Shown piece after piece: positions 1 through 64,000 of a DNA stretch of 64,000 nucleotides (position 1 is its first letter; every line of letters starts with the position of its first letter). This stretch comes from Chloroflexota bacterium (lineage in GTDB: Bacteria; Chloroflexota; Anaerolineae; Aggregatilineales; Phototrophicaceae). The DNA is taken from NCBI GenBank assembly GCA_013388745.1, contig JACAER010000016.1, forward strand, positions 62,001-126,000, in the 5' to 3' direction. The notes under the pieces are model-generated. The model had not been told where the DNA came from. It saw nothing but the letters and a program-made list of their open reading frames with translations, and searched no databases. The position numbers and the translations under genes were made by a program.

Positions 1-331
1 CATGGCAAGCGTCGCATGTGACCACCGTACCCAAGGGGGCGGGTGCATCGACGACACGATATTCGCTTCCGTCCGCCCCAAGATAATCGAGGTAGCCCGG
101 CGTCGAATGGCACTTAGCGCATTCCGGCGGGATTTCTCCCTCATCATTCCAATGGGTGAACGCCGCTGCCTCTGCATTTGCGTGAGGCGACTCGACCCAG
201 GCGTTATAGTACTCGGCCAGATACGGCGGTTCGCCGCCTTCTTGCGCCAGTACATTCGGCTGGGCCATTAGCACGAACCCTGCTGCCACGAACAGGATAC
301 CTGCTAAGGCAATCAAATGGTATTTTCGCAT
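1..331 (-). CDS. Multiheme c-type cytochrome, N-terminal part (runs off the left edge)
   Basis: Reading the minus strand from an ATG at 331 gives 110 residues before the window edge. There is a Sec signal peptide (MRKYH, then a hydrophobic stretch, cleavage likely after VLAQ near residue 30). Two CXXCH haem c motifs follow, CAKCH at residues 71-75 and CDACH at 106-110, so at least two haems are attached, presumably outside the membrane. AGGAG lies about 8 nt before the ATG. The fragment is too short to name a subfamily; multiheme respiratory cytochromes fit, but no redox partner is visible. It is the last gene of the minus-strand series that begins near 3.3 kb, separated from its upstream neighbour by a strong terminator at 582-611, so it probably has its own promoter in 332-580. 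Confidence 0.85.
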   Translation of the reverse strand, partial: MRKYHLIALAGILFVAAGFVLMAQPNVLAQEGGEPPYLAEYYNAWVESPHANAEAAAFTHWNDEGEIPPECAKCHSTPGYLDYLGADGSEYRVVDAPAPLGTVVTCDACH

Positions 332-581
332 AAGCTTTTCTCCTACTGACAGAGGACCAGTCCAGTTTCTTATGTGGCTGCCGACGTTTCGCTTGCGCTC
401 GTCAAAGGCCACTTTTACTGTTAGGGCGTAAGGTTGTGTGGCAGATTACCCCCTAATGCTGATTTTCACGCAGAAAGCCGATCATTCCATCAATCGTAAG
501 AATGATTTCCTCTCATCCTGCGGGATGAACCTGTCGCAACTCTTAAAACTGGGGTTTTGTGCCTGTCAGCAGAAAAGAACA
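332..581. other. Intergenic stretch upstream of the cytochrome gene
   Basis: About 310 bases (332-645) separate the cytochrome gene from the next gene on the same strand. It holds the terminator at 582-611 and the cytochrome ribosome-binding site near 340. No convincing coding sequence or RNA gene was seen on either strand. The cytochrome promoter should lie here, but no -35/-10 pair stands out. Confidence 0.5.
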
Positions 582-611
582 GCGGGGCAGAGCGCACCCG
601 CTCTACCCCGC
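582..611 (-). terminator. Rho-independent terminator after the membrane protein at 646
   Basis: A 13-bp stem (GCGGGGCAGAGCG at 582-594 with CGCTCTACCCCGC at 599-611, one wobble) closes a 4-base loop. On the minus strand it is followed by TGTTCTTTTC. It lies 35 bases past the stop of the gene at 646-1005 and would end the carbamoyltransferase operon. Confidence 0.75.
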
Positions 612-645
612 CGCCGCATTCATTTTGTGGGTGTGCGCTTGGCCG

Positions 646-1005
646 TCACAACCCCGATGTGCGCGCGTCCTGTTCTGTCCAGCCGCGCTCTACCTTCTGC
701 GCCAGCGCCGCGCGGCGCGGTCCGTGCTCGAACACCGCGAACAGCATCAGCAGCGCGATCGTCACGAAAAGCAGACTGAGCGCCATTCCCAGACTAAAGA
801 GCAGCCCGTCTTGCAAAATCACGGCCACGATCACGCTCGGCACGACTGCGACCATCGTACTGCACGCCAGATAGTTCACGAAGCGCGGCAGCAGGCCACC
901 GTGAATCTTCTCGCGCGCTTCCGAACGCCGCGCGAGAAAAAAACCGGCGATTAAGCCAAAAACCACGCTGAACAGCAGAGTGATTTGCTGGTTTTCTGTA
1001 AACAT
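646..1005 (-). CDS. Small integral membrane protein
   Basis: This 119-residue protein starts at the ATG at 1005, preceded by AAGGGAA at a suitable distance; a longer reading from 1038 lacks such a site. Three hydrophobic segments are visible (about residues 8-25, 46-66 and 68-92), with a basic loop (ARRSEAREK) after the first. The soluble C-terminus is charged and ends WTEQDARTSGL. I do not recognise a family. It is the last gene of the operon with the DUF5989-like microprotein and the carbamoyltransferase, with 76 bases to the gene before it. Its function is unknown; the context suggests a role in the same envelope-linked process. Confidence 0.7.
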   Translation of the reverse strand: MFTENQQITLLFSVVFGLIAGFFLARRSEAREKIHGGLLPRFVNYLACSTMVAVVPSVIVAVILQDGLLFSLGMALSLLFVTIALLMLFAVFEHGPRRAALAQKVERGWTEQDARTSGL

Positions 1006-1081
1006 GCTTTCCCTTAATCCCGTCAGCGCCCCGCTCACTCCGGGACGCCAGACAGCTTGATGCTGCGCAGCCCGCAGCGCT

Positions 1082-1252
1082 CTAGAACAGTGTATAGATG
1101 AACGGCGCGACCCCCGGCGTATTGCCCAGGATAATCAGAATGGCGAAGATGAAAAGCGTGATAATCATCGGAATCAGCCAGTACAGCTTGCGCGACCACA
1201 GAAATTGCAGCAGTTCGCCCAGAATGCCCATCCGTGCAACAAAATCACTCAT
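1082..1252 (-). CDS. DUF5989-like membrane microprotein (56 aa)
   Basis: A short gene from the ATG at 1252 to the TAG at 1082 encodes 56 residues. The N-terminus is amphipathic and contains GELLQFLWSRKLYWLIP, followed by one long hydrophobic segment (about residues 28-45) and the C-terminus TPGVAPFIYTLF. This pattern, an 'L-x-E-L-x-x-F-L-x-x-R-K-x-W-L-x-P' start plus a terminal 'APFIYTLF', matches my memory of the DUF5989 family, which is typically encoded beside NodU/CmcH carbamoyltransferases, as here (16 bases after the carbamoyltransferase stop). It is probably a single-pass membrane partner of that enzyme or of its product. The biochemical role of the family is not known to me. Confidence 0.85.
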   Translation of the reverse strand: MSDFVARMGILGELLQFLWSRKLYWLIPMIITLFIFAILIILGNTPGVAPFIYTLF

Positions 1253-1268
1253 GGTATTTCCCCTCTAC

Positions 1269-3062
1269 TTACTCAGGCTTTTTGACAAGAAACGTGTTTA
1301 GCACCAGCATATCAATGTGGCTGTTGGTGTAGGTGTTGAAGGCGTCGCGTGGTGAAGTCACCATGGGTTCTCCGCGCAGATTAAACGAAGTGTTCAGCAC
1401 CACCGGCACCCCGGTGAGCTGCCCGAAGCGCTCAATCACGCCATAATAGCGCGAATTCGTCTCACGTTCAATCGTCTGCAAGCGCCCTGTGCCCATATGG
1501 CACACGGCCTGAAGCTGATCCTGCTTCTCCGCTTTGATCGGGCTGACCATCAGCATATAACGCGGCGCTTCGTGTTCTGCCACCTGTGGATAATCGAAGT
1601 ATTCCGGCGCGCGGTCGCGCAGAATCACCGGCGCGAAGGGGCGGAACGGCTCGCGATACTTGATCTTGGTGTTGACGACCTCTTTCATGTCCTCGGTGCG
1701 CGGGTCGGCCAGAATGCTGCGGTTGCCCAGCGCGCGCGGCCCCCACTCAAAGCGCCCCTGGAAAAAGCCGATCACCTTTTTCCTGGTCAGCGATTCGGCC
1801 ACGAAATCCAGCATTTCGTCCTCACGGTCGCTGTAATCCGTGTAGGTCAGTCCTTTGCTATCCAGGAATTCCTTGCATTCCGCATCCGTGTAGCCCTGTC
1901 CCCAGTAAGCGTGCGGCATGACCCAGTTGCGCGGCTTGCCCATCACAATATGATAGGCCCACAGCGCCGCGCCCAACGAACCACCGTCGTCGCCCGCCGC
2001 CGGCTGAATATAGATTTCCTCGAAGGGCGTTTCGGCCAGCAAGCGATAGTTGGCCTTCGTGTTGAGCGCTACACCGCCGGCCATCACCAGTTTCTTCATA
2101 CCGGTTTTTTCGTGCAGGTAGCGCACAATCGCGATTAACGTGTCTTCCGTCACGCGCTGAATGCTGGCGGCCACATCGGCATAATGCTGATTCTGCGCCA
2201 TCGCCTCTTTTTCGCCCGCGCGTTCGGGGTTCGTCGCCATCGTGAAGAATTCAGCTTCTGCCGGGCGCGGTTCGCCGAACAGATCGACAAAGCGCTGATT
2301 AAAGCTCAATTCGGTCGAGCGGTGGAAGGCAAAATAGTCGAGATTCAGGTGAAAACTGCCATCCTGCGCATTGAGTCGGAAGATTTTCTCGACCTTATCC
2401 ACGTAGCGCGGCGTGCCATACGGCGCCATGCCCATGACCTTGTATTCGCCATTATTCACGCGGAAGCCCAACCAGGCGGTAAAGGTCGAATACAGCAGAC
2501 CAATCGAATGCGGGAATTTGGCTTCGCTGAAGAGCGTGATTTCGTTTTTGCCCTCTTGGTCGCCGTTCCATACGCTTCTGGCCGTACCCAGAGTCGTCGT
2601 CGTCCATTAGCCCACCCCATCAGTGGTCAGCACTGCCGCCTCGCGGAACGGGCTGCAAAAGAAAGCGCTGGCCGCGTGACTCATGTGGTGATCGCAGAAC
2701 AGCACCTTGTCGTAGCTGACGCCCACCTCTTTTTGGATCAGCGTCTTGATCCACAGCTTGTCCTTCAGCCAGCTAATCATCGAATCTTGCCAGACGCCAG
2801 AGGACTGTGGGAAGGTGTTGAGCGTCGTCAGCAGAATGCGTTCGAACTTGACCAGTGGCTTCTCGTAGAACACCACATAATCGAGGTCTTTGCCGCTGAT
2901 GCCCCCCTGCCGCAGACAGAATTCGATGGCCTGCTTAGGGAAGCTGTTATCGTGCTTCTTGCGCGAAAAACGCTCCTCCATCGCTGCGGCGACGATCTCC
3001 CCGTCCTTAATCAGAGTGGCCGAAGCGTCATGAAAATAGCACGCAATGCCCAGAATATACAT
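1269..3062 (-). pseudogene. NodU/CmcH-family carbamoyltransferase, interrupted by one in-frame TAA
   Basis: One continuous minus-strand frame (597 codons plus the final stop) encodes a full-length O-carbamoyltransferase, broken only by TAA at 2609-2607. The first 151 residues begin MYILGIACYFHDASATL and hold the family histidine motif DHHMSHAASAFF. The second part holds the family signature FEWGPRALGNRSILADPR and a C-terminal LNTSFNLRGEPMV. These enzymes transfer a carbamoyl group from carbamoyl phosphate, through carbamoyl-adenylate, to a hydroxyl group. The stop follows TTDGVG and precedes WTTTTLG; relatives normally read DGVG-E-W, so the TAA stands for a Glu codon (GAA to TAA, one base). 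There is no frameshift and no other lesion. It may be a real nonsense mutation, readthrough or a sequence error. The start at 3062 lies 18 bases after the preceding small gene. Confidence 0.9.
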
Positions 3063-3080
3063 GGCTTTACTTTACTCTAC

Positions 3081-3329
3081 TTAGCCTTGCCGTTTGGCAG
3101 AATCTAAATCGGTGGGAATGGGGTGGCGTTCCACCCAGAAGCTTTTGTTGTCTGTGTTGTCCGATGGAAGACGCTGGCGCAGCGGATCGCTAAACAGCCG
3201 CGAGCCAATTCCAAATGGCATCAGTATCGTGAAGTAGAACACTAGAGCGATCACACGCCCCTGAACATCGCCCAAAATTGCCGTGACCAGATTGAATCGA
3301 TCCCAGCCCAAACGCCAGATTTCTCGCAA
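3081..3329 (-). CDS. Small membrane protein heading the carbamoyltransferase operon
   Basis: This 82-residue protein starts at a TTG at 3329, chosen because AAGGAG sits 8 bases upstream and the sequence REIWRLGWDRFNLV follows directly. One hydrophobic segment (about residues 25-45, VIALVFYFTILMPFGIG) is flanked by charged regions, and the C-terminus is polar. It precedes the carbamoyltransferase by 18 bases and lies about 24 bases after the predicted transcription start. The family was not recognised with certainty. Its place suggests it works with the carbamoyltransferase and the DUF5989-like protein, perhaps as a membrane anchor, which is inference only. Confidence 0.7.
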   Translation of the reverse strand: MREIWRLGWDRFNLVTAILGDVQGRVIALVFYFTILMPFGIGSRLFSDPLRQRLPSDNTDNKSFWVERHPIPTDLDSAKRQG

Positions 3330-3359
3330 CGGGCACTCTCCTTGAACCCAACCGCCAAA

Positions 3360-3387
3360 ATCATAGCATAGAATGTAAGCCTGTCAA
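3360..3387 (-). promoter_or_regulatory. Sigma-70-type promoter of the carbamoyltransferase operon
   Basis: On the minus strand TTGACA (3387-3382), a 16-base spacer and TATGAT (3365-3360) form a good promoter. It lies between the stop of the VOC gene (3397) and the TTG start at 3329, so the carbamoyltransferase genes are probably transcribed separately from the metal-transport operon upstream. Confidence 0.65.
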
Positions 3388-3396
3388 TGCAGCGGC

Positions 3397-3762
3397 TTAG
3401 GGGAGGAAACGCTGGATTTCGATCAGATAGCCGTCGGGATCGCGCAAAAAGCAGTGGTAAATGTGATATTTAGGGTTCACGGCGGGCGCTTTTTCAAAAT
3501 GCACACCGCGCGTCACTAACGCCCTGTACCAACCGTCCACGTCCTCTGTCACCAGCGTGAAGATAATCTGCTGTTCTGCGCCTGGTTTCGTCTCGTCGCG
3601 CTGGCAGAAGCCCACGTATGCGCTGCCCGCCACCTGATAGATGCGGCAGGTGCCCTGATCGCGCCACAGCGTCAGCCCGATGATATCCTCGTAAAAACGC
3701 GCGCAGCGTTGCAGGTCGCGTGTGTACAAAAAGGTGATCTGCGAATCGATGGCCGGGGTCAT
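3397..3762 (-). CDS. VOC-superfamily (glyoxalase/bleomycin-resistance fold) protein
   Basis: The 121 residues show the two beta-alpha-beta-beta-beta modules of the vicinal-oxygen-chelate fold. The N-terminal module reads ITFLYTRDLQRCARFYEDII and the C-terminal one ends in FLRDPDGYLIEIQRF, with the usual metal-ligand Glu in the last strand (LIEI). VOC proteins include glyoxalase I, dioxygenases and drug-binding resistance proteins; the substrate cannot be told from sequence. The start ATG (3762) overlaps the stop of the ABC permease by 4 bases, so translation is probably coupled and the gene is the last of the metal-transport operon. A link to metal supply (VOC enzymes are metal-dependent) is only a suggestion. 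Confidence 0.85.
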   Translation of the reverse strand: MTPAIDSQITFLYTRDLQRCARFYEDIIGLTLWRDQGTCRIYQVAGSAYVGFCQRDETKPGAEQQIIFTLVTEDVDGWYRALVTRGVHFEKAPAVNPKYHIYHCFLRDPDGYLIEIQRFLP

Positions 3763-4613
3763 TTTCTGCCTATGTGTGTGAGCGCGAACACCAGCAGGAA
3801 AATCACAGTGCTGGTCAGCACGATCACCGCGCCTGTCGAGATGTTGATGTTGTAGAAGATGCCGAGATAGTAAGACAAAAACAAGCCGAAGACACCGCTG
3901 AACATCGCCAAAGCCGATGCCAGCGCCATCATGTGGTGCAGGCGTTTGGCCAGCAACTGCGCTGTCGCCGCTGGCGTAACCAGCAGCGCCACCATCAGCG
4001 CCACCCCCACTGTTTGCAAGCTGGCGACGATCGTCACCGCGATCAACACCAGCAGCAGCAAACGCAGCGCTTCGGTGGGCAGCTTTAAGGTTGTTGCCAG
4101 TCCGGGATCAAAATTCAACACCAGCAGTTCTTTGTAGAGCAGCATCACTGTGCCGATGACGAACAGCCCGCACCCCAACATAATGACCAGATCGCTGTCA
4201 GACACGCCCAGAACATTGCCGAACATGATATGCGTGAGTTCTACGCTGTAGCTGCGCGCTGTGCTGATAATCGCGATCCCCAGCGCCAACATACCCGCGA
4301 AAACAATGCCAATCGCCGTATCTTCCTTCACACGCCGGTTGCGCGTCAGCCAGCCGATTCCCAGCGCAGTCAGCACCCCCGCCGCCAAGCCGCCTGTGAA
4401 CAGTGTCGTTCCCGCCAGGCTGCCGGTTGCCACAAACGCTACGGCCACGCCCGGCAGAATCGCGTGCGCCAGCGCGTCCCCAAAAAACGACATGCCGCGC
4501 ACGACGACGTAGCTGCCGACCACACCGCTGATCGCGCCCACCAGCAGCACGGCGAAAAACGCCCGCTGCATAAACATATAGGCCGCCAAGACTTCGATCG
4601 GATTAGTCACCAT
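3759..4613 (-). CDS. Metal (Zn/Mn-type) ABC transporter permease
   Basis: A 284-residue membrane protein of the ABC-3 (ZnuB/TroC/MntB) family. Eight or so hydrophobic helices are visible, with typical phrases VVVRGMSFFGDALAHAILPG near the N-terminus and VALMVALLVTPAATAQLLA towards the C-terminus. It forms the membrane channel for a divalent cation delivered by the binding protein encoded two genes upstream. I place the start at the ATG at 4613 (MVTNPIEVLAAYMFMQRAF), which overlaps the end of the ATPase gene by 11 bases. A longer reading from 4679 would run far into the ATPase gene and has a polar, atypical N-terminus. The order binding protein - ATPase - permease on one strand is the standard layout. 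Confidence 0.92.
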   Translation of the reverse strand: MVTNPIEVLAAYMFMQRAFFAVLLVGAISGVVGSYVVVRGMSFFGDALAHAILPGVAVAFVATGSLAGTTLFTGGLAAGVLTALGIGWLTRNRRVKEDTAIGIVFAGMLALGIAIISTARSYSVELTHIMFGNVLGVSDSDLVIMLGCGLFVIGTVMLLYKELLVLNFDPGLATTLKLPTEALRLLLLVLIAVTIVASLQTVGVALMVALLVTPAATAQLLAKRLHHMMALASALAMFSGVFGLFLSYYLGIFYNINISTGAVIVLTSTVIFLLVFALTHIGRK

Positions 4614-5427
4614 GGCCGTGCTCGTCCGCCAGAATAATGACCTCGTCGCCCTGATGAAACACGCCGATACGCCCGCCATAAGCTGCGCGCAAATTCTGCG
4701 GTGTGAAGACCTCTTCCGGCTGTCCGTAGGCGATGATCGTGCGCTTGAGCAGCATCAGCTTATCGAACTGCGAAGTCGCCATGCCCAGATCGTGCGTCGC
4801 CAGCAGCACCGTTACGCCCGCCGCGCGCAGCACATCCAGCGTCGCCAGAATCTCCTGTTCGGCGCTGGCGTCCACCCCGCTGAACGGCTCATCCAGCAGC
4901 AAAACGTCCGTCTCCTGCGCCAACGCCCGCGCGATAAACACGCGCCGTTTCTGCCCGCCGCTCAACTCCCCGATCTGCCGCTGGCGAAACTGCGCCATGC
5001 CGACTTGCTCCAGACGGCGCTCGACCTCTTGATAATCGCGGCGCACCGGCCAGCGGAACATGCCAATTTTACGCACACGCCCCATCATCACTACATCGTT
5101 GACCGTCACCGGAAAATGCCAGTCGATGTCCTCGTACTGCGGTACATAACCGACCATCGAATGGCTGGAACGGCAGTCGTAGCCGTGTATCGAGATTTCG
5201 CCCGTATGATGCGCAACTAGCCCGGCGATGGCCTTGAACAGGGTGCTTTTGCCCGCCCCGTTCGGGCCGATGATGCTCACACGCTCACCGGGATGCACCA
5301 CAAAGTTGATGTCATGAATCGCGTCACGATCGCTGGGATAGCCCGCGCCGAGTCGCTGCACGATCACTGCCGGGCAGCGTTCTACATTCACATTTGCCGT
5401 AGGGGCTGAATTCGGTCTGGTGAACAT
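4603..5427 (-). CDS. Metal (Zn/Mn-type) ABC transporter ATP-binding protein
   Basis: The 274 residues form a complete ABC ATPase: Walker A GPNGAGKST, Q-loop at VGYVPQYEDIDW, signature LSGGQKRR, Walker B VLLLDEP, and the switch His in LLATHD. VPQ followed by an acidic/aromatic stretch is typical of the ZnuC/MntA group. It powers import through the permease encoded next to it. The C-terminal tail ends DEHGHGD, with a short His/Asp cluster that might bind metal. The start ATG at 5427 lies 47 bases after the binding-protein stop, and a hairpin fills that gap. The N-terminus has a short extension before the usual start of the ABC fold. Confidence 0.93.
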   Translation of the reverse strand: MFTRPNSAPTANVNVERCPAVIVQRLGAGYPSDRDAIHDINFVVHPGERVSIIGPNGAGKSTLFKAIAGLVAHHTGEISIHGYDCRSSHSMVGYVPQYEDIDWHFPVTVNDVVMMGRVRKIGMFRWPVRRDYQEVERRLEQVGMAQFRQRQIGELSGGQKRRVFIARALAQETDVLLLDEPFSGVDASAEQEILATLDVLRAAGVTVLLATHDLGMATSQFDKLMLLKRTIIAYGQPEEVFTPQNLRAAYGGRIGVFHQGDEVIILADEHGHGD

Positions 5428-5433
5428 AATGGA

Positions 5434-5462
5434 AACCGGAGGCCATTCGCTTGCCCCCGGTT
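5434..5462 (-). other. Intercistronic hairpin between binding protein and ATPase genes
   Basis: AACCGG-GGC pairs with GCC-CCGGTT across a nine-base loop, with one internal mismatch. A competing pairing, GGCCAT (5441-5446) with ATGGCC (5466-5471), overlaps it. No U-run follows on the minus strand before the ATPase ATG at 5427. It most likely stabilises the binding-protein part of the mRNA or partly reduces downstream expression, as is common after the first gene of ABC operons. Confidence 0.5.
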
Positions 5463-5474
5463 GGGATGGCCTTT

Positions 5475-6617
5475 CTAATTGGCAGGGGTTAACGCGCTGA
5501 CAATAGTCTGCACATTGTAACGCATATAGTCAAGATACGTTGGGGCGGGTTCGTCTGCCGCGCTCAACGTGTCGCTGTACAGTGTCGCCACGATGACGCC
5601 TGTTTCTTCTGCGACACGCTGAATCAGCAGGTCGCCCACCGTTGTTTCGGCAAAAATCGCTGCCACGCCCGTGCTGCGAATCGTATCCACCAGCGCCGCC
5701 ACCTCTGCTGCGCCCGGTTCGCCCGTCGTGCCGCCGCCTTCATACACCACGCCCACCAGTTCAAAATCATAGTGCGCGGCAAAATAGCCCAGCGTCTCAT
5801 GATTGGTGATGAGCACGCGGTTTGCTTCCGGCAGTGTCGCCACCAGCGGCATCAATTCTTCATTGTCCAGCGCGCGCAGCGCCGCGATATAGGCCGCGGC
5901 GTTGGCGGCATAGGCCGCGGCGTTGGCTGGGTCAGCCGCGCTCAACGCATCGCGAATAGTTAACGTCCACAGCATCACGTTTTCGGGATTCGTCCACAGA
6001 TGCGGGTCGCAGCTTCCATGCGCGTGTTCGTCGCCCGATCCGCCTTCTTCGCCTTCGTGCCCGCCGCAGTCCAGCGCATACAGCGGACCCAAAGGCTCGC
6101 TTCTGTGTTCGGCGTCTTCCTGTTCAGATTCTTCATGCATTTCCATGCCCAGTTCGGCATACGCCGCTGTGCAGCGTGCGGACGCCGCTGCAACATCTTC
6201 GCTCAGAGCGCCCTCATCGCCCTGGGCTTCTTCACCTTCTTCGTGTTCTTCTTCTTCATCGTCGTGGCCGCCTACCGGCAAAATCATCACGCACTCCGAA
6301 GCGACGATCAGCGGCATGTCCGCGCCGGCGTTAACGATGGCCTCCAGCAGTCCCTCTTCAAAATTTACCCCGCTCACCAACACCAGATCGGCCTGCGCCA
6401 GCGCCACCAAATCCTGCGGCGTCGGCGTGAACGTATGTGGATCAGCGCCCACCGGAATCAACGAACGCACATCAGCGGCCGCGCCCGCTACCTGCTGGGT
6501 CACATCCGCCAGAATACTGAAGCTGGCGACAACCTGCAAGCGCTCCTGCGCCTGTAAAACATTGACGAATAAGAGCAAACAAATCAGCGTCAACATTAAA
6601 GTGCGCGTTTTCAACAC
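5475..6617 (-). CDS. Metal ABC transporter substrate-binding lipoprotein-like protein (ZnuA/TroA family)
   Basis: A 380-residue cluster A-I binding protein. It has a signal peptide (about residues 1-23, ending LQAQ) and the metal-ligand histidines in VGADPHTFTPTPQDL, SCDPHLWTNPENV and ITNHETLGYFAAHYDF. Between the first two histidine sites is a long acidic, His-containing insert (GGHDDEEEEHEEGEE and further E/H-rich segments), a feature of zinc-binding ZnuA proteins, so zinc is the likeliest cargo; manganese is not excluded. A short tandem repeat encodes AANAAAY twice near residues 225-240. The start is a GTG at 6617 with AAAGGG five bases upstream. It is the first gene of the operon, behind a consensus promoter and a Fur-type operator. 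Confidence 0.92.
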   Translation of the reverse strand: MLKTRTLMLTLICLLLFVNVLQAQERLQVVASFSILADVTQQVAGAAADVRSLIPVGADPHTFTPTPQDLVALAQADLVLVSGVNFEEGLLEAIVNAGADMPLIVASECVMILPVGGHDDEEEEHEEGEEAQGDEGALSEDVAAASARCTAAYAELGMEMHEESEQEDAEHRSEPLGPLYALDCGGHEGEEGGSGDEHAHGSCDPHLWTNPENVMLWTLTIRDALSAADPANAAAYAANAAAYIAALRALDNEELMPLVATLPEANRVLITNHETLGYFAAHYDFELVGVVYEGGGTTGEPGAAEVAALVDTIRSTGVAAIFAETTVGDLLIQRVAEETGVIVATLYSDTLSAADEPAPTYLDYMRYNVQTIVSALTPAN

Positions 6618-6647
6618 AATACCCTTTCAATACCTAAAGGACGATAC

Positions 6648-6662
6648 TGATACTGTGTATCA
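6648..6662. promoter_or_regulatory. Fur-family-like 7-1-7 operator
   Basis: TGATACT-G-TGTATCA is a 7-1-7 inverted repeat with six of seven positions symmetric, close to the TGATAAT-N-ATTATCA pattern bound by Fur/Zur/PerR proteins. It directly abuts the -10 box of the importer promoter and covers the expected start of transcription. A bound regulator would block the operon when metal is plentiful. No fur-like gene is in the window. Confidence 0.65.
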
Positions 6663-6690
6663 ATTATAAAACGCGCGCGGCGCTTGTCAA
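6663..6690 (-). promoter_or_regulatory. Promoter of the metal-importer operon
   Basis: On the minus strand TTGACA (6690-6685), a 16-base spacer and TATAAT (6668-6663) match both consensus hexamers exactly. The GTG start of the binding protein is about 45 bases downstream. The -35 lies just past the end of the receiver-protein gene (6708). Confidence 0.8.
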
Positions 6691-6707
6691 ATCTGAATGA
6701 TGGGAAT

Positions 6708-7064
6708 TTATCGCTGGAAACGCTGTGCCAGCTCGGTGAGCTGCTGGTAGCTGACAGGCTTAATCAGCACCACATCGGCCATCTCGACCATGCTTTCGCC
6801 CATGCGCGCGTCTGCGGTCGTCACGATCACCGGGATATGCGCCAGGCGGCCATCGGAGCGGATATGACTGAGGATTTGCGCGCCGTTGAAATGAGGTAGA
6901 TGCATATCAAGGACGATCAGATCGGGCGTTGTTTCTCCCAAACGCTGCAAGGCGATCTTGCCGTTCTTGGCGATCTCAACACTGAAGCCCGAATTTTCCA
7001 GCGCTGCGGAAAAAATGGTCGCCAGATCAACATCATCTTCGATCATCAACACATGCTGACTCAT
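6708..7064 (-). CDS. Single-domain response regulator (CheY-like receiver)
   Basis: The 118 residues form only a receiver domain: acidic pair in MIEDD, phospho-acceptor Asp in LIVLDMHLPHFNG, conserved Thr in VTTAD and Lys in LIKPVS. No output domain follows, so it acts by protein contact or as part of a phosphorelay. I chose the ATG at 7064 (MSQHVLMIEDD), which has GGGTG upstream; a GTG three codons earlier is possible. It is divergent from a MinD-like gene, and its kinase is not adjacent. The hybrid kinases elsewhere in the window are possible partners, but nothing ties them together. Confidence 0.92.
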   Translation of the reverse strand: MSQHVLMIEDDVDLATIFSAALENSGFSVEIAKNGKIALQRLGETTPDLIVLDMHLPHFNGAQILSHIRSDGRLAHIPVIVTTADARMGESMVEMADVVLIKPVSYQQLTELAQRFQR

Positions 7065-7107
7065 AGTTTTCACCCGTCTGCGCCTGTGTGTTCAAGCATT
7101 ACATCTT

Positions 7108-7136
7108 GTTATACGCTATAATCTGTACGATGGCAA
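7108..7136 (-). promoter_or_regulatory. Promoter of the single-domain response regulator
   Basis: On the minus strand TTGCCA (7136-7131), a 17-base spacer and TATAAC (7113-7108) form a plausible sigma-70 promoter about 45 bases upstream of the ATG at 7064. Plus-strand TATAAT boxes at 7117-7122 and 7171-7176 could serve the divergent MinD-like gene, but neither has a clear -35. Confidence 0.55.
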
Positions 7137-7215
7137 ACGGCAACAGCAGAGGAATTTGTAAGAAACGAGTTATAATTAATAGCGTTTTTTACAAACAGCA
7201 CATTGGAGTAAAATC

Positions 7216-7962
7216 GTGTCCAAAATTATCTCTATCCATTCCTATCGCGGCGGCACCGGCAAATCTAATACCAGCGCGAATATCGCCACACTCCTGGCGA
7301 TGGAAGGACGGCGCTGCGGCGTCGTCGATACCGACATTATGTCGCCCGGTATTCATGTCCTCTTCGGTTTGGAAGAAGGGGCGATGCAGTTCTCGCTCAA
7401 CGACTATCTCTGGGGCAAATGCGACATCAAGCAGTGTGCCCATGATGTTACCCCGCCGGGACTCAGCGGCAAGATTTTCCTTATCCCTTCCAGTATCAAG
7501 GTCGGCGAAATCACGCGCATCCTGCGCGAGGGCTACGATCCCGGCCTGCTCACCGACGGCTTCCACACCCTGATGGAAAAAATGAACCTCGATGTGCTGG
7601 TGATCGACACGCATCCCGGTCTGAACGAAGAAACCATTCTCTCGATTGCCATCTCCGATGCGCTCGCCATTATTCTGCGCCCCGACCAGCAGGACTTTCA
7701 GGGCACGGCCATCACCGTCGAAGTGGCGCGCAAGCTCGATATTCCGCGTATGTGCCTGATCGTCAACAAGGCGCCCACCGCGCTGGATTTTGACGCTCTG
7801 CAAAAACAGGTCGAACGCACCTATAACACCGAAGTCGCCGCCATTTTGCCGCATTCCGACGAGATGATGATTCTGGGCAGCGCCGGTGTTTTCGTCACCC
7901 GCTATCCCGATCATCCCATCACGCAAAAACTGAAGAAAGCGGCGGCCTATCTTGTCTCGTGA
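7216..7962 (+). CDS. MinD/ParA-like P-loop ATPase
   Basis: A 248-residue deviant-Walker-A ATPase, starting at a GTG at 7216. The P-loop is YRGGTGKSN (residues 9-17), followed by the switch-like VVDTDIMSPG and the Walker B-type LVIDTHPGLNEE. MinD/ParA proteins use ATP-driven dimerisation to place partners on membranes or DNA. The C-terminus (ITQKLKKAAAYLVS) has a short amphipathic helix that could be a membrane-targeting sequence like that of MinD, but it is weak. No minC or minE is nearby, so it is not the division MinD of a standard operon. It lies directly upstream of a cNMP-binding protein that has a degenerate version of the same fold, and the two probably act together. Confidence 0.88.
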   Translation: MSKIISIHSYRGGTGKSNTSANIATLLAMEGRRCGVVDTDIMSPGIHVLFGLEEGAMQFSLNDYLWGKCDIKQCAHDVTPPGLSGKIFLIPSSIKVGEITRILREGYDPGLLTDGFHTLMEKMNLDVLVIDTHPGLNEETILSIAISDALAIILRPDQQDFQGTAITVEVARKLDIPRMCLIVNKAPTALDFDALQKQVERTYNTEVAAILPHSDEMMILGSAGVFVTRYPDHPITQKLKKAAAYLVS

Positions 7963-8009
7963 GGCTTGCCTCCTATGCGGTGAAGGCGTCTCTAGCTGAG
8001 AGGGAATGT

Positions 8010-9755
8010 ATGTCGGACGATCCATTGGGCGATCTGATTAGTGCGGCGCGCCGGCGTAAAACGCCACAGGCCGATTCTTCGCCCGACAATGAACCGAAAG
8101 GGCTGAACCCGCTCGATCTGCTGGATATGCCGCTGGAACAACGCGATGTCATTAACTGGCTGTCGCGCCGTCCAGAGGCGCGCCTGTCCGAAATTCAGGC
8201 CGGTGTCCAACAGGAACCGCAGCAGGTGCAGGCCATCGTCGAGACGCTCAAAAAAGCCGGCTATATCCACGAAGCGCTGATCAACGGCGAAATCCTGTAT
8301 CGCGTGGTCTTCAAAGCCAAACTCGGACGCCTCTCGCGTGGGCTGCCGCAGGACATCTGGTCGCGTTTCGACGTGGATAACGCCGCCTTTTTGCGCCAGG
8401 TCAGCCTGTTTCGCGGCATGACCGAGGAAGAGATCAGTGCCATCGCCACCAAAATGGAGACGCGCACCTATCAGCGCAATGAAGTACTGCTCTGGCAGGG
8501 TGAAATCGGCGAACGACTGCTGCTGATTAAAAGCGGCATTGTCGGCATCAGCCGCATTTCCCCCAAAACGCATGAACAAGAAACGCTGGCTTATCTGCGC
8601 GAAGGCGAAATGCTCGGCGAATACAGCCTGCTGGCCGAACAGAATCGCACTATCGCCGCCACAGCCACCGCCCTGAGCGAAGTCACGGTGCTGGCCATGA
8701 ATCGCCAGGAATTTATCGACTTGCTGGAAAATCATCGTTCGGCGGCCATTCAGCTCTCCAAAATCCTTGTCGAGCGGCTGCTCAACGCCAGCGTGCGCCT
8801 TGCCAGCAGCCAGGATACCAAAATCGCGCTGGTCTTCGGTGTGCAGAGCGGGGTCGGCGAAACCACCATCGGTAGTGCGCTCGCCATGACGCTGGCCGAC
8901 ACCACGCAGCGCCTTTCGGTCTACACCGAATACATTGACGCCCGCAATCTGTCTGCGCTTTTCGGCTTCCCCGCCGATCAGGAGACGTATCGACATCCGG
9001 GTGGTTTTGACCTGTGGGTGTACCGCGAAATGCTGTCTATGCCGCCCAATGTCCGCGTGACCCTCTTCATGGATCAATTGCTCACCAACTATGCCAACAT
9101 CGTCATCGGCATGCCCTGGCAGATCGACCCGGCGACGCACTACATCCTCGAACGCGCCGATCAGATCGTCATCGTCGTCAACCCGACTTCGACCTCCTGG
9201 CGTGAGCTTGACCGGTTGCTCGATCAACTGCGCAAGGCCATGCACCCGGAAAAAACCACGCTGTTCATCGTCGGCAACTGCCCCCACGCCGAACATGCCG
9301 CGCTGCCGATGCCCGGTCATATCGACTTCATCATCCCCCATCTTCCCGATCTTCCGCCCGCTGCGCTGCGCACCCCTGACAACCTGCCCGAACCACTGGC
9401 AAAAGTCGCCGCTGTGCTGTCCGATCGTTTGGGTCGCAATAACCAGATCAGCGTTTACATCCCTACGACAGTGGATGTCGATCAGGTCATCGACACCAGC
9501 CGCTATGTTCAGCAAACGATGGCTTTTTTAGGCGAGCGCTTCGGCGGCGCAACCAGCAGTCAGGCGCAGGGTGTCTGGAACAGCGAAGAATCAGGGCTGG
9601 TGAGCGAAACCGTCTACATCGTTCGCAGCTATACCACGCAGACCGATCTGGACAAATTTCTGCCCGATGTCATGGAATACATGGCCGAGTTAAAGCAGGC
9701 GCTCAAACAGGAAGCGATGGCCGTCGAAGTCAATCAGAAATTGATTCTCGTCTAG
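8010..9755 (+). CDS. Winged-helix / cyclic-nucleotide-binding / degenerate MinD-like fusion protein
   Basis: A 581-residue protein with three parts. Residues about 45-105 look like a winged-helix domain (VINWLSRRPEARLSEIQAG to YIHEALINGEILYRVV). Residues about 115-255 are a cNMP-binding (Crp-like) domain (LFRGMTEEEISAIATKM, LLLIKSGIVGI, LREGEMLGEYSLLAEQNRTI). From about 270 follows a MinD/ParA-like fold whose P-loop reads QSGVGETT, lacking the catalytic Lys, so it probably cannot hydrolyse ATP. I chose the ATG at 8010 because GAGAGGGAA precedes it; an earlier in-frame start at 7959 overlaps the MinD gene but has no such site. It would connect a nucleotide or other small-molecule signal to the ATPase encoded 47 bases upstream. 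Confidence 0.85.
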   Translation: MSDDPLGDLISAARRRKTPQADSSPDNEPKGLNPLDLLDMPLEQRDVINWLSRRPEARLSEIQAGVQQEPQQVQAIVETLKKAGYIHEALINGEILYRVVFKAKLGRLSRGLPQDIWSRFDVDNAAFLRQVSLFRGMTEEEISAIATKMETRTYQRNEVLLWQGEIGERLLLIKSGIVGISRISPKTHEQETLAYLREGEMLGEYSLLAEQNRTIAATATALSEVTVLAMNRQEFIDLLENHRSAAIQLSKILVERLLNASVRLASSQDTKIALVFGVQSGVGETTIGSALAMTLADTTQRLSVYTEYIDARNLSALFGFPADQETYRHPGGFDLWVYREMLSMPPNVRVTLFMDQLLTNYANIVIGMPWQIDPATHYILERADQIVIVVNPTSTSWRELDRLLDQLRKAMHPEKTTLFIVGNCPHAEHAALPMPGHIDFIIPHLPDLPPAALRTPDNLPEPLAKVAAVLSDRLGRNNQISVYIPTTVDVDQVIDTSRYVQQTMAFLGERFGGATSSQAQGVWNSEESGLVSETVYIVRSYTTQTDLDKFLPDVMEYMAELKQALKQEAMAVEVNQKLILV

Positions 9756-9837
9756 AATCGCCGCTTTCTTAATACAGCCATAAACAAAATCGCCTATAGT
9801 CTCTTTTTCGCTCTGATCGTCAAAAGGATTTGCACTT

Positions 9838-11841
9838 ATGTCCACTGCTGCCGCCAGCGCGCCCCTTGATGACCGCACCTATCGCCGCCGCGTTTTCTCC
9901 TGGACGATGTATGATTGGGCCAATTCGGCCTTCGCGACCACCATCCTCGCCGCTGTCCTGCCCATCTATTTCAGCACCGTCGCCGGCTCCACGCTCCCCA
10001 GCGAAGCCGCTGCCACCGGCTGGTGGAGCTTTTCGCTCAGTGTCTCGCTGTTCATCGCCGCCATTATGTCACCTATTCTGGGCACAGTCTCCGATGTCGT
10101 GCGCGGCAAAAAGCGCTTCCTGACTATTTTTGCGCTTGTCGGCATTCTGGGCACGGCGGCCCTGGTTTTCGTCGGCACGGGCGATTGGATGTTGGCCGCT
10201 ATTCTGGCGATCATTGGGCGCATCGGCTTCAGCGGCTCGATCTCATTTTATGACGCGCTGCTGCCGCATGTCGCAAAGGAACAAGATCAGGATCGTGTCT
10301 CGGCGCAGGGCTACGCCATGGGCTACCTCGGCGGCGGCATTCTGTTGGCGATCAACATTGCCATTATCTTCCTTTTGGACGATTTCGCGCTCGGATCACG
10401 TATCGCTTTCCTCAGTGTCGCTATCTGGTGGGCCGTCTTCTCGCTGCCGCTGCTGACACAAGTTCCCGAACCTCCGGCGGCGGTAGCAAAGCGTGACGGC
10501 CAGAATGTCATCAGCGCCAGTTTCAAGCGCATCTGGGATACGCTCAAGGACATCGCCAAATATCGCGAACTGCTCAAATTCCTGATCGCCTTCCTCATTT
10601 ACAATGACGCCATCGGCACGATTATCGGCGTGGCCGCGATTTACGGCGCGGAACTCGGCTTCGGCAGTATCGAATTGATTCTCGCGCTGCTGTTGGTGCA
10701 GTTTGTCGGCATTCCCTTCAGCCTGATTTTCGGCAGCCTCCCCAACCCCAATAATAAACGCCGCGCTTTCCTGTTGGTGTTCATTCTGTTCAACCTTGTC
10801 GCGCTGCCCTCAGCGGGCATCATCGGCGCGCGTGTACTGCCGCAGGATATGACCGGCGTGCTGCTGCCGCCTTACGAGAGCACCGCTAACGGCGTCGGCA
10901 CAGGCACATACGGGCTGGAGGCGCTTGACCTTAGCGACGACTGGATGAATCAAACCATCAGCGCCGCCGTTTTGAGCACAGACGCCGATGTGGTGTATGC
11001 CAGCAGCAGCGCGCCCGCTGCCCGCGTCGATTTCGCCTTTAACGGCCAGAACATTGTACTGACTTACGGCATCGGCCCGGATCATGGCATCTGGGCTGTG
11101 CTGCTGGACGGCCAACCGCTGCTGGAAGAAGGCGACAACGACCAGATGGTGCCCGTCGTCATTGACGCCTATCACATCACGCCGCGTTATAACGAGCGTG
11201 TGACACTCACCGCCCCCGAATCCGGCGAACACGTCCTCAGCCTGGTCAACACTGGCACGCGCAGCGACGCCAGCACAGGCAATGTTTTTTCAATTGCGCA
11301 GGTCGAAGTGCTGTCCCCTGTCAGCCGCAGCAGTCTGCCCGTTATTCTGGGCTGCATCATCGTTGTGCAAGCCATCGGCCTGCTGGTGGCTTTCCTGCTG
11401 CGCGGCGCCTTCGCCGGCCTCGCCGCGCGTCTTGATACCAAGCGCACCGTCTTTCTGGCGCTCATCGTCTATTCGGCAATTGCTGTCTGGGGCTTTTTTC
11501 TCGGTTCAACCATCGAATTTTGGTTCCTGGCGTGGATGGTGGCGATCGTGCAAGGCGGCAGCCAGGCGTTGAGCCGCAGCCTGTTTTCGATCATGTCGCC
11601 CGCCAGCAAGAGCGGCGAGTTCTTCGGACTGTTCGGTGTGATGGAAAAATTCGCCTCGTTCATCGGCCCGCTGATTTTCGCGGCTGCTGCTCTCACGCTT
11701 GGCAGCAGCCGTCCCGCCATTCTCAGCCTGATCGCCTTCTTCATCATCGGCGGCTTTTTGCTGCTGCGCGTAGATGTCGAAGCCGGACGCACAGTCGCGC
11801 AGGAAGAAGACCGCGAAGCCTTGAGCGGCACGGCCAGCTAA
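9838..11841 (+). CDS. UMF1/Atg22-like MFS transporter with a large inserted domain
   Basis: The 667 residues begin with the UMF1-family phrase VFSWTMYDWANSAFATTI and show MFS helices in two halves (about residues 20-330 and 500-650). Family members are usually about 420-450 residues. The excess is a soluble insert at about residues 340-490, between helices of the two halves (from LPPYESTANGVGTGTYGLEA to GNVFSIAQVEVLSP), rich in beta-strand-like, polar sequence, probably outside the membrane. UMF1/Atg22 proteins are thought to export small solutes such as amino acids; the substrate here is unknown. AAAGGA precedes the ATG. It is convergent with rarA, with a hairpin at 11853-11878 between them. 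Confidence 0.88.
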   Translation: MSTAAASAPLDDRTYRRRVFSWTMYDWANSAFATTILAAVLPIYFSTVAGSTLPSEAAATGWWSFSLSVSLFIAAIMSPILGTVSDVVRGKKRFLTIFALVGILGTAALVFVGTGDWMLAAILAIIGRIGFSGSISFYDALLPHVAKEQDQDRVSAQGYAMGYLGGGILLAINIAIIFLLDDFALGSRIAFLSVAIWWAVFSLPLLTQVPEPPAAVAKRDGQNVISASFKRIWDTLKDIAKYRELLKFLIAFLIYNDAIGTIIGVAAIYGAELGFGSIELILALLLVQFVGIPFSLIFGSLPNPNNKRRAFLLVFILFNLVALPSAGIIGARVLPQDMTGVLLPPYESTANGVGTGTYGLEALDLSDDWMNQTISAAVLSTDADVVYASSSAPAARVDFAFNGQNIVLTYGIGPDHGIWAVLLDGQPLLEEGDNDQMVPVVIDAYHITPRYNERVTLTAPESGEHVLSLVNTGTRSDASTGNVFSIAQVEVLSPVSRSSLPVILGCIIVVQAIGLLVAFLLRGAFAGLAARLDTKRTVFLALIVYSAIAVWGFFLGSTIEFWFLAWMVAIVQGGSQALSRSLFSIMSPASKSGEFFGLFGVMEKFASFIGPLIFAAAALTLGSSRPAILSLIAFFIIGGFLLLRVDVEAGRTVAQEEDREALSGTAS

Positions 11842-11852
11842 ATCACGACTCA

Positions 11853-11878
11853 TGGGGGCAGGCTTTGCCGCTTGCCCC
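11853..11878. terminator. Hairpin between convergent MFS and rarA genes
   Basis: GGGGCAGGC and GCTTGCCCC pair (one wobble) around a TTTGCC loop. No long U-run follows on either strand, so it is a weak or bidirectional terminator. It reaches the rarA stop codon. Confidence 0.5.
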
Positions 11879-13062
11879 TACGAGTTTTTCACCTTGTAGT
11901 AGTATTTCGTGCCCTTCAGTTTTTCCGGCAGCAGGTCTTCGCTGGCGTACATCTCATAACCCTTGCCGTAGCCCAATTCCTTCATCAGCCGGGTCGGGGC
12001 GTTGCGCAGTTGCAGCGGAATCGCCAGATTGCCATGCTTTTGCACATCTTCCAGCGCGCGGAAAAACGCATCATACGACGAGCGATCTTTCGGCGCCAGC
12101 GCCAGATAGACAGCGCCATGCGCCAGATTGATCTGGCATTCGGGATAACCGATGCTTTCCACCGCGCGGAACACTTCGTTGGCCACGACCAGCGCCGTCG
12201 GGTTCGCCATACCGATGTCCTCGCTGGCGAAAATCACCATGCGCCGCGCGATAAACAGCGGGTCTTCGCCCGCGTCCACCATCCGCGCCAGATAATACAG
12301 CGCCGCGTCCGCCTGACTCGCGCGCATACTCTTGATGAAGGCGCTGATCGTGTTGTAATGCTCCTCTGCCGCTTTGTCATAGCGCAGATGCCTGGATTGC
12401 AGCGTGTTTTTGAAGTGTTCGCCGTTGATTTCGCCGCCGTTCAGCTTGTGCAGCGTCGCCGTGTTTTCCAGCAGATTGAACGCCTGCCGCGCGTCGCCGT
12501 TGGCGAATTCCACCAGGAACGCCTGCGCCTCCACGCTGATCGACACCCCCAGCGCCTGTGTGCCGCGCGCGATCACTTCCGCCATCTCCGCTTCGTTCAG
12601 CGGTGTCAGCACCAATACCTGACAGCGTGACAGCAGCGCCGGAATCACCTCGAACGAGGGGTTTTCCGTCGTCGCGCCGATCAGCACCACCGTCCCATTT
12701 TCCACATACGGCAGCAAAAAATCCTGCTGCGCCTTGTTGAAGCGGTGGATTTCGTCCAGAAACAGCACGGCACCCTGTGCGTCGTCCGCGATCACCGCGT
12801 CGATGATCGCGCGCACATCACTTTTGCCCGCTGCCACCGCCGATAGCTGGAAAAAACGCCGTCCGGTTTGGGCCGCTATAATCCGCGCCAGCGTCGTCTT
12901 GCCTACGCCCGGCGGCCCCCAGAACACCAGCGAGCGTATCGTCTGATTCTGTACTGCCAGCCACAGCGGCTTGCCTTCGCCCACCAGATGTGTCTGGCCA
13001 ATCACCTCCGCGAGCGTGCGCGGACGCAAACGGTCTGCCAGCGGCTGTGTTTCCGTGTCCAT
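11878..13062 (-). CDS. rarA: Replication-associated recombination protein A (RarA/MgsA AAA+ ATPase)
   Basis: A 394-residue clamp-loader-like AAA+ protein. It has Walker [11 protein letters not shown] near residue 50, Walker [16 protein letters not shown], sensor 1 [12 protein letters not shown], an arginine-finger LLSRCQVL, and a C-terminal RarA tetramerisation domain ([23 protein letters not shown], then [15 protein letters not shown]). RarA acts at stalled replication forks and interacts with SSB. It is slightly shorter than the E. coli protein (about 447), mostly at the ends. The start ATG at 13062 is followed by [23 protein letters not shown], the normal N-terminus. It is a single-gene unit, convergent with the MFS gene and followed upstream by a 340-base intergenic region with a repeat. 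Confidence 0.96.
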
Positions 13063-13267
13063 AAATTGCGTCTTTCGTTCAAAGCCGTTTCGATCATCTC
13101 GCCAGTATCGCAGACATCCGTTGTGGGGTCAACGCCGCGCCGACGCGATGCACACCAACGTCGCAAAAGCGCCTTAAATGAGCAGGCAAAAGGAAAAACG
13201 CACGGAAGTATGAGCCTGAAAAATGATATTTGCCCGGCGGAATAGAATCGGCAGTTTGCTTTTTAAT

Positions 13268-13380
13268 GAGTCGCAGAGGGACTTTGGTGGCAAACTTGTT
13301 TGCCCGGCAGCTATGCACTTGAGTGTCTGACGGCACACAACTTGCCAAACTCAGAAGAACACTGATCAGCTTATTTTCTT
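13268..13380 (+). repeat. Intergenic double-hairpin repeat, copy A
   Basis: This lies in the gene-free stretch 13063-13404. It contains the perfect inverted repeat GGCAAAC-TT-GTTTGCC (13289-13304), then CCGGCAGC, a small palindrome CACT-TG-AGTG (13316-13325), and a tail with CCAAACTCAGAAGAAC. The same order, spacing and much of the sequence recur at 14544-14653, and the second half at 32309-32388, all in the same orientation. Nothing else was seen in this gap. Confidence 0.75.
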
Positions 13381-13404
13381 CATCCGCATGTTGTGCTGGC
13401 GCCA

Positions 13405-13656
13405 CTACCCCTGTCCGTTCAGCCCCAGTTCTTCGCGGCGGCGGCGCGCGGCAGCTTTCCCGGCGGCGATACTATCTGCCAGCGGATCCGCTTCCAGTTT
13501 GCCGCGCACACTCTGCCCGACGCTGCTTAAATGCTGGCGCATGGTCTTGCCGCTCTGGGGTGAGGCGAACAGCGCCACCAGCGCCCCGGCCAGCAAACCG
13601 AGCAGGAATCCCGACAGCACTGCGCTGTCGTTCAGGCCATCACGATGCGCTGTCAT
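13405..13656 (-). CDS. YtxH-like small membrane protein
   Basis: The 83 residues comprise one N-terminal transmembrane helix with small residues (VLSGFLLGLLAGALVALFASP), the YtxH-type 'SPQSGKTMRQHLSS' basic segment, and a charged helical tail rich in Arg, Lys and Glu. YtxH-domain proteins are small stress-linked envelope proteins in Gram-positive bacteria and relatives; their activity is unclear. It overlaps the end of the upstream gene (13640) by 17 bases and is the last of three consecutive small membrane-protein genes on the minus strand, so a common function at the membrane is likely. Confidence 0.8.
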   Translation of the reverse strand: MTAHRDGLNDSAVLSGFLLGLLAGALVALFASPQSGKTMRQHLSSVGQSVRGKLEADPLADSIAAGKAAARRRREELGLNGQG

Positions 13657-14122
13657 TGGCTGTCCCTTTCTTCGCCGTTGGGCGTATCGCCTTGCGGATA
13701 TTGGCGAGTTCGCGGAAGAAGGTTGCCAATCCGGCGAAAAAAGCGCTGATGCGCATCAGCGGCTTGATGGTGTTGGCGCTGACGAATTCGACGGTCGTCT
13801 GCGCTTCTTTCACCGTCGCCTGCATTTGCTCCAGAATTGGGCGAAATTCGCTGGTCAGCAGGTTAATAAAACGCGCGACCTGTACCACGAACACCACAAA
13901 CGCCATGCTCACGGCAATGCCTTGCAGCGCCAGCACGATCAAAAACACATCGCGGAAGATCGCGATAATGGTCGAGGCGCGTTCGTTCGTCAGCGCCAGC
14001 ACCAGCGCGACGACAAAAATCAGCACGAACACGCCAACCAACACGCCGCCCGCGATCATCATCACGCGGTTGATATCCCATCCGCTGGTTTCGTCTTTCA
14101 CCGGGGGCACATTTTGCGCCAT
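13640..14122 (-). CDS. Membrane protein with two N-terminal helices and a helical tail
   Basis: The 160 residues begin with a short polar segment, followed by two long hydrophobic helices (about 20-48 and 58-85). A helical region (FINLLTSEFRPILEQMQATV, then FVSANTIKPLMRISAFFAGL) resembles the DUF948 layout that often accompanies YtxH proteins. It ends in a basic tail (ANIRKAIRPTAKKG). I do not recognise a precise family, so the DUF948 likeness is tentative. It sits between a 92-residue membrane protein and the YtxH-like gene, overlapping the latter, which suggests translational coupling. Likely an envelope or division-associated structural protein; function unknown. Confidence 0.75.
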   Translation of the reverse strand: MAQNVPPVKDETSGWDINRVMMIAGGVLVGVFVLIFVVALVLALTNERASTIIAIFRDVFLIVLALQGIAVSMAFVVFVVQVARFINLLTSEFRPILEQMQATVKEAQTTVEFVSANTIKPLMRISAFFAGLATFFRELANIRKAIRPTAKKGTANDSAS

Positions 14123-14131
14123 AAGCGTCCT

Positions 14132-14410
14132 CTAACGGGCAGAAGGCCTGCGCGCACGGTTAGCCGTCAGCACGTTGGCGACCAGCAGGGCAACCAGCGC
14201 GCCAATCGACGCCGCCACCACACGCAGCGGGCCAATATTTAAAATATTGATCTCAAAGGTCTCGCCGAGCACATGCCCCAGCCCAAAGCCCACCCAACCG
14301 GCGAGCAGATACAGCGCCAGCCGCCGCGCGTCGCCACCGAAAAAAAGGTGAAACAGGGCGCCGTAGAGTGTCGCCAGAATAAACCCCAGTGTCAGCATCG
14401 GCCCAGGCAA
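14132..14410 (-). CDS. Small multi-pass membrane protein
   Basis: This 92-residue, strongly hydrophobic protein has three predicted helices (about residues 7-24, 30-48 and 62-82) with a basic C-terminus (NRARRPSAR). I chose the TTG at 14410 because AGAGGA lies six bases upstream; the ATG at 14398 (MLTLGFILATLYG) is the alternative. The pattern of short loops and Gly-rich helices is like many small envelope proteins, and no family was recognised. It is the first of three small membrane genes read towards 13405, with 9 bases before the next. Confidence 0.7.
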   Translation of the reverse strand: MPGPMLTLGFILATLYGALFHLFFGGDARRLALYLLAGWVGFGLGHVLGETFEINILNIGPLRVVAASIGALVALLVANVLTANRARRPSAR

Positions 14411-14543
14411 GCAGCATCCTCTGCGTGTCTAATGTTGCGTGTACGCTAATGAATGGTACAATCCTCGCTAGTGTGACGCTCCCCACATCTCATGCACTTT
14501 AACTTTTAAATCAGATAACGTCTCCCAAACGAGAATGCTCAAC

Positions 14544-14653
14544 GAGTCCCGGAGAGACTTAAAGGCAAACTTGTTTGCCCGGCAGCCGCAGACTTCAGTC
14601 TGTGGCGTAAAACCCGCCAAACCCGAAAGAACCGTTATCTGTTTAATTTCTTA
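14544..14653 (+). repeat. Intergenic double-hairpin repeat, copy B
   Basis: This is the clearest copy: GGCAAAC-TT-GTTTGCC (14564-14579), CCGGCAGC, then CAGACT-TC-AGTCTG (14589-14602) and a tail CCGCCAAACCCGAAAGAACCG. It lies in the 436-base gap 14411-14846 between divergent genes. The rest of that gap holds no visible gene. The SRPBCC gene promoter should be there, but no clear box pair was found. Confidence 0.8.
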
Positions 14654-14846
14654 AACTGCATAAGGCGGGGGCTTCTGTTGCACGCTTGCCGCATTGGGCT
14701 GCGTTACGCAACACGGATGCGTCCCATCCGGTACTATCGATGTCGTTGAGCCTATTGTGCTTCTGTACGACATTGCGCATTGTACCACAAAGAGTGGCAG
14801 CATGGCGCATTTTCGGTAACATAATTTCGTTTGACACAACACGGCA

Positions 14847-16016
14847 ATGACAACCCTCGACGAACGCATTCTGATCCCCGCGCCCCAAACTGCGGTCTGG
14901 GCATATCTCAGCGATCTGGCGAAGAATCCATCCTGGCAGGCCGACTGCGTGAGCGTGTCGTTTTTGACGACCTCCCAAAGTGGGCCGGGGGTGCGCTGGC
15001 GTTCCAGCGGCAAGCGCCGCCGCGACTACGTGCTGCAAATCACGGCCTGGTACGATGGCTTGGGATATGAGTACACCTATGTCGATGGCGCGTCCTTCAG
15101 CCAGAGCAAAGGGCGCATCCGTCTGCAAGAAATCCCCGAAGGCACGATTGTCCAGTGGTCGTTTACCTATGAGCTGGGCGGGCTGCTGGGCGCAATGCGC
15201 GATTCGCTCGGCATACGGCGTGCCTACAACACCATGATGATTGACAGCCTGAAAAAGCTGTGGCTTGTCATGAAACACGTCAACAGCGGCTCCGTAGCGC
15301 GCGAGACCAAATCGCTCATGCGCGACGCCCCCGATGTGGAAGCGCGCGCGCAGTATAAACCCCGTCATCCCTCTGCTGTGGAAGGGGGAGCGCCATCGAG
15401 TGTCCGCCTGATTGCTGAGCCGCCGCTTTCCGACGAAGACACACGCCCACGTCCGGCGGTCAAGGCCGCCGATCTTCCGCCCGCTGCCTCTGTTGCGCCC
15501 GCCGCGCCGCCCGGCGACCCCTTCGCCCGTCCGGCTTCCCCGGTGGAAATGCCGCCGGTGAGCGTGCCCCCGCCTGTGATGCCTATCGCGCCCGCCCCGC
15601 CCGCGTCTTCCGCTGCCAGCGCCGAGCCGGATTTTCTCGCGCAGGTGCGCGCCACCAAAGACCTGCCGGCTGTCCCACCGAGCGAGTCTACCCCTGATAC
15701 GCCCGCTGCGACCCAGAGCGCGATGCCGATGCCTGCGCTCACCGAAAAACCCGCCGAAAGCCTAAAAGTCGAACCGCCCGCCGCAGCGGCCGCGCAGACA
15801 TCTGACGCCGTCGGCGTCGATACGTCCAAAATGAGTGTGTTTGAACTCTTCGGGCTGCCAAAGCCGAGCGAAACGCAGGAACTCAGCACGGTGGCAGCAC
15901 GCGCACCACAGCCAATTGCGCCGCAGTCCGCTGCGCTGCCGCAGGAACGGCGCGCGGGCCGGCGCGGGCTGCGCATTCTGCTCCGGCTCAGGCGCCTCAA
16001 AATACGCCGTCCGTAG
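14847..16016 (+). CDS. SRPBCC (START-like) domain protein with a Pro/Ala-rich C-terminal half
   Basis: Residues 1 to about 150 form a SRPBCC/polyketide-cyclase-like hydrophobic-pocket domain: ERILIPAPQTAVWAYLSDLA at the N-terminus, then strands ending IVQWSFTYELGG and a long C-terminal helix (SLKKLWLVMKHV). From about residue 155 to 345 the chain is low-complexity, rich in Pro, Ala and Glu, likely disordered. It ends in a short conserved-looking segment (KMSVFELFGLPKPSE) and a very basic tail (LRILLRLRRLKIRRP). SRPBCC domains bind lipids or small hydrophobic ligands. The ligand is unknown, and the basic tail may contact nucleic acid or membrane. The gene is followed at once by a terminator and tRNA-His. 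Confidence 0.8.
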   Translation: MTTLDERILIPAPQTAVWAYLSDLAKNPSWQADCVSVSFLTTSQSGPGVRWRSSGKRRRDYVLQITAWYDGLGYEYTYVDGASFSQSKGRIRLQEIPEGTIVQWSFTYELGGLLGAMRDSLGIRRAYNTMMIDSLKKLWLVMKHVNSGSVARETKSLMRDAPDVEARAQYKPRHPSAVEGGAPSSVRLIAEPPLSDEDTRPRPAVKAADLPPAASVAPAAPPGDPFARPASPVEMPPVSVPPPVMPIAPAPPASSAASAEPDFLAQVRATKDLPAVPPSESTPDTPAATQSAMPMPALTEKPAESLKVEPPAAAAAQTSDAVGVDTSKMSVFELFGLPKPSETQELSTVAARAPQPIAPQSAALPQERRAGRRGLRILLRLRRLKIRRP

Positions 16017-16022
16017 CCATAA

Positions 16023-16048
16023 AAAAACGCCCGAACAAGGGCGTTTTT
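16023..16048. terminator. Bidirectional terminator between the SRPBCC gene and tRNA-His
   Basis: AAAAACGCCC and GGGCGTTTTT pair around GAACAA, giving U-runs on both strands. It serves the plus-strand SRPBCC gene (stop at 16016) and the minus-strand tRNA. Confidence 0.9.
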
Positions 16049-16053
16049 AGTTG

Positions 16054-16127
16054 GGTGGCTGATGGGGCTCGAACCCACGACAACCACATCCACAGTGTGG
16101 CGCTCTGCCAGCTGAGCTACAGCCACC
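16054..16127 (-). tRNA. tRNA-His (GTG)
   Basis: The minus strand folds into a cloverleaf: acceptor GTGGCTG/CAGCCAC, D-arm with GTAGCTCAGCTGGCAGAGC, anticodon stem CCACA/TGTGG around CTGTGGA (anticodon GTG), and T-arm with GGGTTCGAGCCC. The extra G at -1 opposite C73, the identity element of tRNA-His, is present in the DNA. Full CCA does not appear to be encoded (CA then A follows C73). Confidence 0.97.
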
Positions 16128-16206
16128 GTAAGGTGTACTACTTTCAGAGTATAGCAGGGTTTTTGCAGAAATCTAGGGGAAAACTGTCGCGATTCGGCGG
16201 CAAACC

Positions 16207-17091
16207 TTATTCGCTCTTGCGCCGTTTTTCCTGCAAAAAGGCTTCCAATCGCTGGCGCACCGCGTCAGGCTGTGCGCCATATTTGACCAGCATTTTGACG
16301 CCCTCATCAGAAGCGACGATCGTCAGCAGCAGATGTTCAGTGCCGGTGTAATGGCTTCCCAGACTTTCAGCTTTTTCCAGCGCATGATTGAGCGCTTCTT
16401 CCACGCTGATCAGCAGCGCCGCGTCACGTTTTTTCAGCCCCGTCCGCAGCCGCTTCTCGCTTAGGCCGCTTTCGTGCAGCAGCGCCGAAATCGGGCTGCG
16501 CGTTTCCAGCAGCATCACCAGCAGCAGATGTCCCAGCCCGACAATCGGGTGATCGTAGGTGATCGATGTTTGCTCGGCGGCGTTGATCACCCGGCGCGAA
16601 AGTTCGCTCAGCCGGGCTTCGCGCCGGGCAGCCTGCAAGCTGTATTCCGTCAGCCCATTGTTGAGTGCGCGGCGCACATGACGGCGCACTTGTTCGGGGT
16701 CGATCTTCAGGCGCTTCAGCAGGTTGTCGGCGTTGCCGGCGTTCGTGCGCGAAATGCCCAGCAGCAAATGCTCCGTGCCAATATAATGATTGCCCAGCCA
16801 GGCGGCTTCGTCGGTGGCCAGCGCCAGCGTGTTTTCCAGCGCTGCGTTGTTGCTGATTTCGTCCGGCAGCGGCTTGACAGGCGTATACAGCGTGCGTAAG
16901 TGCGGCTCAGCACGGGTAAAAGTCAGGTTCAGTTCTTGCAAAACCTGATAGGCGATGCTGCCCTCGGTGAGCATCAGACCGCCCAACAAATGCCCGGTGT
17001 CCACTGCCGCATGACGGTAGCGGCTTACCAACTGGTTGGCATGGTACAGGGCACGCCGGGCATGATGACTGTAGCGACTATAGCTGGTCAT
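16207..17091 (-). CDS. Stand-alone Clp N-terminal (Clp-N) repeat protein without ATPase
   Basis: The 294 residues contain at least three Clp-N-type repeats and no AAA+ module. Typical phrases recur: ALYHANQLVSRYRHAAVDTGHLLGGLM near the start (read here as two parts), NHYIGTEHLLLGISR in the middle, and SHYTGTEHLLLTIVASD near the C-terminus, plus ITYDHPIVGLGHLLL. Clp-N repeats bind adaptors or substrates of ClpC/ClpB-type unfoldases, so this may be an adaptor, a decoy or a regulator. I chose the ATG at 17091 because the predicted transcription start lies near 17128; an in-frame GTG at 17124 would leave almost no leader. It is divergent from the TolB-like gene. Confidence 0.85.
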   Translation of the reverse strand: MTSYSRYSHHARRALYHANQLVSRYRHAAVDTGHLLGGLMLTEGSIAYQVLQELNLTFTRAEPHLRTLYTPVKPLPDEISNNAALENTLALATDEAAWLGNHYIGTEHLLLGISRTNAGNADNLLKRLKIDPEQVRRHVRRALNNGLTEYSLQAARREARLSELSRRVINAAEQTSITYDHPIVGLGHLLLVMLLETRSPISALLHESGLSEKRLRTGLKKRDAALLISVEEALNHALEKAESLGSHYTGTEHLLLTIVASDEGVKMLVKYGAQPDAVRQRLEAFLQEKRRKSE

Positions 17092-17134
17092 CGAGACTCG
17101 CAACAAACGATTGTAGCGCGACACTACTATCCGT

Positions 17135-17164
17135 ATTATATTGCGCGATAGAAGCTTGTGGCAA
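17135..17164 (-). promoter_or_regulatory. Promoter of the stand-alone Clp-N gene
   Basis: On the minus strand TTGCCA (17164-17159), 18 bases and TATAAT (17140-17135) form a good promoter, placing the transcript start about 37 bases before the ATG at 17091. Confidence 0.65.
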
Positions 17165-17215
17165 CCAGGCGCGCGCTAAAAACCTGTGAAGAAGTATGGA
17201 GAGATCGAGGCGTTT

Positions 17216-18304
17216 ATGCAGCGCATTTTCCGGGCCGGTCTGCTGGTTTTGCTGCTCTGGGGCGTGAGCGCGCGCGCGCAGGAAGCCGCGCCGCGTATCA
17301 TTTTTGTTTCCGAGCGCGATGGTCAGCGCGAGATTTACGCCGTGAACGCCGACGGCACCGATTTGCAGAACTTAACCCGCGACCCCGCCGCCGATGTCTA
17401 TCCCCAGTGGCGTTCTGGCGGCGCGGAAATCCTTTTTTACAGCAATCGCAGCGGGGTATGGGCCAGCTACCTCATGGACGCCGACGGCGCCAACGTGCGT
17501 TTTATCGCCGCGACAGACACGCCGCTGCGGGCCGTGCCTGTGCCGGCCCCCGATGGCCGCAGCAGCGCTTATCGCGCGCGTGTCGGCACATTCTGGCGGC
17601 TGCACGTGACCAACGGCGATACCACCCGTCTGCTGACGTCGCCCGGCGCCGACGATGGCCCGTTTTCGTGGTCACCGGATTCGCGCGCCCTCGCTTTTGA
17701 GCGCAGCGGCGAAATTTACGTCACCCGCCTCGATGGTACTTTGCCGCCGGTCAATCTGACGCTCAGCGCCGCCTATGACTCGCAGCCCGCATGGTCGCCC
17801 GCCGGCACGCAGATCGCCTATGTCTCGAATTGGGAAATCTTCCTGATGGACGCCGCTGATGGACGCGCCCCCTACAACCTGACGCAAAACGCCGCCTACG
17901 ATGTCGCGCCTGCCTGGTCGCCCGACGCGCAGCAGATCGCTTTCGCCTCGTTCCGCGATGGCAACTGGGAAATTTACGCCATGCAAAGCGATGGCTGCGC
18001 TGTGCGCCGCCTGACCAACGACAACGGCTGGGATGGTCTGCCGCAGTGGCAGCCACAGCCCGCCGCCGCTTTCAGTCCGGTCGAACGCCCCGCGACGGCG
18101 GTTGTCACCACTGCCAGTGCCAATTTGCGCAGCGGGCCGGGCGAAAATCACCCCGTTGTCGCCAGTGCTGCCCAGCGCGCCTGTTTGACCATTCTCGCCC
18201 CCAGCAGCGACGGCGCATGGCTGCAAGTCCAATACGAAAATATGACAGTCTGGATTTCTGTCAGTGTCGTTGAAATTGTCGGCCATCTGCCGCCACCAAG
18301 ATGA
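17216..18304 (+). CDS. Secreted TolB-like beta-propeller protein with C-terminal SH3-type domain
   Basis: The 362 residues start with a signal peptide (MQRIFRAGLLVLLLWGVSARAQ). Five to six WD40-like/PD40 TolB repeats follow, each with the pattern 'D-G-x-x-x-I-Y-x-x-x-x-D-G' or 'P-x-W-S-P-D-x-x-x-I-A-F' (for example WSPDAQQIAFASFRDGNWEI). The last 65 residues are a bacterial SH3 domain (TTASANLRSGPGENHPVV to WLQVQYENMTVWIS). Such proteins sit outside the membrane and bind peptides or polysaccharides. I chose the ATG at 17216 since GAGG lies 7 bases before and the signal peptide follows directly; the start at 17186 would add a polar extension. No pal or tolA genes are near, so it is not part of a classical Tol system. 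Confidence 0.87.
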   Translation: MQRIFRAGLLVLLLWGVSARAQEAAPRIIFVSERDGQREIYAVNADGTDLQNLTRDPAADVYPQWRSGGAEILFYSNRSGVWASYLMDADGANVRFIAATDTPLRAVPVPAPDGRSSAYRARVGTFWRLHVTNGDTTRLLTSPGADDGPFSWSPDSRALAFERSGEIYVTRLDGTLPPVNLTLSAAYDSQPAWSPAGTQIAYVSNWEIFLMDAADGRAPYNLTQNAAYDVAPAWSPDAQQIAFASFRDGNWEIYAMQSDGCAVRRLTNDNGWDGLPQWQPQPAAAFSPVERPATAVVTTASANLRSGPGENHPVVASAAQRACLTILAPSSDGAWLQVQYENMTVWISVSVVEIVGHLPPPR

Positions 18305-18364
18305 GAACTGCCTCAAGACGATAAAAATTACGCGCGACTTACGGTTCAACTTAATGTGGATGTC

Positions 18365-18392
18365 TTGACAAACGAGTCGTTTTTGTCATATT
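18365..18392 (+). promoter_or_regulatory. Promoter of the hypothetical gene at 18466
   Basis: TTGACA (18365-18370), a 16-base spacer and CATATT (18387-18392) lie about 75 bases before the ATG at 18466. The -35 is perfect and the -10 is moderate. Confidence 0.55.
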
Positions 18393-18465
18393 CTCCGTAT
18401 ATGAAACCGTTTTTATGCCTTTACCAGGACTAAAGTCCTACTAACCTATTCGCAAGAGTCTAACC

Positions 18466-18924
18466 ATGCTAAGCCTGCAAATCCCCAAACACATCTGGAT
18501 AGAGATGTATGACAGTGAGCGTGATGCCTGTGATGTGATCGTGCAGATGGAAGAAGGCACGATCTACACGGCGGTTTTTGTCACGCTTCCCTTTCTGCGC
18601 CGCCAGATGGAACTCAGCTTCGAAGTCTGCAAGCAGCTCCCTGATGCCCAGCCTGTGCGCTTCGCCGCGCTCGAAACGCCGCATCTGGTCGTCGATAATC
18701 TTGACCGCGACACGATCGAAGACACGATCGACAATCTGCTCACACTAGAAAACTTCGAGGCCATGTTCACCCAGGTGACCGAAGCGCCCCCTACCACTGA
18801 TACCCAGCAAACCCCGATTGCCAGCCTTGAAAAGACCGCGCTTCCCGCCAGCAATGGCACGCGCGCCACCCAGGAAATCGCGGCAGTCGTCATCTCGGAT
18901 GTTCTCGTGGTCGAAGGAGATTAG
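18466..18924 (+). CDS. Hypothetical protein (152 aa)
   Basis: An acidic soluble protein starting MLSLQIPKHIWIEMYDSERD. The first 105 residues alternate strands and helices (for example VIVQMEEGTIYTAVFVTLPFLRR). From about residue 108 there is a Thr/Pro/Ala-rich, probably disordered stretch, and the C-terminus is a hydrophobic strand with acidic end (AAVVISDVLVVEGD). There is no signal peptide or membrane segment. I do not recognise the family. It has its own promoter upstream and lies about 145 bases before thrS on the same strand; co-transcription is possible, but a TATAAT box between them (18971) suggests a separate thrS promoter. Confidence 0.7.
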   Translation: MLSLQIPKHIWIEMYDSERDACDVIVQMEEGTIYTAVFVTLPFLRRQMELSFEVCKQLPDAQPVRFAALETPHLVVDNLDRDTIEDTIDNLLTLENFEAMFTQVTEAPPTTDTQQTPIASLEKTALPASNGTRATQEIAAVVISDVLVVEGD

Positions 18925-18970
18925 GCCTCTCGACAGCCTTTCGTCTCTCACACACGACACGAGGACGCGC

Positions 18971-19041
18971 TATAATCGGGTTCTCGTGTTTTTATTTTCA
19001 GCGCCATACCAACGGCTGGCGCTGCGGGCTTGGCTCGCCAA
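18971..19041 (+). promoter_or_regulatory. thrS -10 box and structured 5' leader
   Basis: TATAAT at 18971-18976 (no clear -35) is followed by two hairpins: AGCGCC (19000-19005) with GGCGCT (19018-19023), and TTGGC-TC-GCCAA (19030-19041). The leader is about 90 bases to the ATG at 19071, which has CAGGAGT upstream. Synthetase leaders often carry regulatory structure, but no T-box motif is present. Confidence 0.45.
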
Positions 19042-19070
19042 CCGCCGCCAGGACCTATCAGGAGTAAGTC

Positions 19071-20873
19071 ATGTCTCGTTACGAAGAGAGTCTGCTGTAT
19101 CGTATTCGCCACAGTTCGGCGCACATTCTGGCCGAAGCCATGCTCGAACGTTTCCCCGAAGCGCACATCGCCATCGGCCCGCCGATTGAAGAAGGCTTCT
19201 ACTACGATTTCGCGCTGCCACGCCCGGCAACAGAAGAAGACCTTCAGTGGGTGGAAGCGCGTATGAAGGAAATCATCCGCGAAGGCCATGCTTTCGCCGG
19301 ACGCGAAGTGACGCCGGACGAAGCGCGGGCTTACTTCAAGAACCAGCCCTTCAAGCTCGAACTCATCAACGATCTGGTGGCTGGGCGCGTGGACGACAAC
19401 GGCAACAAAGTCGCTGCCCCCGCCGACAAACTGACGTTCTGGACGCAGGACACGTTCACGGATTTGTGCCGTGGCCCGCACGTTGCCAACACAAAACAGA
19501 TCAACCCCGATGCCATCAGTATCACCTTTAAATCGCCGGCGGGGGCCTATTGGCGCGGCGACGAAAACCGCCCACAGCTTACGCGCATTTATGGCACGGC
19601 CTGGGAAACGCCAGAAGAACTTCAGGATTACCTGCACCGGCTGGAAGAAGCCAAAAAGCGTGATCATCGTGTGATCGGCGAGAAGTTGGGCCTGTTCACG
19701 TTCAGCGCGCTGGTTGGCAAAGGGCTGCCGCTGTGGAAGCCGCACGGCGCGATTGTGCGCGATACGCTCGAACGCTGGCTGCGGCAGGTGCAGATCGACA
19801 ACGGCTATCTGCCTGTCGTCACGCCGCATATCGGCAAGCTCGACTTGTACAAAACGTCCGGGCATTATCCCTACTACAAGGACAGCCAGTACGCGCCGAT
19901 TCAGGTCGATGACGAAGAATTTCTGCTGAAGCCGATGAACTGCCCGCATCACATTATGATCTACAAGAGCTAGATGCGCTCGTATCGCGATCTGCCGCAG
20001 CGCTATGCCGAATTCGGCACGGTCTACCGCTACGAGCAGTCGGGCGAACTGACGGGCTTAACGCGCGTGCGCGGCTTCACGGTGGATGACGCGCACCTCT
20101 TCGTTACACCGGAGCAGCTTCTGGCCGAATTTGAGGCCGTCGTTAAGCTGATTCAGAACGTCTTCGGCACGCTCGGTCTGTTCGATTTCCGCGCGCGCGT
20201 CGGCATTCGCGATCCCAAGAGCGATAAATACGTCGGCGAGGATGCGCTGTGGGAATCGGCCACGAGCGCTATCATTCAGGCTTGCGAGGAACTGAACCTG
20301 CCGCATACGGTAGAAGAAGGCGAGGCGGCCTTTTATGGCCCCAAACTGGATTTCATTTTCCGCGATGTCCTCAAACGTGATTGGCAGCTTGGCACGGTAC
20401 AGGTCGATTACAATCTACCTGCGCGCTTCGAACTCGAATATGTCGCGGAGGACAACAGCCGCCGCCGCCCGGTGATGATTCATCGCGCGCCTTTCGGCAG
20501 TCTGGAGCGCTTCATCGGCATCCTGATTGAGCACTTCAACGGCATTTTCCCCGCCTGGCTCGCGCCTGTGCAGGCGGTGGTTATTCCAATCGCCGATCGT
20601 CATCTGGACTATGGGCAGGCGGTAGCGCAAAAGCTGCGCGTAGCGGGGCTGCGCGTCGAAGTTGATGACAGCCGCTCCCGTATGCAGGCCAAAATCGCCG
20701 CCAACCGCGAACGCCACATCCCTTATCTGTTGATCGTTGGCGATCGTGACCGCGACAACGGTACGGTGAGTGTGCGCCTGCGCACGGACGAAGACTTGGG
20801 CGCGCTGCCGCTGGCGGATTTCACGGCATTAGCGCAGCGCGTGGTGCAGGAACGCGCCCTGGAACTGCGCTAA
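19071..20873 (+). pseudogene. thrS: Threonyl-tRNA synthetase, interrupted by one in-frame TAG
   Basis: One continuous frame of 601 codons encodes ThrRS, broken only by TAG at 19971-19973 (codon 301). It lacks the TGS domain and starts at the editing domain (HSSAHILAEAM, then DLCRGPH). The catalytic core begins near residue 220, with the zinc-ligand region MNCPHH just before the stop. After it come motif 2 (YRYEQSGELTGLTRVRGF), motif 3 (FGSLERFIGILIEHF) and the anticodon-binding domain. The stop follows IYKS and precedes MRSYRDLP; relatives usually have Glu there (GAG to TAG, one base). The next codon is ATG, so reinitiation could make a second chain of 299 residues. Because ThrRS is essential, the stop is either an error, suppressed, tolerated by reinitiation, or backed by another copy. 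Confidence 0.93.
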
Positions 20874-20892
20874 CCACCGACTTTTGACCCAC

Positions 20893-20925
20893 AAAGGCAC
20901 AGCCTGGCGCTGTGCTTTTGTTTTG
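20893..20925 (+). terminator. Rho-independent terminator after thrS
   Basis: AAAGGCACAGC (20893-20903) pairs with GCTGTGCTTTT (20909-20919, one wobble) around CTGGC, followed by TGTTTT. It lies 20 bases past the thrS stop. Confidence 0.9.
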
Positions 20926-21056
20926 AAATCAGACAGATTTTTATCGATTTTAATTGCATCGTTGCAGTAATCTTCGTAATATGGTGGAAGCGAGATCAAC
21001 ATCTGTTGATACGCCAATATTCAACTACCTCGGTGGACATTGTTCAGGGAGGCATA

Positions 21057-21953
21057 ATGAGAGCTTACAGGCCGAGTGGCAAGGTGCCCTTTTTCGGGCT
21101 GCTTCTGTTGTTCGTGGCGGGCGTAGTTGCCGCCGTGCTGACCGGTGGTCTGGCGTTTTTTATCTCCTATCAATTCAATATTTTCCTGGTTTGCATTTTC
21201 CCCATCTTCATGGGTTTCATCGGCGGCCTGTTCTTGTCAGGCGCTGTTAAGCTCGGCAAGGTGCGCAATCCGCTGGTGGCGACGATCTTCGGTCTGTTAA
21301 CCGGCATCCTGATGGTTCTGGTGTTTCGCGGCGCGGAATACTATTTCTACTGGGTATGGTCGGATTCGCAGCGTATCGTCGAACGACGCAACGATAATTT
21401 GACGCAGGAAGAACTCAACGCGGCGGCCTTCCAGATTTCGCTGGAGCGTATTAGTTTGGAAGAGTTCATCGAGTTTAATCAGGAATTAGCCGCCGCCGGC
21501 ACCACCATCACGCGCAGCGCATCCACCAGCAGCAGCAGCGGCATTGAACTCGACGCCAATATGACCTGGATTCTCTGGACTATCGAGGCGCTGGCGATCA
21601 TTCTCATCTGTATTGTCCTGCCCAACGGGACGGCCTCCGAACCTTTTAACGAGGTAGCGAACCGCTGGTTTGGCGGCTGGACATGGCTGGGCAGCGTGCC
21701 CATAGACCGCCGCACAGAATTCCTCGATTTGCTGCAACGCGGCGACTTCAAGAGCGCACGACAGTTCATCACCACGGCAGCGCTGCCCCTGCCGCGCGTC
21801 GATCTGGAGGTGGCCGATGGCGACAGCACGCCCGGTATCGACATGCTCCTCCGTGTGCAAGACAGCAAGGCCGGGCGCAGCGGCACAGAAAACAGCACCA
21901 TCCTACAAAGTTGGATTGCGCCGCAGGACTTCGCCGCGCTCACCAGCAAATAA
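21057..21953 (+). CDS. Membrane protein with C-terminal soluble domain (298 aa)
   Basis: I chose the ATG at 21057 because AGGGAGG lies four bases upstream. Three hydrophobic helices occur at the N-terminus (about residues 11-38, 43-62 and 70-90) and another near residue 175-195 (ILWTIEALAIILICIVLP). The loop between (about 95-170) is soluble. After the last helix the C-terminal 100 residues (from NGTASEPFNEVANRWFGGW to DFAALTSK) form a soluble domain. I do not recognise the family. It stands alone between thrS and cofE, and a weak hairpin pair at 21969-22025 follows. No signal peptide was seen beyond the first helix. Confidence 0.8.
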   Translation: MRAYRPSGKVPFFGLLLLFVAGVVAAVLTGGLAFFISYQFNIFLVCIFPIFMGFIGGLFLSGAVKLGKVRNPLVATIFGLLTGILMVLVFRGAEYYFYWVWSDSQRIVERRNDNLTQEELNAAAFQISLERISLEEFIEFNQELAAAGTTITRSASTSSSSGIELDANMTWILWTIEALAIILICIVLPNGTASEPFNEVANRWFGGWTWLGSVPIDRRTEFLDLLQRGDFKSARQFITTAALPLPRVDLEVADGDSTPGIDMLLRVQDSKAGRSGTENSTILQSWIAPQDFAALTSK

Positions 21954-21968
21954 GCGCGCGCCGAATCA

Positions 21969-22025
21969 GGGGCAAAGCGCGCGCTTCGCCCCTGCGCCAA
22001 TTTCCGCCGCCGGAACGCAAGTTCC
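21969..22025 (+). other. Two hairpins between the membrane-protein gene and cofE
   Basis: GGGGC-AAGCG-CG-CGCTT-GCCCC (21969-21992) and GGAAC-GCAA-GTTCC (22012-22025, a GNRA tetraloop) follow the stop at 21953; the second is trailed by CTGCTTTTTC. Together they may terminate the plus-strand gene, which faces the convergent cofE gene ending at 22094. Confidence 0.5.
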
Positions 22026-22093
22026 CTGCTTTTTCTGCTCTGCCCAACACACGCGCAGGACAAGGATCGATTCCATGCCTGCGCGCGTGCTGT

Positions 22094-22900
22094 TTATGGG
22101 CGCTTTTCCAGCTCGCCTTCCAGCAACCCGGCTGTGAGCGACTGAATATACAGGCACATCTCCCACGAGATCGCTACATCCGCCGCGCTAAGTTCGATAT
22201 CCAGCAGCGGGACGCCGCTGTTACGGATAATGGCGAAGGGCGTGGCCTCGTCGCGTTCGCCCATGACCATCTGCGCGCAAATACACAGGGTGTCGGCGAT
22301 TCCGCGCTGGGTCACCTGCATGGGGTTGCCGAACAGGTCGGTTTTACCACGCTCGTCCTGTACCGGCTTGAAACCCGCCATCGCCAGCGCCACACCCGTC
22401 GTTCCCCAGCGTCCGGGCATCAGCCAGCTATCGGTGAGGATGATGCCCACATCCACACCGCGTTTCGCCCGCAGCGTTCGCCGCAAGGCCGCCGCCGATC
22501 CGTAGGGGTCTTCGGGAAAGAGTACGGCGAATCCGTTAGGGATGTTGGAACGATCAATGCCCGCGTTGGGCGAAACAATACCCTGTTTGACGGTCAGCAA
22601 GAAACCTTCGATCCCGCCAAAGATGTGATCCGCTTCCTGCAAAACCAACTGCGCCATACGCGGGTTCATGTGGTAACGTTCGGCCAATGCCTGCGCCGCC
22701 GCGCTGATGTGAATATCTGCCAGCGCGATCACGCGCCCTTCGCTGATCGCCATATACTTGCTGGACACGGCCAGGATATCGCCATCAGCCAGGGTTTCCT
22801 GGGTGGCCTCCAGCGCCGCTGTTAAGGTTGCATAGAGGTCAAAAGCCTGCTGCTGTACCGGGGCCTCCACCGGGATAACCATGAGTGCTTTTCTCGCCAT
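22094..22900 (-). CDS. cofE: Coenzyme F420-0:L-glutamate ligase-like protein (CofE family)
   Basis: A 268-residue protein with the CofE/FbiB N-domain pattern: GDILAVSSKYMAISEGRVIAL early on, a middle segment VSPNAGIDRSNIPNGFAVLFPEDP, then VGIILTDSWLMPGRWGTTGVAL and MVMGERDEATPFAIIRNSG. CofE adds glutamates to F420-0 with GTP, forming the poly-glutamate tail of the deazaflavin cofactor F420. The other F420 genes (cofD, cofG/H, cofC) are not in the window. Some CofE-like proteins act on other substrates, so the exact reaction is inferred. The neighbouring ParB-like gene is 51 bases upstream on the same strand and may be co-transcribed. Confidence 0.85.
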   Translation of the reverse strand: MARKALMVIPVEAPVQQQAFDLYATLTAALEATQETLADGDILAVSSKYMAISEGRVIALADIHISAAAQALAERYHMNPRMAQLVLQEADHIFGGIEGFLLTVKQGIVSPNAGIDRSNIPNGFAVLFPEDPYGSAAALRRTLRAKRGVDVGIILTDSWLMPGRWGTTGVALAMAGFKPVQDERGKTDLFGNPMQVTQRGIADTLCICAQMVMGERDEATPFAIIRNSGVPLLDIELSAADVAISWEMCLYIQSLTAGLLEGELEKRP

Positions 22901-22951
22901 TTTGCTTCCAGTCCAGAGGAGGGCCTATCCCTCCTCAGTTAGACCGCCGAT

Positions 22952-23968
22952 TTATCGCGGTTTCCGTTCCTCTTCAACTGCCGGGACTTCCTGGGTGTTC
23001 AGTCCCGCTTTTTTGCGTGCTAACATCGCCTGAATCTCCGCGCGCGAAATGCTCACCGAATCGTCATCTTCGTCCCGCAGGTCTTCGGGCACCGGCTTTT
23101 TATGTTCTTCGAGCAAGGCGGCCAGCGCGTCACTGAACGAGCGTTCTTGGGCATCTTCGCCCATTTCGGCCTTCACTTCGCTCAAGTGATCGACCATCCA
23201 CAGGTACATATCTCCCTCGGTGCGTCCTTTGATCTGATCGAGGATTTTGTACTTGCGAATCAGCGTGACCGCAGGCCGGAAGACGTTATCGTACCAGTCT
23301 GCTGCTGCATCTTCCATGCTCAAATCTCTGCCGGTGCTGCGTGCCAGCACCTTGCGGTGTAAATAGATGTGCCCCATCAGGTCGCTGTAACGTGAAGGTT
23401 CGCTCAGATTAATCGCCTGATGGTGCGGACGCACGCGGTTCAGGCCGGATTCATAGAGAAACGTCGCGTAGGCGCCGGCGGCCTCCAGTTCTGTGCGGCT
23501 CATGCCCGGCTCCAGGTCAATACTGGTCGGCAGTTCGGTGACATGCGCCTGAATCGTACCGTTGCCCATTTCCCGCGCCACAGAAACGCGGTGGTTGCCG
23601 TCGCGCACAAAATACACATCATCCACTTTGTACAATTCGATGGGCGGCAGTCCCTCCATACTGTTGGCTTGGGCGTAAACCCGACTCCAGCGCTCAATCA
23701 TTTCGTTGGTGCGCGGGAGAAAATTGTTGGTGAAATCGCGATAGCGCCCAACACTGCCTACAATGCGATCCAGCGGGACATCTTGCAGCCCCTTGTAGCT
23801 CTCGTCTTTGAGGCGCAGGCGCATACGAATATCTTCGAAAGACAGCAGTTCGGCGGATTTACCGCGCAGGTGACCAATCATCTCCTGCCAGAAGGCGCGC
23901 ATCCGCGCGTTGGCGAACTTGCTCTTGCCTTCGAGCATGTTCTGCTGGAAAAGTTCATCGTCGGCCAT
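22952..23968 (-). CDS. ParB/Srx-like domain protein
   Basis: A 338-residue soluble protein. The central motif VYFVRDGNHRVSVAREMG (about residue 120-137) matches the ParB-N/sulfiredoxin-like 'DGxHR' nucleotide-binding signature. Around it are QDVPLDRIVGSVGRYRDF and an all-helical C-terminal half with an acidic low-complexity end (DEDDDSVSI, then EVPAVEEERKPR). Proteins with this layout occur widely in Chloroflexota and Actinobacteria, often labelled ParB-like nuclease or regulator; activity is not established to my knowledge. It lacks the helix-turn-helix of plasmid ParB and has no parA beside it, so chromosome partition is unlikely. It is divergent from surE. Confidence 0.8.
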   Translation of the reverse strand: MADDELFQQNMLEGKSKFANARMRAFWQEMIGHLRGKSAELLSFEDIRMRLRLKDESYKGLQDVPLDRIVGSVGRYRDFTNNFLPRTNEMIERWSRVYAQANSMEGLPPIELYKVDDVYFVRDGNHRVSVAREMGNGTIQAHVTELPTSIDLEPGMSRTELEAAGAYATFLYESGLNRVRPHHQAINLSEPSRYSDLMGHIYLHRKVLARSTGRDLSMEDAAADWYDNVFRPAVTLIRKYKILDQIKGRTEGDMYLWMVDHLSEVKAEMGEDAQERSFSDALAALLEEHKKPVPEDLRDEDDDSVSISRAEIQAMLARKKAGLNTQEVPAVEEERKPR

Positions 23969-24000
23969 TACCTACCGCTCCTGTGCATGATATTGCTAAG

Positions 24001-24040
24001 TGTATATTGGCCTTCTCCACAGAACAATAGTATATTGACC
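24001..24040. repeat. Two short direct repeats in the ParB-like/surE promoter gap
   Basis: GTATATTGGCC (24002-24012) and GTATATTGACC (24030-24040) are near-identical 11-mers 28 bases apart in the 220-base gap between the divergent genes. They may be operator half-sites or carry -10 elements (TATACT on the minus strand). Confidence 0.4.
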
Positions 24041-24188
24041 GCGCACAAAGCTTATGGTACTAAGATTATGCAATTATGGCTTGCAGACATTATCTACGAA
24101 TTAAGGCTCACTGAATCTTGCTGCTGAAGATAACCCTTTCACAGCCATTTCGTTATCCGACTCGGCTAAGCTGCACAACGGAGCAAAC

Positions 24189-24986
24189 ATGACGCATATA
24201 TTGGTGACGAACGACGACGGCGTGAACGCGCCCGGCATTCTGGCTTTGGCGCAGGCGCTGCGCGCGCTGGGCACTGTTTCGGTTATGGCCCCCAAGTTCA
24301 ATCAGAGCGCCAGCGGCCACAAAAAAACCCTCTTCCAGGACATCCCTGTCGAGGAAACAACGCTGGCCGATGGCACGCCCGCCCTGGCGATCAGTGGGTC
24401 GCCGGCAGACTGCATCGCGCTGGCAGCATTGGGCGTGGCGAAGTATTGGCCGCCGGATATTGTCGTCTCTGGCATCAATCGCGGCGCGAATATGGGCCAG
24501 GACATCACTTACAGCGGCACGGTGACGGCGGCCCTGGAAGCGGCCATTCAAGGCGTGCGCGCGGTTGCCGTGTCCATGGCGCACCGCAGCGCTGATACTG
24601 TCGCCGAATACCAAACGGCGGCGCAGGTAGCTGTCACGGTGGTACGGCACGCGCTGGCAAAAACCATGCCCCCCCTGACGATCTTGAACCTCAACGTCCC
24701 TTATGGGCCGCACATTAAGGGCTTGCGCTTGACGCGGCAGGGGGTGCGCAATTATCGCGACGAACTGTCGCAAAAAGGCCATATCTGGCAGATCGTCGGG
24801 CCGGAACCCGGCGGCAATACCGAAGAAGAAGGCACTGATTTATGGGCCGTCCACAACGGTTACGCCAGCCTGACCCCGCTGCATCTTGATCTCACCGCCC
24901 ATCGCTTTCTGGCCGATCTGGCGGCCTGGGACGTCAAACTCGCGCCTGATACTACTTCGGCGCAAACAGTTCCCACAGGCGATTAA
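24189..24986 (+). CDS. surE: 5'/3'-nucleotidase SurE
   Basis: A 265-residue survival protein E. The N-terminus is ILVTNDDGVNAPGI with the metal-binding Asp pair, followed by MAPKFNQSASGHKK, ISGSPADCIALA, and VVSGINRGANMGQDITYSGT, all family signatures. SurE is a divalent-metal-dependent phosphatase acting on nucleoside monophosphates and polyphosphate. The length is normal. AACGGAGC precedes the ATG weakly. The last 35 bases overlap the 3' end of the convergent P-type ATPase gene, so the C-terminus is short of any spacer and no terminator can sit between the two genes. Confidence 0.96.
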   Translation: MTHILVTNDDGVNAPGILALAQALRALGTVSVMAPKFNQSASGHKKTLFQDIPVEETTLADGTPALAISGSPADCIALAALGVAKYWPPDIVVSGINRGANMGQDITYSGTVTAALEAAIQGVRAVAVSMAHRSADTVAEYQTAAQVAVTVVRHALAKTMPPLTILNLNVPYGPHIKGLRLTRQGVRNYRDELSQKGHIWQIVGPEPGGNTEEEGTDLWAVHNGYASLTPLHLDLTAHRFLADLAAWDVKLAPDTTSAQTVPTGD

Positions 24987-27366
24987 GCAGCACGCGGAAG
25001 CGCAGCCCGACGCTGCAAATGATAGCCGCAAGCATAAACAGCGCCAGAATCAGCGCTGTCACCGGCAGATCCGGTGGGACAAAGCGGAAGGCATTGCCCA
25101 CATGTAGGAGCGCATATGGCACCAGAAGCGTCACGATCAGGAAAAAGACACCCAGATAGGCCACCCCGCGCCGCCCTTTGAGCGTCGAAGGCCGCAGCGG
25201 GTCGAAGCCATGTATCAGCCAGAAGATGAGAATGCCGAACAGCGCGACAAACACGGTGATCGCGCTGCGTGCCATTTCCTTTTCCTGCCCATCGATCAGA
25301 TAGACCAGCGCATAGAGTACCGCCATCGCCACCCCGCCGATCAGGCCGATCGTGACGACGAAATCGAGCACGTCCTGCCGGAAACGCTTCATGGGGCTGG
25401 GCCGCAGTACTTGGAAGGCGATCAGTGTCGCCGGGATATTGACCGTGCCGAACGTCACCCAACTGATCTGCACAGGGGTGATAGGAAACGGCATCGCCAT
25501 AAAGCCCACAAACGTAAACAGCAGCAGCCCGTAGAAGTTTTTGACCAGAAACATCTTCATCGTGCCGAAAATCGTCTGCGTGATGGCTTTGCCTTCTTTG
25601 AACGCCAGCGGTAGCGTTGACACGGCGTTGTTCAGCAGCACGATGTCGCCGATGTCCTTGCTGATCTGCGCGCCGTCGTTCATCACAATCGCCAGGTTGG
25701 CCTCTTTGAGCGCCGGCACATCGTTCACCCCATCGCCTACCATCGCCACATAATGCCCGCGCGCTTTCAACGCCGCGATCAGACGCTTTTTGGTGTCGGG
25801 AGAAATCCGCGCGAAAAGGTCGGCGCGCTCTACGGCATTTTGCAGATCGGCGTCACTCATCGCGTCGAGTTGGTCGCCGGTATAGGCCTGTTCGACCGGG
25901 ATGCCCGCTTCGTGGGCAATAGCGCGCACCGTTTCCAAATTATCGCCAGAAATCACCTTGATCTGCACATCCTGCGCGCGGAAGGCCGCCAGCGTGTCGC
26001 GAATATCGTCGCGTACCAGATCGCTCATCACCACCAGCGCCAGCGGTTCGCACTGCACCTCAAGCTGTGTAGCATCGGGCGCGGTTGCCGCACGCGCAAA
26101 AGCCAGCACACGCTTGCCCTGTGTGGCCAGCCCGTGCGCTTTTTCACTGGCGGATTGCACCCAATCAGGCACTCGACCGTTCGCGCAAAGCAGCCGTTCG
26201 GGCGCGCCCATCACCAGTGTTTCGTCGGGCAGCACAATGGCGCCCCATTTACGCGCCGATGAAAACGGAATTTCGCGCACTTTGACGACATCCGGCGCGC
26301 CGGTGCCGCCCATGTATTGCGCCACTGCCGCCGCAGTGCGATTCTGGAAGGCGAGATTACTGGTATAGCGCCGCAGCAGACCGCTAACCTCTTCTGCCGG
26401 CAAGCCGTTCAGCGGGATGATTTCGCTCACACTGAGTTGGTTGCGCGTGATCGTGCCGGTTTTATCCAGGCACAACACCGTGACGTAGGCCATGCTTTCG
26501 ACGGCGTTGACGCGCTGAATCAGTGTTTGATGGCGGCTGATGCTCAGCGCCCCCAGCGTCAGCGAGAGAATCGCTACCAACACCAGCCCCTGCGGCACGA
26601 TACTTGTGACAAACACTACCGAATTCTGCAAAATTCCAAGAAATTCGACATTGTTGAGGAAGCCAGCCAGAAAGATCATCGGCCCCATCACGGCCATCAC
26701 CAACACCGTCACTTGCACGATCGACTCGATTTTTTCCTGTGTCGGCGTGAGCTGGCGTTTATAGGTTTTGGCGACAGCGGATAACTGGTTGATGGTGCTG
26801 TCTTTGCCGATGCGCGTGGCGACCATCAGGCCGGTACCTGCGATACAAAACGAGCCGGAATACAGGGTGTCGCCAGTGTTTTTCAAAATCGCGTCCGATT
26901 CGCCTGTAAGCTGCGATTCGTCTATTTCCAGTGCATCGCTGTGCAGCACACGGCCATCCACCACCAGACGGTCGCCGGGTTCGACGACCAGCACATCGTC
27001 CTTGACAATTTCTGAGCTGTGAATGCTGACCAGTTGGCCGTCGCGCCATACTTTGACATCGCGCGCCGCCAGCGCCGCCAATTGGTCCAGCTTGCGTTTG
27101 GCGTTCATTTCCTGCACCATGCCCAGCAGCGAATTCCACACGACGCTGAACCCGGCAAAAAAAACCGTAGCGTAGTCCCGGAAGAACAGCACGATGATCA
27201 GCAGCGTAAACAGCACAATGTTGAACAGGTTGAGCACATTGTCGCGGAAAATATCCCAATAACTGCGACCAACGCGGGCCTTAAAACTGTTGACTTCGCC
27301 GTGTGCCAGGCGTTCTTTCACCTGCTGCGTGGTCAGACCGGGATGAGAGGAAGCATTCTGTATCAA
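24952..27366 (-). CDS. Cation-translocating P-type ATPase (P2/CtpE-like)
   Basis: About 804 residues with all P-type motifs: actuator LTGESD, phosphorylation site DKTGTIT, nucleotide-binding segment with FSSARKWGAIVLP, hinge GDGVNDVPALKEAN. Ten hydrophobic helices are expected; helix 4 reads TSIVPQGLVLVAIL. The 'P-x-G-L' helix 4, instead of CPC, excludes heavy-metal pumps and fits Ca2+/Mg2+-type or CtpE-like transporters; the ion is uncertain. I prefer the TTG at 27366 (SD GGCGAGG just upstream); a GTG at 27390 is nearly at the predicted transcription start (TATAAT at 27404-27399 minus). It is convergent with and overlaps surE. Confidence 0.92.
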   Translation of the reverse strand: MIQNASSHPGLTTQQVKERLAHGEVNSFKARVGRSYWDIFRDNVLNLFNIVLFTLLIIVLFFRDYATVFFAGFSVVWNSLLGMVQEMNAKRKLDQLAALAARDVKVWRDGQLVSIHSSEIVKDDVLVVEPGDRLVVDGRVLHSDALEIDESQLTGESDAILKNTGDTLYSGSFCIAGTGLMVATRIGKDSTINQLSAVAKTYKRQLTPTQEKIESIVQVTVLVMAVMGPMIFLAGFLNNVEFLGILQNSVVFVTSIVPQGLVLVAILSLTLGALSISRHQTLIQRVNAVESMAYVTVLCLDKTGTITRNQLSVSEIIPLNGLPAEEVSGLLRRYTSNLAFQNRTAAAVAQYMGGTGAPDVVKVREIPFSSARKWGAIVLPDETLVMGAPERLLCANGRVPDWVQSASEKAHGLATQGKRVLAFARAATAPDATQLEVQCEPLALVVMSDLVRDDIRDTLAAFRAQDVQIKVISGDNLETVRAIAHEAGIPVEQAYTGDQLDAMSDADLQNAVERADLFARISPDTKKRLIAALKARGHYVAMVGDGVNDVPALKEANLAIVMNDGAQISKDIGDIVLLNNAVSTLPLAFKEGKAITQTIFGTMKMFLVKNFYGLLLFTFVGFMAMPFPITPVQISWVTFGTVNIPATLIAFQVLRPSPMKRFRQDVLDFVVTIGLIGGVAMAVLYALVYLIDGQEKEMARSAITVFVALFGILIFWLIHGFDPLRPSTLKGRRGVAYLGVFFLIVTLLVPYALLHVGNAFRFVPPDLPVTALILALFMLAAIICSVGLRFRVLLNRLWELFAPK

Positions 27367-27533
27367 GAAGACCTCGCCTATAGCCAACACTCGCGCCGAT
27401 TATAGCACGTGCCGCACGTCGCCGCGCGAAATGACAAAGTAAATATCCTGGACGTGTAAAAGAACACAAGACACCGCCGCCCACCGCGGTTACAATGAAG
27501 AGAGGAGGTGTGTTTCGTAAGGAGGAATTTACG

Positions 27534-27899
27534 ATGTCAGGCAAGATTCCGAATGCGCAGCCTCTTTGGGCTCTGCCCGGTCTCAACTCCCGCCTGGAAG
27601 TGTATACAGATCGAGTAGTGATCCGCCATACCGACATGTTCTCCCGCTATTTACCACAGATTTTCGGCGGCGATGAAATGCTGCCGCTTGCAGAAATCAG
27701 CGGCGCGCACTGCTGCGAGTCGCGCGGTCACGATAGCCCGTGGGTGCTCTTTGTCATTACCATGCGCAGCGAACACAAACATAGCATGGCTTTTCAGCGG
27801 CGCGATTACAAGTTGGCTCAGAACATCAAAACCTGGCTCGACACCCACATCACCAAAACAGAACTTTCACCGATACCGGGCGAAACCACCCCGGCCTGA
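27534..27899 (+). CDS. Hypothetical protein, possibly a PH-like fold (121 aa)
   Basis: The start at 27534 is fixed by a near-perfect AAGGAGG eight bases upstream. The sequence alternates beta-strands (SRLEVYTDRVVIRHTD, MLPLAEISGAHCCES, WVLFVITMRSEHKHSMAF) and ends with one amphipathic helix (QNIKTWLDTHI), which is the order expected of a small PH-like (bPH/DUF304-type) domain. This assignment is from strand pattern only. Without signal peptide or helix it should be cytoplasmic. It is divergent from the P-type ATPase and convergent with a large hybrid kinase, with a good bidirectional terminator at its end, so it forms a single-gene unit. Confidence 0.7.
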   Translation: MSGKIPNAQPLWALPGLNSRLEVYTDRVVIRHTDMFSRYLPQIFGGDEMLPLAEISGAHCCESRGHDSPWVLFVITMRSEHKHSMAFQRRDYKLAQNIKTWLDTHITKTELSPIPGETTPA

Positions 27900-27910
27900 G
27901 ACCCCAATGC

Positions 27911-27940
27911 AACACGGTGGGATCAACGCCCCACCGTGTT
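27911..27940. terminator. Bidirectional terminator
   Basis: AACACGGTGGG (27911-27921) and CCCACCGTGTT (27930-27940) form a perfect 11-bp stem with an 8-base loop, followed by TCTTT on the plus strand. It separates the convergent 27534 gene and the hybrid kinase (stop at 27944). Confidence 0.9.
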
Positions 27941-27943
27941 TCT

Positions 27944-30900
27944 TTAGCGTCCAGCATCTCCCACTGCGATCACACGCGCCAGCGCCGCCAGCAGCGTTTG
28001 CTGCGCTAATGGCTTGAGCAGGAATGCTGCCGCCCCCATCTCCATGACTCGCGCTTCTTCTTCGGCCACAGAAACAATGATGACAGGGATGCCGGCAGTA
28101 TTTGTGTTCTGTTTGAGCGCAGACAGGACATCCCAGCCGTTTTTCCCTGGAATGTAAAGGTCGCTGATAAAGACCGCCGGTTGCAGGCGTTCCGCCAGTT
28201 CCAGCGCTTCGTCGGGGTTCTGCGTGCCGATCACCTGATACGTTTTATCGCCCAGATAATCGCTGAGGAGTTGCAGCGTGGCCGCATCGTCGTCCAGCGC
28301 CACAATTGTCGGGCGGCCATCGTTTTTGATGCGTGCGGGCCGTGGCGTCACAATGGGGTGTTCATGCGCGGGCAGCAGGATATGGAAAGTGCTGCCCGCG
28401 CCGATCTTACTATCCACCCAGATTATGCCGCTATGCAGCGCGATCAGCTTTTGAGAGATCGCCAGTCCTAGTCCCGTGCCTTCGTATTCGCGGACACTGG
28501 AGCCGTCTACCTGCCGGAAAGCCTCAAAAATCAGGCGTTGATTCTCCGGGCTGATGCCGATGCCGGTATCGCGCACGCTGATCGCTAACCAATGGCCGTC
28601 GGCAACGCCAAGATAAGGCGGGACAGGCACTGTACCCTGAGAAACACGTCCGTTGGCAAGCGTTAGCATCTCGGCGGACAGCCTCACGCTGCCTTGCTGT
28701 GTGAACTTGATGGCGTTCCCCAGCAGATTGATAAGCACCTGGCGGATACGCTGCTGGTCGGCGTTCACCTGCGCCAGATCAGCCGCCAGGTTGAGCGTGA
28801 AGGCGAGATGCTTGCGTTCGGCCTGGGGCGCCACATCGTTGAACGCGGCCTCAATCACCCCCGACAAATCCAGCGGTGCCAGCGTAAGCTGCATTTGCCC
28901 GGCTTCGATTTTCGACAGATCAAGCACGTCGTTGATGAGTTCGAGCAGATGCTTGCCGCTGTGATGCACACGGCTCAGGCGGTCAAACTGCTTTTCGTTC
29001 AGTGCGCCATACATATTGCTCAGCAGCAGTTCGCTGTAACCGATGATCGCGTTCAGCGGGGTGCGCAGTTCATGGCTGATATTGGCGAGAAATTCGCTTT
29101 TGAGTTGATTAGCGACAACCGCTTGCTGGTAAAGCGCCGCATTGTTGACAGCCAGCGCCACTTGCGCCGCTACAGTGATGAGCGCTTCGCGATCGCCGCC
29201 GCTGAACGCCCGCCGTGTGCGTGTCGTATCCAGCCCAATGCTGCCGATCACCCGATCCTGCGCGAGCATCGGCGCGATCAGCACCGAGCGCACGCCCACT
29301 TGCGCCCAGGCCGCGCGGGCGCTTTCATCGATTTCTTCCGTGGGATTTTGCACATCTTCGATGGCGATTGTCGTGTTGCCGCGCATCAGCTTTTCGAAGA
29401 TGCTGTTTCCCTGCACCGTGAGCCGCGAGCCGATGACCCCGGTATCCGGGTATTCGGCCACCACAGTCGCGTCGCCGCTGTCGGTTTTTTGCAGCACGTT
29501 ATCCAGCAGCACGATGCCGCAGTGATCGACCTCAAACATTTCGGTGAGCATGTGCGCGGCGGTGTTCAGCACCGTCGCGCGATCAAGCGTCGCGCTGATA
29601 ATGATTGAGAGGCGATGGATGGCCGCCAGGCGGCGGGCGCGTTTTTTCATCACACGCAGATTATCTTCCACCTGGGCATAGAGCCGCGCGTTTTCAACCG
29701 CAATCGCTGCCTGCCGCGCCACAGCAAACGCGGTCTTAGCATCCTGCTCATGGTAAAAATCGACTTCGAATTTATCCAGCGTGATTAAGCCAATAAAACG
29801 CTCGTGGAACAGCATCGGCACCCCAATCCATGAGCGGGTATGGCGGGTCAGCGAGGTTGTCATCGCCACCCGCCAACCGGGATGTTTGCGCACATCGCCC
29901 ACAATTACCGGCTGATGTGTACGATACACTTCCGTCGGCAGGCTGTCGGCGCCGAAGCTCAATTCACTGCGCACAAAATCGGCAGGGAATCCGTGCGTGG
30001 CCTGCACCACCAGACTCAGGGTTTCTGCGTCTTCGTGCAGCGGCAGCATGATCGTCGCGCAGTCAAAGCTGACCACGCGCTGCAACTGTTGCAGAATACT
30101 TTCCAGCACTTCCTGTGGGTGCAGCGAAGAATTGACCACCTGCCCCACTTCCATCAGCGTATCGGCGATGCTGCGCCGCTGCTGTTCGGAAATCAGCAGG
30201 CGCGCATTGTCCAGCGCGACAGCGGCGCTGTTGGCGAAGGCCAGCATGACCTGGAGATCGTTTTCGTCGAAAGCGTTGGGGCGATTGGCATGAGATGTGA
30301 GCGCGCCCACAACTTTTTCTTTGGTAATCATCGGAATGCCCAAAAACGAGAGCGGCATTCCCGGCGGCAGTCGGAAATAATCGCGCGTGGCGTCGCGTTC
30401 CTGCGCGTTGCGCCAGAAAATCGGTGTGGACTGGGCAATCATCTGTGCCAGCAAATCATGCTGCGGGTCAAATTTCTTGACCGTGTGTTGAGGCGCTTCG
30501 CCTCTGGCGAACGTGTGGACTTCGAGCGTGCTGCGCTGTGGATCATACAGCGCGAATTCGAAGATTTCCGGCTTTTGCACCCGCTGGAAGGCCTCATACA
30601 CGCGCATCGCCAGGTCTTCGATATCCAGCGTTGCGTTGACCAGCAGGCTGACTTCGGTCAGCGCGGCCAGGTCTTGCGCGCGGGCACGCGCTTCGCTGAA
30701 CAGGCGCGCGTTATAGATCGCGACAGCCAGTTGATCGGCGATGGTCTGCATCAGTTCCACATCTTGATCGCTGAAAGCCGCGCGCTGTGCGCTCTCGATC
30801 CACAGGACGCCCAGCACATGTCCTGCGGCTTGCAGAGGCACGACCAACTCCGAGCCGACCAGCTTATGCAGCGCACCTGCTCGGAAACGGCTGTCCTGCA

Positions 30901-31603
30901 CGATGTCATTGACCACAGCCGGCTGCTTATGCTGAATCACCCACGTGCTCAGACTACTTTCGCTCAGCGGCAGCCAGGCTTTTTCGCTTTCGATATCCAC
31001 CGGGCCTTCGGCGCTGTGCGCGGCGGCGCAGCGCAGCAGCGATTGATCTTCGCTGAGCAGCAGCACTTGCACAAGCTGATGTTGAAACTGCTGCGCAATC
31101 TGCCTCGTGACCAGCGTCAGCACTTGCTTGAGATCGGTGCTCGCGATGATGGCCTGCGATACAGCGGCGGCAGCGCTCAGGCGGGCGTTTTGCTGCGCCA
31201 GCGATTCCAGCGCATCGGCGCTGTGATACAGAAAATGCAGGCGTTCGGTGAGCAGCGCGGCCAGCAGATGAGCCTCACTGGTGTTAGGCGCTGTGCTGTC
31301 CAGCCACAGCGCGCCGTAGTTGTGCGTCCCGTGCCGCAGCGGATACACCCAGCCAGCGGGGAAACCATCCCCGGCAGAAACTAACTCTGGCGTTTCCAGG
31401 CTGCGCCAGGTGGCAGATTCCAGCCAGCCGATCACCCCAGACAATGCCGCCGGCACACTGTGACACACAGCAATCTTGCCATCAGGCGTGAACAGCGCCA
31501 GTGCCGCCGGTATCAGGCTTTCGACAATCACTTGCGCTGCCGCCCCAGGCGAGGCCGCGTTTTGCAGGCGTTGGATGATTTCGCGATGGGATAGAGTTGG
31601 CAT
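27944..31603 (-). CDS. Multi-GAF hybrid sensor histidine kinase with C-terminal receiver
   Basis: A 1219-residue soluble signalling protein. The first 130 residues look like a degenerate GAF-like sensor. Four GAF domains follow (roughly 145-300, 315-480, 490-655 and 675-835), joined by helical linkers. The HisKA domain has the phospho-His in [19 protein letters not shown] (about 860). The HATPase domain has [21 protein letters not shown] and GTGLGLAIS. The receiver (about 1095-1212) has VALDDD, phospho-acceptor Asp in [13 protein letters not shown], and the conserved Lys in FLLKPLA. No membrane segment is present, so it senses a cytoplasmic or gaseous signal. There is no adjacent response regulator or output gene, so phosphotransfer partners are elsewhere. 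Such giant GAF kinases are common in Chloroflexota. Confidence 0.95.
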
Positions 31604-31683
31604 AGCACATATGGAAAAACAACGACGAACACGTTTTATTATTACACAGATTGCCCAATCCAGCGGCGGTTAATTTTGTCATT

Positions 31684-31712
31684 TTGCGTTAAAGTCGGGT
31701 CCCGACGCGCAA
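31684..31712. promoter_or_regulatory. Long imperfect palindrome upstream of divergent genes
   Basis: TTGCG, a 5-base gap, then GTCGGG-T-CCCGAC, a 1-base gap and CGCAA form a nested palindrome in the 237-base divergent region between the hybrid kinase and the membrane protein at 31841. It could be an operator or a structured leader. Downstream, AACAGC-TAATT-GCTGTT (31810-31826) sits just before the ribosome-binding site of the plus-strand gene. Confidence 0.4.
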
Positions 31713-31840
31713 CGCCAGGCCGCGCTGTACGTATAGAGGATATAGTGTGACCCTATCAGGTGAGGATGCATGAGTTAACGCTCATCATACAGGGTGAAAG
31801 CATTTTGCTAACAGCTAATTGCTGTTTTAAGTGAGGCTAT

Positions 31841-32161
31841 ATGAACGAGGTAAGCAAACGCTCCAACGAGATTTCGACTGGGACATTCCTGATCGGGTTG
31901 GCGATTCTGTTCATCACCGGCTACTGGTGGCCGGGCATCATGTTTGTCATCGGCATTTCCTCGATCGCCCAGGCGTTGGGCGAAGGCAAAGCCTGGTACG
32001 CGGCGCAGGGCGGTCTGTGGGCCATCGGCATCGGGCTGGTGTTCGCGCTCGGTTTCAACCTGCCGCTGCTGCTGATCATCATCGGCGTGAGTATGCTGAT
32101 CGGCTACCGCTTCCGCCCGCCGATATTCGATGAAGAAAAACGCAAGAACGAAGAAGTATAA
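31841..32161 (+). CDS. Small membrane protein (106 aa)
   Basis: The start ATG at 31841 has GTGAGG upstream. A short polar N-terminus (MNEVSKRSNEIS) leads to three or four hydrophobic helices (TGTFLIGLAILFITGYWWPG, IMFVIGISSIAQAL, AAQGGLWAIGIGLVFALGF, LPLLLIIIGVSMLIGY). It ends in a charged tail (DEEKRKNEEV). The arrangement resembles the N-terminal membrane part of LiaF-like/DUF5668 proteins, tentatively. It is divergent from the hybrid kinase across a palindrome-rich gap; a functional link is possible but unproven. Confidence 0.75.
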   Translation: MNEVSKRSNEISTGTFLIGLAILFITGYWWPGIMFVIGISSIAQALGEGKAWYAAQGGLWAIGIGLVFALGFNLPLLLIIIGVSMLIGYRFRPPIFDEEKRKNEEV

Positions 32162-32212
32162 TCACGGGCGGCCTATCGCCTGTCTGTGGATCAGGGAAAG
32201 CAATGCGCGCGT

Positions 32213-32268
32213 ATAGGGCGCACGACTGCTGCTGTGCAGGAGGCGTCCAGCACCGCCCTATCGTGCGC
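32213..32268. repeat. Overlapping inverted repeats in an intergenic gap
   Basis: ATAGGGCG (32213-32220) is complementary to CGCCCTAT (32254-32261), and GCGCACGA (32218-32225) to TCGTGCGC (32261-32268). The two pairings share bases and exclude each other. The surrounding gap (32162-32438) has no gene and also holds repeat copy C. Confidence 0.4.
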
Positions 32269-32308
32269 AACGCCCGCACCCCACGCGCATTGAGCCTCTT
32301 GTCCAATC

Positions 32309-32388
32309 CCAGGGGGCACTTCGGCTGCCGCACACTTCAGCCTGTGGCGCACAACCCGCAAACTCGTAAGAACCGTAATCTTCTGAAA
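32309..32388 (+). repeat. Intergenic repeat, partial copy C
   Basis: Only the second half of the family is well kept: GGCTGCCGCACACTTCAGCC, TGTGGCGCACAACCCGCAAA and CTCGTAAGAACCGTAATC match copies A and B in order. The first palindrome (GGCAAAC/GTTTGCC) is missing, replaced by an unrelated GGGGGCAC stretch. It lies between the membrane protein at 31841 and the convergent nnr gene. Confidence 0.65.
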
Positions 32389-32438
32389 CAGACTGGCCAG
32401 TGCTGTCTTAGCTAACCGCTAATCGCGCTTAAAGTCTG

Positions 32439-34157
32439 TCAGCCCAGCATCCCCAGCGCCTCCGGCAGCGCATCCAGCACATCGCCCGCCAGTACCCCGC
32501 GCCTACTGCCCAGCCACTCCGCCGCCAACTGCCCGGCCAGCCCATGCAGGTAAGCCGCCAGCGCCGCCGCCTCAAACGCCGCCACGCCCTGCGCCAGCAG
32601 CCCCACAATCGCCCCCGCCAGCACATCCCCTGTGCCGGCCTTTGCCAGCGCATCGTTCTTAAACGGCAGCAGCGCCGCCCGCCCGTCCGCCGCGGCCACT
32701 ACTGTGTGCGCCCCTTTCAACAGCACTACCGCCTGCCATTCCGCTGCTTTGCTACGCGCCAGTTCCAGCCGCTGCGCCTGCACTTCCTCCGTGCTCAGCC
32801 CCGCCAAACGCGCCATCTCGCCCGGATGCGGCGTCAGAATCGTGTTGGCCGGCAGCAGCTTCCACCACTCCTCAATCTCGCTCAACAGGTTCAGTCCATC
32901 GGCGTCAATCACCAGCGGCGGCAGGCTGCTGAGCGCGCTTTCCTCCTCGCCCTGTTCGGCCTTGGCTGCCAGAAAGCCGATCGAACGTTTGCCACGCTTG
33001 GCCGGTGCTTCCGCCGGCTTATCCAGCAGCGTCTTGAGCATCGTCCGCGTCGTTTCCTCGCGCCCCCAGCCCGGTCCCAGCAGCAGCGCTTGATACGCCC
33101 CTAACTCCTCGCGGATCATTTCCGCGGCCTTTTCCGAAAGCACGCCCATATCCTGCGGCAGCAGCAGCCACGTCGGCTCCTGAAGTTGTGTAGCCAGCGC
33201 CATCACCACCGGCTGCGGCGCGCCTACGGTCACCAGCCCCGCGCCGCTGCGGTAAGCTGCGCACGCCGCCAATGCCGCCGCCCCCGTATAGTTGACCGAA
33301 CCGGCCACCAGCAGTGCTTTGCCGAACATCCCCTTATGACTGTTCAGCGGACGCTCCGGCAGCAGCGCTCTGGCGAACGCACCATCAACAAGAACAGTCG
33401 TAATGGCCTTCAGCGGTGGCAGATCATCGGGGATGCCGCAGGGAGCGACGTTCAGCGTGCCCACGTGCCCCGCGCCAGGAAAGACCAGCAAACCCGTTTT
33501 GGCGGCAATAAACGTGATGGTTTCATCGGCCTTGATAGCCTGTTTATCGAGTTGGCCCGAATCGCAGTCCAGCCCACTGGGACAGTCAACGGCGAGCACG
33601 TAAGGGGCCTTAGCCGCGTGCGCTGGCGGATCAGTGGGATCAATGTTGATGTATTCCGGTTTTTCGCTGCGGCGTTCATTGAGCGCCTGATTGACGTTGC
33701 GCAGCACTTTAGCGGCTTCGTCCTTGATCGGCAGTTTGATGCCGATGCCGAACAGCGCGTCAATCACCAGATCGGCGCTGGCGACCATGTTGCGCAGCAC
33801 GCGATACTGCTGGTCATCCTCGGCATAGGCAGCCAACAAACCCGCCTCGGCCACTGCTCTAAAATGCGCGTCATCTTCTGCGCGGTGCTTGAGCAGGTAA
33901 AAGCGCACCAGTGCCTTGCTCTCTTGCGCAATAATGCGGCCAGCGACCAGGCCATCGCCCCCGTTGTTGCCTGGCCCAATCAGCACCGTAACGCGGGCAT
34001 TTGGCAGTTGTTGGATGATTTTGAGCGCGCGGATCGCGGCTGCGCGCCCGGCATTTTCCATCATATCCGCGTAGCTGATTCCCGAAGCATCGGCAGCCGC
34101 CTCGATTTCGCGCATCTCTGCGCTAGAAACAACCTTAATCAATGTCTTGTCCCCCAT
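32439..34157 (-). CDS. nnr: Bifunctional NAD(P)H-hydrate repair enzyme (epimerase + ADP-dependent dehydratase)
   Basis: The 572 residues fuse a YjeF-N epimerase (residues about 1-235: SSAEMREIEAAADASGISY, VLIGPGNNGGDGLV, LVIDALFGIG, AVDCPSGLDCDSG) to a ribokinase-fold dehydratase (about 250-572: NSHKGMFGKALLVAGS, LLLGPGWGR, LVIDADGLNLL, LTPHPGEMARL, GTGDVLAG). Together they return hydrated NADH/NADPH to the active cofactor. Compared with E. coli Nnr there are two small inserts, one in the epimerase half (RRSEKPEYINIDPTDPPAH) and one in the dehydratase half (PAEAPAKRGKRSIGFLAAKA). I start at the ATG at 34157; an earlier GTG (34178) would overlap the terminator hairpin at 34171-34196. Confidence 0.95.
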   Translation of the reverse strand: MGDKTLIKVVSSAEMREIEAAADASGISYADMMENAGRAAAIRALKIIQQLPNARVTVLIGPGNNGGDGLVAGRIIAQESKALVRFYLLKHRAEDDAHFRAVAEAGLLAAYAEDDQQYRVLRNMVASADLVIDALFGIGIKLPIKDEAAKVLRNVNQALNERRSEKPEYINIDPTDPPAHAAKAPYVLAVDCPSGLDCDSGQLDKQAIKADETITFIAAKTGLLVFPGAGHVGTLNVAPCGIPDDLPPLKAITTVLVDGAFARALLPERPLNSHKGMFGKALLVAGSVNYTGAAALAACAAYRSGAGLVTVGAPQPVVMALATQLQEPTWLLLPQDMGVLSEKAAEMIREELGAYQALLLGPGWGREETTRTMLKTLLDKPAEAPAKRGKRSIGFLAAKAEQGEEESALSSLPPLVIDADGLNLLSEIEEWWKLLPANTILTPHPGEMARLAGLSTEEVQAQRLELARSKAAEWQAVVLLKGAHTVVAAADGRAALLPFKNDALAKAGTGDVLAGAIVGLLAQGVAAFEAAALAAYLHGLAGQLAAEWLGSRRGVLAGDVLDALPEALGMLG

Positions 34158-34170
34158 GCCTACTAGTGCA

Positions 34171-34196
34171 AAGGGCACAGCCTGCGCTATGCCCTT
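34171..34196 (-). terminator. Terminator after the haloperoxidase-like gene
   Basis: AAGGGCACAGC (34171-34181) and GCTATGCCCTT (34186-34196) pair with one wobble around CTGC; on the minus strand TTTG follows. It is 38 bases past the stop at 34234 and just before the nnr start. Confidence 0.75.
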
Positions 34197-34233
34197 CCGA
34201 ATTTGCTAATCAATTTACCGCATTTTGTGCCTT

Positions 34234-35571
34234 TTATTCACCCTGCCGCACAGGATTCAGACGCACACGATCGGCGATGTACTCGCCAACACAGCGCCCC
34301 TGAATCACGCCATTCTCGATCGCCGCGCGATAGTGAATACCTCCGTAGAGGCGCGAGATAGCGGATTCGCTGGTTGCCGCCCAGAATGACGTAAATGAGC
34401 GTGTAATCGTACCCAGTGTAATTGTTTCGTTGGTGCTGCTGAAAGCGCGCGCGCCTTCAAAATAACTGGTGAGCAGCGCCGCTGCCGCGCCAGAAACCAC
34501 CGAGTGCCCCGAAGGATATTCCGGGAAACCGGGCGATTCGATATAGGGACGCCAGCGCGGGTTAATGTAGGCGTTGATATAGGTCACTGGGCGCAGCAGC
34601 GGATACTGGTACTTGAGCGACCACGAGGAGATGAAAGCATCCATCACGCCCAGGCCAATCATGGCATATAGCTCGGTGGCACGGTTGAGCATGAATCCTT
34701 CCTGGCGGATCATAACGCTGGCAATCCGCATCCAATGGCCGGCGGGCGTGCCGGTAATGCCAGGAGTATCGACCCAAAATTCAGCGATTTCGATCTGTTC
34801 ATCGCTCAAGTTCTGGCCGACGGTCATGACTTCCACCGCCTGCGCGTAGAAAGTCGAGTTTTCGTCGGTGCTGAAGGGTACGTCGTTCAGATTAGCGCAG
34901 ACATCAGCGTTTTCGAGGATCAACGGGCGGATCGCACCCCAACCCGGCTCAACCGCGACCATATCTTCTTCGGTCGGCACCCAGGTTGAAGGGTCATTGG
35001 GAACAGGCGTATACGCGGTAACGCGCTCAGCATAGCCGTCGCCGCTGATCCATTCCAGCAGCGCTTGTCCCATGATCTCGCCGAAGGCTGTTGAGCGATC
35101 AATGACTTCCTGTGAAACTTCGCTGGCGCGCTCCGCCAGACTCTGATCGCGCAGATCGGCGAATGCCTGCTGCGAGTCCGGCGAGTCCGGGAACAAACCG
35201 GCAAGCACCGTCGCCATGGTAGCGTCAATGACGGCAGGCCAATCGTGAATCGCATCTTCAGTCGGCCAGGGCAGATCGGTCAAATGTTCGATCTGGCCGA
35301 TGAGCGTATTATTGTCAGCCATGCCGGGCAGCGTAGCTTCGTACATCGCCACTGCTGCGTAACCATAGAGGCGCGCTGCCGCCGGGGCGTTCACCGCATC
35401 AGCCTGAATACGGCTGTACAGGGTGTCAATCCACTCAATCGCAATGTCGGGCGGAATGTCTTCGGCTTGCACTGAGTCGTACAATCCCCCCTCCTGGGCA
35501 TGGGCGGCGCCAACCAGCAGAAATATAGAGACCAGCAGCAGGAAAATCTGATTGTATTTTGCAAGACGCAT
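34234..35571 (-). CDS. Secreted vanadium-dependent haloperoxidase / PAP2-like protein
   Basis: A 445-residue protein with a signal peptide (MRLAKYNQIFLLLVSIFLLV, cleavage after HAQ). The C-terminal third has the vanadate/phosphate-binding pattern of the family: KYQYPLLRPVTYI with Lys and Arg, then PEYPSGHSVVSGAAAALL with the catalytic His of SGH, and SRLYGGIHYRAAIENG with the Arg/His ligands. Vanadium haloperoxidases oxidise halides with peroxide; close relatives are acid phosphatases, and sequence alone does not decide. SD GAGGAG precedes the ATG at 35571. It stands alone between nnr and the polyprenyl synthase, with terminators on both sides. Confidence 0.9.
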   Translation of the reverse strand: MRLAKYNQIFLLLVSIFLLVGAAHAQEGGLYDSVQAEDIPPDIAIEWIDTLYSRIQADAVNAPAAARLYGYAAVAMYEATLPGMADNNTLIGQIEHLTDLPWPTEDAIHDWPAVIDATMATVLAGLFPDSPDSQQAFADLRDQSLAERASEVSQEVIDRSTAFGEIMGQALLEWISGDGYAERVTAYTPVPNDPSTWVPTEEDMVAVEPGWGAIRPLILENADVCANLNDVPFSTDENSTFYAQAVEVMTVGQNLSDEQIEIAEFWVDTPGITGTPAGHWMRIASVMIRQEGFMLNRATELYAMIGLGVMDAFISSWSLKYQYPLLRPVTYINAYINPRWRPYIESPGFPEYPSGHSVVSGAAAALLTSYFEGARAFSSTNETITLGTITRSFTSFWAATSESAISRLYGGIHYRAAIENGVIQGRCVGEYIADRVRLNPVRQGE

Positions 35572-35764
35572 GTAGTGATCTCCTCACGCAAACGCTAATC
35601 AAGGGGCTACCGTGCAGTGTGTAAGCGGGCTAAATGCACCATGAGTCTATGTGATGTTCTGCTGCCGCGCAAGCGGCGCAGCTTCTACAGCACGTTTCAC
35701 CTACGCTTCGAGGATAGCTGATTTACGGTCCGGTGTCCAATCTTCATGAAAATTGGTGCAAACG

Positions 35765-35793
35765 AAAAATCCGGCACGCCGCCGCGCCGGATT
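35765..35793 (-). terminator. Terminator after the polyprenyl synthase gene
   Basis: AATCCGGC and GCCGGATT pair across a GC-rich loop, with TTTTTCG following on the minus strand. It is 30 bases past the stop at 35824. Confidence 0.85.
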
Positions 35794-35823
35794 GACTGAA
35801 GGTGCCCACTGGCAGTGGAGCGG

Positions 35824-36780
35824 TTAGAAATCGCGCTCGACCACCAAACGCGCCATCTCGCGCAGTTCTTCGCGCGCGTCCGAGGGATGCAGCACATCGA
35901 GACTGCTGGTGGCGAGCCACATCAACTGCTGCGCCTGCTCACGCGCTGTTTGCAGGGTGTCGCCTTCCATCAGCTTTTGCTTGAAGATGTCCATCGGATT
36001 CTTGGCAGGTGCGGCTTCGGCCAGCGCAACAGCGCCGCCGGCGCTGGCATAAGCCGCTGCGAAGCCCTTGCCCTGCCCCAGATCAATGCCGGCGGTTTTG
36101 CCCAATTTGGCCTCATCGCCGACCAGATCGAGAATATCATCGACGATTTGGAACGAGAGGCCGATGTTGAAACCATACTGTCCCATCGCTTCGACCTGTT
36201 CCGCCGCGGCGCCCGCCAGCAGTGCACCCATTTGGGCGGCAGATTTAAAGAGCGCGGCGGTCTTGCGGGCGATGATGTCGTAGTACACCTGTCGGGAAAG
36301 GGTATTCTCTTTGACTGCCGCCGCCTGCAAAGTTTCGCCTTCGACCAGGGCCACGGTCGCTTCGGCCAGCACCACGTTCAAATCCTTGTGCGGCGCCATC
36401 AGCTCGTACACTTTGGTGAACAGAAAGTCGCCCGTCAGCAAAGCAAAAGTGCGCCCCCACCTGGCGTTGATCGAAGGACGCCCACGCCGGACAACCCCGT
36501 GGTCGTTGATGTCGTCATGCACGACGCTGGCCGTATGCACCAGTTCGACCGCCGCGGCGATCGGCAAAACCGACTCGATCTGTGTGCCGCCGCACGCCAG
36601 ATAACTCAGAATGAGCATTCGCGGGCGAATCCGTTTGCCGCCCGCTTCCAGAATATGGCGACTGGCATCGCGCAGCACCGTCACCTGACTATCCACCGCC
36701 TGAAACATCAAATGTTCAAGGGCTTGTAGTGCCTGTTCAAGGGTGGTGCTGGTTTCAACCGCTGCGTTTACACTGGTCAT
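35824..36780 (-). CDS. Polyprenyl diphosphate synthase (trans-isoprenyl synthase family)
   Basis: A 318-residue all-helical prenyltransferase. It has the first aspartate-rich motif in SVVHDDINDHGVVRRGRPS, with the following RRGxP and the second motif FQIVDDILDLVGDE. IPP-binding GGKRIRP is present near residue 50. It extends isoprenoid chains, most likely the octaprenyl/nonaprenyl-type side chain of menaquinone or a similar lipid; chain length cannot be read with certainty. No ubiE or men gene is adjacent. The start ATG at 36780 is followed by a short polar lead (MTSVNAAVETSTTLEQALQA). The next gene upstream is a histidine kinase, separated by a terminator. Confidence 0.92.
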   Translation of the reverse strand: MTSVNAAVETSTTLEQALQALEHLMFQAVDSQVTVLRDASRHILEAGGKRIRPRMLILSYLACGGTQIESVLPIAAAVELVHTASVVHDDINDHGVVRRGRPSINARWGRTFALLTGDFLFTKVYELMAPHKDLNVVLAEATVALVEGETLQAAAVKENTLSRQVYYDIIARKTAALFKSAAQMGALLAGAAAEQVEAMGQYGFNIGLSFQIVDDILDLVGDEAKLGKTAGIDLGQGKGFAAAYASAGGAVALAEAAPAKNPMDIFKQKLMEGDTLQTAREQAQQLMWLATSSLDVLHPSDAREELREMARLVVERDF

Positions 36781-36855
36781 GAGCTTATCCTCTAATTGGA
36801 GGAGAACGTTCGATTTTGTTTGTGACGTTCAGAACTATCTAAATTTATTTTACAT

Positions 36856-36885
36856 AAAAAGACCGCGCTGTCAACGCACGCGGCC
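36856..36885 (-). terminator. Terminator after the small histidine kinase
   Basis: GACCGCG (36861-36867) and CGCGGCC (36879-36885) pair (one wobble); on the minus strand the stem is followed by TTTTTATG. It lies 30 bases past the stop at 36915. Confidence 0.85.
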
Positions 36886-36914
36886 TGATATTCATCCAAC
36901 TCTGAGCCGTCCTT

Positions 36915-38063
36915 TTAACGCGCTTTGCGCGTCCGGCGGCGGATTTGGGCAACAGGCAGCGCAAAGGTGAAGGTGCTGCCGGCGCCGGGGGTGCTTTCGA
37001 CGCTGATCTTGACATCATGGCGCTCCAATATCAAGCGCACAATCGCCAACCCAACGCCGATCCCGCCGTACTTACGTGTTGAGGAGCTATCAACCTGATA
37101 AAAGGACTCAAAAATCTGTTCCAGCTTATCGTTGGCGATGCCGATACCATCATCGCGCACAGAAATCACCACGCCGTCTTCAGCACGGCACGCACGCACC
37201 TGGACTTCGCCATCGCTGAACTTAAGGGCATTATCTAACAAAAGCTGCATGACGATGCCAAGATTGAGCTTGTTGCCCTGCACAGTGGGCAGGTTTGTTT
37301 CAAGGTCTATGCGGATGCGCGGGATGTCGTCTTTGCGCTCCCAACTGCGGCGCAGGTTGCGGATGGCATAATCGACAATTTCGCGCACCAGAACCGGTCC
37401 CGTGCTCATCTCCAGATCGAGGCTGTCGGCCAACTGCGAGATATTCTTGACAATGCCTTCCAGTCGCGCGGTGGCGTTGGTGGCGTATTCGGCCAGGCGG
37501 TTGTCTTTCGCGTCTTCTGCCAGCAGGGCGACGGCGGATTTCACTTGCAGCAGTGGTGTTTTGAGTTCGTGTGAGACAGTGCGCACAATGGCGTTTTTGA
37601 GCAGGTTGATTTCGTCAACAGAGCGGCTGGCGATCTGCGCTTCTTTTTTCAGGCGTTTGTTTTCGTCCAGCAGCGCTTGTTTTTCTTTCTGCGCGCGCTG
37701 CTGTTCAGTCTGGACGTGCCAGAAAGCCGATAACAGCGCGTCAAAATAGCGCGGTATCGGCGGCAGCAGCAAGTCGGCGACTCTGGGGTCGGGCACATCG
37801 CTCACGTTAGCGACGATGAGCGCTAAGAGTGGCCGCTTGTGAGGCAGTTGATGCAGACGTTCAAAAAAAGACAGGTTGGCGCTGCTCGGTGTAGCCAGCA
37901 CGGCGTCGGGATGCTCGGATTGATAGCGATTCCAGGCATCAGCGGGCGCAGCCGAGGCCAGATGATAATGCGCCAGCAGGGTGCTGGCTTCCTGAAACCA
38001 GGCAGGATTTTCTTCACTCAACAAAAATAGAAGTCGCTGTGAATGTCCATTTACTGCCGACAT
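36915..38063 (-). CDS. Cytoplasmic sensor histidine kinase
   Basis: The 382 residues start at the ATG at 38063 (SD GGAAG); upstream in-frame starts give a Cys-rich, unlikely lead. Residues 1 to about 115 form an alpha/beta domain that resembles a receiver-like fold (RLLFLLSEENPAWFQEASTL, RPLLALIVANVSDV) but lacks a clear phospho-Asp. A coiled coil follows (EQQRAQKEKQALLDENKRLK). HisKA holds TVSHELKTPLLQVK, and the ATPase domain has QLLLDNALKFSD, RDDGIGIAND and GIGVGLAIVRLIL. No membrane helix is present. It has no adjacent regulator, so the partner is unknown. Confidence 0.92.
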   Translation of the reverse strand: MSAVNGHSQRLLFLLSEENPAWFQEASTLLAHYHLASAAPADAWNRYQSEHPDAVLATPSSANLSFFERLHQLPHKRPLLALIVANVSDVPDPRVADLLLPPIPRYFDALLSAFWHVQTEQQRAQKEKQALLDENKRLKKEAQIASRSVDEINLLKNAIVRTVSHELKTPLLQVKSAVALLAEDAKDNRLAEYATNATARLEGIVKNISQLADSLDLEMSTGPVLVREIVDYAIRNLRRSWERKDDIPRIRIDLETNLPTVQGNKLNLGIVMQLLLDNALKFSDGEVQVRACRAEDGVVISVRDDGIGIANDKLEQIFESFYQVDSSSTRKYGGIGVGLAIVRLILERHDVKISVESTPGAGSTFTFALPVAQIRRRTRKAR

Positions 38064-38174
38064 GGCTTCCTGATCCCCACAACACCGATCACGCATTATA
38101 GTACTGCATTTATGCGCCCAAGTCACAAATGTTAGATGATTAGTACCTCTTACTCTACACAGTCTGAATCTGGT

Positions 38175-39353
38175 TTACTCGCATTTTCCGAGTGTTCGGC
38201 AGAGTTGCTTGAGATGTAAGCGGTCATGCTGCGCGGTGAAATGCGCCATTTCGAGCAGTGTGGTCGGGCCGAAAATACTGTGGCGCGCGGGCCGCATCCA
38301 GTCTTCGTGCTGTAAGGCGCGTAAGAACTGCATAGTGGTTTGCCGCTCGGCCACAAACGCACGCGCCACCTGGTAACCCTCATCCGCGCAGGGTACAGCG
38401 TCCGCGCCGGCTGGGCGCCGCGGCGCGGTCAAAAATGGATTGTCCTCCTGCAAAATGCGCTGCAAACGAGGCCGCTGCACCGTTTGTTCGCTTTCCAGCA
38501 GATGACAGATAATTTGCATGATTGACCACTCATCGCGATCCGGGTGCTGATGCCAGTAATGATCTTTCACCTGTGACAGCATACCGAACAGAGCGCCCAG
38601 ATTGCCGCGCATTTCCGGCTCGATCATGGCGGGCATGAGGCGGCGGGCGGGGAAATGATTCGTCCAGTTGTCTTCGATGCTCAGGGCATAGAAGTCGGCT
38701 AGCGTCCCCGCGCCTTCACCATCGGCTGACGTTTTGAGGTGATAGGTGTGCAGCCCGACCAGCGCCGCCGGCTCGATATCACTCTCCAGACTGTCGCCAA
38801 CCATCAGGGCTTCGTCAGGTTCCACGCCCACACGCGCCAGAATCTCGGCGTAGTAGGCCGGATCTGGTTTGGCGAAGTGCATGTTGTCGCCGTGCGTCAC
38901 AAGGGCATAGTATTCCAGCGTATCGGGAAGGCCGGCCCACGCCAACCGCTGGCGAATAGCCTCAGCAGGATATAGGGGATTGGTGGCGATGACGACAGCG
39001 AAATACTCTTCGCGCAGGTGTTGGATAAGTTCCGCTGCCCAGGCGACCGGGCGTGAATGCTGCTGCAACGCCGGGTAGCTCTCCTGATAAAAGCCCTCAA
39101 ACAGTTCCATGATCGTTTTCGGCGGGCGCTGGAGTTCTTTTGCCAGCACATCCACGACCACTGACGTATTGGTCTGTTGCGCATCGCGCGCAGCCAGCAC
39201 AATGCGCGTAGACTTGACCAGCGCCCCAGAGACAGACATCTGCCAGTGTTCGGCGAAATACTGATCGACGGCGCGCAAATATTCGACGACGAACACATCC
39301 TGTGGGTTATCCAGCAGGGTATTGTCCAGATCGAGCAAAACGGCTTTTATCAT
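38175..39353 (-). CDS. HAD-family hydrolase fused to a DinB-like domain
   Basis: The 392 residues have two parts. Residues 1 to about 225 are a HAD hydrolase: catalytic DLDNTLLDN, the motif II Thr in VVIATNPLYPAE, the Lys in HFAKPDPAYY and the Asp in LMVGDSLESDIE. Residues about 235-392 are a DinB/YfiT-like four-helix metal domain (DEWSIMQIICHLLESEQ, then HFTAQHDRLHLKQLC), with histidines placed as in DinB ligands. HADs act on small phosphorylated substrates, while DinB-like proteins are often thiol-dependent S-transferases, so the combination is unusual. The start overlaps the stop of the upstream Cys-rich gene (ATGA), indicating translational coupling. Confidence 0.88.
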   Translation of the reverse strand: MIKAVLLDLDNTLLDNPQDVFVVEYLRAVDQYFAEHWQMSVSGALVKSTRIVLAARDAQQTNTSVVVDVLAKELQRPPKTIMELFEGFYQESYPALQQHSRPVAWAAELIQHLREEYFAVVIATNPLYPAEAIRQRLAWAGLPDTLEYYALVTHGDNMHFAKPDPAYYAEILARVGVEPDEALMVGDSLESDIEPAALVGLHTYHLKTSADGEGAGTLADFYALSIEDNWTNHFPARRLMPAMIEPEMRGNLGALFGMLSQVKDHYWHQHPDRDEWSIMQIICHLLESEQTVQRPRLQRILQEDNPFLTAPRRPAGADAVPCADEGYQVARAFVAERQTTMQFLRALQHEDWMRPARHSIFGPTTLLEMAHFTAQHDRLHLKQLCRTLGKCE

Positions 39354-39706
39354 TGGTCATCTTGTCCCAGTGCTTTACGAAACAGATCCAGACCGGGGCG
39401 CTCGGCGGCGCACTGCGGGCAGCCGGTGTAGGGGTCTTCGATAGGCACACGATGCTTGAGGCAGGAGGCGCTGATGCCCACGCGGCGCACGAAGCCGAGC
39501 ATGGTTTTGACGATAGTTAACTTCAGTTCCAGGTCACGGCTGGAATTGGCGGCGCGGATTTCCGGCACGGGGCAGCGTTTACAATCACCCGGCTGCCAGC
39601 GTTCTGACTGCGGGTTTTCCTTCACAAGACGGCATTCCTGTACCGCGCGCCCGCGATAGTAGTCTTCGTAGTAGTGGGGGCATTCTTTACCTGCCGGGGT
39701 ACGCAT
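39350..39706 (-). CDS. Cys-rich small protein, possibly metal- or Fe-S-binding
   Basis: I start at the ATG at 39706, with AAGGAGG nine bases upstream, giving 118 residues. Cysteines are grouped as KECPHYYEDYYRGRAVQEC, GDCKRCPVPE, ISASCLKH and TGCPQCAAE. This looks like two or more zinc-ribbon-like or Fe-S sites. The middle is helical (SRDLELKLTIVKTMLGFVRR). I do not recognise the family. It overlaps the HAD-DinB gene by four bases (ATGA) and follows dinG by about 17 bases, so the three genes form one operon. The grouping with DinG (Fe-S helicase) hints at DNA repair, but this is inference. Confidence 0.8.
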   Translation of the reverse strand: MRTPAGKECPHYYEDYYRGRAVQECRLVKENPQSERWQPGDCKRCPVPEIRAANSSRDLELKLTIVKTMLGFVRRVGISASCLKHRVPIEDPYTGCPQCAAERPGLDLFRKALGQDDQ

Positions 39707-39723
39707 TCTTCGGGCCTCCTTGA

Positions 39724-42513
39724 TCAGGTTGACGGTTTTTGCAGCCAATGCTGCGCGGCCTGTGGCAGCTTCGCCAACGGCGCGTATTGTACGGTGCAGT
39801 CCGGCAGCGCTTCGATGAACTTTGCGCCGTAGCCCTTAGTCAGCACGCGACTGTCAAAAATCACAACCACGCCGCGATCGCTGCGGCTGCGGATCAATCG
39901 CCCGAAGCCCTGCCGAAAACGCAGAATGGCGTCGGGCAGCGCATACTGGTTGAACGAATCGGTGTAGGTTTCTGAACGCGCTGCAAAAATCGGGTCGGTG
40001 GGCACAGCGAACGGCAGCCGGACGATCACGAGCGCGCTGAGCGCATCGCCGGGAATATCGACGCCCTCCCAAAAGCTGCGTGTCCCCAGCAGCACGGCAC
40101 GTTCGTTGGCTTTGAAGCCTTCGAGCAGCGCCTGCCGGCTGCTGCCATCACCCTGCCCATAGACTGTAATGTTGCCCAGCGCCAGGCGCGGCGTAATGGC
40201 CTGCGCTGTCTGCCGAAGCTGTGTGTGGCTGGTGAATAACGCCATCACGCGGCCTTCCAGCGCCGCGGCTAACTGGATCAAGCCGCTTTCGACCGCATGT
40301 TGGTAGCCGTGTTTGTCGGTTGGCTCTGGGATATCATCCGGCACATAAACTAGCGCCGCTGCGCGATATGCGAAAGGCGATCCCAGCTCAAGAGATTTGA
40401 TGTCGGGAGCCTGCAAACGATCACGAATGTAGTCGAACGTGTCGTTGGTGCGCAGCGTGGCGCTGGTCAGCACAATGGATTCCATACGCTGCCAGAGATA
40501 ATTTTCCATCAGCCGGCCAATATGCAGCGGCGCGCTCTGCACAGACAGTTCGTTGCCGTTTTGCCCGCCGGAGAGCCAGTGAATCATATGCGTGTCGGGC
40601 GGTGCCGCAAAATCCTTTAGCTGCTGGCGCAGTTCTTCGAGATGGCGGGCGGCGCTGGCGCTGCTGCTCAACAAATCGTCATAAGCGGGGATGTTGTAGG
40701 GACGCATCTTGCCTAGGGCAGAGGACAAGCGCGCCATCGCGTCGGCAAGCACGGCGAAAAATTCATCGAGCGTCGCCGCAATATCCTGTACCTTCGCAAA
40801 ATCGGGCGTGGCGCGCAGTTGGGCGGTCATGCGCAGCGGGGTATTGGTGTCCTGTGTGCGCCGATCAACAGCCTGCGCGACGAAATCTCCCAATGCTGTG
40901 AACAGACGCTCAATATGTACGCTCATCAGGCCAGCGGCTTCCTGAATACCTGCGATAAACATTTGTACGCGCTGTGTTTCTTTGGCTGGGGCGTGGTCAT
41001 GTACACTGCTCAACAGTTCACCCAACAGCCCCTTGCTGGTGGTGCCCAGATCGGCCAGACGGCGCAGCAGACGCGCTTCATCGAGCCGCGTGCTGAGGCC
41101 GTTGGTCACCGCGTCTTCCAGTTGATGCGCCTCGTCGATCACCAGATAGTGATAGTCGGGCAGCACGCGGTTATCCGTCATGGCGTCGGCGATTAACAGC
41201 GCATGATTGACGATCAACAGATGCGCCGCTTCCGCCTCCTTGCGAGCTTTGTAAAACGGGCAGACACCGCCCATCTGCGCTTCGCAGCGTTCCAGCGCGC
41301 AGCCCTCATCTTCGGCGCTCAAACGCTGCCAGGTGTTGTGCTCGATGGGGCCGCGCAGACTGATTTCGCTTTTATCACCCGTATTGCTGTCCAGTGACCA
41401 GACAAGGATTTTCGCCAGTGTGCGCAGCTCGTCTACGCTGGTGGGGCGGCGGCGGCGTACCGCCGCTAGGCGGCGCGGACACAAATAATTGCCACGCCCT
41501 TTCATGACGCAAGCCCGGAACGGCGCATCCACCGCCTTTGCCAGCAGCGGCACATCTTTGGTCAGCAGTTGATCCTGTAAGTTGAGCGTGTTGGTGGAAA
41601 TGACGACGCGCTCCTGATTGTTCAGCGCCCAGAGCAGCGCGGGCACAAGGTAAGCCAGCGATTTGCCCACGCCTGTGCCGGCTTCGACCAACAAATGCTG
41701 CCCGCTGTTAAACGCTTCAATGACGGCCTGCGCCATTTCGACCTGTTGGGGACGCTGTTCGTACCCTGGCAGCATGCGCGCCAGAGCGCTGTTTTCTGCC
41801 AGCAGTGCTGCTGCTTTTTGCGGCTCAAGCGGCGCGATGGGTGTATTGGGGCGCAGCGGCGGATGGACTTGTTCCAGCGGTTTAAGCAGTATTGCCGGCG
41901 GCGCAGCGTGCTGATCGCCGCCATATTCGGCCAGCGCGGCGGTGAACACGGCTTTAGAGTCCCAGGCATCAAAGTCGCGCGCCAGATCGCAGATTTCGCG
42001 CAGTGTGCCATAGGGCAGCGAGACGGCGCGCTGCCATAGGCGTTCATAGAGCAAGGCCGCCGCCCGCGCATCATCCAGCGCCCGATGCGCTTGTTCCAGG
42101 ACAATACCTAATTCGGCGGCCAGCGCCGCCAGCGTATAGCGGTCGGCGCGCGGCAGCAGCACGGATGCCAGGTCATAGGTGTCGATGCGCTGGTTGCGTT
42201 TCAAAATCCCATAGCGGTAGAAAAAGCCGGTATCCAGGCTGATGTTGTGGGCAACCAGCGGCGCATCGCCCACGAATTCAACGATTTGCGGCAGCACTTT
42301 TTCGATCGTGGGCGCTTTTTGCACGTCCTCGTTGCCAATGTGCGTCAACTGTGTGATGAAATCAGGAATGGGGATGCCCGGATTCACTAAGGTGCCGAAT
42401 TCGGCGATAATTTTGCCTTCGCGGAAACGCACGGCACCGACCTCGATAATAGCATCCTGTGCGGTGTCTAATCCGGTTGTTTCGAGGTCAATGGCGACCA
42501 ACTCTCCGCGCAT
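39724..42513 (-). CDS. dinG: DinG-family DNA helicase fused to a DnaQ-like 3'-5' exonuclease
   Basis: 929 residues. Residues 1 to about 165 form a DEDDh exonuclease (AIDLETTGLD, VAHNISLDTGFF, HRALDDARAAA). The helicase part has Walker A LVEAGTGVGKSLAYL, an XPD-like iron-sulfur region with cysteines in NYLCPRRL, CALERC and GVCPFYKARKE, the DEAH box LVIDEAHQLEDA, and C-terminal motifs VLLGTRSFWEGVDIPG and RFRQGFGRLIRSRSDRG. This is the Gram-positive/Chloroflexota-type DinG with an N-terminal exonuclease. It resolves unusual DNA structures and may degrade single strands. The start at 42513 has GGAG upstream and matches the exonuclease N-terminus (MRGELVAIDLETTG). Confidence 0.95.
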   Translation of the reverse strand: MRGELVAIDLETTGLDTAQDAIIEVGAVRFREGKIIAEFGTLVNPGIPIPDFITQLTHIGNEDVQKAPTIEKVLPQIVEFVGDAPLVAHNISLDTGFFYRYGILKRNQRIDTYDLASVLLPRADRYTLAALAAELGIVLEQAHRALDDARAAALLYERLWQRAVSLPYGTLREICDLARDFDAWDSKAVFTAALAEYGGDQHAAPPAILLKPLEQVHPPLRPNTPIAPLEPQKAAALLAENSALARMLPGYEQRPQQVEMAQAVIEAFNSGQHLLVEAGTGVGKSLAYLVPALLWALNNQERVVISTNTLNLQDQLLTKDVPLLAKAVDAPFRACVMKGRGNYLCPRRLAAVRRRRPTSVDELRTLAKILVWSLDSNTGDKSEISLRGPIEHNTWQRLSAEDEGCALERCEAQMGGVCPFYKARKEAEAAHLLIVNHALLIADAMTDNRVLPDYHYLVIDEAHQLEDAVTNGLSTRLDEARLLRRLADLGTTSKGLLGELLSSVHDHAPAKETQRVQMFIAGIQEAAGLMSVHIERLFTALGDFVAQAVDRRTQDTNTPLRMTAQLRATPDFAKVQDIAATLDEFFAVLADAMARLSSALGKMRPYNIPAYDDLLSSSASAARHLEELRQQLKDFAAPPDTHMIHWLSGGQNGNELSVQSAPLHIGRLMENYLWQRMESIVLTSATLRTNDTFDYIRDRLQAPDIKSLELGSPFAYRAAALVYVPDDIPEPTDKHGYQHAVESGLIQLAAALEGRVMALFTSHTQLRQTAQAITPRLALGNITVYGQGDGSSRQALLEGFKANERAVLLGTRSFWEGVDIPGDALSALVIVRLPFAVPTDPIFAARSETYTDSFNQYALPDAILRFRQGFGRLIRSRSDRGVVVIFDSRVLTKGYGAKFIEALPDCTVQYAPLAKLPQAAQHWLQKPST

Positions 42514-42630
42514 ATTTGCTCCATTTGCGGTTGGTAGAAATGTGCGCTTATGATACAACGCCGCGCGAGAATTCGGAAATGCCCACGCCAGCCAATATCA
42601 AAACTGGATTCCGCAGCAGCAGGGAACAAA

Positions 42631-42663
42631 AAACACCCTCAGCCCTGCCTAGCGAGGGTGTTT
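42631..42663 (-). terminator. Terminator after the tandem phosphate-binding-like gene
   Basis: AAACACCCTC and GAGGGTGTTT form a 10-bp stem around a 13-base loop; on the minus strand TTTTTTG follows. It lies 23 bases past the stop at 42686. Confidence 0.9.
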
Positions 42664-42685
42664 CTACACAAACTCGGCGCGATGA

Positions 42686-44671
42686 TTACGGCGCGGGTGT
42701 GCCTGTCACGGCGGCTGTGGCCTCGGCAGTGGCTTCGGCAGTGACTTCCGGTGTGGCCGCCGCTGCTGCTTCCTGTGCCTGCGTAAAGGCCTGTTCAAGA
42801 CCCAGACGCAGATCCGGCAGTTGTTCTTCGGTCACGCCGACAAAGGCGCCATTGGTCGCCAACAGCGCGAAATTCTCGTCCGCCAGCATGTACCACAGGA
42901 AGGACTGCACCGCGATATTGGTCAGCGCTGTTGTCCTGACCAGCAGGCGACCGTCGCGAGTCAGCGGATAGGTGTTGTCGGAGATAGTTTGATCGCTGGG
43001 GGCGATGCAGCCCGTGCCGGCATTGACCGAGACAAGCTGCATGTTGGCTTGCCCGCTGGCAAGCACTTCCTGGTACTCTTCCCAGCTCATATAGGTCAGG
43101 CCGCCTTCGACATTGGCAACCGCGGCGGCGCGATAGCGTGCGTCACGATTGCTTTCGGCCACATCCTGGCGCACCGGCGTGTTGGCGCCAGCGGCGCGCA
43201 AAATGAGCAGATCGCTGTAAGGATTCCCCGTATCCGGGCTGACAAGAATCATGTTTTGCGCGGGGAACGATGCATCGACCTGATTCCAGGTGGTGACTGT
43301 ATCCGTCGAGCCAACGCCCCATATCGTGGTAATCTGCTGGTTTGTCAGGCAGGCCAGATAGGGACTGTTCGCATTGGCAACCAACACGACCACCTGGCGT
43401 CCCAGATAGAGGTTATAGGTCGCAATGTTGTTGTTGGCGCAGGTGGTCGCGATATCTGCCGGCAGTTCTTGCGTCGAGAGCGCGATGTCGATTTCGCCAT
43501 TGCACAGGCGTCGGAAACCGTCGGCCTGCCCGTTGGCATTGACCGTGAAGGTCACGCCGGGATAAGTGGCGGTAAACGCGGTTTGAAGTGTATTGACGAA
43601 GCCAAAGAGGTTCGTCGAACCGGCGATAGTGACCGCCCCGCTCACGCCTGCCGGAATCTGGAAGGTTGTCAGGTCGTCGGTGAATTGACGGCCATCGCCT
43701 TCACCCGTCAGCGCAGCGCGATTCGTCTCATACACGGAGGTGGTGGGAGCGACAAAACCCGCGCTGGCAATAATCGTGGCAGAAACTTCGCTGGTCGCGA
43801 AAGTCACCAGTTCCGTCAATCCCGCTTTGCTCAGGCTGGCGCGGTTGACATACAGCAGCAGGCGTTCGTTGGCGCTGTAGGTCAGGTTGACTACGTTGTC
43901 GGCGGTGGCATCGACGCAGGCATTGCCCGTGCTGTTAAGCTGCAAAATGCGCACAGAAGCACCGGCGGCCTGCGCTGTCGGCAGCGTCACAACGCCGATC
44001 GCGCCGGGAGTCGCGCCGACCTGCGCGATGATCTCGGCCTCTGTAGGTAAGCTCGTGGCATCCGAACGAATTCCATCGCCAATGACGACACGATCTAGCA
44101 GACGATAGGTGGCAGAGTCGGGTGCGGTGACCAACACGCTCAGCGGCAGATCGGGGTTGGCAGTATTGACCTGATTCCAGTTGGTGATTAAGCCGCTGGC
44201 GCTGGGAGCAAAGACAGAGGCCAATGCATCCGTCGTGAGGCACTGGTTATAAGCGGCCTGTGGATTGCCGATAAAGGCCAGCACATTGTATGCCAACAGC
44301 AGTTCGAGATAGTTCACCCCGGCGGTCTGGCAGGCCGTATCTTCATCGAGGGTAATTGAACGGCTGGCAAGCGCAATATCGGCCTGACCGCTGCACAGGC
44401 GCGCGAAGCCTTGTGTTGAACCAACCGGGTCAGCAGCAACGGTTTCGGCGATCCCGCTGGCGGCAGCGAGCGCGTCAAACAACGGCGCAAGCAGAGCCGA
44501 ACCGGATACCGTAATGGGGCCAGTAGGGACAGCAGCGGTGGGAGCGGGAGCTGCTGTTGGAGCGGGAGTTCCCGTTGGCGTTGGGGTGACCTCCTGGGCT
44601 GCCGCTGCGCTCACAGTCAACAAAAGCGCGAGCAGGGCGAGAAGCGCTGCCCGACGCTGAAATATTCTCAT
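42686..44671 (-). CDS. Secreted protein with two tandem PstS-like substrate-binding domains
   Basis: The 661 residues start at the ATG at 44671 (GGAG seven bases before), with a signal peptide (MRIFQRRAALLALLALLLTV) and a Thr/Pro-rich linker. Two type-2 periplasmic-binding domains follow: the first from ITVSGSALLAPLFDALA, the second from VTIAGSTNLFGFVNTLQTAF. Each has PstS-like SGS/GST starts and the 'A-L-A-S-R'/'D-I-A-L-S-T' segment. The C-terminal tail is Ala/Thr-rich. PstS binds phosphate for the PstCAB importer, but no pst genes are near, so this is an orphan, and in the second domain the usual Ser/Arg ligands are uncertain. It may be a phosphate or other anion sensor or scavenger. Confidence 0.88.
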   Translation of the reverse strand: MRIFQRRAALLALLALLLTVSAAAAQEVTPTPTGTPAPTAAPAPTAAVPTGPITVSGSALLAPLFDALAAASGIAETVAADPVGSTQGFARLCSGQADIALASRSITLDEDTACQTAGVNYLELLLAYNVLAFIGNPQAAYNQCLTTDALASVFAPSASGLITNWNQVNTANPDLPLSVLVTAPDSATYRLLDRVVIGDGIRSDATSLPTEAEIIAQVGATPGAIGVVTLPTAQAAGASVRILQLNSTGNACVDATADNVVNLTYSANERLLLYVNRASLSKAGLTELVTFATSEVSATIIASAGFVAPTTSVYETNRAALTGEGDGRQFTDDLTTFQIPAGVSGAVTIAGSTNLFGFVNTLQTAFTATYPGVTFTVNANGQADGFRRLCNGEIDIALSTQELPADIATTCANNNIATYNLYLGRQVVVLVANANSPYLACLTNQQITTIWGVGSTDTVTTWNQVDASFPAQNMILVSPDTGNPYSDLLILRAAGANTPVRQDVAESNRDARYRAAAVANVEGGLTYMSWEEYQEVLASGQANMQLVSVNAGTGCIAPSDQTISDNTYPLTRDGRLLVRTTALTNIAVQSFLWYMLADENFALLATNGAFVGVTEEQLPDLRLGLEQAFTQAQEAAAAATPEVTAEATAEATAAVTGTPAP

Positions 44672-44703
44672 AGGGATGCTCCTTAGCACGGTGTATAATA
44701 AGG

Positions 44704-44719
44704 AATTGCCGGGGCAATT
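44704..44719. promoter_or_regulatory. 16-bp perfect palindrome in the divergent promoter region
   Basis: AATTGCC-GG-GGCAATT is an exact 7-bp inverted repeat with a 2-base spacer, midway between the tandem binding protein (44671, minus) and the truncated haemoglobin (44771, plus). TTATACA on the minus strand lies just beyond. It looks like an operator site for a dimeric repressor that could control both genes. Confidence 0.5.
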
Positions 44720-44770
44720 GTACCGTCCTGTGCTTAATTGTCCAGTCAAACTTTTAACGTGAAGCAGCGC

Positions 44771-45160
44771 ATGGCCGAAGCAAGCTCTGTTTATGAACTG
44801 GTGGGTGGCGATCCGACCTTCGAGCGATTGGTCGAAGAATTTTATGCGCGCGTGGAAGCCGATCCCGTGTTGCGCCCTTTGTTTCCCGACGATCTTGAGC
44901 CAGGCAAGCGCTGGCAGTTTTTGTTTTTGACCCAGTTTTTCGGCGGGCCGCAGCGTTATGCGCTAGAACGCGGGCATCCGCGCCTGCGAATGCGGCATGG
45001 CCCATTCCCGATCAGCCAGCAAGCGCGCGATCACTGGCTGGCGCACATGCTGGCGGCGATTGACGAAGTCGGTATCGCTGAACCGGCGCGCGGCATCCTG
45101 CGTGAGTACTTTGAGCGCGGCTCGACCTTCATGATTAACCACTATCAGGCTGAGGAATAA
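44771..45160 (+). CDS. Group II truncated haemoglobin (trHbO)
   Basis: The 129 residues have the trHb pattern: VYELVGGDPTFERLVEEFYARV with Phe/Tyr at the B10 region, distal Trp-Gln segment KRWQFLFLTQFFGGPQRY, proximal His in RMRHGPFPI, and Trp-G8 in RDHWLAHMLAAI. Group II globins bind O2, often for peroxide or NO detoxification. I start at the ATG at 44771; in-frame sites further up have no SD. The stop and the ATG of the next gene overlap (TAATG), so the membrane protein is translationally coupled. It is divergent from the tandem binding protein. Confidence 0.93.
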   Translation: MAEASSVYELVGGDPTFERLVEEFYARVEADPVLRPLFPDDLEPGKRWQFLFLTQFFGGPQRYALERGHPRLRMRHGPFPISQQARDHWLAHMLAAIDEVGIAEPARGILREYFERGSTFMINHYQAEE

Positions 45161-45594
45161 TGCCTACGCCATCGCCCAGGAAGCTCAAAACCAGCCCGCC
45201 GCCCCCACCCGCTGCTCTGCCGGAACGCGATCTTTCGTGGTTAGTGCGCTCGCTGCTCAGGATACCCCGTTTGCTGCGTATCCTGATCTGCGCAGTTTTC
45301 GGCTTTGCGGTGACGCTGGGCACTACCCCCATAATTGATTACCTCTACCTGAGATTCATTTACAACGACAGCACTGAACTGACGCGTTCTATCCACGCCG
45401 CTGTGCCTGCGCTCATCGAGATCAGTTTAGGGCTTGCCATGTACATGGTAGGATGGTTATGCTTTGTGGGCACGCGCGCCGAGACGCCTACAGCGCGGCC
45501 TGCCGTGCTGTGGTATTTCGGGGCGGGGAGTCTGGCGGTTTTTCTCGTGCTGTTGTGGATTATACAGGGGGCGATTTCGCTCACCCTGTCATGA
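45160..45594 (+). CDS. Membrane protein coupled to the truncated haemoglobin
   Basis: The 144 residues begin with a Pro/Lys-rich lead (MPTPSPRKLKTSPPPPPAAL) and hold three predicted helices (about 40-60 RILICAVFGFAVTLGTTPII, 81-102 LIEISLGLAMYMVGWLCFVG and 116-138 WYFGAGSLAVFLVLLWIIQG). No family was recognised. Its start codon overlaps the stop of the globin gene by one base, so the two are made together; it could anchor or serve a globin-linked redox process, which is speculation. The gap after it (45595-45707) has no visible gene. Confidence 0.75.
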   Translation: MPTPSPRKLKTSPPPPPAALPERDLSWLVRSLLRIPRLLRILICAVFGFAVTLGTTPIIDYLYLRFIYNDSTELTRSIHAAVPALIEISLGLAMYMVGWLCFVGTRAETPTARPAVLWYFGAGSLAVFLVLLWIIQGAISLTLS

Positions 45595-45707
45595 GTCGCT
45601 GCTGATTGCTTTTGCATTGATCGTAGAGGCCAAAAAATCGGGAGTAACAATGCTCGCGTCGCCAGTTGTTTTGGGATATTTGGGATAGCTTGGGATAAGG
45701 GGATGCT

Positions 45708-46292
45708 ATGTTAAGGAATGGACTGCTGATCGCGCTTGTCGGGCTGCTGCTGGCGGCGTGCAATGCACAGCCGACACCTGTGCTGCCTACGCTTGTACCC
45801 TCAAACACCCCTTTGCCGACGCAAGCCGAAACCCCGACACCACAACCGCAGCCCACTGAAATTGTCGCGACGTTTGCCCTGCCGCCCACATGGACTCCTA
45901 CCGCGATCTCCAGCCCCACGCCCGCCCCGGCTACACCAACACTCGAACCCACCATTCCGCAGGTGACGGCCTTGGATGTGTGCGGCACGTTCGGTGTCGA
46001 TTATTCACGCACGACGCGCCAGTTCCCGCTCAACACAGAGCCAACCCTCGCCTGGACAGCAGTCGCGGGAGCATCGATCTACCGGATTTCGCTGTTTGCC
46101 GCGGATGCCAATGGGATTCTGACGACGCTTTTTGATGATGTCTACGTCGCTGAGACAAGCTATACCATCACTAGCGGCATTTTCCAGTTTCAGGTCGGCA
46201 CGGTCTACGGTTGGGAAGTGTATCCCATTGATAATTTGAACCGCCAGATGTGCCTCTCGCGCGGGGCGGAACTGATACCGTTCCAGCCTTAG
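45708..46292 (+). CDS. Predicted lipoprotein with a Thr/Pro-rich linker
   Basis: The 194 residues start with a type II signal peptide and lipobox LLAAC (Cys18). A long Pro/Thr/Gln-rich linker (residues about 20-85) leads to a small beta-rich C-terminal domain (LDVCGTFGVDYSRTTRQFPL, then FQVGTVYGWEVYPID). Two Cys in the domain (VCG, MCL) could form a disulfide. It should be anchored to the outer face of the membrane. No family was recognised. It overlaps the 3' end of thyX by 4 bases, convergent. Confidence 0.82.
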   Translation: MLRNGLLIALVGLLLAACNAQPTPVLPTLVPSNTPLPTQAETPTPQPQPTEIVATFALPPTWTPTAISSPTPAPATPTLEPTIPQVTALDVCGTFGVDYSRTTRQFPLNTEPTLAWTAVAGASIYRISLFAADANGILTTLFDDVYVAETSYTITSGIFQFQVGTVYGWEVYPIDNLNRQMCLSRGAELIPFQP

Positions 46293-47011
46293 CGATCAGC
46301 GTGCACGATATACTGTTCAAAGGCCTCGGCTGTCCACGGCAGGGCGGGCTTGAAAAAATGCTCGTAGATGGCCTGCGCGTAGACGCGGATTTCGTACTGC
46401 GCGTCCTGTGCCATGCGCAGCTTGAGCAGATGCATCAGATTATGCGCATCGGCTTTGATGACGCCGGTATAGTACACGGCGAAACCAGGCAAAAACAGCC
46501 GTGCCAGCTCTTTTGAGACGCCGGCATCCAGCGCTTCCCGATACAACTTATAACTCTGCTCATAATGCTGCACAAGCCTGGCCTTAAGCTGCGCGGCGGC
46601 CTGTGCATCCACCTCCCCCTCGCTGGCCTGTTTGTTACTGGCGGACTGCTTGCGCCAGACATCGGGCGCGTAATAGTCGTTTTCTTCGAAAGGGGTATAG
46701 CGCCCGCTCTGTAGATTCAAATTCAGCGTGCGATGCCGCACCAACTGCCACCAGGTCACCAGCGGCGCGCGCAGGCGAAATTTGAACTCCACCATTTCAA
46801 ACGGACTGGTGTGTTTATGCTTGAGCAGGTAATGCAGCAGCTTTTTGTCTTTGTCTGCCCCTTTGCTTTCGCCCATAAAACTGACGCGCGCCGCGTTGAC
46901 AATTGCCAGATCACCGGATACGCCGGTGCTGGGATGCGGCAGCATATCCACCAGTTCGATCCATCCTTGATCGAGTACGTCAATTTTTTTGCCGATGAGG
47001 GGGTCTTGCAT
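46289..47011 (-). CDS. thyX: Flavin-dependent thymidylate synthase ThyX
   Basis: A 240-residue ThyX. The signature 'RHRxxSxNxxSxRY' appears as RHRTLNLNLQSGRY, with Asn replacing the usual first Ser. FAD-contacting segments EMVEFKFRLRAPLVTWWQLV and the C-terminal FLPGFAVYYTGVIKADAHNLMHLLKLR are present. ThyX makes dTMP from dUMP using methylene-THF and NAD(P)H and replaces ThyA. The ATG at 47011 lies 14 bases after the ruvA stop, so thyX is probably the last gene of the yebC-ruvC-ruvA transcript. Confidence 0.96.
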   Translation of the reverse strand: MQDPLIGKKIDVLDQGWIELVDMLPHPSTGVSGDLAIVNAARVSFMGESKGADKDKKLLHYLLKHKHTSPFEMVEFKFRLRAPLVTWWQLVRHRTLNLNLQSGRYTPFEENDYYAPDVWRKQSASNKQASEGEVDAQAAAQLKARLVQHYEQSYKLYREALDAGVSKELARLFLPGFAVYYTGVIKADAHNLMHLLKLRMAQDAQYEIRVYAQAIYEHFFKPALPWTAEAFEQYIVHADR

Positions 47012-47025
47012 CCCGCTTTTCCTTG

Positions 47026-47595
47026 CTAGAAAAATTGCAGCGCCAGGCGAATACGCGCTTCGATGTCTTTGGGCGCGTCTTTGGGCAGGGCTTGCACAGC
47101 GCTTTGGGCTTCGACAATGCTGTAACCCAGGGCGACAAGCGCATCGACAACATCGGTATTGAGATCGTCGAAAATATCGCCCGGCGCAATATCCAGTCCG
47201 CTGGGGATTTTGTCTTTCAGTTCCAGCGCGATCTTCTGTGCGGTCTTTTTGCCGATTCCCGGCACGCGCGTGAGGATTTCGTGACGTTCGCTCAACACCG
47301 CGCTGCGCAGATTATCGAGACTCAGGGTGCTGAGAATCGCCAGGGCGATTTTGGGGCCGACACCGTTGATATTGATGAGCAAGTTAAAAAAATCACGTTC
47401 AGCCGTCGTAGCGAAGCCGTAGAGGGTGAGCGAGTCTTCGCGCACGATAAGCTGGGTGTGCAAAAAGCCCTGATCGTCCGTCAGGCGTTCGAGCGTCGAA
47501 AAGGGCGCAAAGACCTTGAAGCCGACGCCACCCACGACGATGATAGCATGATCAGCGTGTTTGGAGACAATGCGTCCCTGAATGCTGGCGATCAC
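47026..47595 (-). CDS. ruvA: Holliday junction branch-migration protein RuvA
   Basis: The 189 residues begin with the OB-fold (MIASIQGRIVSKHADHAIIV). Two helix-hairpin-helix motifs follow (LLININGVGPKIALAIL and ILTRVPGIGKKTAQKIALEL), with the C-terminal RuvB-binding domain (DVVDALVALGYSIVEAQSAV). RuvA holds the junction for the RuvB motor. ruvB is not adjacent. It follows ruvC by 12 bases. Confidence 0.97.
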   Translation of the reverse strand: MIASIQGRIVSKHADHAIIVVGGVGFKVFAPFSTLERLTDDQGFLHTQLIVREDSLTLYGFATTAERDFFNLLININGVGPKIALAILSTLSLDNLRSAVLSERHEILTRVPGIGKKTAQKIALELKDKIPSGLDIAPGDIFDDLNTDVVDALVALGYSIVEAQSAVQALPKDAPKDIEARIRLALQFF

Positions 47596-47607
47596 GGCTG
47601 CCCCCCT

Positions 47608-48096
47608 CTATCCCAGACCGTTGTAACGAAAGCTGTGCACTTCGGTGATGGCGATGGCCAGCGCGTCCGCGGCGTCATCAGGTTTGGGGATGTCTTGCAG
47701 CCCCAGCAGAATGCGCACCATTTCCTGCATCTGTGGCTTTTTGGCGTTGCCATAGCCGGAAATCGCCTGCTTGATGACATGCGGCTTGTGCTCGCTGATA
47801 GGCAAGCCGGCCTGCGCCAGCGCCAGCAGAATCACGCCCCGCCCCTGGGCCACGGTCATGGCTGTCGTGACATTTTTGGCGAAAAACAGTTCTTCTACCG
47901 CCGCGCGATCTGGTGTATGTTGATCGGCAAGCTGCTTGATGCCGCTGTATATCATCTCGAGGCGCTGCCACATGGGAAGTGAAGGCGGCGTCGTAATGAC
48001 GCCATAATGAACGGCCTGGAGCGTGCCGTCGGGCAGCTCGCGCACCAGGCCGTATCCGACTGTGGCTGTACCGGGATCGATACCCAGAACGAGCAT
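47608..48096 (-). CDS. ruvC: Crossover junction endodeoxyribonuclease RuvC
   Basis: The 162 residues show the RNase H-like fold: first catalytic Asp in LGIDPGTATVGYG, Glu in AAVEELFFAKN, and the C-terminal HKPHVIKQAISGYGNAKK and DDAADALAIAI with the last acidic residues. RuvC cuts Holliday junctions in a symmetric way. Its ATG overlaps the yebC stop by one base (TGATG). Order yebC-ruvC-ruvA is a common arrangement. Confidence 0.97.
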   Translation of the reverse strand: MLVLGIDPGTATVGYGLVRELPDGTLQAVHYGVITTPPSLPMWQRLEMIYSGIKQLADQHTPDRAAVEELFFAKNVTTAMTVAQGRGVILLALAQAGLPISEHKPHVIKQAISGYGNAKKPQMQEMVRILLGLQDIPKPDDAADALAIAITEVHSFRYNGLG

Positions 48097-48848
48097 CAGG
48101 CGGTCTCTAGGGCAGCAAGGACTTGGTCGGTGATGAGCATATTGGAAGCGACTGTCTGCACGTCGTCCAATTCTTCAAGCTGCTCCATCAGGCGCATGTT
48201 CTGAAGCGATTTTTCCAGCGAGACTTCGGTTTCGTTTTTGGCTTCCCAACGCAGTTCGGCTTCGGCAATGGCATAGCCTGCGTCGATGAGCACTTGTTCG
48301 ACATGGCCGAACCGGTCACGTGGCGTGATGATCAGAATCGCGCCATCCTCGTTCTGTACATCGTCCGCGCCAGCTTCGGCGGCCAGCATGAAGATTTCGT
48401 CAAAATCCAGTTTTTGACCTTCGAGCGTGATGAAGCCCTTGCGCTCAAACTGCCAGGCCACCGACCCTGCCGAGGCCAGGCTGCCGCCTGCGCGGTTAAA
48501 CACACGCTTGATGTCGGCCAGCGTGCGGTTTTTGTTATCGGTCAGGACATCCATCAGAAAAGCGACGCCTTCGAGTCCATAACCCTCGTAGGTTAACTCC
48601 TCGACCTCATCCGCGCCGCCCGTGCCTGTACCGCGCGAAATGGCACGCTCGATGTTTTCCTTCGGCATGTTGGACGCTTTGGCTTTCTGGATGGCGAGCT
48701 TCAGTCTGGCATTGGCGTTTTCATCGCCGCCGCCTTCGCGCGCCGCCAGCATAATATCGCGCGCTAGGCGCGTAAAAATCTTGCCACGTTTAGCGTCTTC
48801 AGCGCCTTTTTTGCGCTTGATGGTTGACCACTTGCTATGCCCGGACAT
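48096..48848 (-). CDS. yebC: YebC/PmpR-family DNA-binding / translation-linked protein
   Basis: The 250 residues start at the ATG at 48848 (MSGHSKWSTIKRKKGAED, GGAG 7 bases before), the canonical N-terminus; an earlier start would add 45 residues that do not belong to the family. Conserved segments VAFLMDVLTDNKNRTLADIK, GSVAWQFERKGFI and LMEQLEELDDVQTVASNM are present. YebC proteins are described as transcriptional regulators and, more recently, as helpers of translation at proline stretches. First gene of the yebC-ruvC-ruvA-thyX operon. Confidence 0.96.
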   Translation of the reverse strand: MSGHSKWSTIKRKKGAEDAKRGKIFTRLARDIMLAAREGGGDENANARLKLAIQKAKASNMPKENIERAISRGTGTGGADEVEELTYEGYGLEGVAFLMDVLTDNKNRTLADIKRVFNRAGGSLASAGSVAWQFERKGFITLEGQKLDFDEIFMLAAEAGADDVQNEDGAILIITPRDRFGHVEQVLIDAGYAIAEAELRWEAKNETEVSLEKSLQNMRLMEQLEELDDVQTVASNMLITDQVLAALETA

Positions 48849-49000
48849 GCAACAGCTCCATGAATATCTAAAAGTTGCTTCGACAGGTTTATAATGATAA
48901 TTATACTGCACACGTAAAGCAGCGTCGAGACAGGGCAGTATCGGCAGGCGCGGCGATTTCTGAGTATACTTGGAGTTGGGCACACAGGAGGCGCTTTCGC

Positions 49001-49360
49001 GTGGACTTTAAATTCGACGTCATGATTATGAGCGGGGTCGAAGATGGCTCGGTGCTCAAATATAATTCGGGCAGCGGCGATGGCCAGACTAGCGCGCATA
49101 AATGGACACTGACCATTGGCCGCCGTGATGACAATGATGTGTGCCTGCGCAACGACACCTATATTTCGCGCCAGCACGCCAAACTGCACTACGAAAATGC
49201 TGTATGGCAGCTCGAAGACTGCAACAGCACCAATGGCACGTTTATCGAAAACCCGGCCAATTCGTTTGAGGACACGCGCGTCAACGGCACTATTCCCCTG
49301 CAAATCGGGCAACTGTTTCGCGTCGGGCGCACCTGGCTGCGCATCCAAATTTCGGAGTGA
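49001..49360 (+). CDS. FHA-domain protein
   Basis: A 119-residue protein starting at a GTG at 49001, which has AGGAGG nine bases upstream; in-frame readings further up lack an SD. It is almost entirely one FHA domain: LTIGRRDDNDVCLRNDTYIS with the conserved Gly-Arg, SRQHAKLHYEN with Ser/His, and NSTNGTFIEN with the phospho-Thr-contacting Asn-Gly. FHA domains bind phosphothreonine, so a Ser/Thr kinase partner is expected. The next gene, three bases downstream, encodes a Clp-N/kinase-like fusion, which could be that partner or its target. Confidence 0.9.
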   Translation: MDFKFDVMIMSGVEDGSVLKYNSGSGDGQTSAHKWTLTIGRRDDNDVCLRNDTYISRQHAKLHYENAVWQLEDCNSTNGTFIENPANSFEDTRVNGTIPLQIGQLFRVGRTWLRIQISE

Positions 49361-49363
49361 ACC

Positions 49364-51298
49364 ATGTCCACCATCCCACTGCGTGATATTTTGATCAGCG
49401 CGCGCCAGGAAGCCTACCGGATGCGGCATTTTTATCTGGGAGTCGAACACCTGTTTATCGCCCTGCTGGAGATCAAAGGCGGTCTGGCCAGCAGCATTAT
49501 GGAAGGGCATGGGCTGGCGACAGAATATGTCATTGACGCGATTCGGCGTAAGGTGGGCAAAGGCAGCCGCCACCGGCTCTGGGCCGGTATCCCCAACACA
49601 CCGCGCACCGAAGTGGTGCTGGCAATCGCCAACGAACTGGCCGTCGAAACTTCGCGCAAGGAGATCAGTGAGCAGGATTTACTGATCGCGATTCTGGAGG
49701 AAAACGAGAATATCCCGGTGCGCGTGCTGCGAATCCTGAATCAGGACATCGCCGAGCTGACGAAAGAAGCGCGCACGAAAGTGAATACCAACAACGCGCA
49801 GCAAGCCTTCGTGAAAATCGATTATGGGCCGCATTTCAATCGCAACGAGGCGCTCTCTGAGCAGCATTTGTTAGTGCTGCGGCGTATGTTTTACGGTTAC
49901 GACGAGATTCGGGTTGAACGGCGTTTGACCGGTGGGTATACCAAGGCGCTGGTGCTGGTCGTGACGCCTATCAACAGCGACCAGCGCGAAGATGCTGCGG
50001 TGGTCGTCAAGATTGATCAGGCCGACATCATTCTGGACGAAGCGCAGCGCTACGATACGAACGTCAAGGCCTCGCTGCCGCCCTTCAGCGCGCGCTTGGT
50101 AGACCGGCCCACCGCGCCGGAAAAATCCGATTTCGCCGGCATCAAATATACCTTTGTGGGCAACGACACCGCCTCATCGAAAGATATGCGCTTTGTGGCG
50201 GCTGCGCTGGGCGCGCCGAAGCTGGCGGATTGGCTGAAAAACGGCTTGTTCCCGCTGTTCGGCAAGACCTGGTGGCAGCAGCGCCGCCCGTATCGTTTTC
50301 AGGCCTGGCGCGAATACGATGGCATCTTGCCGCCCATCCTGACGCTGGAACTGGTTGATGAAAAGGAAGTGCCGGCCAACGCGCATTTGCTTAAGATGCC
50401 AATCAAGCGTTCGCGCCTCAAACAGCTTGAATATGGCGACATCGTGCTCATCGAAAACTTCACGGTTTCCAAAGTCTATCGTGACCGTAAGGCGATACAA
50501 CTGGCGGCGGCGCAGGGCAGCGACGCGGCCACGGCCTATAAAATCGAGATGCGCGGCATTGATCTGGACAAAGACGCTTATTATCGCGGTGAGGTGGTTG
50601 AGCGTATCGCCGGCAAGGTGTGGAAGACGCGCCATGAGCATCTCATCACAGCGGCGCGCACGTTGGAACCGGATTTTGACATTAACGCCGAATTTATTCC
50701 GTCGGGCTTAGACTCCCCCGCCAGACTGCAAAATCCGCTGAACTTTTATGACACGCTGCTGGAAACGTCTGTCAACGGTTCGCTGAGCAAAATCCACGGC
50801 GATTTGCATCTGGGGAATCTGCTGCTGGGGCCGGGCGATAACCCGTCGCTCATCGACTTCGCGCAGACACGCGATGGGCATACGGTCTTTGATTGGATTA
50901 CGCTGGAAATCAGCCTGCTGAGCGATCTGATTATGCCGGCAGTGGGCAGCGAATGGCAGGACGCGCGCAAGCTGCTCAAGTATCTGCAAGCGCTGAACAA
51001 ACGCGAAGCGCTGCCGCCGGGTGATAGTAAACTGGCAGAACTGTTCAGCGTCATCCAAGCGGTGCGGGACATCGCGCAAGAATGCCTGACCGATGCGGAA
51101 GACTGGTCGGAATACTTCGTGGGTATGACACTGTGCGGGCTGCGCGCGCTGACGTGGGATACGATGAGCATCGGCACACGGCGGCTGATGTTTATGCTCG
51201 CGGCGCTGTCACTGGCGTATTCGCAGCCCTCGCAAAAAGCAGCTGCGCCCTCGCCAGATGCTACCGAAATTGGCGATAACACCGCGGGACAGGGATAG
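49364..51298 (+). CDS. Clp-N domain fused to an aminoglycoside-phosphotransferase/kinase-like domain
   Basis: The 644 residues begin with a Clp-N repeat domain (ILISARQEAYRMRHFYLGVEHLFIALLEIK in two segments, up to about residue 150, with a second repeat EISEQDLLIAILEE). From about residue 180 to 600 lies a large phosphotransferase-like domain: a glycine-containing loop RLTGGYTKALVLVV, a lysine in AAVVVKIDQADII, and the Brenner-type catalytic loop HGDLHLGNLLLG followed by LIDFAQT in place of the DFG/DxD motif. It resembles APH-fold domains found in ternary conflict-type systems (TCAD-like); this recall is not certain. No AAA+ motor is present. With the FHA protein it forms a two-gene unit that would link phosphorylation to a Clp-type partner. 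Confidence 0.85.
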   Translation: MSTIPLRDILISARQEAYRMRHFYLGVEHLFIALLEIKGGLASSIMEGHGLATEYVIDAIRRKVGKGSRHRLWAGIPNTPRTEVVLAIANELAVETSRKEISEQDLLIAILEENENIPVRVLRILNQDIAELTKEARTKVNTNNAQQAFVKIDYGPHFNRNEALSEQHLLVLRRMFYGYDEIRVERRLTGGYTKALVLVVTPINSDQREDAAVVVKIDQADIILDEAQRYDTNVKASLPPFSARLVDRPTAPEKSDFAGIKYTFVGNDTASSKDMRFVAAALGAPKLADWLKNGLFPLFGKTWWQQRRPYRFQAWREYDGILPPILTLELVDEKEVPANAHLLKMPIKRSRLKQLEYGDIVLIENFTVSKVYRDRKAIQLAAAQGSDAATAYKIEMRGIDLDKDAYYRGEVVERIAGKVWKTRHEHLITAARTLEPDFDINAEFIPSGLDSPARLQNPLNFYDTLLETSVNGSLSKIHGDLHLGNLLLGPGDNPSLIDFAQTRDGHTVFDWITLEISLLSDLIMPAVGSEWQDARKLLKYLQALNKREALPPGDSKLAELFSVIQAVRDIAQECLTDAEDWSEYFVGMTLCGLRALTWDTMSIGTRRLMFMLAALSLAYSQPSQKAAAPSPDATEIGDNTAGQG

Positions 51299-51303
51299 AT
51301 AAA

Positions 51304-51331
51304 AAGGGCACAGCCAAAGTGCCGTGCCCTT
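51304..51331. terminator. Bidirectional terminator between the Clp-N/kinase gene and leuB
   Basis: AAGGGCAC (51304-51311) and GTGCCCTT (51324-51331) pair around a 12-base loop. On the minus strand TTTTTATC follows, making it the end of the ilv-leu operon transcript after leuB (stop at 51346). Confidence 0.85.
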
Positions 51332-51345
51332 GCGCTTCCTGCGGG

Positions 51346-52410
51346 CTAAATCTGGCCCACCACGGCCTGTCCAAATTCCTCTGTGCTGACATAAGACGAG
51401 CCCTGTCCGGCGATGTCGGCGGTGCGCGCGCCGCTGGCGAGCACCATATCGACGGCGTCCTCAACCGCCTGTGCTTCTTTTTCCAGCCCAAAACTGTGAC
51501 GCAGCATCATCGCAACGCTGAGAATCGTGCCGATGGGGTTGGCTTTGCCCTGTCCGGCAATATCGGGCGCAGAGCCATGCACCGGCTCGTACAGACCGAA
51601 TGTGCCTGCCCCCAGCGACGCCGACGGCAGCATTCCCAAGGAGCCGGCCAGCACAGAGGCCTCATCGCTCAAAATGTCGCCGAACATGTTGCTTGCCAGA
51701 ATCACGTCGAAGCTGCGCGGGCGTGTCATCAGATACATGGTGCAGGAATCGACCAGAAGGTGTTCGAGATCAATATCGACATACTTTTCGGCATGAAGTT
51801 GGGTGACGGTACGCCGCCACAAACGCATTGACGCCAGCACGTTGGCCTTGTCGATGGATGAGACTTTTTTACGCCGCCCCTGCGCCGCGCGGAAGGCGAC
51901 TTCGGCCACACGCCGGACTTCATCGACGCTGTAGAGTTCGGTATCATAAGCGCTGTCGCCGTCGCCCTGTTCTTGGCGCGGGCCAAAGTAGATGCCGCCG
52001 GTCAGTTCACGCACGAAGAGCAGATCAACGCCTGCCAGCAGGTCGTCGCGCAGCGGCGTGAAATGTGCCAGCGCCTGATAAGCCTTGACCGGACGCAAAT
52101 TGGCGAACAACTCAAAATGGCGGCGGATGCCCAACAGTCCTTGTTCGGGGCGTACAGGCGCCGTCGGGTTGTCCCATTTGGGGCCGCCGACCGCCGCCAA
52201 CAGAATCGCGTCGCACTGTTCCGCCGTGCGCAGCGTTTCGGCAGGCAGCGCGCTGCCTGTTTTGTCGATGGCGCTGCCGCCGATCAAGGCTTCGTGAAAA
52301 ACAAACTCATGATGATATTTGCTGGCGACACGCGCCAAGACTGCGATGGCCTGTTCCAGCACTTCCGGGCCAATCCCGTCCCCCGGAAGTGTTGTGATCT
52401 TCGCTTTCAT
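51346..52410 (-). CDS. leuB: 3-isopropylmalate dehydrogenase
   Basis: The 354 residues start ITTLPGDGIGPEVLEQA and contain the substrate/NAD regions GPKWDNPTAPVRPEQGLLGI, FVRELTGGIYFGPR, SIDKANVLASMRLWR and the C-terminal LYEPVHGSAPDIAGQGKANP. It oxidises and decarboxylates 3-isopropylmalate to 2-oxoisocaproate, and in the citramalate route also makes 2-oxobutyrate from 3-methylmalate. It is the last gene of the operon, with 76 bases after the cupin gene. Confidence 0.97.
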   Translation of the reverse strand: MKAKITTLPGDGIGPEVLEQAIAVLARVASKYHHEFVFHEALIGGSAIDKTGSALPAETLRTAEQCDAILLAAVGGPKWDNPTAPVRPEQGLLGIRRHFELFANLRPVKAYQALAHFTPLRDDLLAGVDLLFVRELTGGIYFGPRQEQGDGDSAYDTELYSVDEVRRVAEVAFRAAQGRRKKVSSIDKANVLASMRLWRRTVTQLHAEKYVDIDLEHLLVDSCTMYLMTRPRSFDVILASNMFGDILSDEASVLAGSLGMLPSASLGAGTFGLYEPVHGSAPDIAGQGKANPIGTILSVAMMLRHSFGLEKEAQAVEDAVDMVLASGARTADIAGQGSSYVSTEEFGQAVVGQI

Positions 52411-52486
52411 AGTGTCCTCTTTTGCGCAAAACGAGCCGGGGAAGCCTCCCCAGCCCGTGTCCTACCCCAATGGCCGCAAAACGGCC

Positions 52487-52846
52487 TCAAAGCTCTTGCA
52501 AATCGGCGACGGTTCGCGCGTTTTGCACATTGCCGGTGTTGAGCGTGCCCGTCGGTTCAAAAAGCATGACCTGTACTTCTTGCTCGGCAATAGGAAGATG
52601 TTCGACCCCCTTCGGTATGATGAGAAACTCGCCCGCTTCCAGCCAGATATCGCCGTCATGGAATTTGATGAGCAGCCGCCCTGCGACCACGAAGAACATT
52701 TCGTCCTCGTGCTCGTGATGATGCCACACAAATTCGCCCTGAAGCTTGACCAGCTTGACATGCATATCCTGCACCTGGCCGACGATTTTGGGACTCCAGT
52801 GTTCGCTGAACAGGCTGAATTTTTGCGCGAGGTTCACTTTTTCCAT
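52487..52846 (-). CDS. Cupin-domain protein
   Basis: The 119 residues form a single cupin barrel with the metal-site motif HHHEHEDEMFFVVAG and the second motif GEFLIIPKGVEHLP. Such small cupins are isomerases, dioxygenases or sugar/amino-acid-binding proteins; the substrate here is unknown. It lies between cimA and leuB, 9 bases after the cimA stop, so it belongs to the operon, but no role of a cupin in branched-chain amino acid synthesis is known to me. Confidence 0.88.
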   Translation of the reverse strand: MEKVNLAQKFSLFSEHWSPKIVGQVQDMHVKLVKLQGEFVWHHHEHEDEMFFVVAGRLLIKFHDGDIWLEAGEFLIIPKGVEHLPIAEQEVQVMLFEPTGTLNTGNVQNARTVADLQEL

Positions 52847-52855
52847 CGGGTATCC

Positions 52856-54451
52856 TTATGTTGCGGTTTCTGGACTTGGCTCGTGCGCCAGCAGCAGCCC
52901 GTATTCTACGCTGTCTACCAGCGCCATCCAACTGGCTTTGATGATATTAGTCCCCGCGCCCACCGTACTCCAGCGCCCGTGCGCGTTTTGGGTGTCGATC
53001 AGCACGCGCGTGGTCGCGCCTGTGCCGTTCTGGCTTTCTAGGATACGGACTTTGTAATCGGCCAACTGGAAATCCGCCATCTGCGGATAACGCGGCACAA
53101 GCGCCTTTCTGAGCGCCAGGTCGAGCGCGTTCACCGGGCCATTGCCCTCGGCAGCGGTATGAACGATATCGCCGTCAATATCAACCTTGACCATGGCTTC
53201 GGCCAGATGGCCGCGCCCGCGCCGCTCCTCGACAATCACTGTAAAATCGATAAGCGTGAAAACCGGCTTGTAATCGGGGCGAGCGCGGTGCAGGCGAATG
53301 GCAACCGACGCTTCTGCGCCCTCGAAGACATAGCCTTCGTTTTCCAGCCGCTTGATCTCGTTGAGCACATGCAGTGCTTCTTCTTTGGAGACATCGAGGC
53401 CGAATTCTTCAGCTTTGCTGAGCAGATTGCCCTGTCCCGAAAGATCAGAAACCAGCACGCGCATTTCGTTGCCGACCAGTGTCGGGTTGATATGCTGATA
53501 GCTGTCAACGTGGCGGCGCATGGCGGCAACGTGGATGCCGCCCTTGTGCGCAAACGCGCTTTTGCCGACATACGCCAGATGGTTATCGGGGGCGAGATTG
53601 GCGATTTCGGCCACCGTGCGCGCCAGATGCGTCAGCCGTTTGAGCGCGCCTTCGGGGATACAGCGATAGCCCATTTTGAGTTCGAGATCCGGCACGATGC
53701 TGCACAAATTGGCGTTGCCGCAGCGTTCGCCATAGCCGTTAATCGTCCCCTGCACCTGCACAACACCTGCCTGCACAGCGACCAGCGTATTGGCAACCGC
53801 CAGCTCGCCGTCGTTGTGGGTGTGGATGCCAAGCGGCACACCGGGCAGGGCGCTGCGTACCATCTCCACGTAGCGCGCGACTTCCCAGGGCATGGTGCCG
53901 CCGTTGGTATCGCACAGCACGAGCATATCCGCGCCGCCTTCTACTGCCGCGCGCAGTGTGTCCAGCGCGTATTCCATATCGAGCTTTGTGCCATCGAAGA
54001 AATGTTCCGCGTCGTAGATGATTTCCTTGCCGAGGCTTTTCAGGTAGCGCAGGCTCTCGCGGATCATGCGCAGATTTTCTTCCGGCGTCGTTTGCAGCAC
54101 TTCGGTCACATGCAGCATCGAAGTCTTGCCGACGACAGTGACCACCGGGGTGCGGGCTTCGACCAGCGCGACGATATTGGGATCATCCACCGGATCACTG
54201 TTCTTGCGGCAGGTAGAGCCAAAGGCGGCGATTTTGGCGTGTTTCAGAGACAGCCCCTGCACCGCTTCAAAGTAGGCCGCGTCTTTGGGATTCGAACCCG
54301 GCCAACCGCCTTCGATATAGGCGACGCCAAATTCGTCCAGCATCTCGGTGATGCGCAGTTTATCGGCCACAGAAAGGGCAATGCCCTCGCGCTGCGTGCC
54401 ATCGCGCAGCGTCGTGTCGTAGATGGCGATGTGCTTGCGCCCGTTCGTCAT
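52856..54451 (-). CDS. cimA: (R)-citramalate synthase
   Basis: The 531 residues show the HMGL-like DRE-TIM barrel with IYDTTLRDGTQREGI, the metal-binding HTHNDGELAVAN and TINGYGERCGNANLCSIVP. It differs from LeuA by GWPGSNPKD, YDAEHFFDG and the GNANL form, all typical of CimA (TIGR00977 type). The C-terminal regulatory domain (from about 395) senses the end product isoleucine in the family. CimA condenses pyruvate with acetyl-CoA to citramalate; with LeuBCD this gives 2-oxobutyrate. It follows leuD by 14 bases. Confidence 0.94.
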   Translation of the reverse strand: MTNGRKHIAIYDTTLRDGTQREGIALSVADKLRITEMLDEFGVAYIEGGWPGSNPKDAAYFEAVQGLSLKHAKIAAFGSTCRKNSDPVDDPNIVALVEARTPVVTVVGKTSMLHVTEVLQTTPEENLRMIRESLRYLKSLGKEIIYDAEHFFDGTKLDMEYALDTLRAAVEGGADMLVLCDTNGGTMPWEVARYVEMVRSALPGVPLGIHTHNDGELAVANTLVAVQAGVVQVQGTINGYGERCGNANLCSIVPDLELKMGYRCIPEGALKRLTHLARTVAEIANLAPDNHLAYVGKSAFAHKGGIHVAAMRRHVDSYQHINPTLVGNEMRVLVSDLSGQGNLLSKAEEFGLDVSKEEALHVLNEIKRLENEGYVFEGAEASVAIRLHRARPDYKPVFTLIDFTVIVEERRGRGHLAEAMVKVDIDGDIVHTAAEGNGPVNALDLALRKALVPRYPQMADFQLADYKVRILESQNGTGATTRVLIDTQNAHGRWSTVGAGTNIIKASWMALVDSVEYGLLLAHEPSPETAT

Positions 54452-54465
54452 GCGTTCCCCCTTGT

Positions 54466-55074
54466 TTAGACGCGCGTCGTAACACGCGGCGTATGGTTTG
54501 TTTCATACGCGGCGATCTGCGCGTCAAGATTCATCAGATAACCGAGTTGGTCAACACCTTGCAGCAGGCATTCTTTGGAAAAGCCGTCGATAGGGAAATT
54601 GACCGCGCGGCCATCGGGTAGTACCAGCGTTTGTGTTTCCAGATCGACCCTGACCTGCGACTGCGGGTCTTCCTGCGCCAAACTGATGAGCTGGCGGTGG
54701 GTTTCTTCGTCCACGATGATCGGCAGCAGGCCATTTTTGAGCGCATTGTTCTTGAAGATGTCAGCAAAATAGGTGCTGATGACTGCTTTGAAGCCCGCGC
54801 CCAGCAGCGCCCACGGGGCGTGCTCGCGCGAACTACCGCAGCCAAAATTATGGCCGCCGATCAAGACCTGCGCGTGCTGATACTGCGGGTCATTCAACAC
54901 AAAATCGGCTTTGGGCGAGCCGTCAGCGTTGTAGCGCCAATCGGCAAAACAGGCGGCCCCCAGACCGAGTTTATCGGTTACTTTGAGGTAGCGCGCGGGG
55001 ATGATCTGGTCGGTGTCGATGTCGTTGATGGGGACAGCGACCATGCTGCCTGCGAAAGGCTTAAAAGCTTCCAT
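54466..55074 (-). CDS. leuD: 3-isopropylmalate dehydratase small subunit
   Basis: The 202 residues contain the small-subunit swivel-domain signatures VPINDIDTDQIIPARYLK near the N-terminus and GHNFGCGSSREHAPWAL. With LeuC it isomerises 2-isopropylmalate to 3-isopropylmalate (and citramalate to 3-methylmalate). The start lies 6 bases after the leuC stop. Confidence 0.97.
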   Translation of the reverse strand: MEAFKPFAGSMVAVPINDIDTDQIIPARYLKVTDKLGLGAACFADWRYNADGSPKADFVLNDPQYQHAQVLIGGHNFGCGSSREHAPWALLGAGFKAVISTYFADIFKNNALKNGLLPIIVDEETHRQLISLAQEDPQSQVRVDLETQTLVLPDGRAVNFPIDGFSKECLLQGVDQLGYLMNLDAQIAAYETNHTPRVTTRV

Positions 55075-55080
55075 GATGTG

Positions 55081-56517
<1,437 letters not shown>

Positions 56518-56534
56518 GCGTTTTCCTCTGTAAG

Positions 56535-56592
56535 CTGCAATCAATTAGGTTCCGATGAATCTCACCGCCGGTAAAGCGGTGCGGAAACAGGT
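56535..56592 (-). other. Intercistronic stem-loop between leuA and leuC
   Basis: CACCGC-TTTACCG-GCGGTG on the minus strand is flanked by TTCCG and CGGAA, forming a two-step stem between the leuA stop (56592) and the leuC ribosome-binding site. No U-run follows; it may control mRNA processing. Confidence 0.4.
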
Positions 56593-58199
56593 TAATCCGT
56601 GCCGCTGGCGACATTGACCGTCGCCGCTTCGCCTTCGGGCGCGCGGCCAATGCCCATCGCGGCGACCATGCGGTTGACCGCCGCCAGATATGCCTTGACG
56701 CTGGCGACAATCACGTCGGCGTCCGCGCCGTAGCCGCCGAAAGTGCGCTGGCCATCAGGCGATTCAATGCGCACCGTGACTTCGCCCAGGGCGGAAATGC
56801 CTTCGGTGACACTGTGAACGCTGTATTCGATCAGCGTGTTCGGCGCTTTGATGATCGCGTCGATGGCACGATACGAAGCGTCTACCGGACCCACCCCAAC
56901 CGCCGCGTGAACAAAGGTCTCGCCATCGACATGCTGGACTTTGACCGTCGCGGTGGGCATTCCCATCGTGCCGCAGGTAACCTGAATGTCGGCAAGGGAA
57001 TAAATTTCGTCTGGACCATGAAATTCGTCGGCGATCAAGGCTTGCAGATCGGCGTCGGTGACCGTCTTTTTGGCGTCGGCCAGTTCCTTGAAGCGCGCGA
57101 ATACCTGATTCAGGGCGTCACCGTCGATGCTATAGCCCAACTCCTGCAAACGTACCTTGAGCGCATGGCGTCCGCTGTGCTTCCCCAACACCAGCTTGCT
57201 CTGCGTCAGGCCGACGGTTTCGGGCGTCATGATTTCATACGTAGCCGCGTTTTTCAACATGCCGTCCTGATGAATGCCGGCCTCATGGGCAAAAGCGTTG
57301 GCGCCGACGATGGCTTTGTTGGGCTGCACATGCATCCCGGTGTAGTTGCTGACCATGCGGCTGGTCTTCATGATTTCGCGCGTGTTAATGTTGGTGTGGA
57401 GATTGTAATACTGTGGGCGCGTCTGGATCGCCATAACGACCTCTTCCAGACTGGTGTTGCCCGCGCGTTCGCCGATGCCGTTGATGGTGACTTCGACCTG
57501 CCGCGCGCCCGCCAGCACCCCCGCCAGCGTATTGGCGGTCGCCAGCCCCAGATCGTTGTGGCAGTGTACCGACCAGATGACGCCGCTGCCGACGCCCGCG
57601 CCGGGCGTTTCGGCCACCAGCGTCGCCACGAGTTCGTACCATTCCTGCGGCATGACGTAACCGACAGTGTCGGGGATATTGAGCGTGGTCGCGCCGCATT
57701 CGACCGCCAGCGCGCAGACTTCGATCAGGAATTTGGGGTCAGTGCGTCCGGCGTCCATCGGGCTGAATTCGACATCAGCGCACAGGCTGCGCGCCAGTGT
57801 CACCGACTGGCGAATGACTTCCAGCGCCTTCTGGCGCGTGATACCTGTCTGGTATTTCAGATGAATATCAGATGTGCCCAGAAAGGTGTGGATGCGCGGC
57901 TTTTGCGCCAGCTTGACGCCTTCCCAACAGGTGACAATGTCTTTTTCGACGGCGCGCGCCAACCCGGCAATGATCGGGCCATCGGCGCTGCCGACTTCGC
58001 GGGCGATGCGCTGCACCGCCGCCAGATCATCGGGGGAGGCCGCGGGAAAACCGGCTTCGATGATGTCTACGCCCAGATGTGCCAGTTGACGGGCGATCTC
58101 CAGCTTTTCGGCGCTGTTCATGGTGCAGCCAGGGCTTTGTTCCCCGTCGCGCAGTGTGGTATCGAAAATTCTGACCAGATTGTTGTCTACGGTTGCCAT
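56592..58199 (-). CDS. leuA: 2-isopropylmalate synthase
   Basis: The 535 residues start [17 protein letters not shown] and contain [39 protein letters not shown], and the C-terminal leucine-feedback domain (from about 400: [40 protein letters not shown]). It condenses acetyl-CoA with 2-oxoisovalerate, the first committed step to leucine. Its ribosome-binding site AAAGGA is paired in a hairpin with an upstream sequence, and an overlapping small ORF may couple its translation. Confidence 0.97.
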
Positions 58200-58270
58200 T
58201 TGGGGGTGATCCTTTCTTGATAACTTTTAGCGCGATTCGGTCTGAGGTGGCTAAGGCCATCATCTGCCAA
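58187..58270 (-). CDS. Possible 27-residue upstream ORF overlapping the leuA start
   Basis: A TTG at 58270 opens a 27-codon ORF (start [20 protein letters not shown]) that ends with TAG at 58189-58187, 9 bases inside leuA. AAGGGGGTGATT directly upstream is a near-perfect match to the anti-SD complement. If translated, ribosomes would melt the hairpin that hides the leuA SD. Whether it is translated is unknown. Confidence 0.35.
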
Positions 58271-58283
58271 AAGAATCACCCCC
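58202..58283 (-). promoter_or_regulatory. Hairpin sequestering the leuA Shine-Dalgarno
   Basis: On the minus strand GGGGGTGATTCTTT (58283-58270) pairs with AAAGGATCACCCCC (58215-58202) over 14 positions with one U-G. The second arm holds the leuA SD (AAAGGA); the first holds an SD-like sequence for the 27-codon ORF. Within the loop, GATGGC-CTTA-GCCACC makes a smaller stem. Confidence 0.6.
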
Positions 58284-58302
58284 TTTTACAACTACGTTGT
58301 CG

Positions 58303-58416
58303 TCATCCATGATGTGTCAACCTCAGGATCATCCATTCGATATCAAAGTACTGATCGCCCACCCGGATATAGCGCGGGTCGATATCATCGGCACTCAGAA
58401 CGCGCACTGCGACCAT
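58303..58416 (-). CDS. Possible small protein (37 aa) between ilvC and leuA
   Basis: The ATG at 58416 lies 10 bases after the ilvC stop, with AGGA eight bases upstream, and opens a 37-codon frame ending TGA at 58305-58303. The peptide (MVAVRVLSADDIDPRYIRVG, then a second part ending LTHHG) looks like a folded small protein with strand-like repeats rather than random sequence. No family was recognised. It could be a tiny operon member or part of a leader for leuA. Confidence 0.5.
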   Translation of the reverse strand: MVAVRVLSADDIDPRYIRVGDQYFDIEWMILRLTHHG

Positions 58417-58426
58417 CCTCGGCTTC

Positions 58427-59437
58427 CTAGTCCTGCTGCTTGATGCGCTTGGCCTTCAGGAAAGGCATCATATCGCGGAGCTGCGCGCCAACTTCTTCAA
58501 TCAGCAGACTGTGTTCGGCCTTGCGGCGCGGCAGGAAGTTCGGGCGGCCATTTTTGTTTTCGTCCACCCATTCATGGGCAAAAGAGCCGTCCTGAATGCT
58601 GCGCAGCACGCCCATCATATCTTCTTTGACCATGCCCTCGAAATGATCGCCGACTTTGTAGCCGCCGTACTCCGCTGTATCGCTGACGCTGTACCACATA
58701 TAGCTGAGACCGCCTTCGTAGAGCAGATCGACGATCAGCTTCAGTTCGTGCATACACTCGAAATAGGCGACTTCGGGCTGGTAGCCGGCTTTGACCAGCG
58801 TCTCAAAGGCCGCGCGGATGAGCGCCGTCACACCGCCGCACAAAATCACCTGCTCGCCGAACAAGTCAGTCTCGGTTTCTTCCTTAAACGACGTTTCGAT
58901 CACACCGGCGCGCGTGCAGCCGATGGCCTTGGCATAGGCCAGAGTTAGCGCTTTGGCGTGCCCGCTGGCGTCCTGCTGTACAGCCAGCAGGCCGGGCGTG
59001 CCGCCGCCATCTTTAAAAACTTCGCGCACGCGATGACCGGGCGCTTTGGGCGCGACCATAGTCACATCAACATTGGCCGGCGGCTTGATCTGCCCGAAGT
59101 GGATATTGAAGCCGTGCGCGAACATCAACATGCTGCCCGGTTTGAGGTAAGGCGCCACATCTTTTTCGTAGACCTCGGCCTGTTTGGTATCGGGAATCAA
59201 GATCATCACGACATCAGCCTGCTTGACCGCATCGGCGACGTTCAGCACTTTCAACCCGTCTCCCTCAGCTTTGGCTTTGCTCTTGCTGCCTTCGTGCAAG
59301 CCGACCACCACATGCACGCCGCTCTCTTTCATATTGAGTGCATGGGCGTGCCCCTGACTGCCATAGCCCACAACGGCCACTGTCTTGCCGTTCAGCAGCG
59401 ACAGATCCGCGTCTTTGTCATAATACATGACTGCCAT
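58427..59437 (-). CDS. ilvC: Ketol-acid reductoisomerase (class I)
   Basis: The 336 residues begin [20 protein letters not shown] with the NADPH-binding [12 protein letters not shown], then [14 protein letters not shown] and the knotted C-domain with metal ligands in [13 protein letters not shown] and [19 protein letters not shown]. It converts acetolactate and acetohydroxybutyrate to the dihydroxy-acids. The length is that of short (class I) enzymes. It follows ilvN across an 81-base gap with a strong hairpin. Confidence 0.97.
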
Positions 59438-59476
59438 TGAATAACTACTCCTGAGTTGATGAAAATCGTTAGTTAT

Positions 59477-59511
59477 AGTGACCGGCTGAGCTTTGCGCTC
59501 AGCCGATCACT
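59477..59511 (-). other. Strong intercistronic hairpin between ilvN and ilvC
   Basis: AGTGA-CGGCTGAGC and GCTCAGCCG-TCACT pair (one internal mismatch) around a very short loop, giving a 14-bp stem. No U-run follows on the minus strand (TATAACT). Likely an mRNA-processing or stability element within the operon. Confidence 0.6.
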
Positions 59512-59518
59512 CCGCACA

Positions 59519-60082
59519 CTAGTAGACTTGATGCGCGCTGCCGTTAGCGGCAACGGGAATCGCTGGCTCATATTCGGTGTCGAGGATGCGCGTGCCGCGT
59601 CCCATCGCCACGACGCCGGTACGCACAAGTTCGACAATACCGATCTTGGCGACTTCTTCGATAAAGCCCTCGACAACGTCTTCCTGCGCTGTGATTTCTG
59701 CGATCGCATAATGCGGGCCGATGTCCACGATACGCGCCGGAAACCGTTCGCAGAGCAACGTCAGGCCGTTGCGCGAATCCGCGTCGTCGGAACGCACTTT
59801 CACCAGCGCCAGGTCGCGGCTGACATGCGGTTCTGAGGATACGAGCTTCACGTCGATGACGTTGATCAGCTTGAACAAATTGGAAATCATCTTGCGGGCG
59901 TCGGTGCGTTTGGCGTCCACCACCAGCGTCATGCGCGAAATGTGTGACTTATACGTGCGCCCGACGGTTAAGCTGTCCACGTTGAAGTTGCGGCGGCGGA
60001 ACAGGCTGGCGACGCGGTTCAGCACGCCCGGCTTATTTTCTACCAGGGCGGCAATGGTGTGTTTGCTCGACTGCTGATCCAT
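59519..60082 (-). CDS. ilvN: Acetolactate synthase small (regulatory) subunit
   Basis: The 187 residues begin with an ACT domain (HTIAALVENKPGVLNRVASL, RRRNFNVDSLTVG). The C-terminal domain has VDIGPHYAIAEITAQEDVVE and ends SAHQVY. It binds valine for feedback control of IlvB. Start at 60082, four bases after the ilvB stop at 60087. Confidence 0.96.
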   Translation of the reverse strand: MDQQSSKHTIAALVENKPGVLNRVASLFRRRNFNVDSLTVGRTYKSHISRMTLVVDAKRTDARKMISNLFKLINVIDVKLVSSEPHVSRDLALVKVRSDDADSRNGLTLLCERFPARIVDIGPHYAIAEITAQEDVVEGFIEEVAKIGIVELVRTGVVAMGRGTRILDTEYEPAIPVAANGSAHQVY

Positions 60083-60086
60083 ACGA

Positions 60087-61787
60087 TTACTTCCTCTCGT
60101 TCGGTTTCGGGCGGCGGATCATGGCGTGCAGGTCAGCGCCTGCCGGCACCATCGGATAGACCATTTCTTCTTTTTCGACCACGAATTCCAGCAGCACGGC
60201 TGTCGGCTGGCTGCGCGCGAATTTCACCGCGTCTTCGATCTGCTCGCGGCGGGTAACACGCATATTGGGCATCCCGAAGGCATCTGCCAGCTTGCAGAAA
60301 TCCGGGCTGAACATCGGCGTCGAATTGTAGCGGCTTTCGTGGAACAGTTCCTGCCACTGGCGCACCATGCCGAGAAAACCGTTGTTAATCACGGCGATAT
60401 TGATCTTGATGTTTTCCTGCATGGCCGTCGCCAGTTCGCACATCGTCATCTGGAAACCGCCGTCGCCCACAATGGCCCAGATTTCTTCGTCTGGTCTGCC
60501 GAACTTCGCGCCGATGGCCGCCGGCACACCGAAGCCCATCGTGCCCAGCCCACCGCTGGTAATCATCGTCGCTGGGCGCTGGTGCGGGTAGTACTGCGCT
60601 TCGAGCATCTGGTGCTGGCCGACATCCGTCACCGTCACGGCATTGCCACCGGTGTATTTCCACAGATCATTCATCACCTGCGCGCCTAGCAGCTTATCAC
60701 CTTCGTAGGTTTTGAGGATATCGCGTTCGTCGGAGTCCTCGTCCCAATCGCGGATGCGGTTCAGCCACTCGGCGTGCTGCACAGACTTGACGCCGGGGAG
60801 AATCTGCCGCAGCACAGTCTTCAGATCGCCGGCGATGCCGACATCGACTTTCACGTTTTTGTTGATCTCTGAAGGATCAATATCAACGTGAATCTTGCGC
60901 GAATTGGGCGAATAGGTCTTCAGGTTGCCCGTCACGCGATCGTCGAAGCGCATCCCCAGCGCGATGAGCAGGTCTGCTTCCTGAATGGCATTGTTAGAAG
61001 CCGCCTCGCCGTGCATGCCCATCATGCCGATGACCAGCGGATGGCTTTCGGGCATTGCGCCCTTGCCCAGCAGCGTCAGTGCAACCGGCACCTGCGCGCG
61101 TTCCGCCAGTTCCTGCAATTCCTGCGTCGCGCCGGACATCACGACACCGTGCCCGGCCAGAATCACCGGGCGCTGCGCCTGTTGGATGAGTTCGAGCACC
61201 GCTTCGACCTGGGCTTCAGTGGCGCTGCTTGGCGGGCGATACCCCGGCAGGCGGATTTCGCCTTCGGGATACACAAATTCGATCTTCTGATTCTGAACGT
61301 CTTTGGGAATATCGACCAACACCGGGCCGGGACGGCCTGTGCGCGCGATATAGAAGGCCTCGCGAATAGTGTAGGCCAATTCTTCGATGCTGCCCACCAG
61401 ATAATTGTGCTTGGTGATCGGCAGCGTGATGCCAGTTACGTCGGTTTCCTGAAAAGCGTCTGTGCCGATGACCGGGCGCGGCACTTGCCCCGTTATGCAC
61501 ACAACTGGCGTCGAATCCATCATCGCGGTCGCGATACCCGTGACCAGATTGGTCGCGCCGGGGCCGCTGGTCGCGATCGCCACGCCGACTTTGCCTGTCG
61601 CGCGGGCGTAACCGTCGGCCATGTGGCACGCGCCCTGCTCATGGCGCACCAGCACGTGATGCAGTTGTGGGTATTTGCTCATCGCGTCATAGGTCGGCAG
61701 AATCGCGCCGCCCGGATAGCCGAACATGACCTCGACGCCTTCGCGCAGCAGGCATTCCAGAATAATTTCAGCGCCACTCAATAACAT
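60087..61787 (-). CDS. ilvB: Acetolactate synthase large (catalytic) subunit
   Basis: The 566 residues start SGAEIILECLLREGVEVMFG, then the catalytic Glu in LVRHEQGACHMADGYARATG, the FAD-binding middle and the thiamine-diphosphate motif GDGGFQMTMCELATAM up to NNGFLGMVRQWQELF. The enzyme joins two pyruvates, or pyruvate and 2-oxobutyrate, to start valine/leucine and isoleucine synthesis. It follows ilvE by 18 bases. Confidence 0.97.
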   Translation of the reverse strand: MLLSGAEIILECLLREGVEVMFGYPGGAILPTYDAMSKYPQLHHVLVRHEQGACHMADGYARATGKVGVAIATSGPGATNLVTGIATAMMDSTPVVCITGQVPRPVIGTDAFQETDVTGITLPITKHNYLVGSIEELAYTIREAFYIARTGRPGPVLVDIPKDVQNQKIEFVYPEGEIRLPGYRPPSSATEAQVEAVLELIQQAQRPVILAGHGVVMSGATQELQELAERAQVPVALTLLGKGAMPESHPLVIGMMGMHGEAASNNAIQEADLLIALGMRFDDRVTGNLKTYSPNSRKIHVDIDPSEINKNVKVDVGIAGDLKTVLRQILPGVKSVQHAEWLNRIRDWDEDSDERDILKTYEGDKLLGAQVMNDLWKYTGGNAVTVTDVGQHQMLEAQYYPHQRPATMITSGGLGTMGFGVPAAIGAKFGRPDEEIWAIVGDGGFQMTMCELATAMQENIKINIAVINNGFLGMVRQWQELFHESRYNSTPMFSPDFCKLADAFGMPNMRVTRREQIEDAVKFARSQPTAVLLEFVVEKEEMVYPMVPAGADLHAMIRRPKPNERK

Positions 61788-61805
61788 ACTGTATGCTCCT
61801 CGCCT

Positions 61806-62738
61806 CTAATCCGCAGCTTCGGGTTGTCTCACCAGAGTCAGCCAGCCATAGGGATCGGCTTTCTGTCCTGAGGTAATGGCAAAAAACGCTTCTTGCACCG
61901 CTTTGGTAATGGTGCCGGGTTTCCCCGCCCCAACCGGCTGGCGGTCAACCGACCGAATCGGCGTAATTTCCGCGGCTGTACCCGTGAAAAACATTTCGTC
62001 CGCGATGTACAGCATCTCGCGCGCGATCGGTTCGTAGCGGATGCTGTAGCCCAGATCGCGCAGGATGGTCAGCGCGCTGTCGCGAGTGACGCCGCTCAAA
62101 ATTGACTGCCAGACACCCGGTGTGTACACCACCTCATCAATAATAACGAACAGATTTTCGCCCGCGCCTTCGCTTACATAACCGTTGATGTCCAGCGCGA
62201 TGCCTTCGGCAAAGCCATTGTCATGCGCTTCCATGCTGACAAATTGGCTGTTGATATACTGCCCGCCGATTTTTGCCAGCGAAGCAAAGGTATCGGGCGC
62301 CATACGCCGCCACGAACTGACCTGCACATCAACACCGTTGTCGATGGCTTCGCTGCCGAGATACCGTCCCCACTCCATGGTAAAGATCACCATCTCTACA
62401 GGGTTTTTGCGCCCTTCCAGCCCGATAGCGCCCGCACCGCGATACACCAGAGGACGCACATAACAGGCTTCGTGCTTGTTGCGCCGGATCGTCTCGACAA
62501 TCGCGCTGTTGATATCGTTCTCGCTGTAGGGCAGTTCAAGGCGCGCGATCTTGCAGGAATTGATGAGGCGGCGGGTGTGCGGCTGCATACGGAACACTGC
62601 CGGTCCCTGTGGCGTCGCGTAGGCACGGATGCCTTCAAAGACGCTGGAGCCATAGTGCAGCGCGTGCGTGGTCACATGCACGGTTGCCTCTTCCCACTTA
62701 ATGAACTGCCCGTTTCTCCAAATAAACTCAGATGGCAT
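61806..62738 (-). CDS. ilvE: Branched-chain amino acid aminotransferase
   Basis: The 310 residues of a class IV aminotransferase start FIWRNGQFIKWEEATVHV, with RPLVYRGAGAIGLEG, the PLP-lysine region FASLAKIGGQYINSQFVSM and GYVSEGAGENLFVI, and TRDSALTILRDLGY near the C-terminus. It makes Leu, Ile and Val from their oxo-acids with glutamate. GGAGA precedes the ATG. It is the second ORF after the attenuator. Confidence 0.96.
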   Translation of the reverse strand: MPSEFIWRNGQFIKWEEATVHVTTHALHYGSSVFEGIRAYATPQGPAVFRMQPHTRRLINSCKIARLELPYSENDINSAIVETIRRNKHEACYVRPLVYRGAGAIGLEGRKNPVEMVIFTMEWGRYLGSEAIDNGVDVQVSSWRRMAPDTFASLAKIGGQYINSQFVSMEAHDNGFAEGIALDINGYVSEGAGENLFVIIDEVVYTPGVWQSILSGVTRDSALTILRDLGYSIRYEPIAREMLYIADEMFFTGTAAEITPIRSVDRQPVGAGKPGTITKAVQEAFFAITSGQKADPYGWLTLVRQPEAAD

Positions 62739-62782
62739 GGATGTTGTCTCCGTCAGGTAATGAAAAACAAAACGCGCCTGGC

Positions 62783-62974
62783 CTAATCTTCGGGATTGTA
62801 GATATCGGCAAGCGCGTCGTGTGTCGGCGAAAGGGTCTCGCTGTCATAAAAGCGCGGCAGGGGCTGCTCATCCTGCGGCGCTGCCACAGCCTCAGCCGCC
62901 TGTTGATAAGGTTCCGTCCAGGGGCTGGTGCTGTATTCGGCATAAACGTAGCCATTATTTTTCTGCGGTGCCAT
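62783..62974 (-). CDS. Hypothetical small protein, first gene after the attenuator (63 aa)
   Basis: The ATG at 62974 has AGGAG nine bases upstream, a good site. The sequence is polar and rich in Pro, Tyr, Asp and Glu (MAPQKNNGYVYAEYSTSPWT, later LPRFYDSETLSPTHDALA), probably extended or disordered. No family was recognised. It lies 27 bases after the attenuator terminator and 44 bases before ilvE, so it is co-regulated with the branched-chain genes. Confidence 0.7.
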   Translation of the reverse strand: MAPQKNNGYVYAEYSTSPWTEPYQQAAEAVAAPQDEQPLPRFYDSETLSPTHDALADIYNPED

Positions 62975-63000
62975 GGTATTTTGCTCCTGCTCTCCAAACG

Positions 63001-63029
63001 AAAACAGCCCCCGGCTTGGGGGCTGTTTT
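63001..63029 (-). terminator. Attenuator terminator of the ilv-leu operon
   Basis: AAAACAGCCCCC and GGGGGCTGTTTT form a 12-bp stem around AAGCC, ending in UUUUCGUUU on the minus strand. It lies between the leader ORF and the first structural gene. Its loop and 5' arm are also the second partner of the antiterminator, so terminator and antiterminator exclude each other. Confidence 0.9.
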
Positions 63030-63074
63030 GTTGCAACCGTGACTGTGATTTACGTCCGCGCGCCACCCAAGCCG
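63008..63074 (-). promoter_or_regulatory. Antiterminator pairing of the ilv-leu attenuator
   Basis: On the minus strand CGGCUUGGG (63074-63066), placed directly after the leader UAA, pairs perfectly with CCCAAGCCG (63020-63012) in the terminator. A bulged U and GGC/GCC extend it to 12 bp. A ribosome at the leader stop would cover the first arm and let the terminator form; a ribosome stalled earlier on Leu/Ile/Val codons would leave it free, so transcription continues. Confidence 0.8.
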
Positions 63075-63143
63075 TTATAACCCGCCGCTAAGGACGAGTA
63101 CAATAACGCTAATAAGGATGAGGCCGAACGACAACTTTTTCAT
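63075..63143 (-). CDS. Branched-chain amino-acid-rich leader peptide (22 aa)
   Basis: From the ATG at 63143 to the TAA at 63077-63075, 22 codons begin MKKLSFGLILISVIVLVLSG. Six Leu, three Ile and three Val make 12 of 22 residues; between codons 8 and 18, ten of eleven are branched-chain. This is the make-up of ilv/leu attenuator leader peptides. The SD is weak (GUGGA). The stop codon is adjacent to the antiterminator arm. A tiny membrane peptide is the alternative reading, but the setting favours a leader. Confidence 0.82.
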   Translation of the reverse strand: MKKLSFGLILISVIVLVLSGGL

Positions 63144-63175
63144 GATGATCTGTCCACATCTCTGAACTGCTGCAT

Positions 63176-63204
63176 AGCGTAACGTGCTTTAAAAAGTCTG
63201 TCAA
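63176..63204 (-). promoter_or_regulatory. Promoter of the ilv-leu operon
   Basis: On the minus strand TTGACA (63204-63199), a 17-base spacer and TACGCT (63181-63176) place transcription near 63169, about 26 bases before the leader ATG and about 170 bases before the end of the attenuator. The -35 is perfect; the -10 is fair. Confidence 0.7.
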
Positions 63205-63335
63205 TGTTTGGCTGTGAAATTGATTACATTGCGCCGAATTTTATATATTTTTACACCTTGCTATTGTGCATGGCACACAATCGACACTCATCAGATGCTC
63301 AGAGACGACCAAAACAGCACATCACCCTAAACTGC

Positions 63336-64000
63336 CTATCTGGAGAGCAGCGCTTTTGCCGCTTCGATCTGCTGCGCGACCGCAGAAGGCGCGGTGCCGC
63401 CCGCAGCGCTGCGGCGGGCTACTGCGGCGTCAAAATCAAACACTTCCCGCACATCTTCGGCGAACAACGGCGAAAGCTGGCGCAGCGAATCCAGCGGCAG
63501 TTGTGAAAGGCGCGCCGCAGCCGCCTGCGCCGCGCGGACAGCCTGCCCGACCACATGATGCGCTTGGCGGAAGGGCAGCCCGTTTTTCACCAGATAATCG
63601 GCCAGATCCGTCGCCAGAAGATCATCGCCCAGGGCCGCGCGCATTTTTTCGGCGTCGAGCTTCAGCGTGCGGATCACAGCGGTCAAAACGGGCAGCAGCA
63701 GCTTCACCGTATCCACCGCGTCGAAGAGCGCTTCTTTGTCTTCCTGCAAATCTTTGTTGTAGCCGCTGGGCAAGCCTTTAAGCGTGGTCATCAGCCCCGA
63801 CAAATGACCGATTAAACGCCCGCTTTTGCCCCGCGCCAATTCCAGCGGATCGGGGTTGCGCTTCTGCGGCATCAGGCTGGAACCGGTGCTGTAGCGATCA
63901 TCCAGGGCAATAAAGCCGAACAACGGATTGCTGTAGATGATGACATCCTCCGCCAGACGGCTGAGATGTGTGCCGGCCAGCGCCAGCGCAAATAAGGTCT
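63336..64000 (-). CDS. argH: Argininosuccinate lyase, C-terminal part (runs off the right edge)
   Basis: The visible part (about 221 residues) reads from LFALALAGTHLSRLAEDVII at the edge, through the fumarase/lyase signature GSSLMPQKRNPDPLELARGK with the catalytic Ser, to the C-terminal domain (GLPFRQAHHVVGQAVRAAQA) and the stop at 63336. ArgH splits argininosuccinate to arginine and fumarate. The N-terminal half is outside the window. The gap to the ilv-leu promoter (63205-63335) is AT-rich and holds no gene. Confidence 0.96.
   Translation of the reverse strand, partial: TLFALALAGTHLSRLAEDVIIYSNPLFGFIALDDRYSTGSSLMPQKRNPDPLELARGKSGRLIGHLSGLMTTLKGLPSGYNKDLQEDKEALFDAVDTVKLLLPVLTAVIRTLKLDAEKMRAALGDDLLATDLADYLVKNGLPFRQAHHVVGQAVRAAQAAAARLSQLPLDSLRQLSPLFAEDVREVFDFDAAVARRSAAGGTAPSAVAQQIEAAKALLSR

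Follow-up and report, generated by a model that had tools for sequence, protein, structure and literature searches.

Comparative evidence for a probable ribosome-mediated attenuator in front of the ilv-leu-cimA operon of a Chloroflexota bacterium

Introduction

Leader-peptide attenuation is known mainly from Proteobacteria, Actinobacteria and some Firmicutes. In the genome of a Chloroflexota bacterium a short open reading frame crowded with Ile, Leu and Val (I/L/V) codons and followed by a terminator-like hairpin lies upstream of genes for branched-chain amino acid synthesis. Does a ribosome translating this frame decide whether the genes behind it are transcribed? A first-pass annotation had read the locus as a complete ribosome-mediated attenuator, of a type not known to have been described for such organisms, in which T-boxes would be the usual expectation. 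It proposed that the leader, its branched-chain codons and both helices be compared in relatives.

According to a 2010 survey, its authors, before reporting their own Firmicutes case, knew of no example outside Proteobacteria and Actinobacteria, atypical ermC aside (PMC2965389). For Chloroflexota, T-boxes have been given, and amino-acid attenuator motifs were suggested to be of gammaproteobacterial origin (PMC3766115); T-boxes were also reported in two Dehalococcoides (PMC2494555). Among the matches listed in a literature search, the titles and abstract openings mention no leader-peptide attenuator of Chloroflexota; earlier single cases are possible.

The window is the whole stretch of 64,000 nucleotides that was analysed. 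It lies on contig C53 of a genome of 4.57 Mb in 69 contigs, which is about 89% complete. Loci are labelled L, genomes G (G000 is the window's own) and families f2, f3, f6 and f8.

The leader element and its operon

On the minus strand, between argH and ilvE, all parts named by the first-pass annotation were found in place (Table 1). These are the promoter sequence TTGACA-17-TACGCT, a 22-codon ORF (MKKLSFGLILISVIVLVLSGGL) with 12 I/L/V residues, ten of them among the eleven codons 8-18, the arm CGGCUUGGG, whose first base comes immediately after the UAA, and a 12-bp terminator carrying the exact complement CCCAAGCCG in its 5′ arm and loop. The extension of the antiterminator to 12 bp with one bulged U is also present. 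No other ORF of 10-45 codons on either strand of the 64 kb has ten I/L/V codons among eleven consecutive ones. The locus has a leader ORF, an intrinsic terminator and an antiterminator exclusive with it, parts expected of an attenuator.

Table 1. Positions of the leader element, its parts and the surrounding genes (window numbering unless a locus is named)
Feature	Position	Strand	Basis or detail
argH, on the other side of the leader from ilvE	ends 63336		by eye
Predicted sigma-70 promoter	63176..63204	-	TTGACA 63204-63199, 17-base spacer, TACGCT 63181-63176
Leader ORF, 22 codons + TAA, MKKLSFGLILISVIVLVLSGGL	63143-63075	-	sequence
Leader stop TAA	63077-63075	-	sequence
Antiterminator 5′ arm CGGCTTGGG	63074-63066	-	sequence, covariation; bulged T 63065, GGC 63064-63062
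Intrinsic terminator AAAACAGCCCCC-AAGCC-GGGGGCTGTTTT, 12 bp	63029-63001	-	fold energy
Terminator 5′ arm	63029-63018	-	
Terminator loop AAGCC	63017-63013	-	
Terminator 3′ arm	63012-63001	-	
Antiterminator 3′ side GCC+CCCAAGCCG	63012..63023	-	exact complement of arm, covariation; CCCAAGCCG 63020-63012, GCC 63023-63021 completing the 12 bp
Putative 63-aa ORF MAPQKNNGYVYAEYSTSPWTEPYQQ..., between terminator and ilvE	62783..62974	-	ORF
ilvE, first enzyme gene of the operon	61806..62738	-	NCBIfam branched-chain amino acid transaminase, 5.8e-124
ilvB	61787-60087	-	NCBIfam
ilvN	60082-59519	-	NCBIfam
ilvC	59437-58427	-	NCBIfam
leuA	58199-56592	-	NCBIfam
leuC	56544-55081	-	NCBIfam
leuD	55074-54466	-	by eye
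cimA	54451-52856	-	NCBIfam
Tandem attenuators before ilvD	L135, L168-L173, L176, L177, L179, L185, L186; also L203		

The genes ilvE-ilvB-ilvN-ilvC-leuA-leuC-leuD-cimA likely form one operon. The -10 box TACGCT is weak, sharing three of six bases with TATAAT. TTGAC occurs within 130 nt upstream of all 34 leaders of the window's family, compared with an average of 4.2 of 34 in shuffled upstreams, and the best-scoring -35/-10 spacer is 17 in 32 of these leaders and 16 in two. From a predicted RNA start near 63170, terminated RNA would be about 170 nt long. An SD-like 4-mer at -18 to -5 was found in only five of the 34 family leaders and not in that of the window, so efficient leader translation is not assured; by eye, each of the seven operon genes inspected has such a 4-mer within 20 nt upstream.

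Folding gave -21.0 kcal/mol (z -5.0) for the terminator by itself. With the terminator 3′ arm removed, the segment 63073-63012 takes the antiterminator fold (-25.3), and with the 3′ arm included the minimum-energy fold is the terminator (-30). By energy rules only, this would be the behaviour of a co-transcriptional switch between the two mutually exclusive hairpins that had been proposed.

The 63-aa ORF gave tblastn matches (E <1e-3) in seven of 34 other sequences (L003, L004, L006, L011, L022, L025, L038) and one at 0.002 in L007. Its relatives, in part of the family, have the form PTSPWTE...PTHDALS.YN.

Recurrence in related genomes

Of the 61 genomes searched, 60 have the ilvE protein. By eye, the window and all 29 relatives first inspected have an I/L/V leader ORF, an arm and a terminator upstream of ilvE. 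Twenty further stretches included four with the arrangement (L032, L034, L036, L038) and 15 without it; L037 has the I/L/V ORF and the terminator with a weak arm. L033, a family member, has no leader at ilvE and carries one before ilvB (L184), and L035 comes from G047, which has its leader before ilvD, some 2 kb farther upstream (L174). Neither R1 nor R2 (models described below) matched at L039-L042, from f8 genomes with 58-59% identical ilvE, and the arrangement was not seen upstream of the ilvE-like genes of about 35% identity (L044-L050) or at the second aminotransferase of the window's own genome (L051). L043 was too short to show it.

A covariance model, R1, was built from the 34 family leaders, that of the window included. 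At a cutoff of E ≤0.01 it matched 115 of 154 genomes of the order, among them 81 of the 120 genomes not used in building. Matches were found in 92 of 98 genomes of the window's family and in 23 of 56 from other families; the remaining 39 of the 154 had no match, some families being without the element. One match per genome was the rule (112 of 115), with two in G065, G069 and G079. In overlapping samples R1 matched 97 of 396 genomes from the class and 31 of 400 from the phylum.

Because R1 contains leader codons, which bias its matches to I/L/V, we built a second model, R2, of arm and terminator without leader codons (74 sequences, that of the window among them). R2 matched 47 of 61 genomes. 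Where R1 has a site (43 genomes), R2 ranked that site first in 41, an agreement that holds by construction for most; R2 missed the R1 sites of G019 and G035. Both models match the window site by construction, since that site is among their rows, and neither found a second site in the window's 4.57-Mb genome (E ≤0.01). R2 added six R1-negative genomes (G042, G048, G052, G053, G055, G058); G048, G053 and G058 have I/L/V leaders before ilvB that R1 had missed. In four well-assembled f8 genomes (G043, G049, G054, G059) neither model found an I/L/V attenuator. His and Arg leaders do occur in these f8 genomes (L222, L224, L225, L269, L271, L274).

Beyond the R1 sites R2 gave 28 rows, one of them L037. 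By eye, eight of the 18 inspected were plausible leaders (L195-L198, L201, L203, L205, L206), and the other ten were chance or unclear. L198 (G016) has at about 559-745 a Cys/Met-rich leader (MMCACMMCC) with a terminator; the longest ORF downstream, about 470 nt on, resembles thiosulfate sulfurtransferase.

An exact-pattern scan of named genomes returned 38 stretches. Thirty-five are MAGs with an I/L/V leader, labelled Anaerolineae, Anaerolineaceae, Chloroflexi, Chloroflexota or Phototrophicales, many of them already among the sampled genomes. Two stretches were dropped: L052 (Omnitrophota; 1725-2117) is a palindromic CCCCCCAAGCTTGGGGGG repeat that fits the pattern on either strand, and L076 (Coriobacteriaceae) lacks a leader ORF. 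L067 (Thermomicrobiales), with the ORF VVVVVLISLLLEGGDCCLGGER near 1472 and a matching arm/terminator pattern, resembles an I/L/V leader.

Fifty-two R1 loci outside or beyond the family (one, L184, is within it) were assigned by eye. The gene behind is ilvD in 28 and ilvB in 22; L157 lies before another thiamine-type enzyme and L162 before DAHP synthase. At all 12 f3 loci inspected by eye, the first leader is followed, before ilvD, by another I/L/V leader that has an arm and a terminator of its own; six of these second leaders were matched by R1 at E ≤0.05. The second leader of such a tandem has a strong hairpin within the ORF (CCTCCTTCTC...GAGAAGGAGG, with small changes in several) and a long ORF tail past the arm.

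Conservation of leader codons

Codon content was analysed in 104 R1 matches (E ≤0.05) from 98 sources, chosen mostly as R1 or pattern matches. The branched-chain codons, whose conservation had been proposed as a check, are retained: 103 of the 104 have at least eight I/L/V codons among eleven consecutive ones. The odd one, MKNNFAPKYYYYYYFGRIKVRLGESL, has six Tyr codons and lies upstream of DAHP synthase. Read in frame, the 11 control codons have an I/L/V fraction of 0.904; shifting the frame lowers it to 0.375 or 0.008 (n=103). A hairpin followed by a T-rich stretch was located by script in each of the 104 matches. CTT and CTC make up 444 of the 580 leader Leu codons, which come from many genomes; in the eight genes of the window's operon CTG accounts for 162 of 259 Leu codons. 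Codon bias in attenuation leaders has been discussed before, and the rare-codon explanation was judged an oversimplification (PMC1183508).

The same two hairpins could belong to an element that senses tRNA or a protein, such as a T-box or the target of an RNA-binding regulator. T-boxes (RF00230) were found in 61 of 61 genomes, the window's own included, in 60 of them above the cutoff. The expectation of T-boxes in such organisms held for these genomes, but not for the operon: there is no T-box match in the window and none at the ilv operon. What the leaders conserve is the identity of the codons in a single frame rather than a folded sensor, and we regard a sensing element of this sort as extremely improbable.

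Two T-boxes of the window's genome lie, by eye, before genes resembling trpE (C53:10290-10554) and pheS (C66:94640-94876, below the Rfam cutoff). No Rfam family matched the window element at gathering score, the best sub-threshold match being Phe_leader (25.7 vs 55 bits). Sixteen loci gave no Rfam leader family at E ≤0.1, and among 12 further loci just L233 touches one, His_leader (34.4 vs 49 bits).

Covariation and geometry of the antiterminator

In a MAFFT alignment of the 34 family leaders, which was not fitted to structure, RNAalifold picked the antiterminator helix, with eight pairs, five of them showing double changes. Paired cells amounted to 94.9% (shuffled, 84.9), double-changed cells to 21 (5.9) and covariation to 0.251 (0.082); none of 500 shuffles, which ignore relatedness, matched the alignment in pairing, double changes and covariation. 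When the partner was slid by one column, pairing fell to 58-64%. The 104-row alignment, fitted to the model, gave 95.3% paired cells (shuffled, 77.6), 128 double-changed cells (37.5) and a covariation of 0.414 (0.109). All eight pairs had double changes in these 104 matches, in an alignment fitted to structure and against shuffles that ignore relatedness. Compensating changes are seen in single loci: CUUGGG/CCCAAG is replaced by GUUUGGG/CCCAAAC (L019, L028), GCGGG/CCCGC (L026, L027), GCUGGGG/CCUCAGC with one G-U (L036), GGUUAGG/CCUAACC (L142, L146) or GCUGGGAG/CUCCCAGC (L173). The antiterminator helix covaries, and the comparison of close relatives that had been called for came out in favour of the attenuator.

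In 83 of the 104 matches the real energy was reached in at most 5% of trials with mononucleotide-shuffled spacers. A swap of arms was less discriminating, the own terminator ranking among the best 5% of all terminators for 32 of 104 arms; the test is weak because the core sequence is conserved, which partly masks pairing specificity.

Leader translation might also act through coupling, reinitiation or Rho instead of through two hairpins, and leader ORFs have been proposed to raise downstream translation by short-distance reinitiation (PMC4833913). The leader stop lies 336 nt from ilvE, however, and the covarying pairing involves an intrinsic terminator, which makes action by such routes highly improbable.

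The last I/L/V codon and the arm are separated by a median of 13.5 nt (IQR 12-16, n=104), and by 15 nt in the window's leader. Measured from the end of the stop codon, the arm start varies between -63 and +4 (n=104), lying at or after the stop in 51 leaders and inside the ORF in 53. The spacing of the arm to the control codons is near-constant, and the stop codon is free to move. The control codons are placed so that a ribosome stalled on them would leave the arm free.

In the usual enterobacterial design, of three or four segments, a part of the ORF pairs with the arm and untranslated transcripts terminate by default. Listeria Rli60 has this design too, and its start-codon and RBS mutants transcribe less ilvD (PMC5864092). 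Such a design would accord with the strong ORF-internal hairpin of the second tandem leaders of f3 and with the ORF-arm pairing of 18 of the 104 leaders, which beats 95% of shuffles where about five such leaders are expected; a minority of the relatives may have protector pairing. In the window, however, shuffled ORFs do equally well at pairing with the arm in 64% of cases, and no protector segment was found. The median of this value over the 104 leaders is 24%, and RNAalifold gave no helix for the ORF part of the 34-leader alignment, which covers the last ~12 codons. We consider the classical design unlikely for this element. The preferred reading is a ribosome-mediated attenuator that would work with two hairpins.

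Leaders for other amino acids

Upstreams of hisG, argC and DAHP synthase genes were taken from the 30 best loci of each search (the searches list 82, 63 and 69 places). Among these best loci, an ORF with at least four His in nine codons was found in 17 of 27 hisG upstreams and in none of the 90 regions upstream of ilvE, argC and DAHP synthase. The corresponding I/L/V test was positive in 28 of 30 ilvE upstreams (others, 0 of 87), and the Tyr/Phe/Trp test in 25 of the best 30 DAHP synthase upstreams (others, 5 of 87). A loose Arg test was unspecific, with 26 of the best 30 argC upstreams positive vs 25 of 87 others (ilvE 8/30, hisG 13/27, DAHP synthase 4/30); a strict one gave 19 of the best 30 vs 2 of 87. 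Strict placement demands an ORF ending 55-300 nt before the gene, and lowers the ilvE count to 17 of 30 because many ilvE leaders sit further up. Against shuffled spacers, real arms exceeded the 95% mark in 22 of 24 leaders for Tyr/Phe, 10 of 19 for Arg and 6 of 17 for His. The evidence for the arm/loop switch is therefore good for Tyr/Phe and I/L/V but no more than suggestive for His and Arg.

His-rich leader ORFs such as MTVHAHHQHHHHKTSIEETRW precede hisG in L215-L235, with a terminator 50-100 nt before the gene. They occur in families f2, f3 and f8 and are weaker in f6; in the four hisG loci inspected from the window's family (L239-L242) no His-rich leader was seen. Arg-rich ORFs of PRRRSRRP types precede argC in L245-L274, often with a terminator before the gene, and the window's family has them as well (L249-L252). 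The window's own genome, about 89% complete, yielded no argC. The Salmonella speF leader senses Arg codons by another route (PMC6386406).

Tyr/Phe-rich leaders (YYYYYY, YYAYFTF) precede DAHP synthase in L275-L304, a set from a small-genome order outside the window's class. Their arm is often CGCUUGGGAG facing CUCCCAAGC on the terminator side, or, as often seen in L275-L304, CGCTTGGGAG facing CTCCCAAGC, and L294 has the compensating change GCCUGGGGG/CCCCCAGGC.

These leaders bear on a further explanation, namely that the terminator alone matters, acting as a constitutive partial terminator behind an I/L/V ORF that is a small membrane peptide or an accident. The predicted fold makes the hairpin a strong terminator, and short ORFs with hydrophobic products can encode membrane peptides. 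However, covariation links the segment adjoining the ORF to the 5′ arm and loop of the terminator, promoter-like boxes stand upstream of the leader in 34 of 34 cases, the element lies before ilvB or ilvD in other families, and non-hydrophobic His, Arg and Tyr versions exist. There is very little probability that the terminator is all that counts.

Proposed mechanism

The comparative tests support the attenuator reading of the first-pass annotation: the element is very probably a ribosome-mediated transcription attenuator that would match transcription of the ilv-leu-cimA operon to the available charged branched-chain tRNA. With ample charged tRNA the ribosome would reach the UAA and cover the adjoining arm, the 12-bp terminator would form, and transcription would end after ~170 nt. 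If Ile-, Leu- or Val-tRNA is short, the ribosome would stall in codons 8-18, at least 15 nt upstream of the arm; the free arm would capture the emerging terminator 5′ arm and loop (12 bp, one bulged U), and with this pairing in place RNA polymerase would read on. Since no protector segment was found in the window's leader, readthrough is the predicted default of an untranslated leader.

That a ribosome at the stop codon hides the arm, as first proposed, fits the window's family but not every relative. Where the arm starts inside the ORF (53 of 104), a ribosome at the stop would leave part of it uncovered, so a moving ribosome must be invoked; with the stop 20-60 nt further on, a translating ribosome would have to cover the arm in passing.

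A broader reading is that Chloroflexota possess a phylum-wide attenuation toolkit, in which one two-state switch has been recoded for at least four amino-acid groups: Ile/Leu/Val (ilvE/ilvB/ilvD), Tyr/Phe (DAHP synthase), His (hisG) and Arg (argC). Some 15 nt past the control codons, an arm would capture the terminator loop, no protector hairpin would be involved, the genes would be on unless the ribosome finishes the leader, and the switch would operate alongside T-boxes. We put the chances of this toolkit at about even. If it exists, it would be a simpler two-hairpin switch used across Chloroflexota, with a movable stop codon and codons swapped per pathway, Arg before argC included. It would point to tight coupling between ribosome and RNA polymerase in Chloroflexota, and would allow regulons to be annotated in many uncultured genomes.

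Comparison with known systems

The enterobacterial ilvGMEDA, ilvBN and leu attenuators are four-segment leaders with protector pairing, here likened to the window's element by description. Like the window's element as proposed, they rely on stalling at branched-chain codons. Untranslated four-segment leaders are super-attenuated, whereas the opposite, readthrough, is predicted for the window's element. The three enterobacterial attenuators are named in PMC1183508.

Listeria Rli60 also has a branched-chain leader peptide and a terminator/antiterminator before an ilv-leu operon, and has been tested by mutation (PMC5864092). Untranslated Rli60 is super-attenuated (PMC5864092), whereas the window's element, with no protector segment found, would be read through. 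The ilvB-OMG motif, a suggested attenuator, has a uORF rich in branched-chain amino acids and Thr (PMC10272879); its Thr enrichment and own structure set it apart by description, and overlap with some Chloroflexota cases is possible.

Actinobacterial ilvB candidate leaders share with the window runs of I/L/V codons and a candidate terminator; in these leaders the terminator overlaps the codon runs, and how they regulate was described as unclear (PMC1262725). The window's element differs from them in having a separate arm outside the terminator that covaries with it. The Corynebacterium ilvBNC leader, or ilvB-II motif, is like the window in its short ORF rich in branched-chain codons, its terminator and antiterminator before a branched-chain operon, and an antiterminator that pairs into the terminator (PMC11857589, PMC10272879). 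The C. glutamicum model, likened to the window's element by description, has three hairpins and a 15-residue leader and belongs to another phylum (PMC11857589, PMC10272879).
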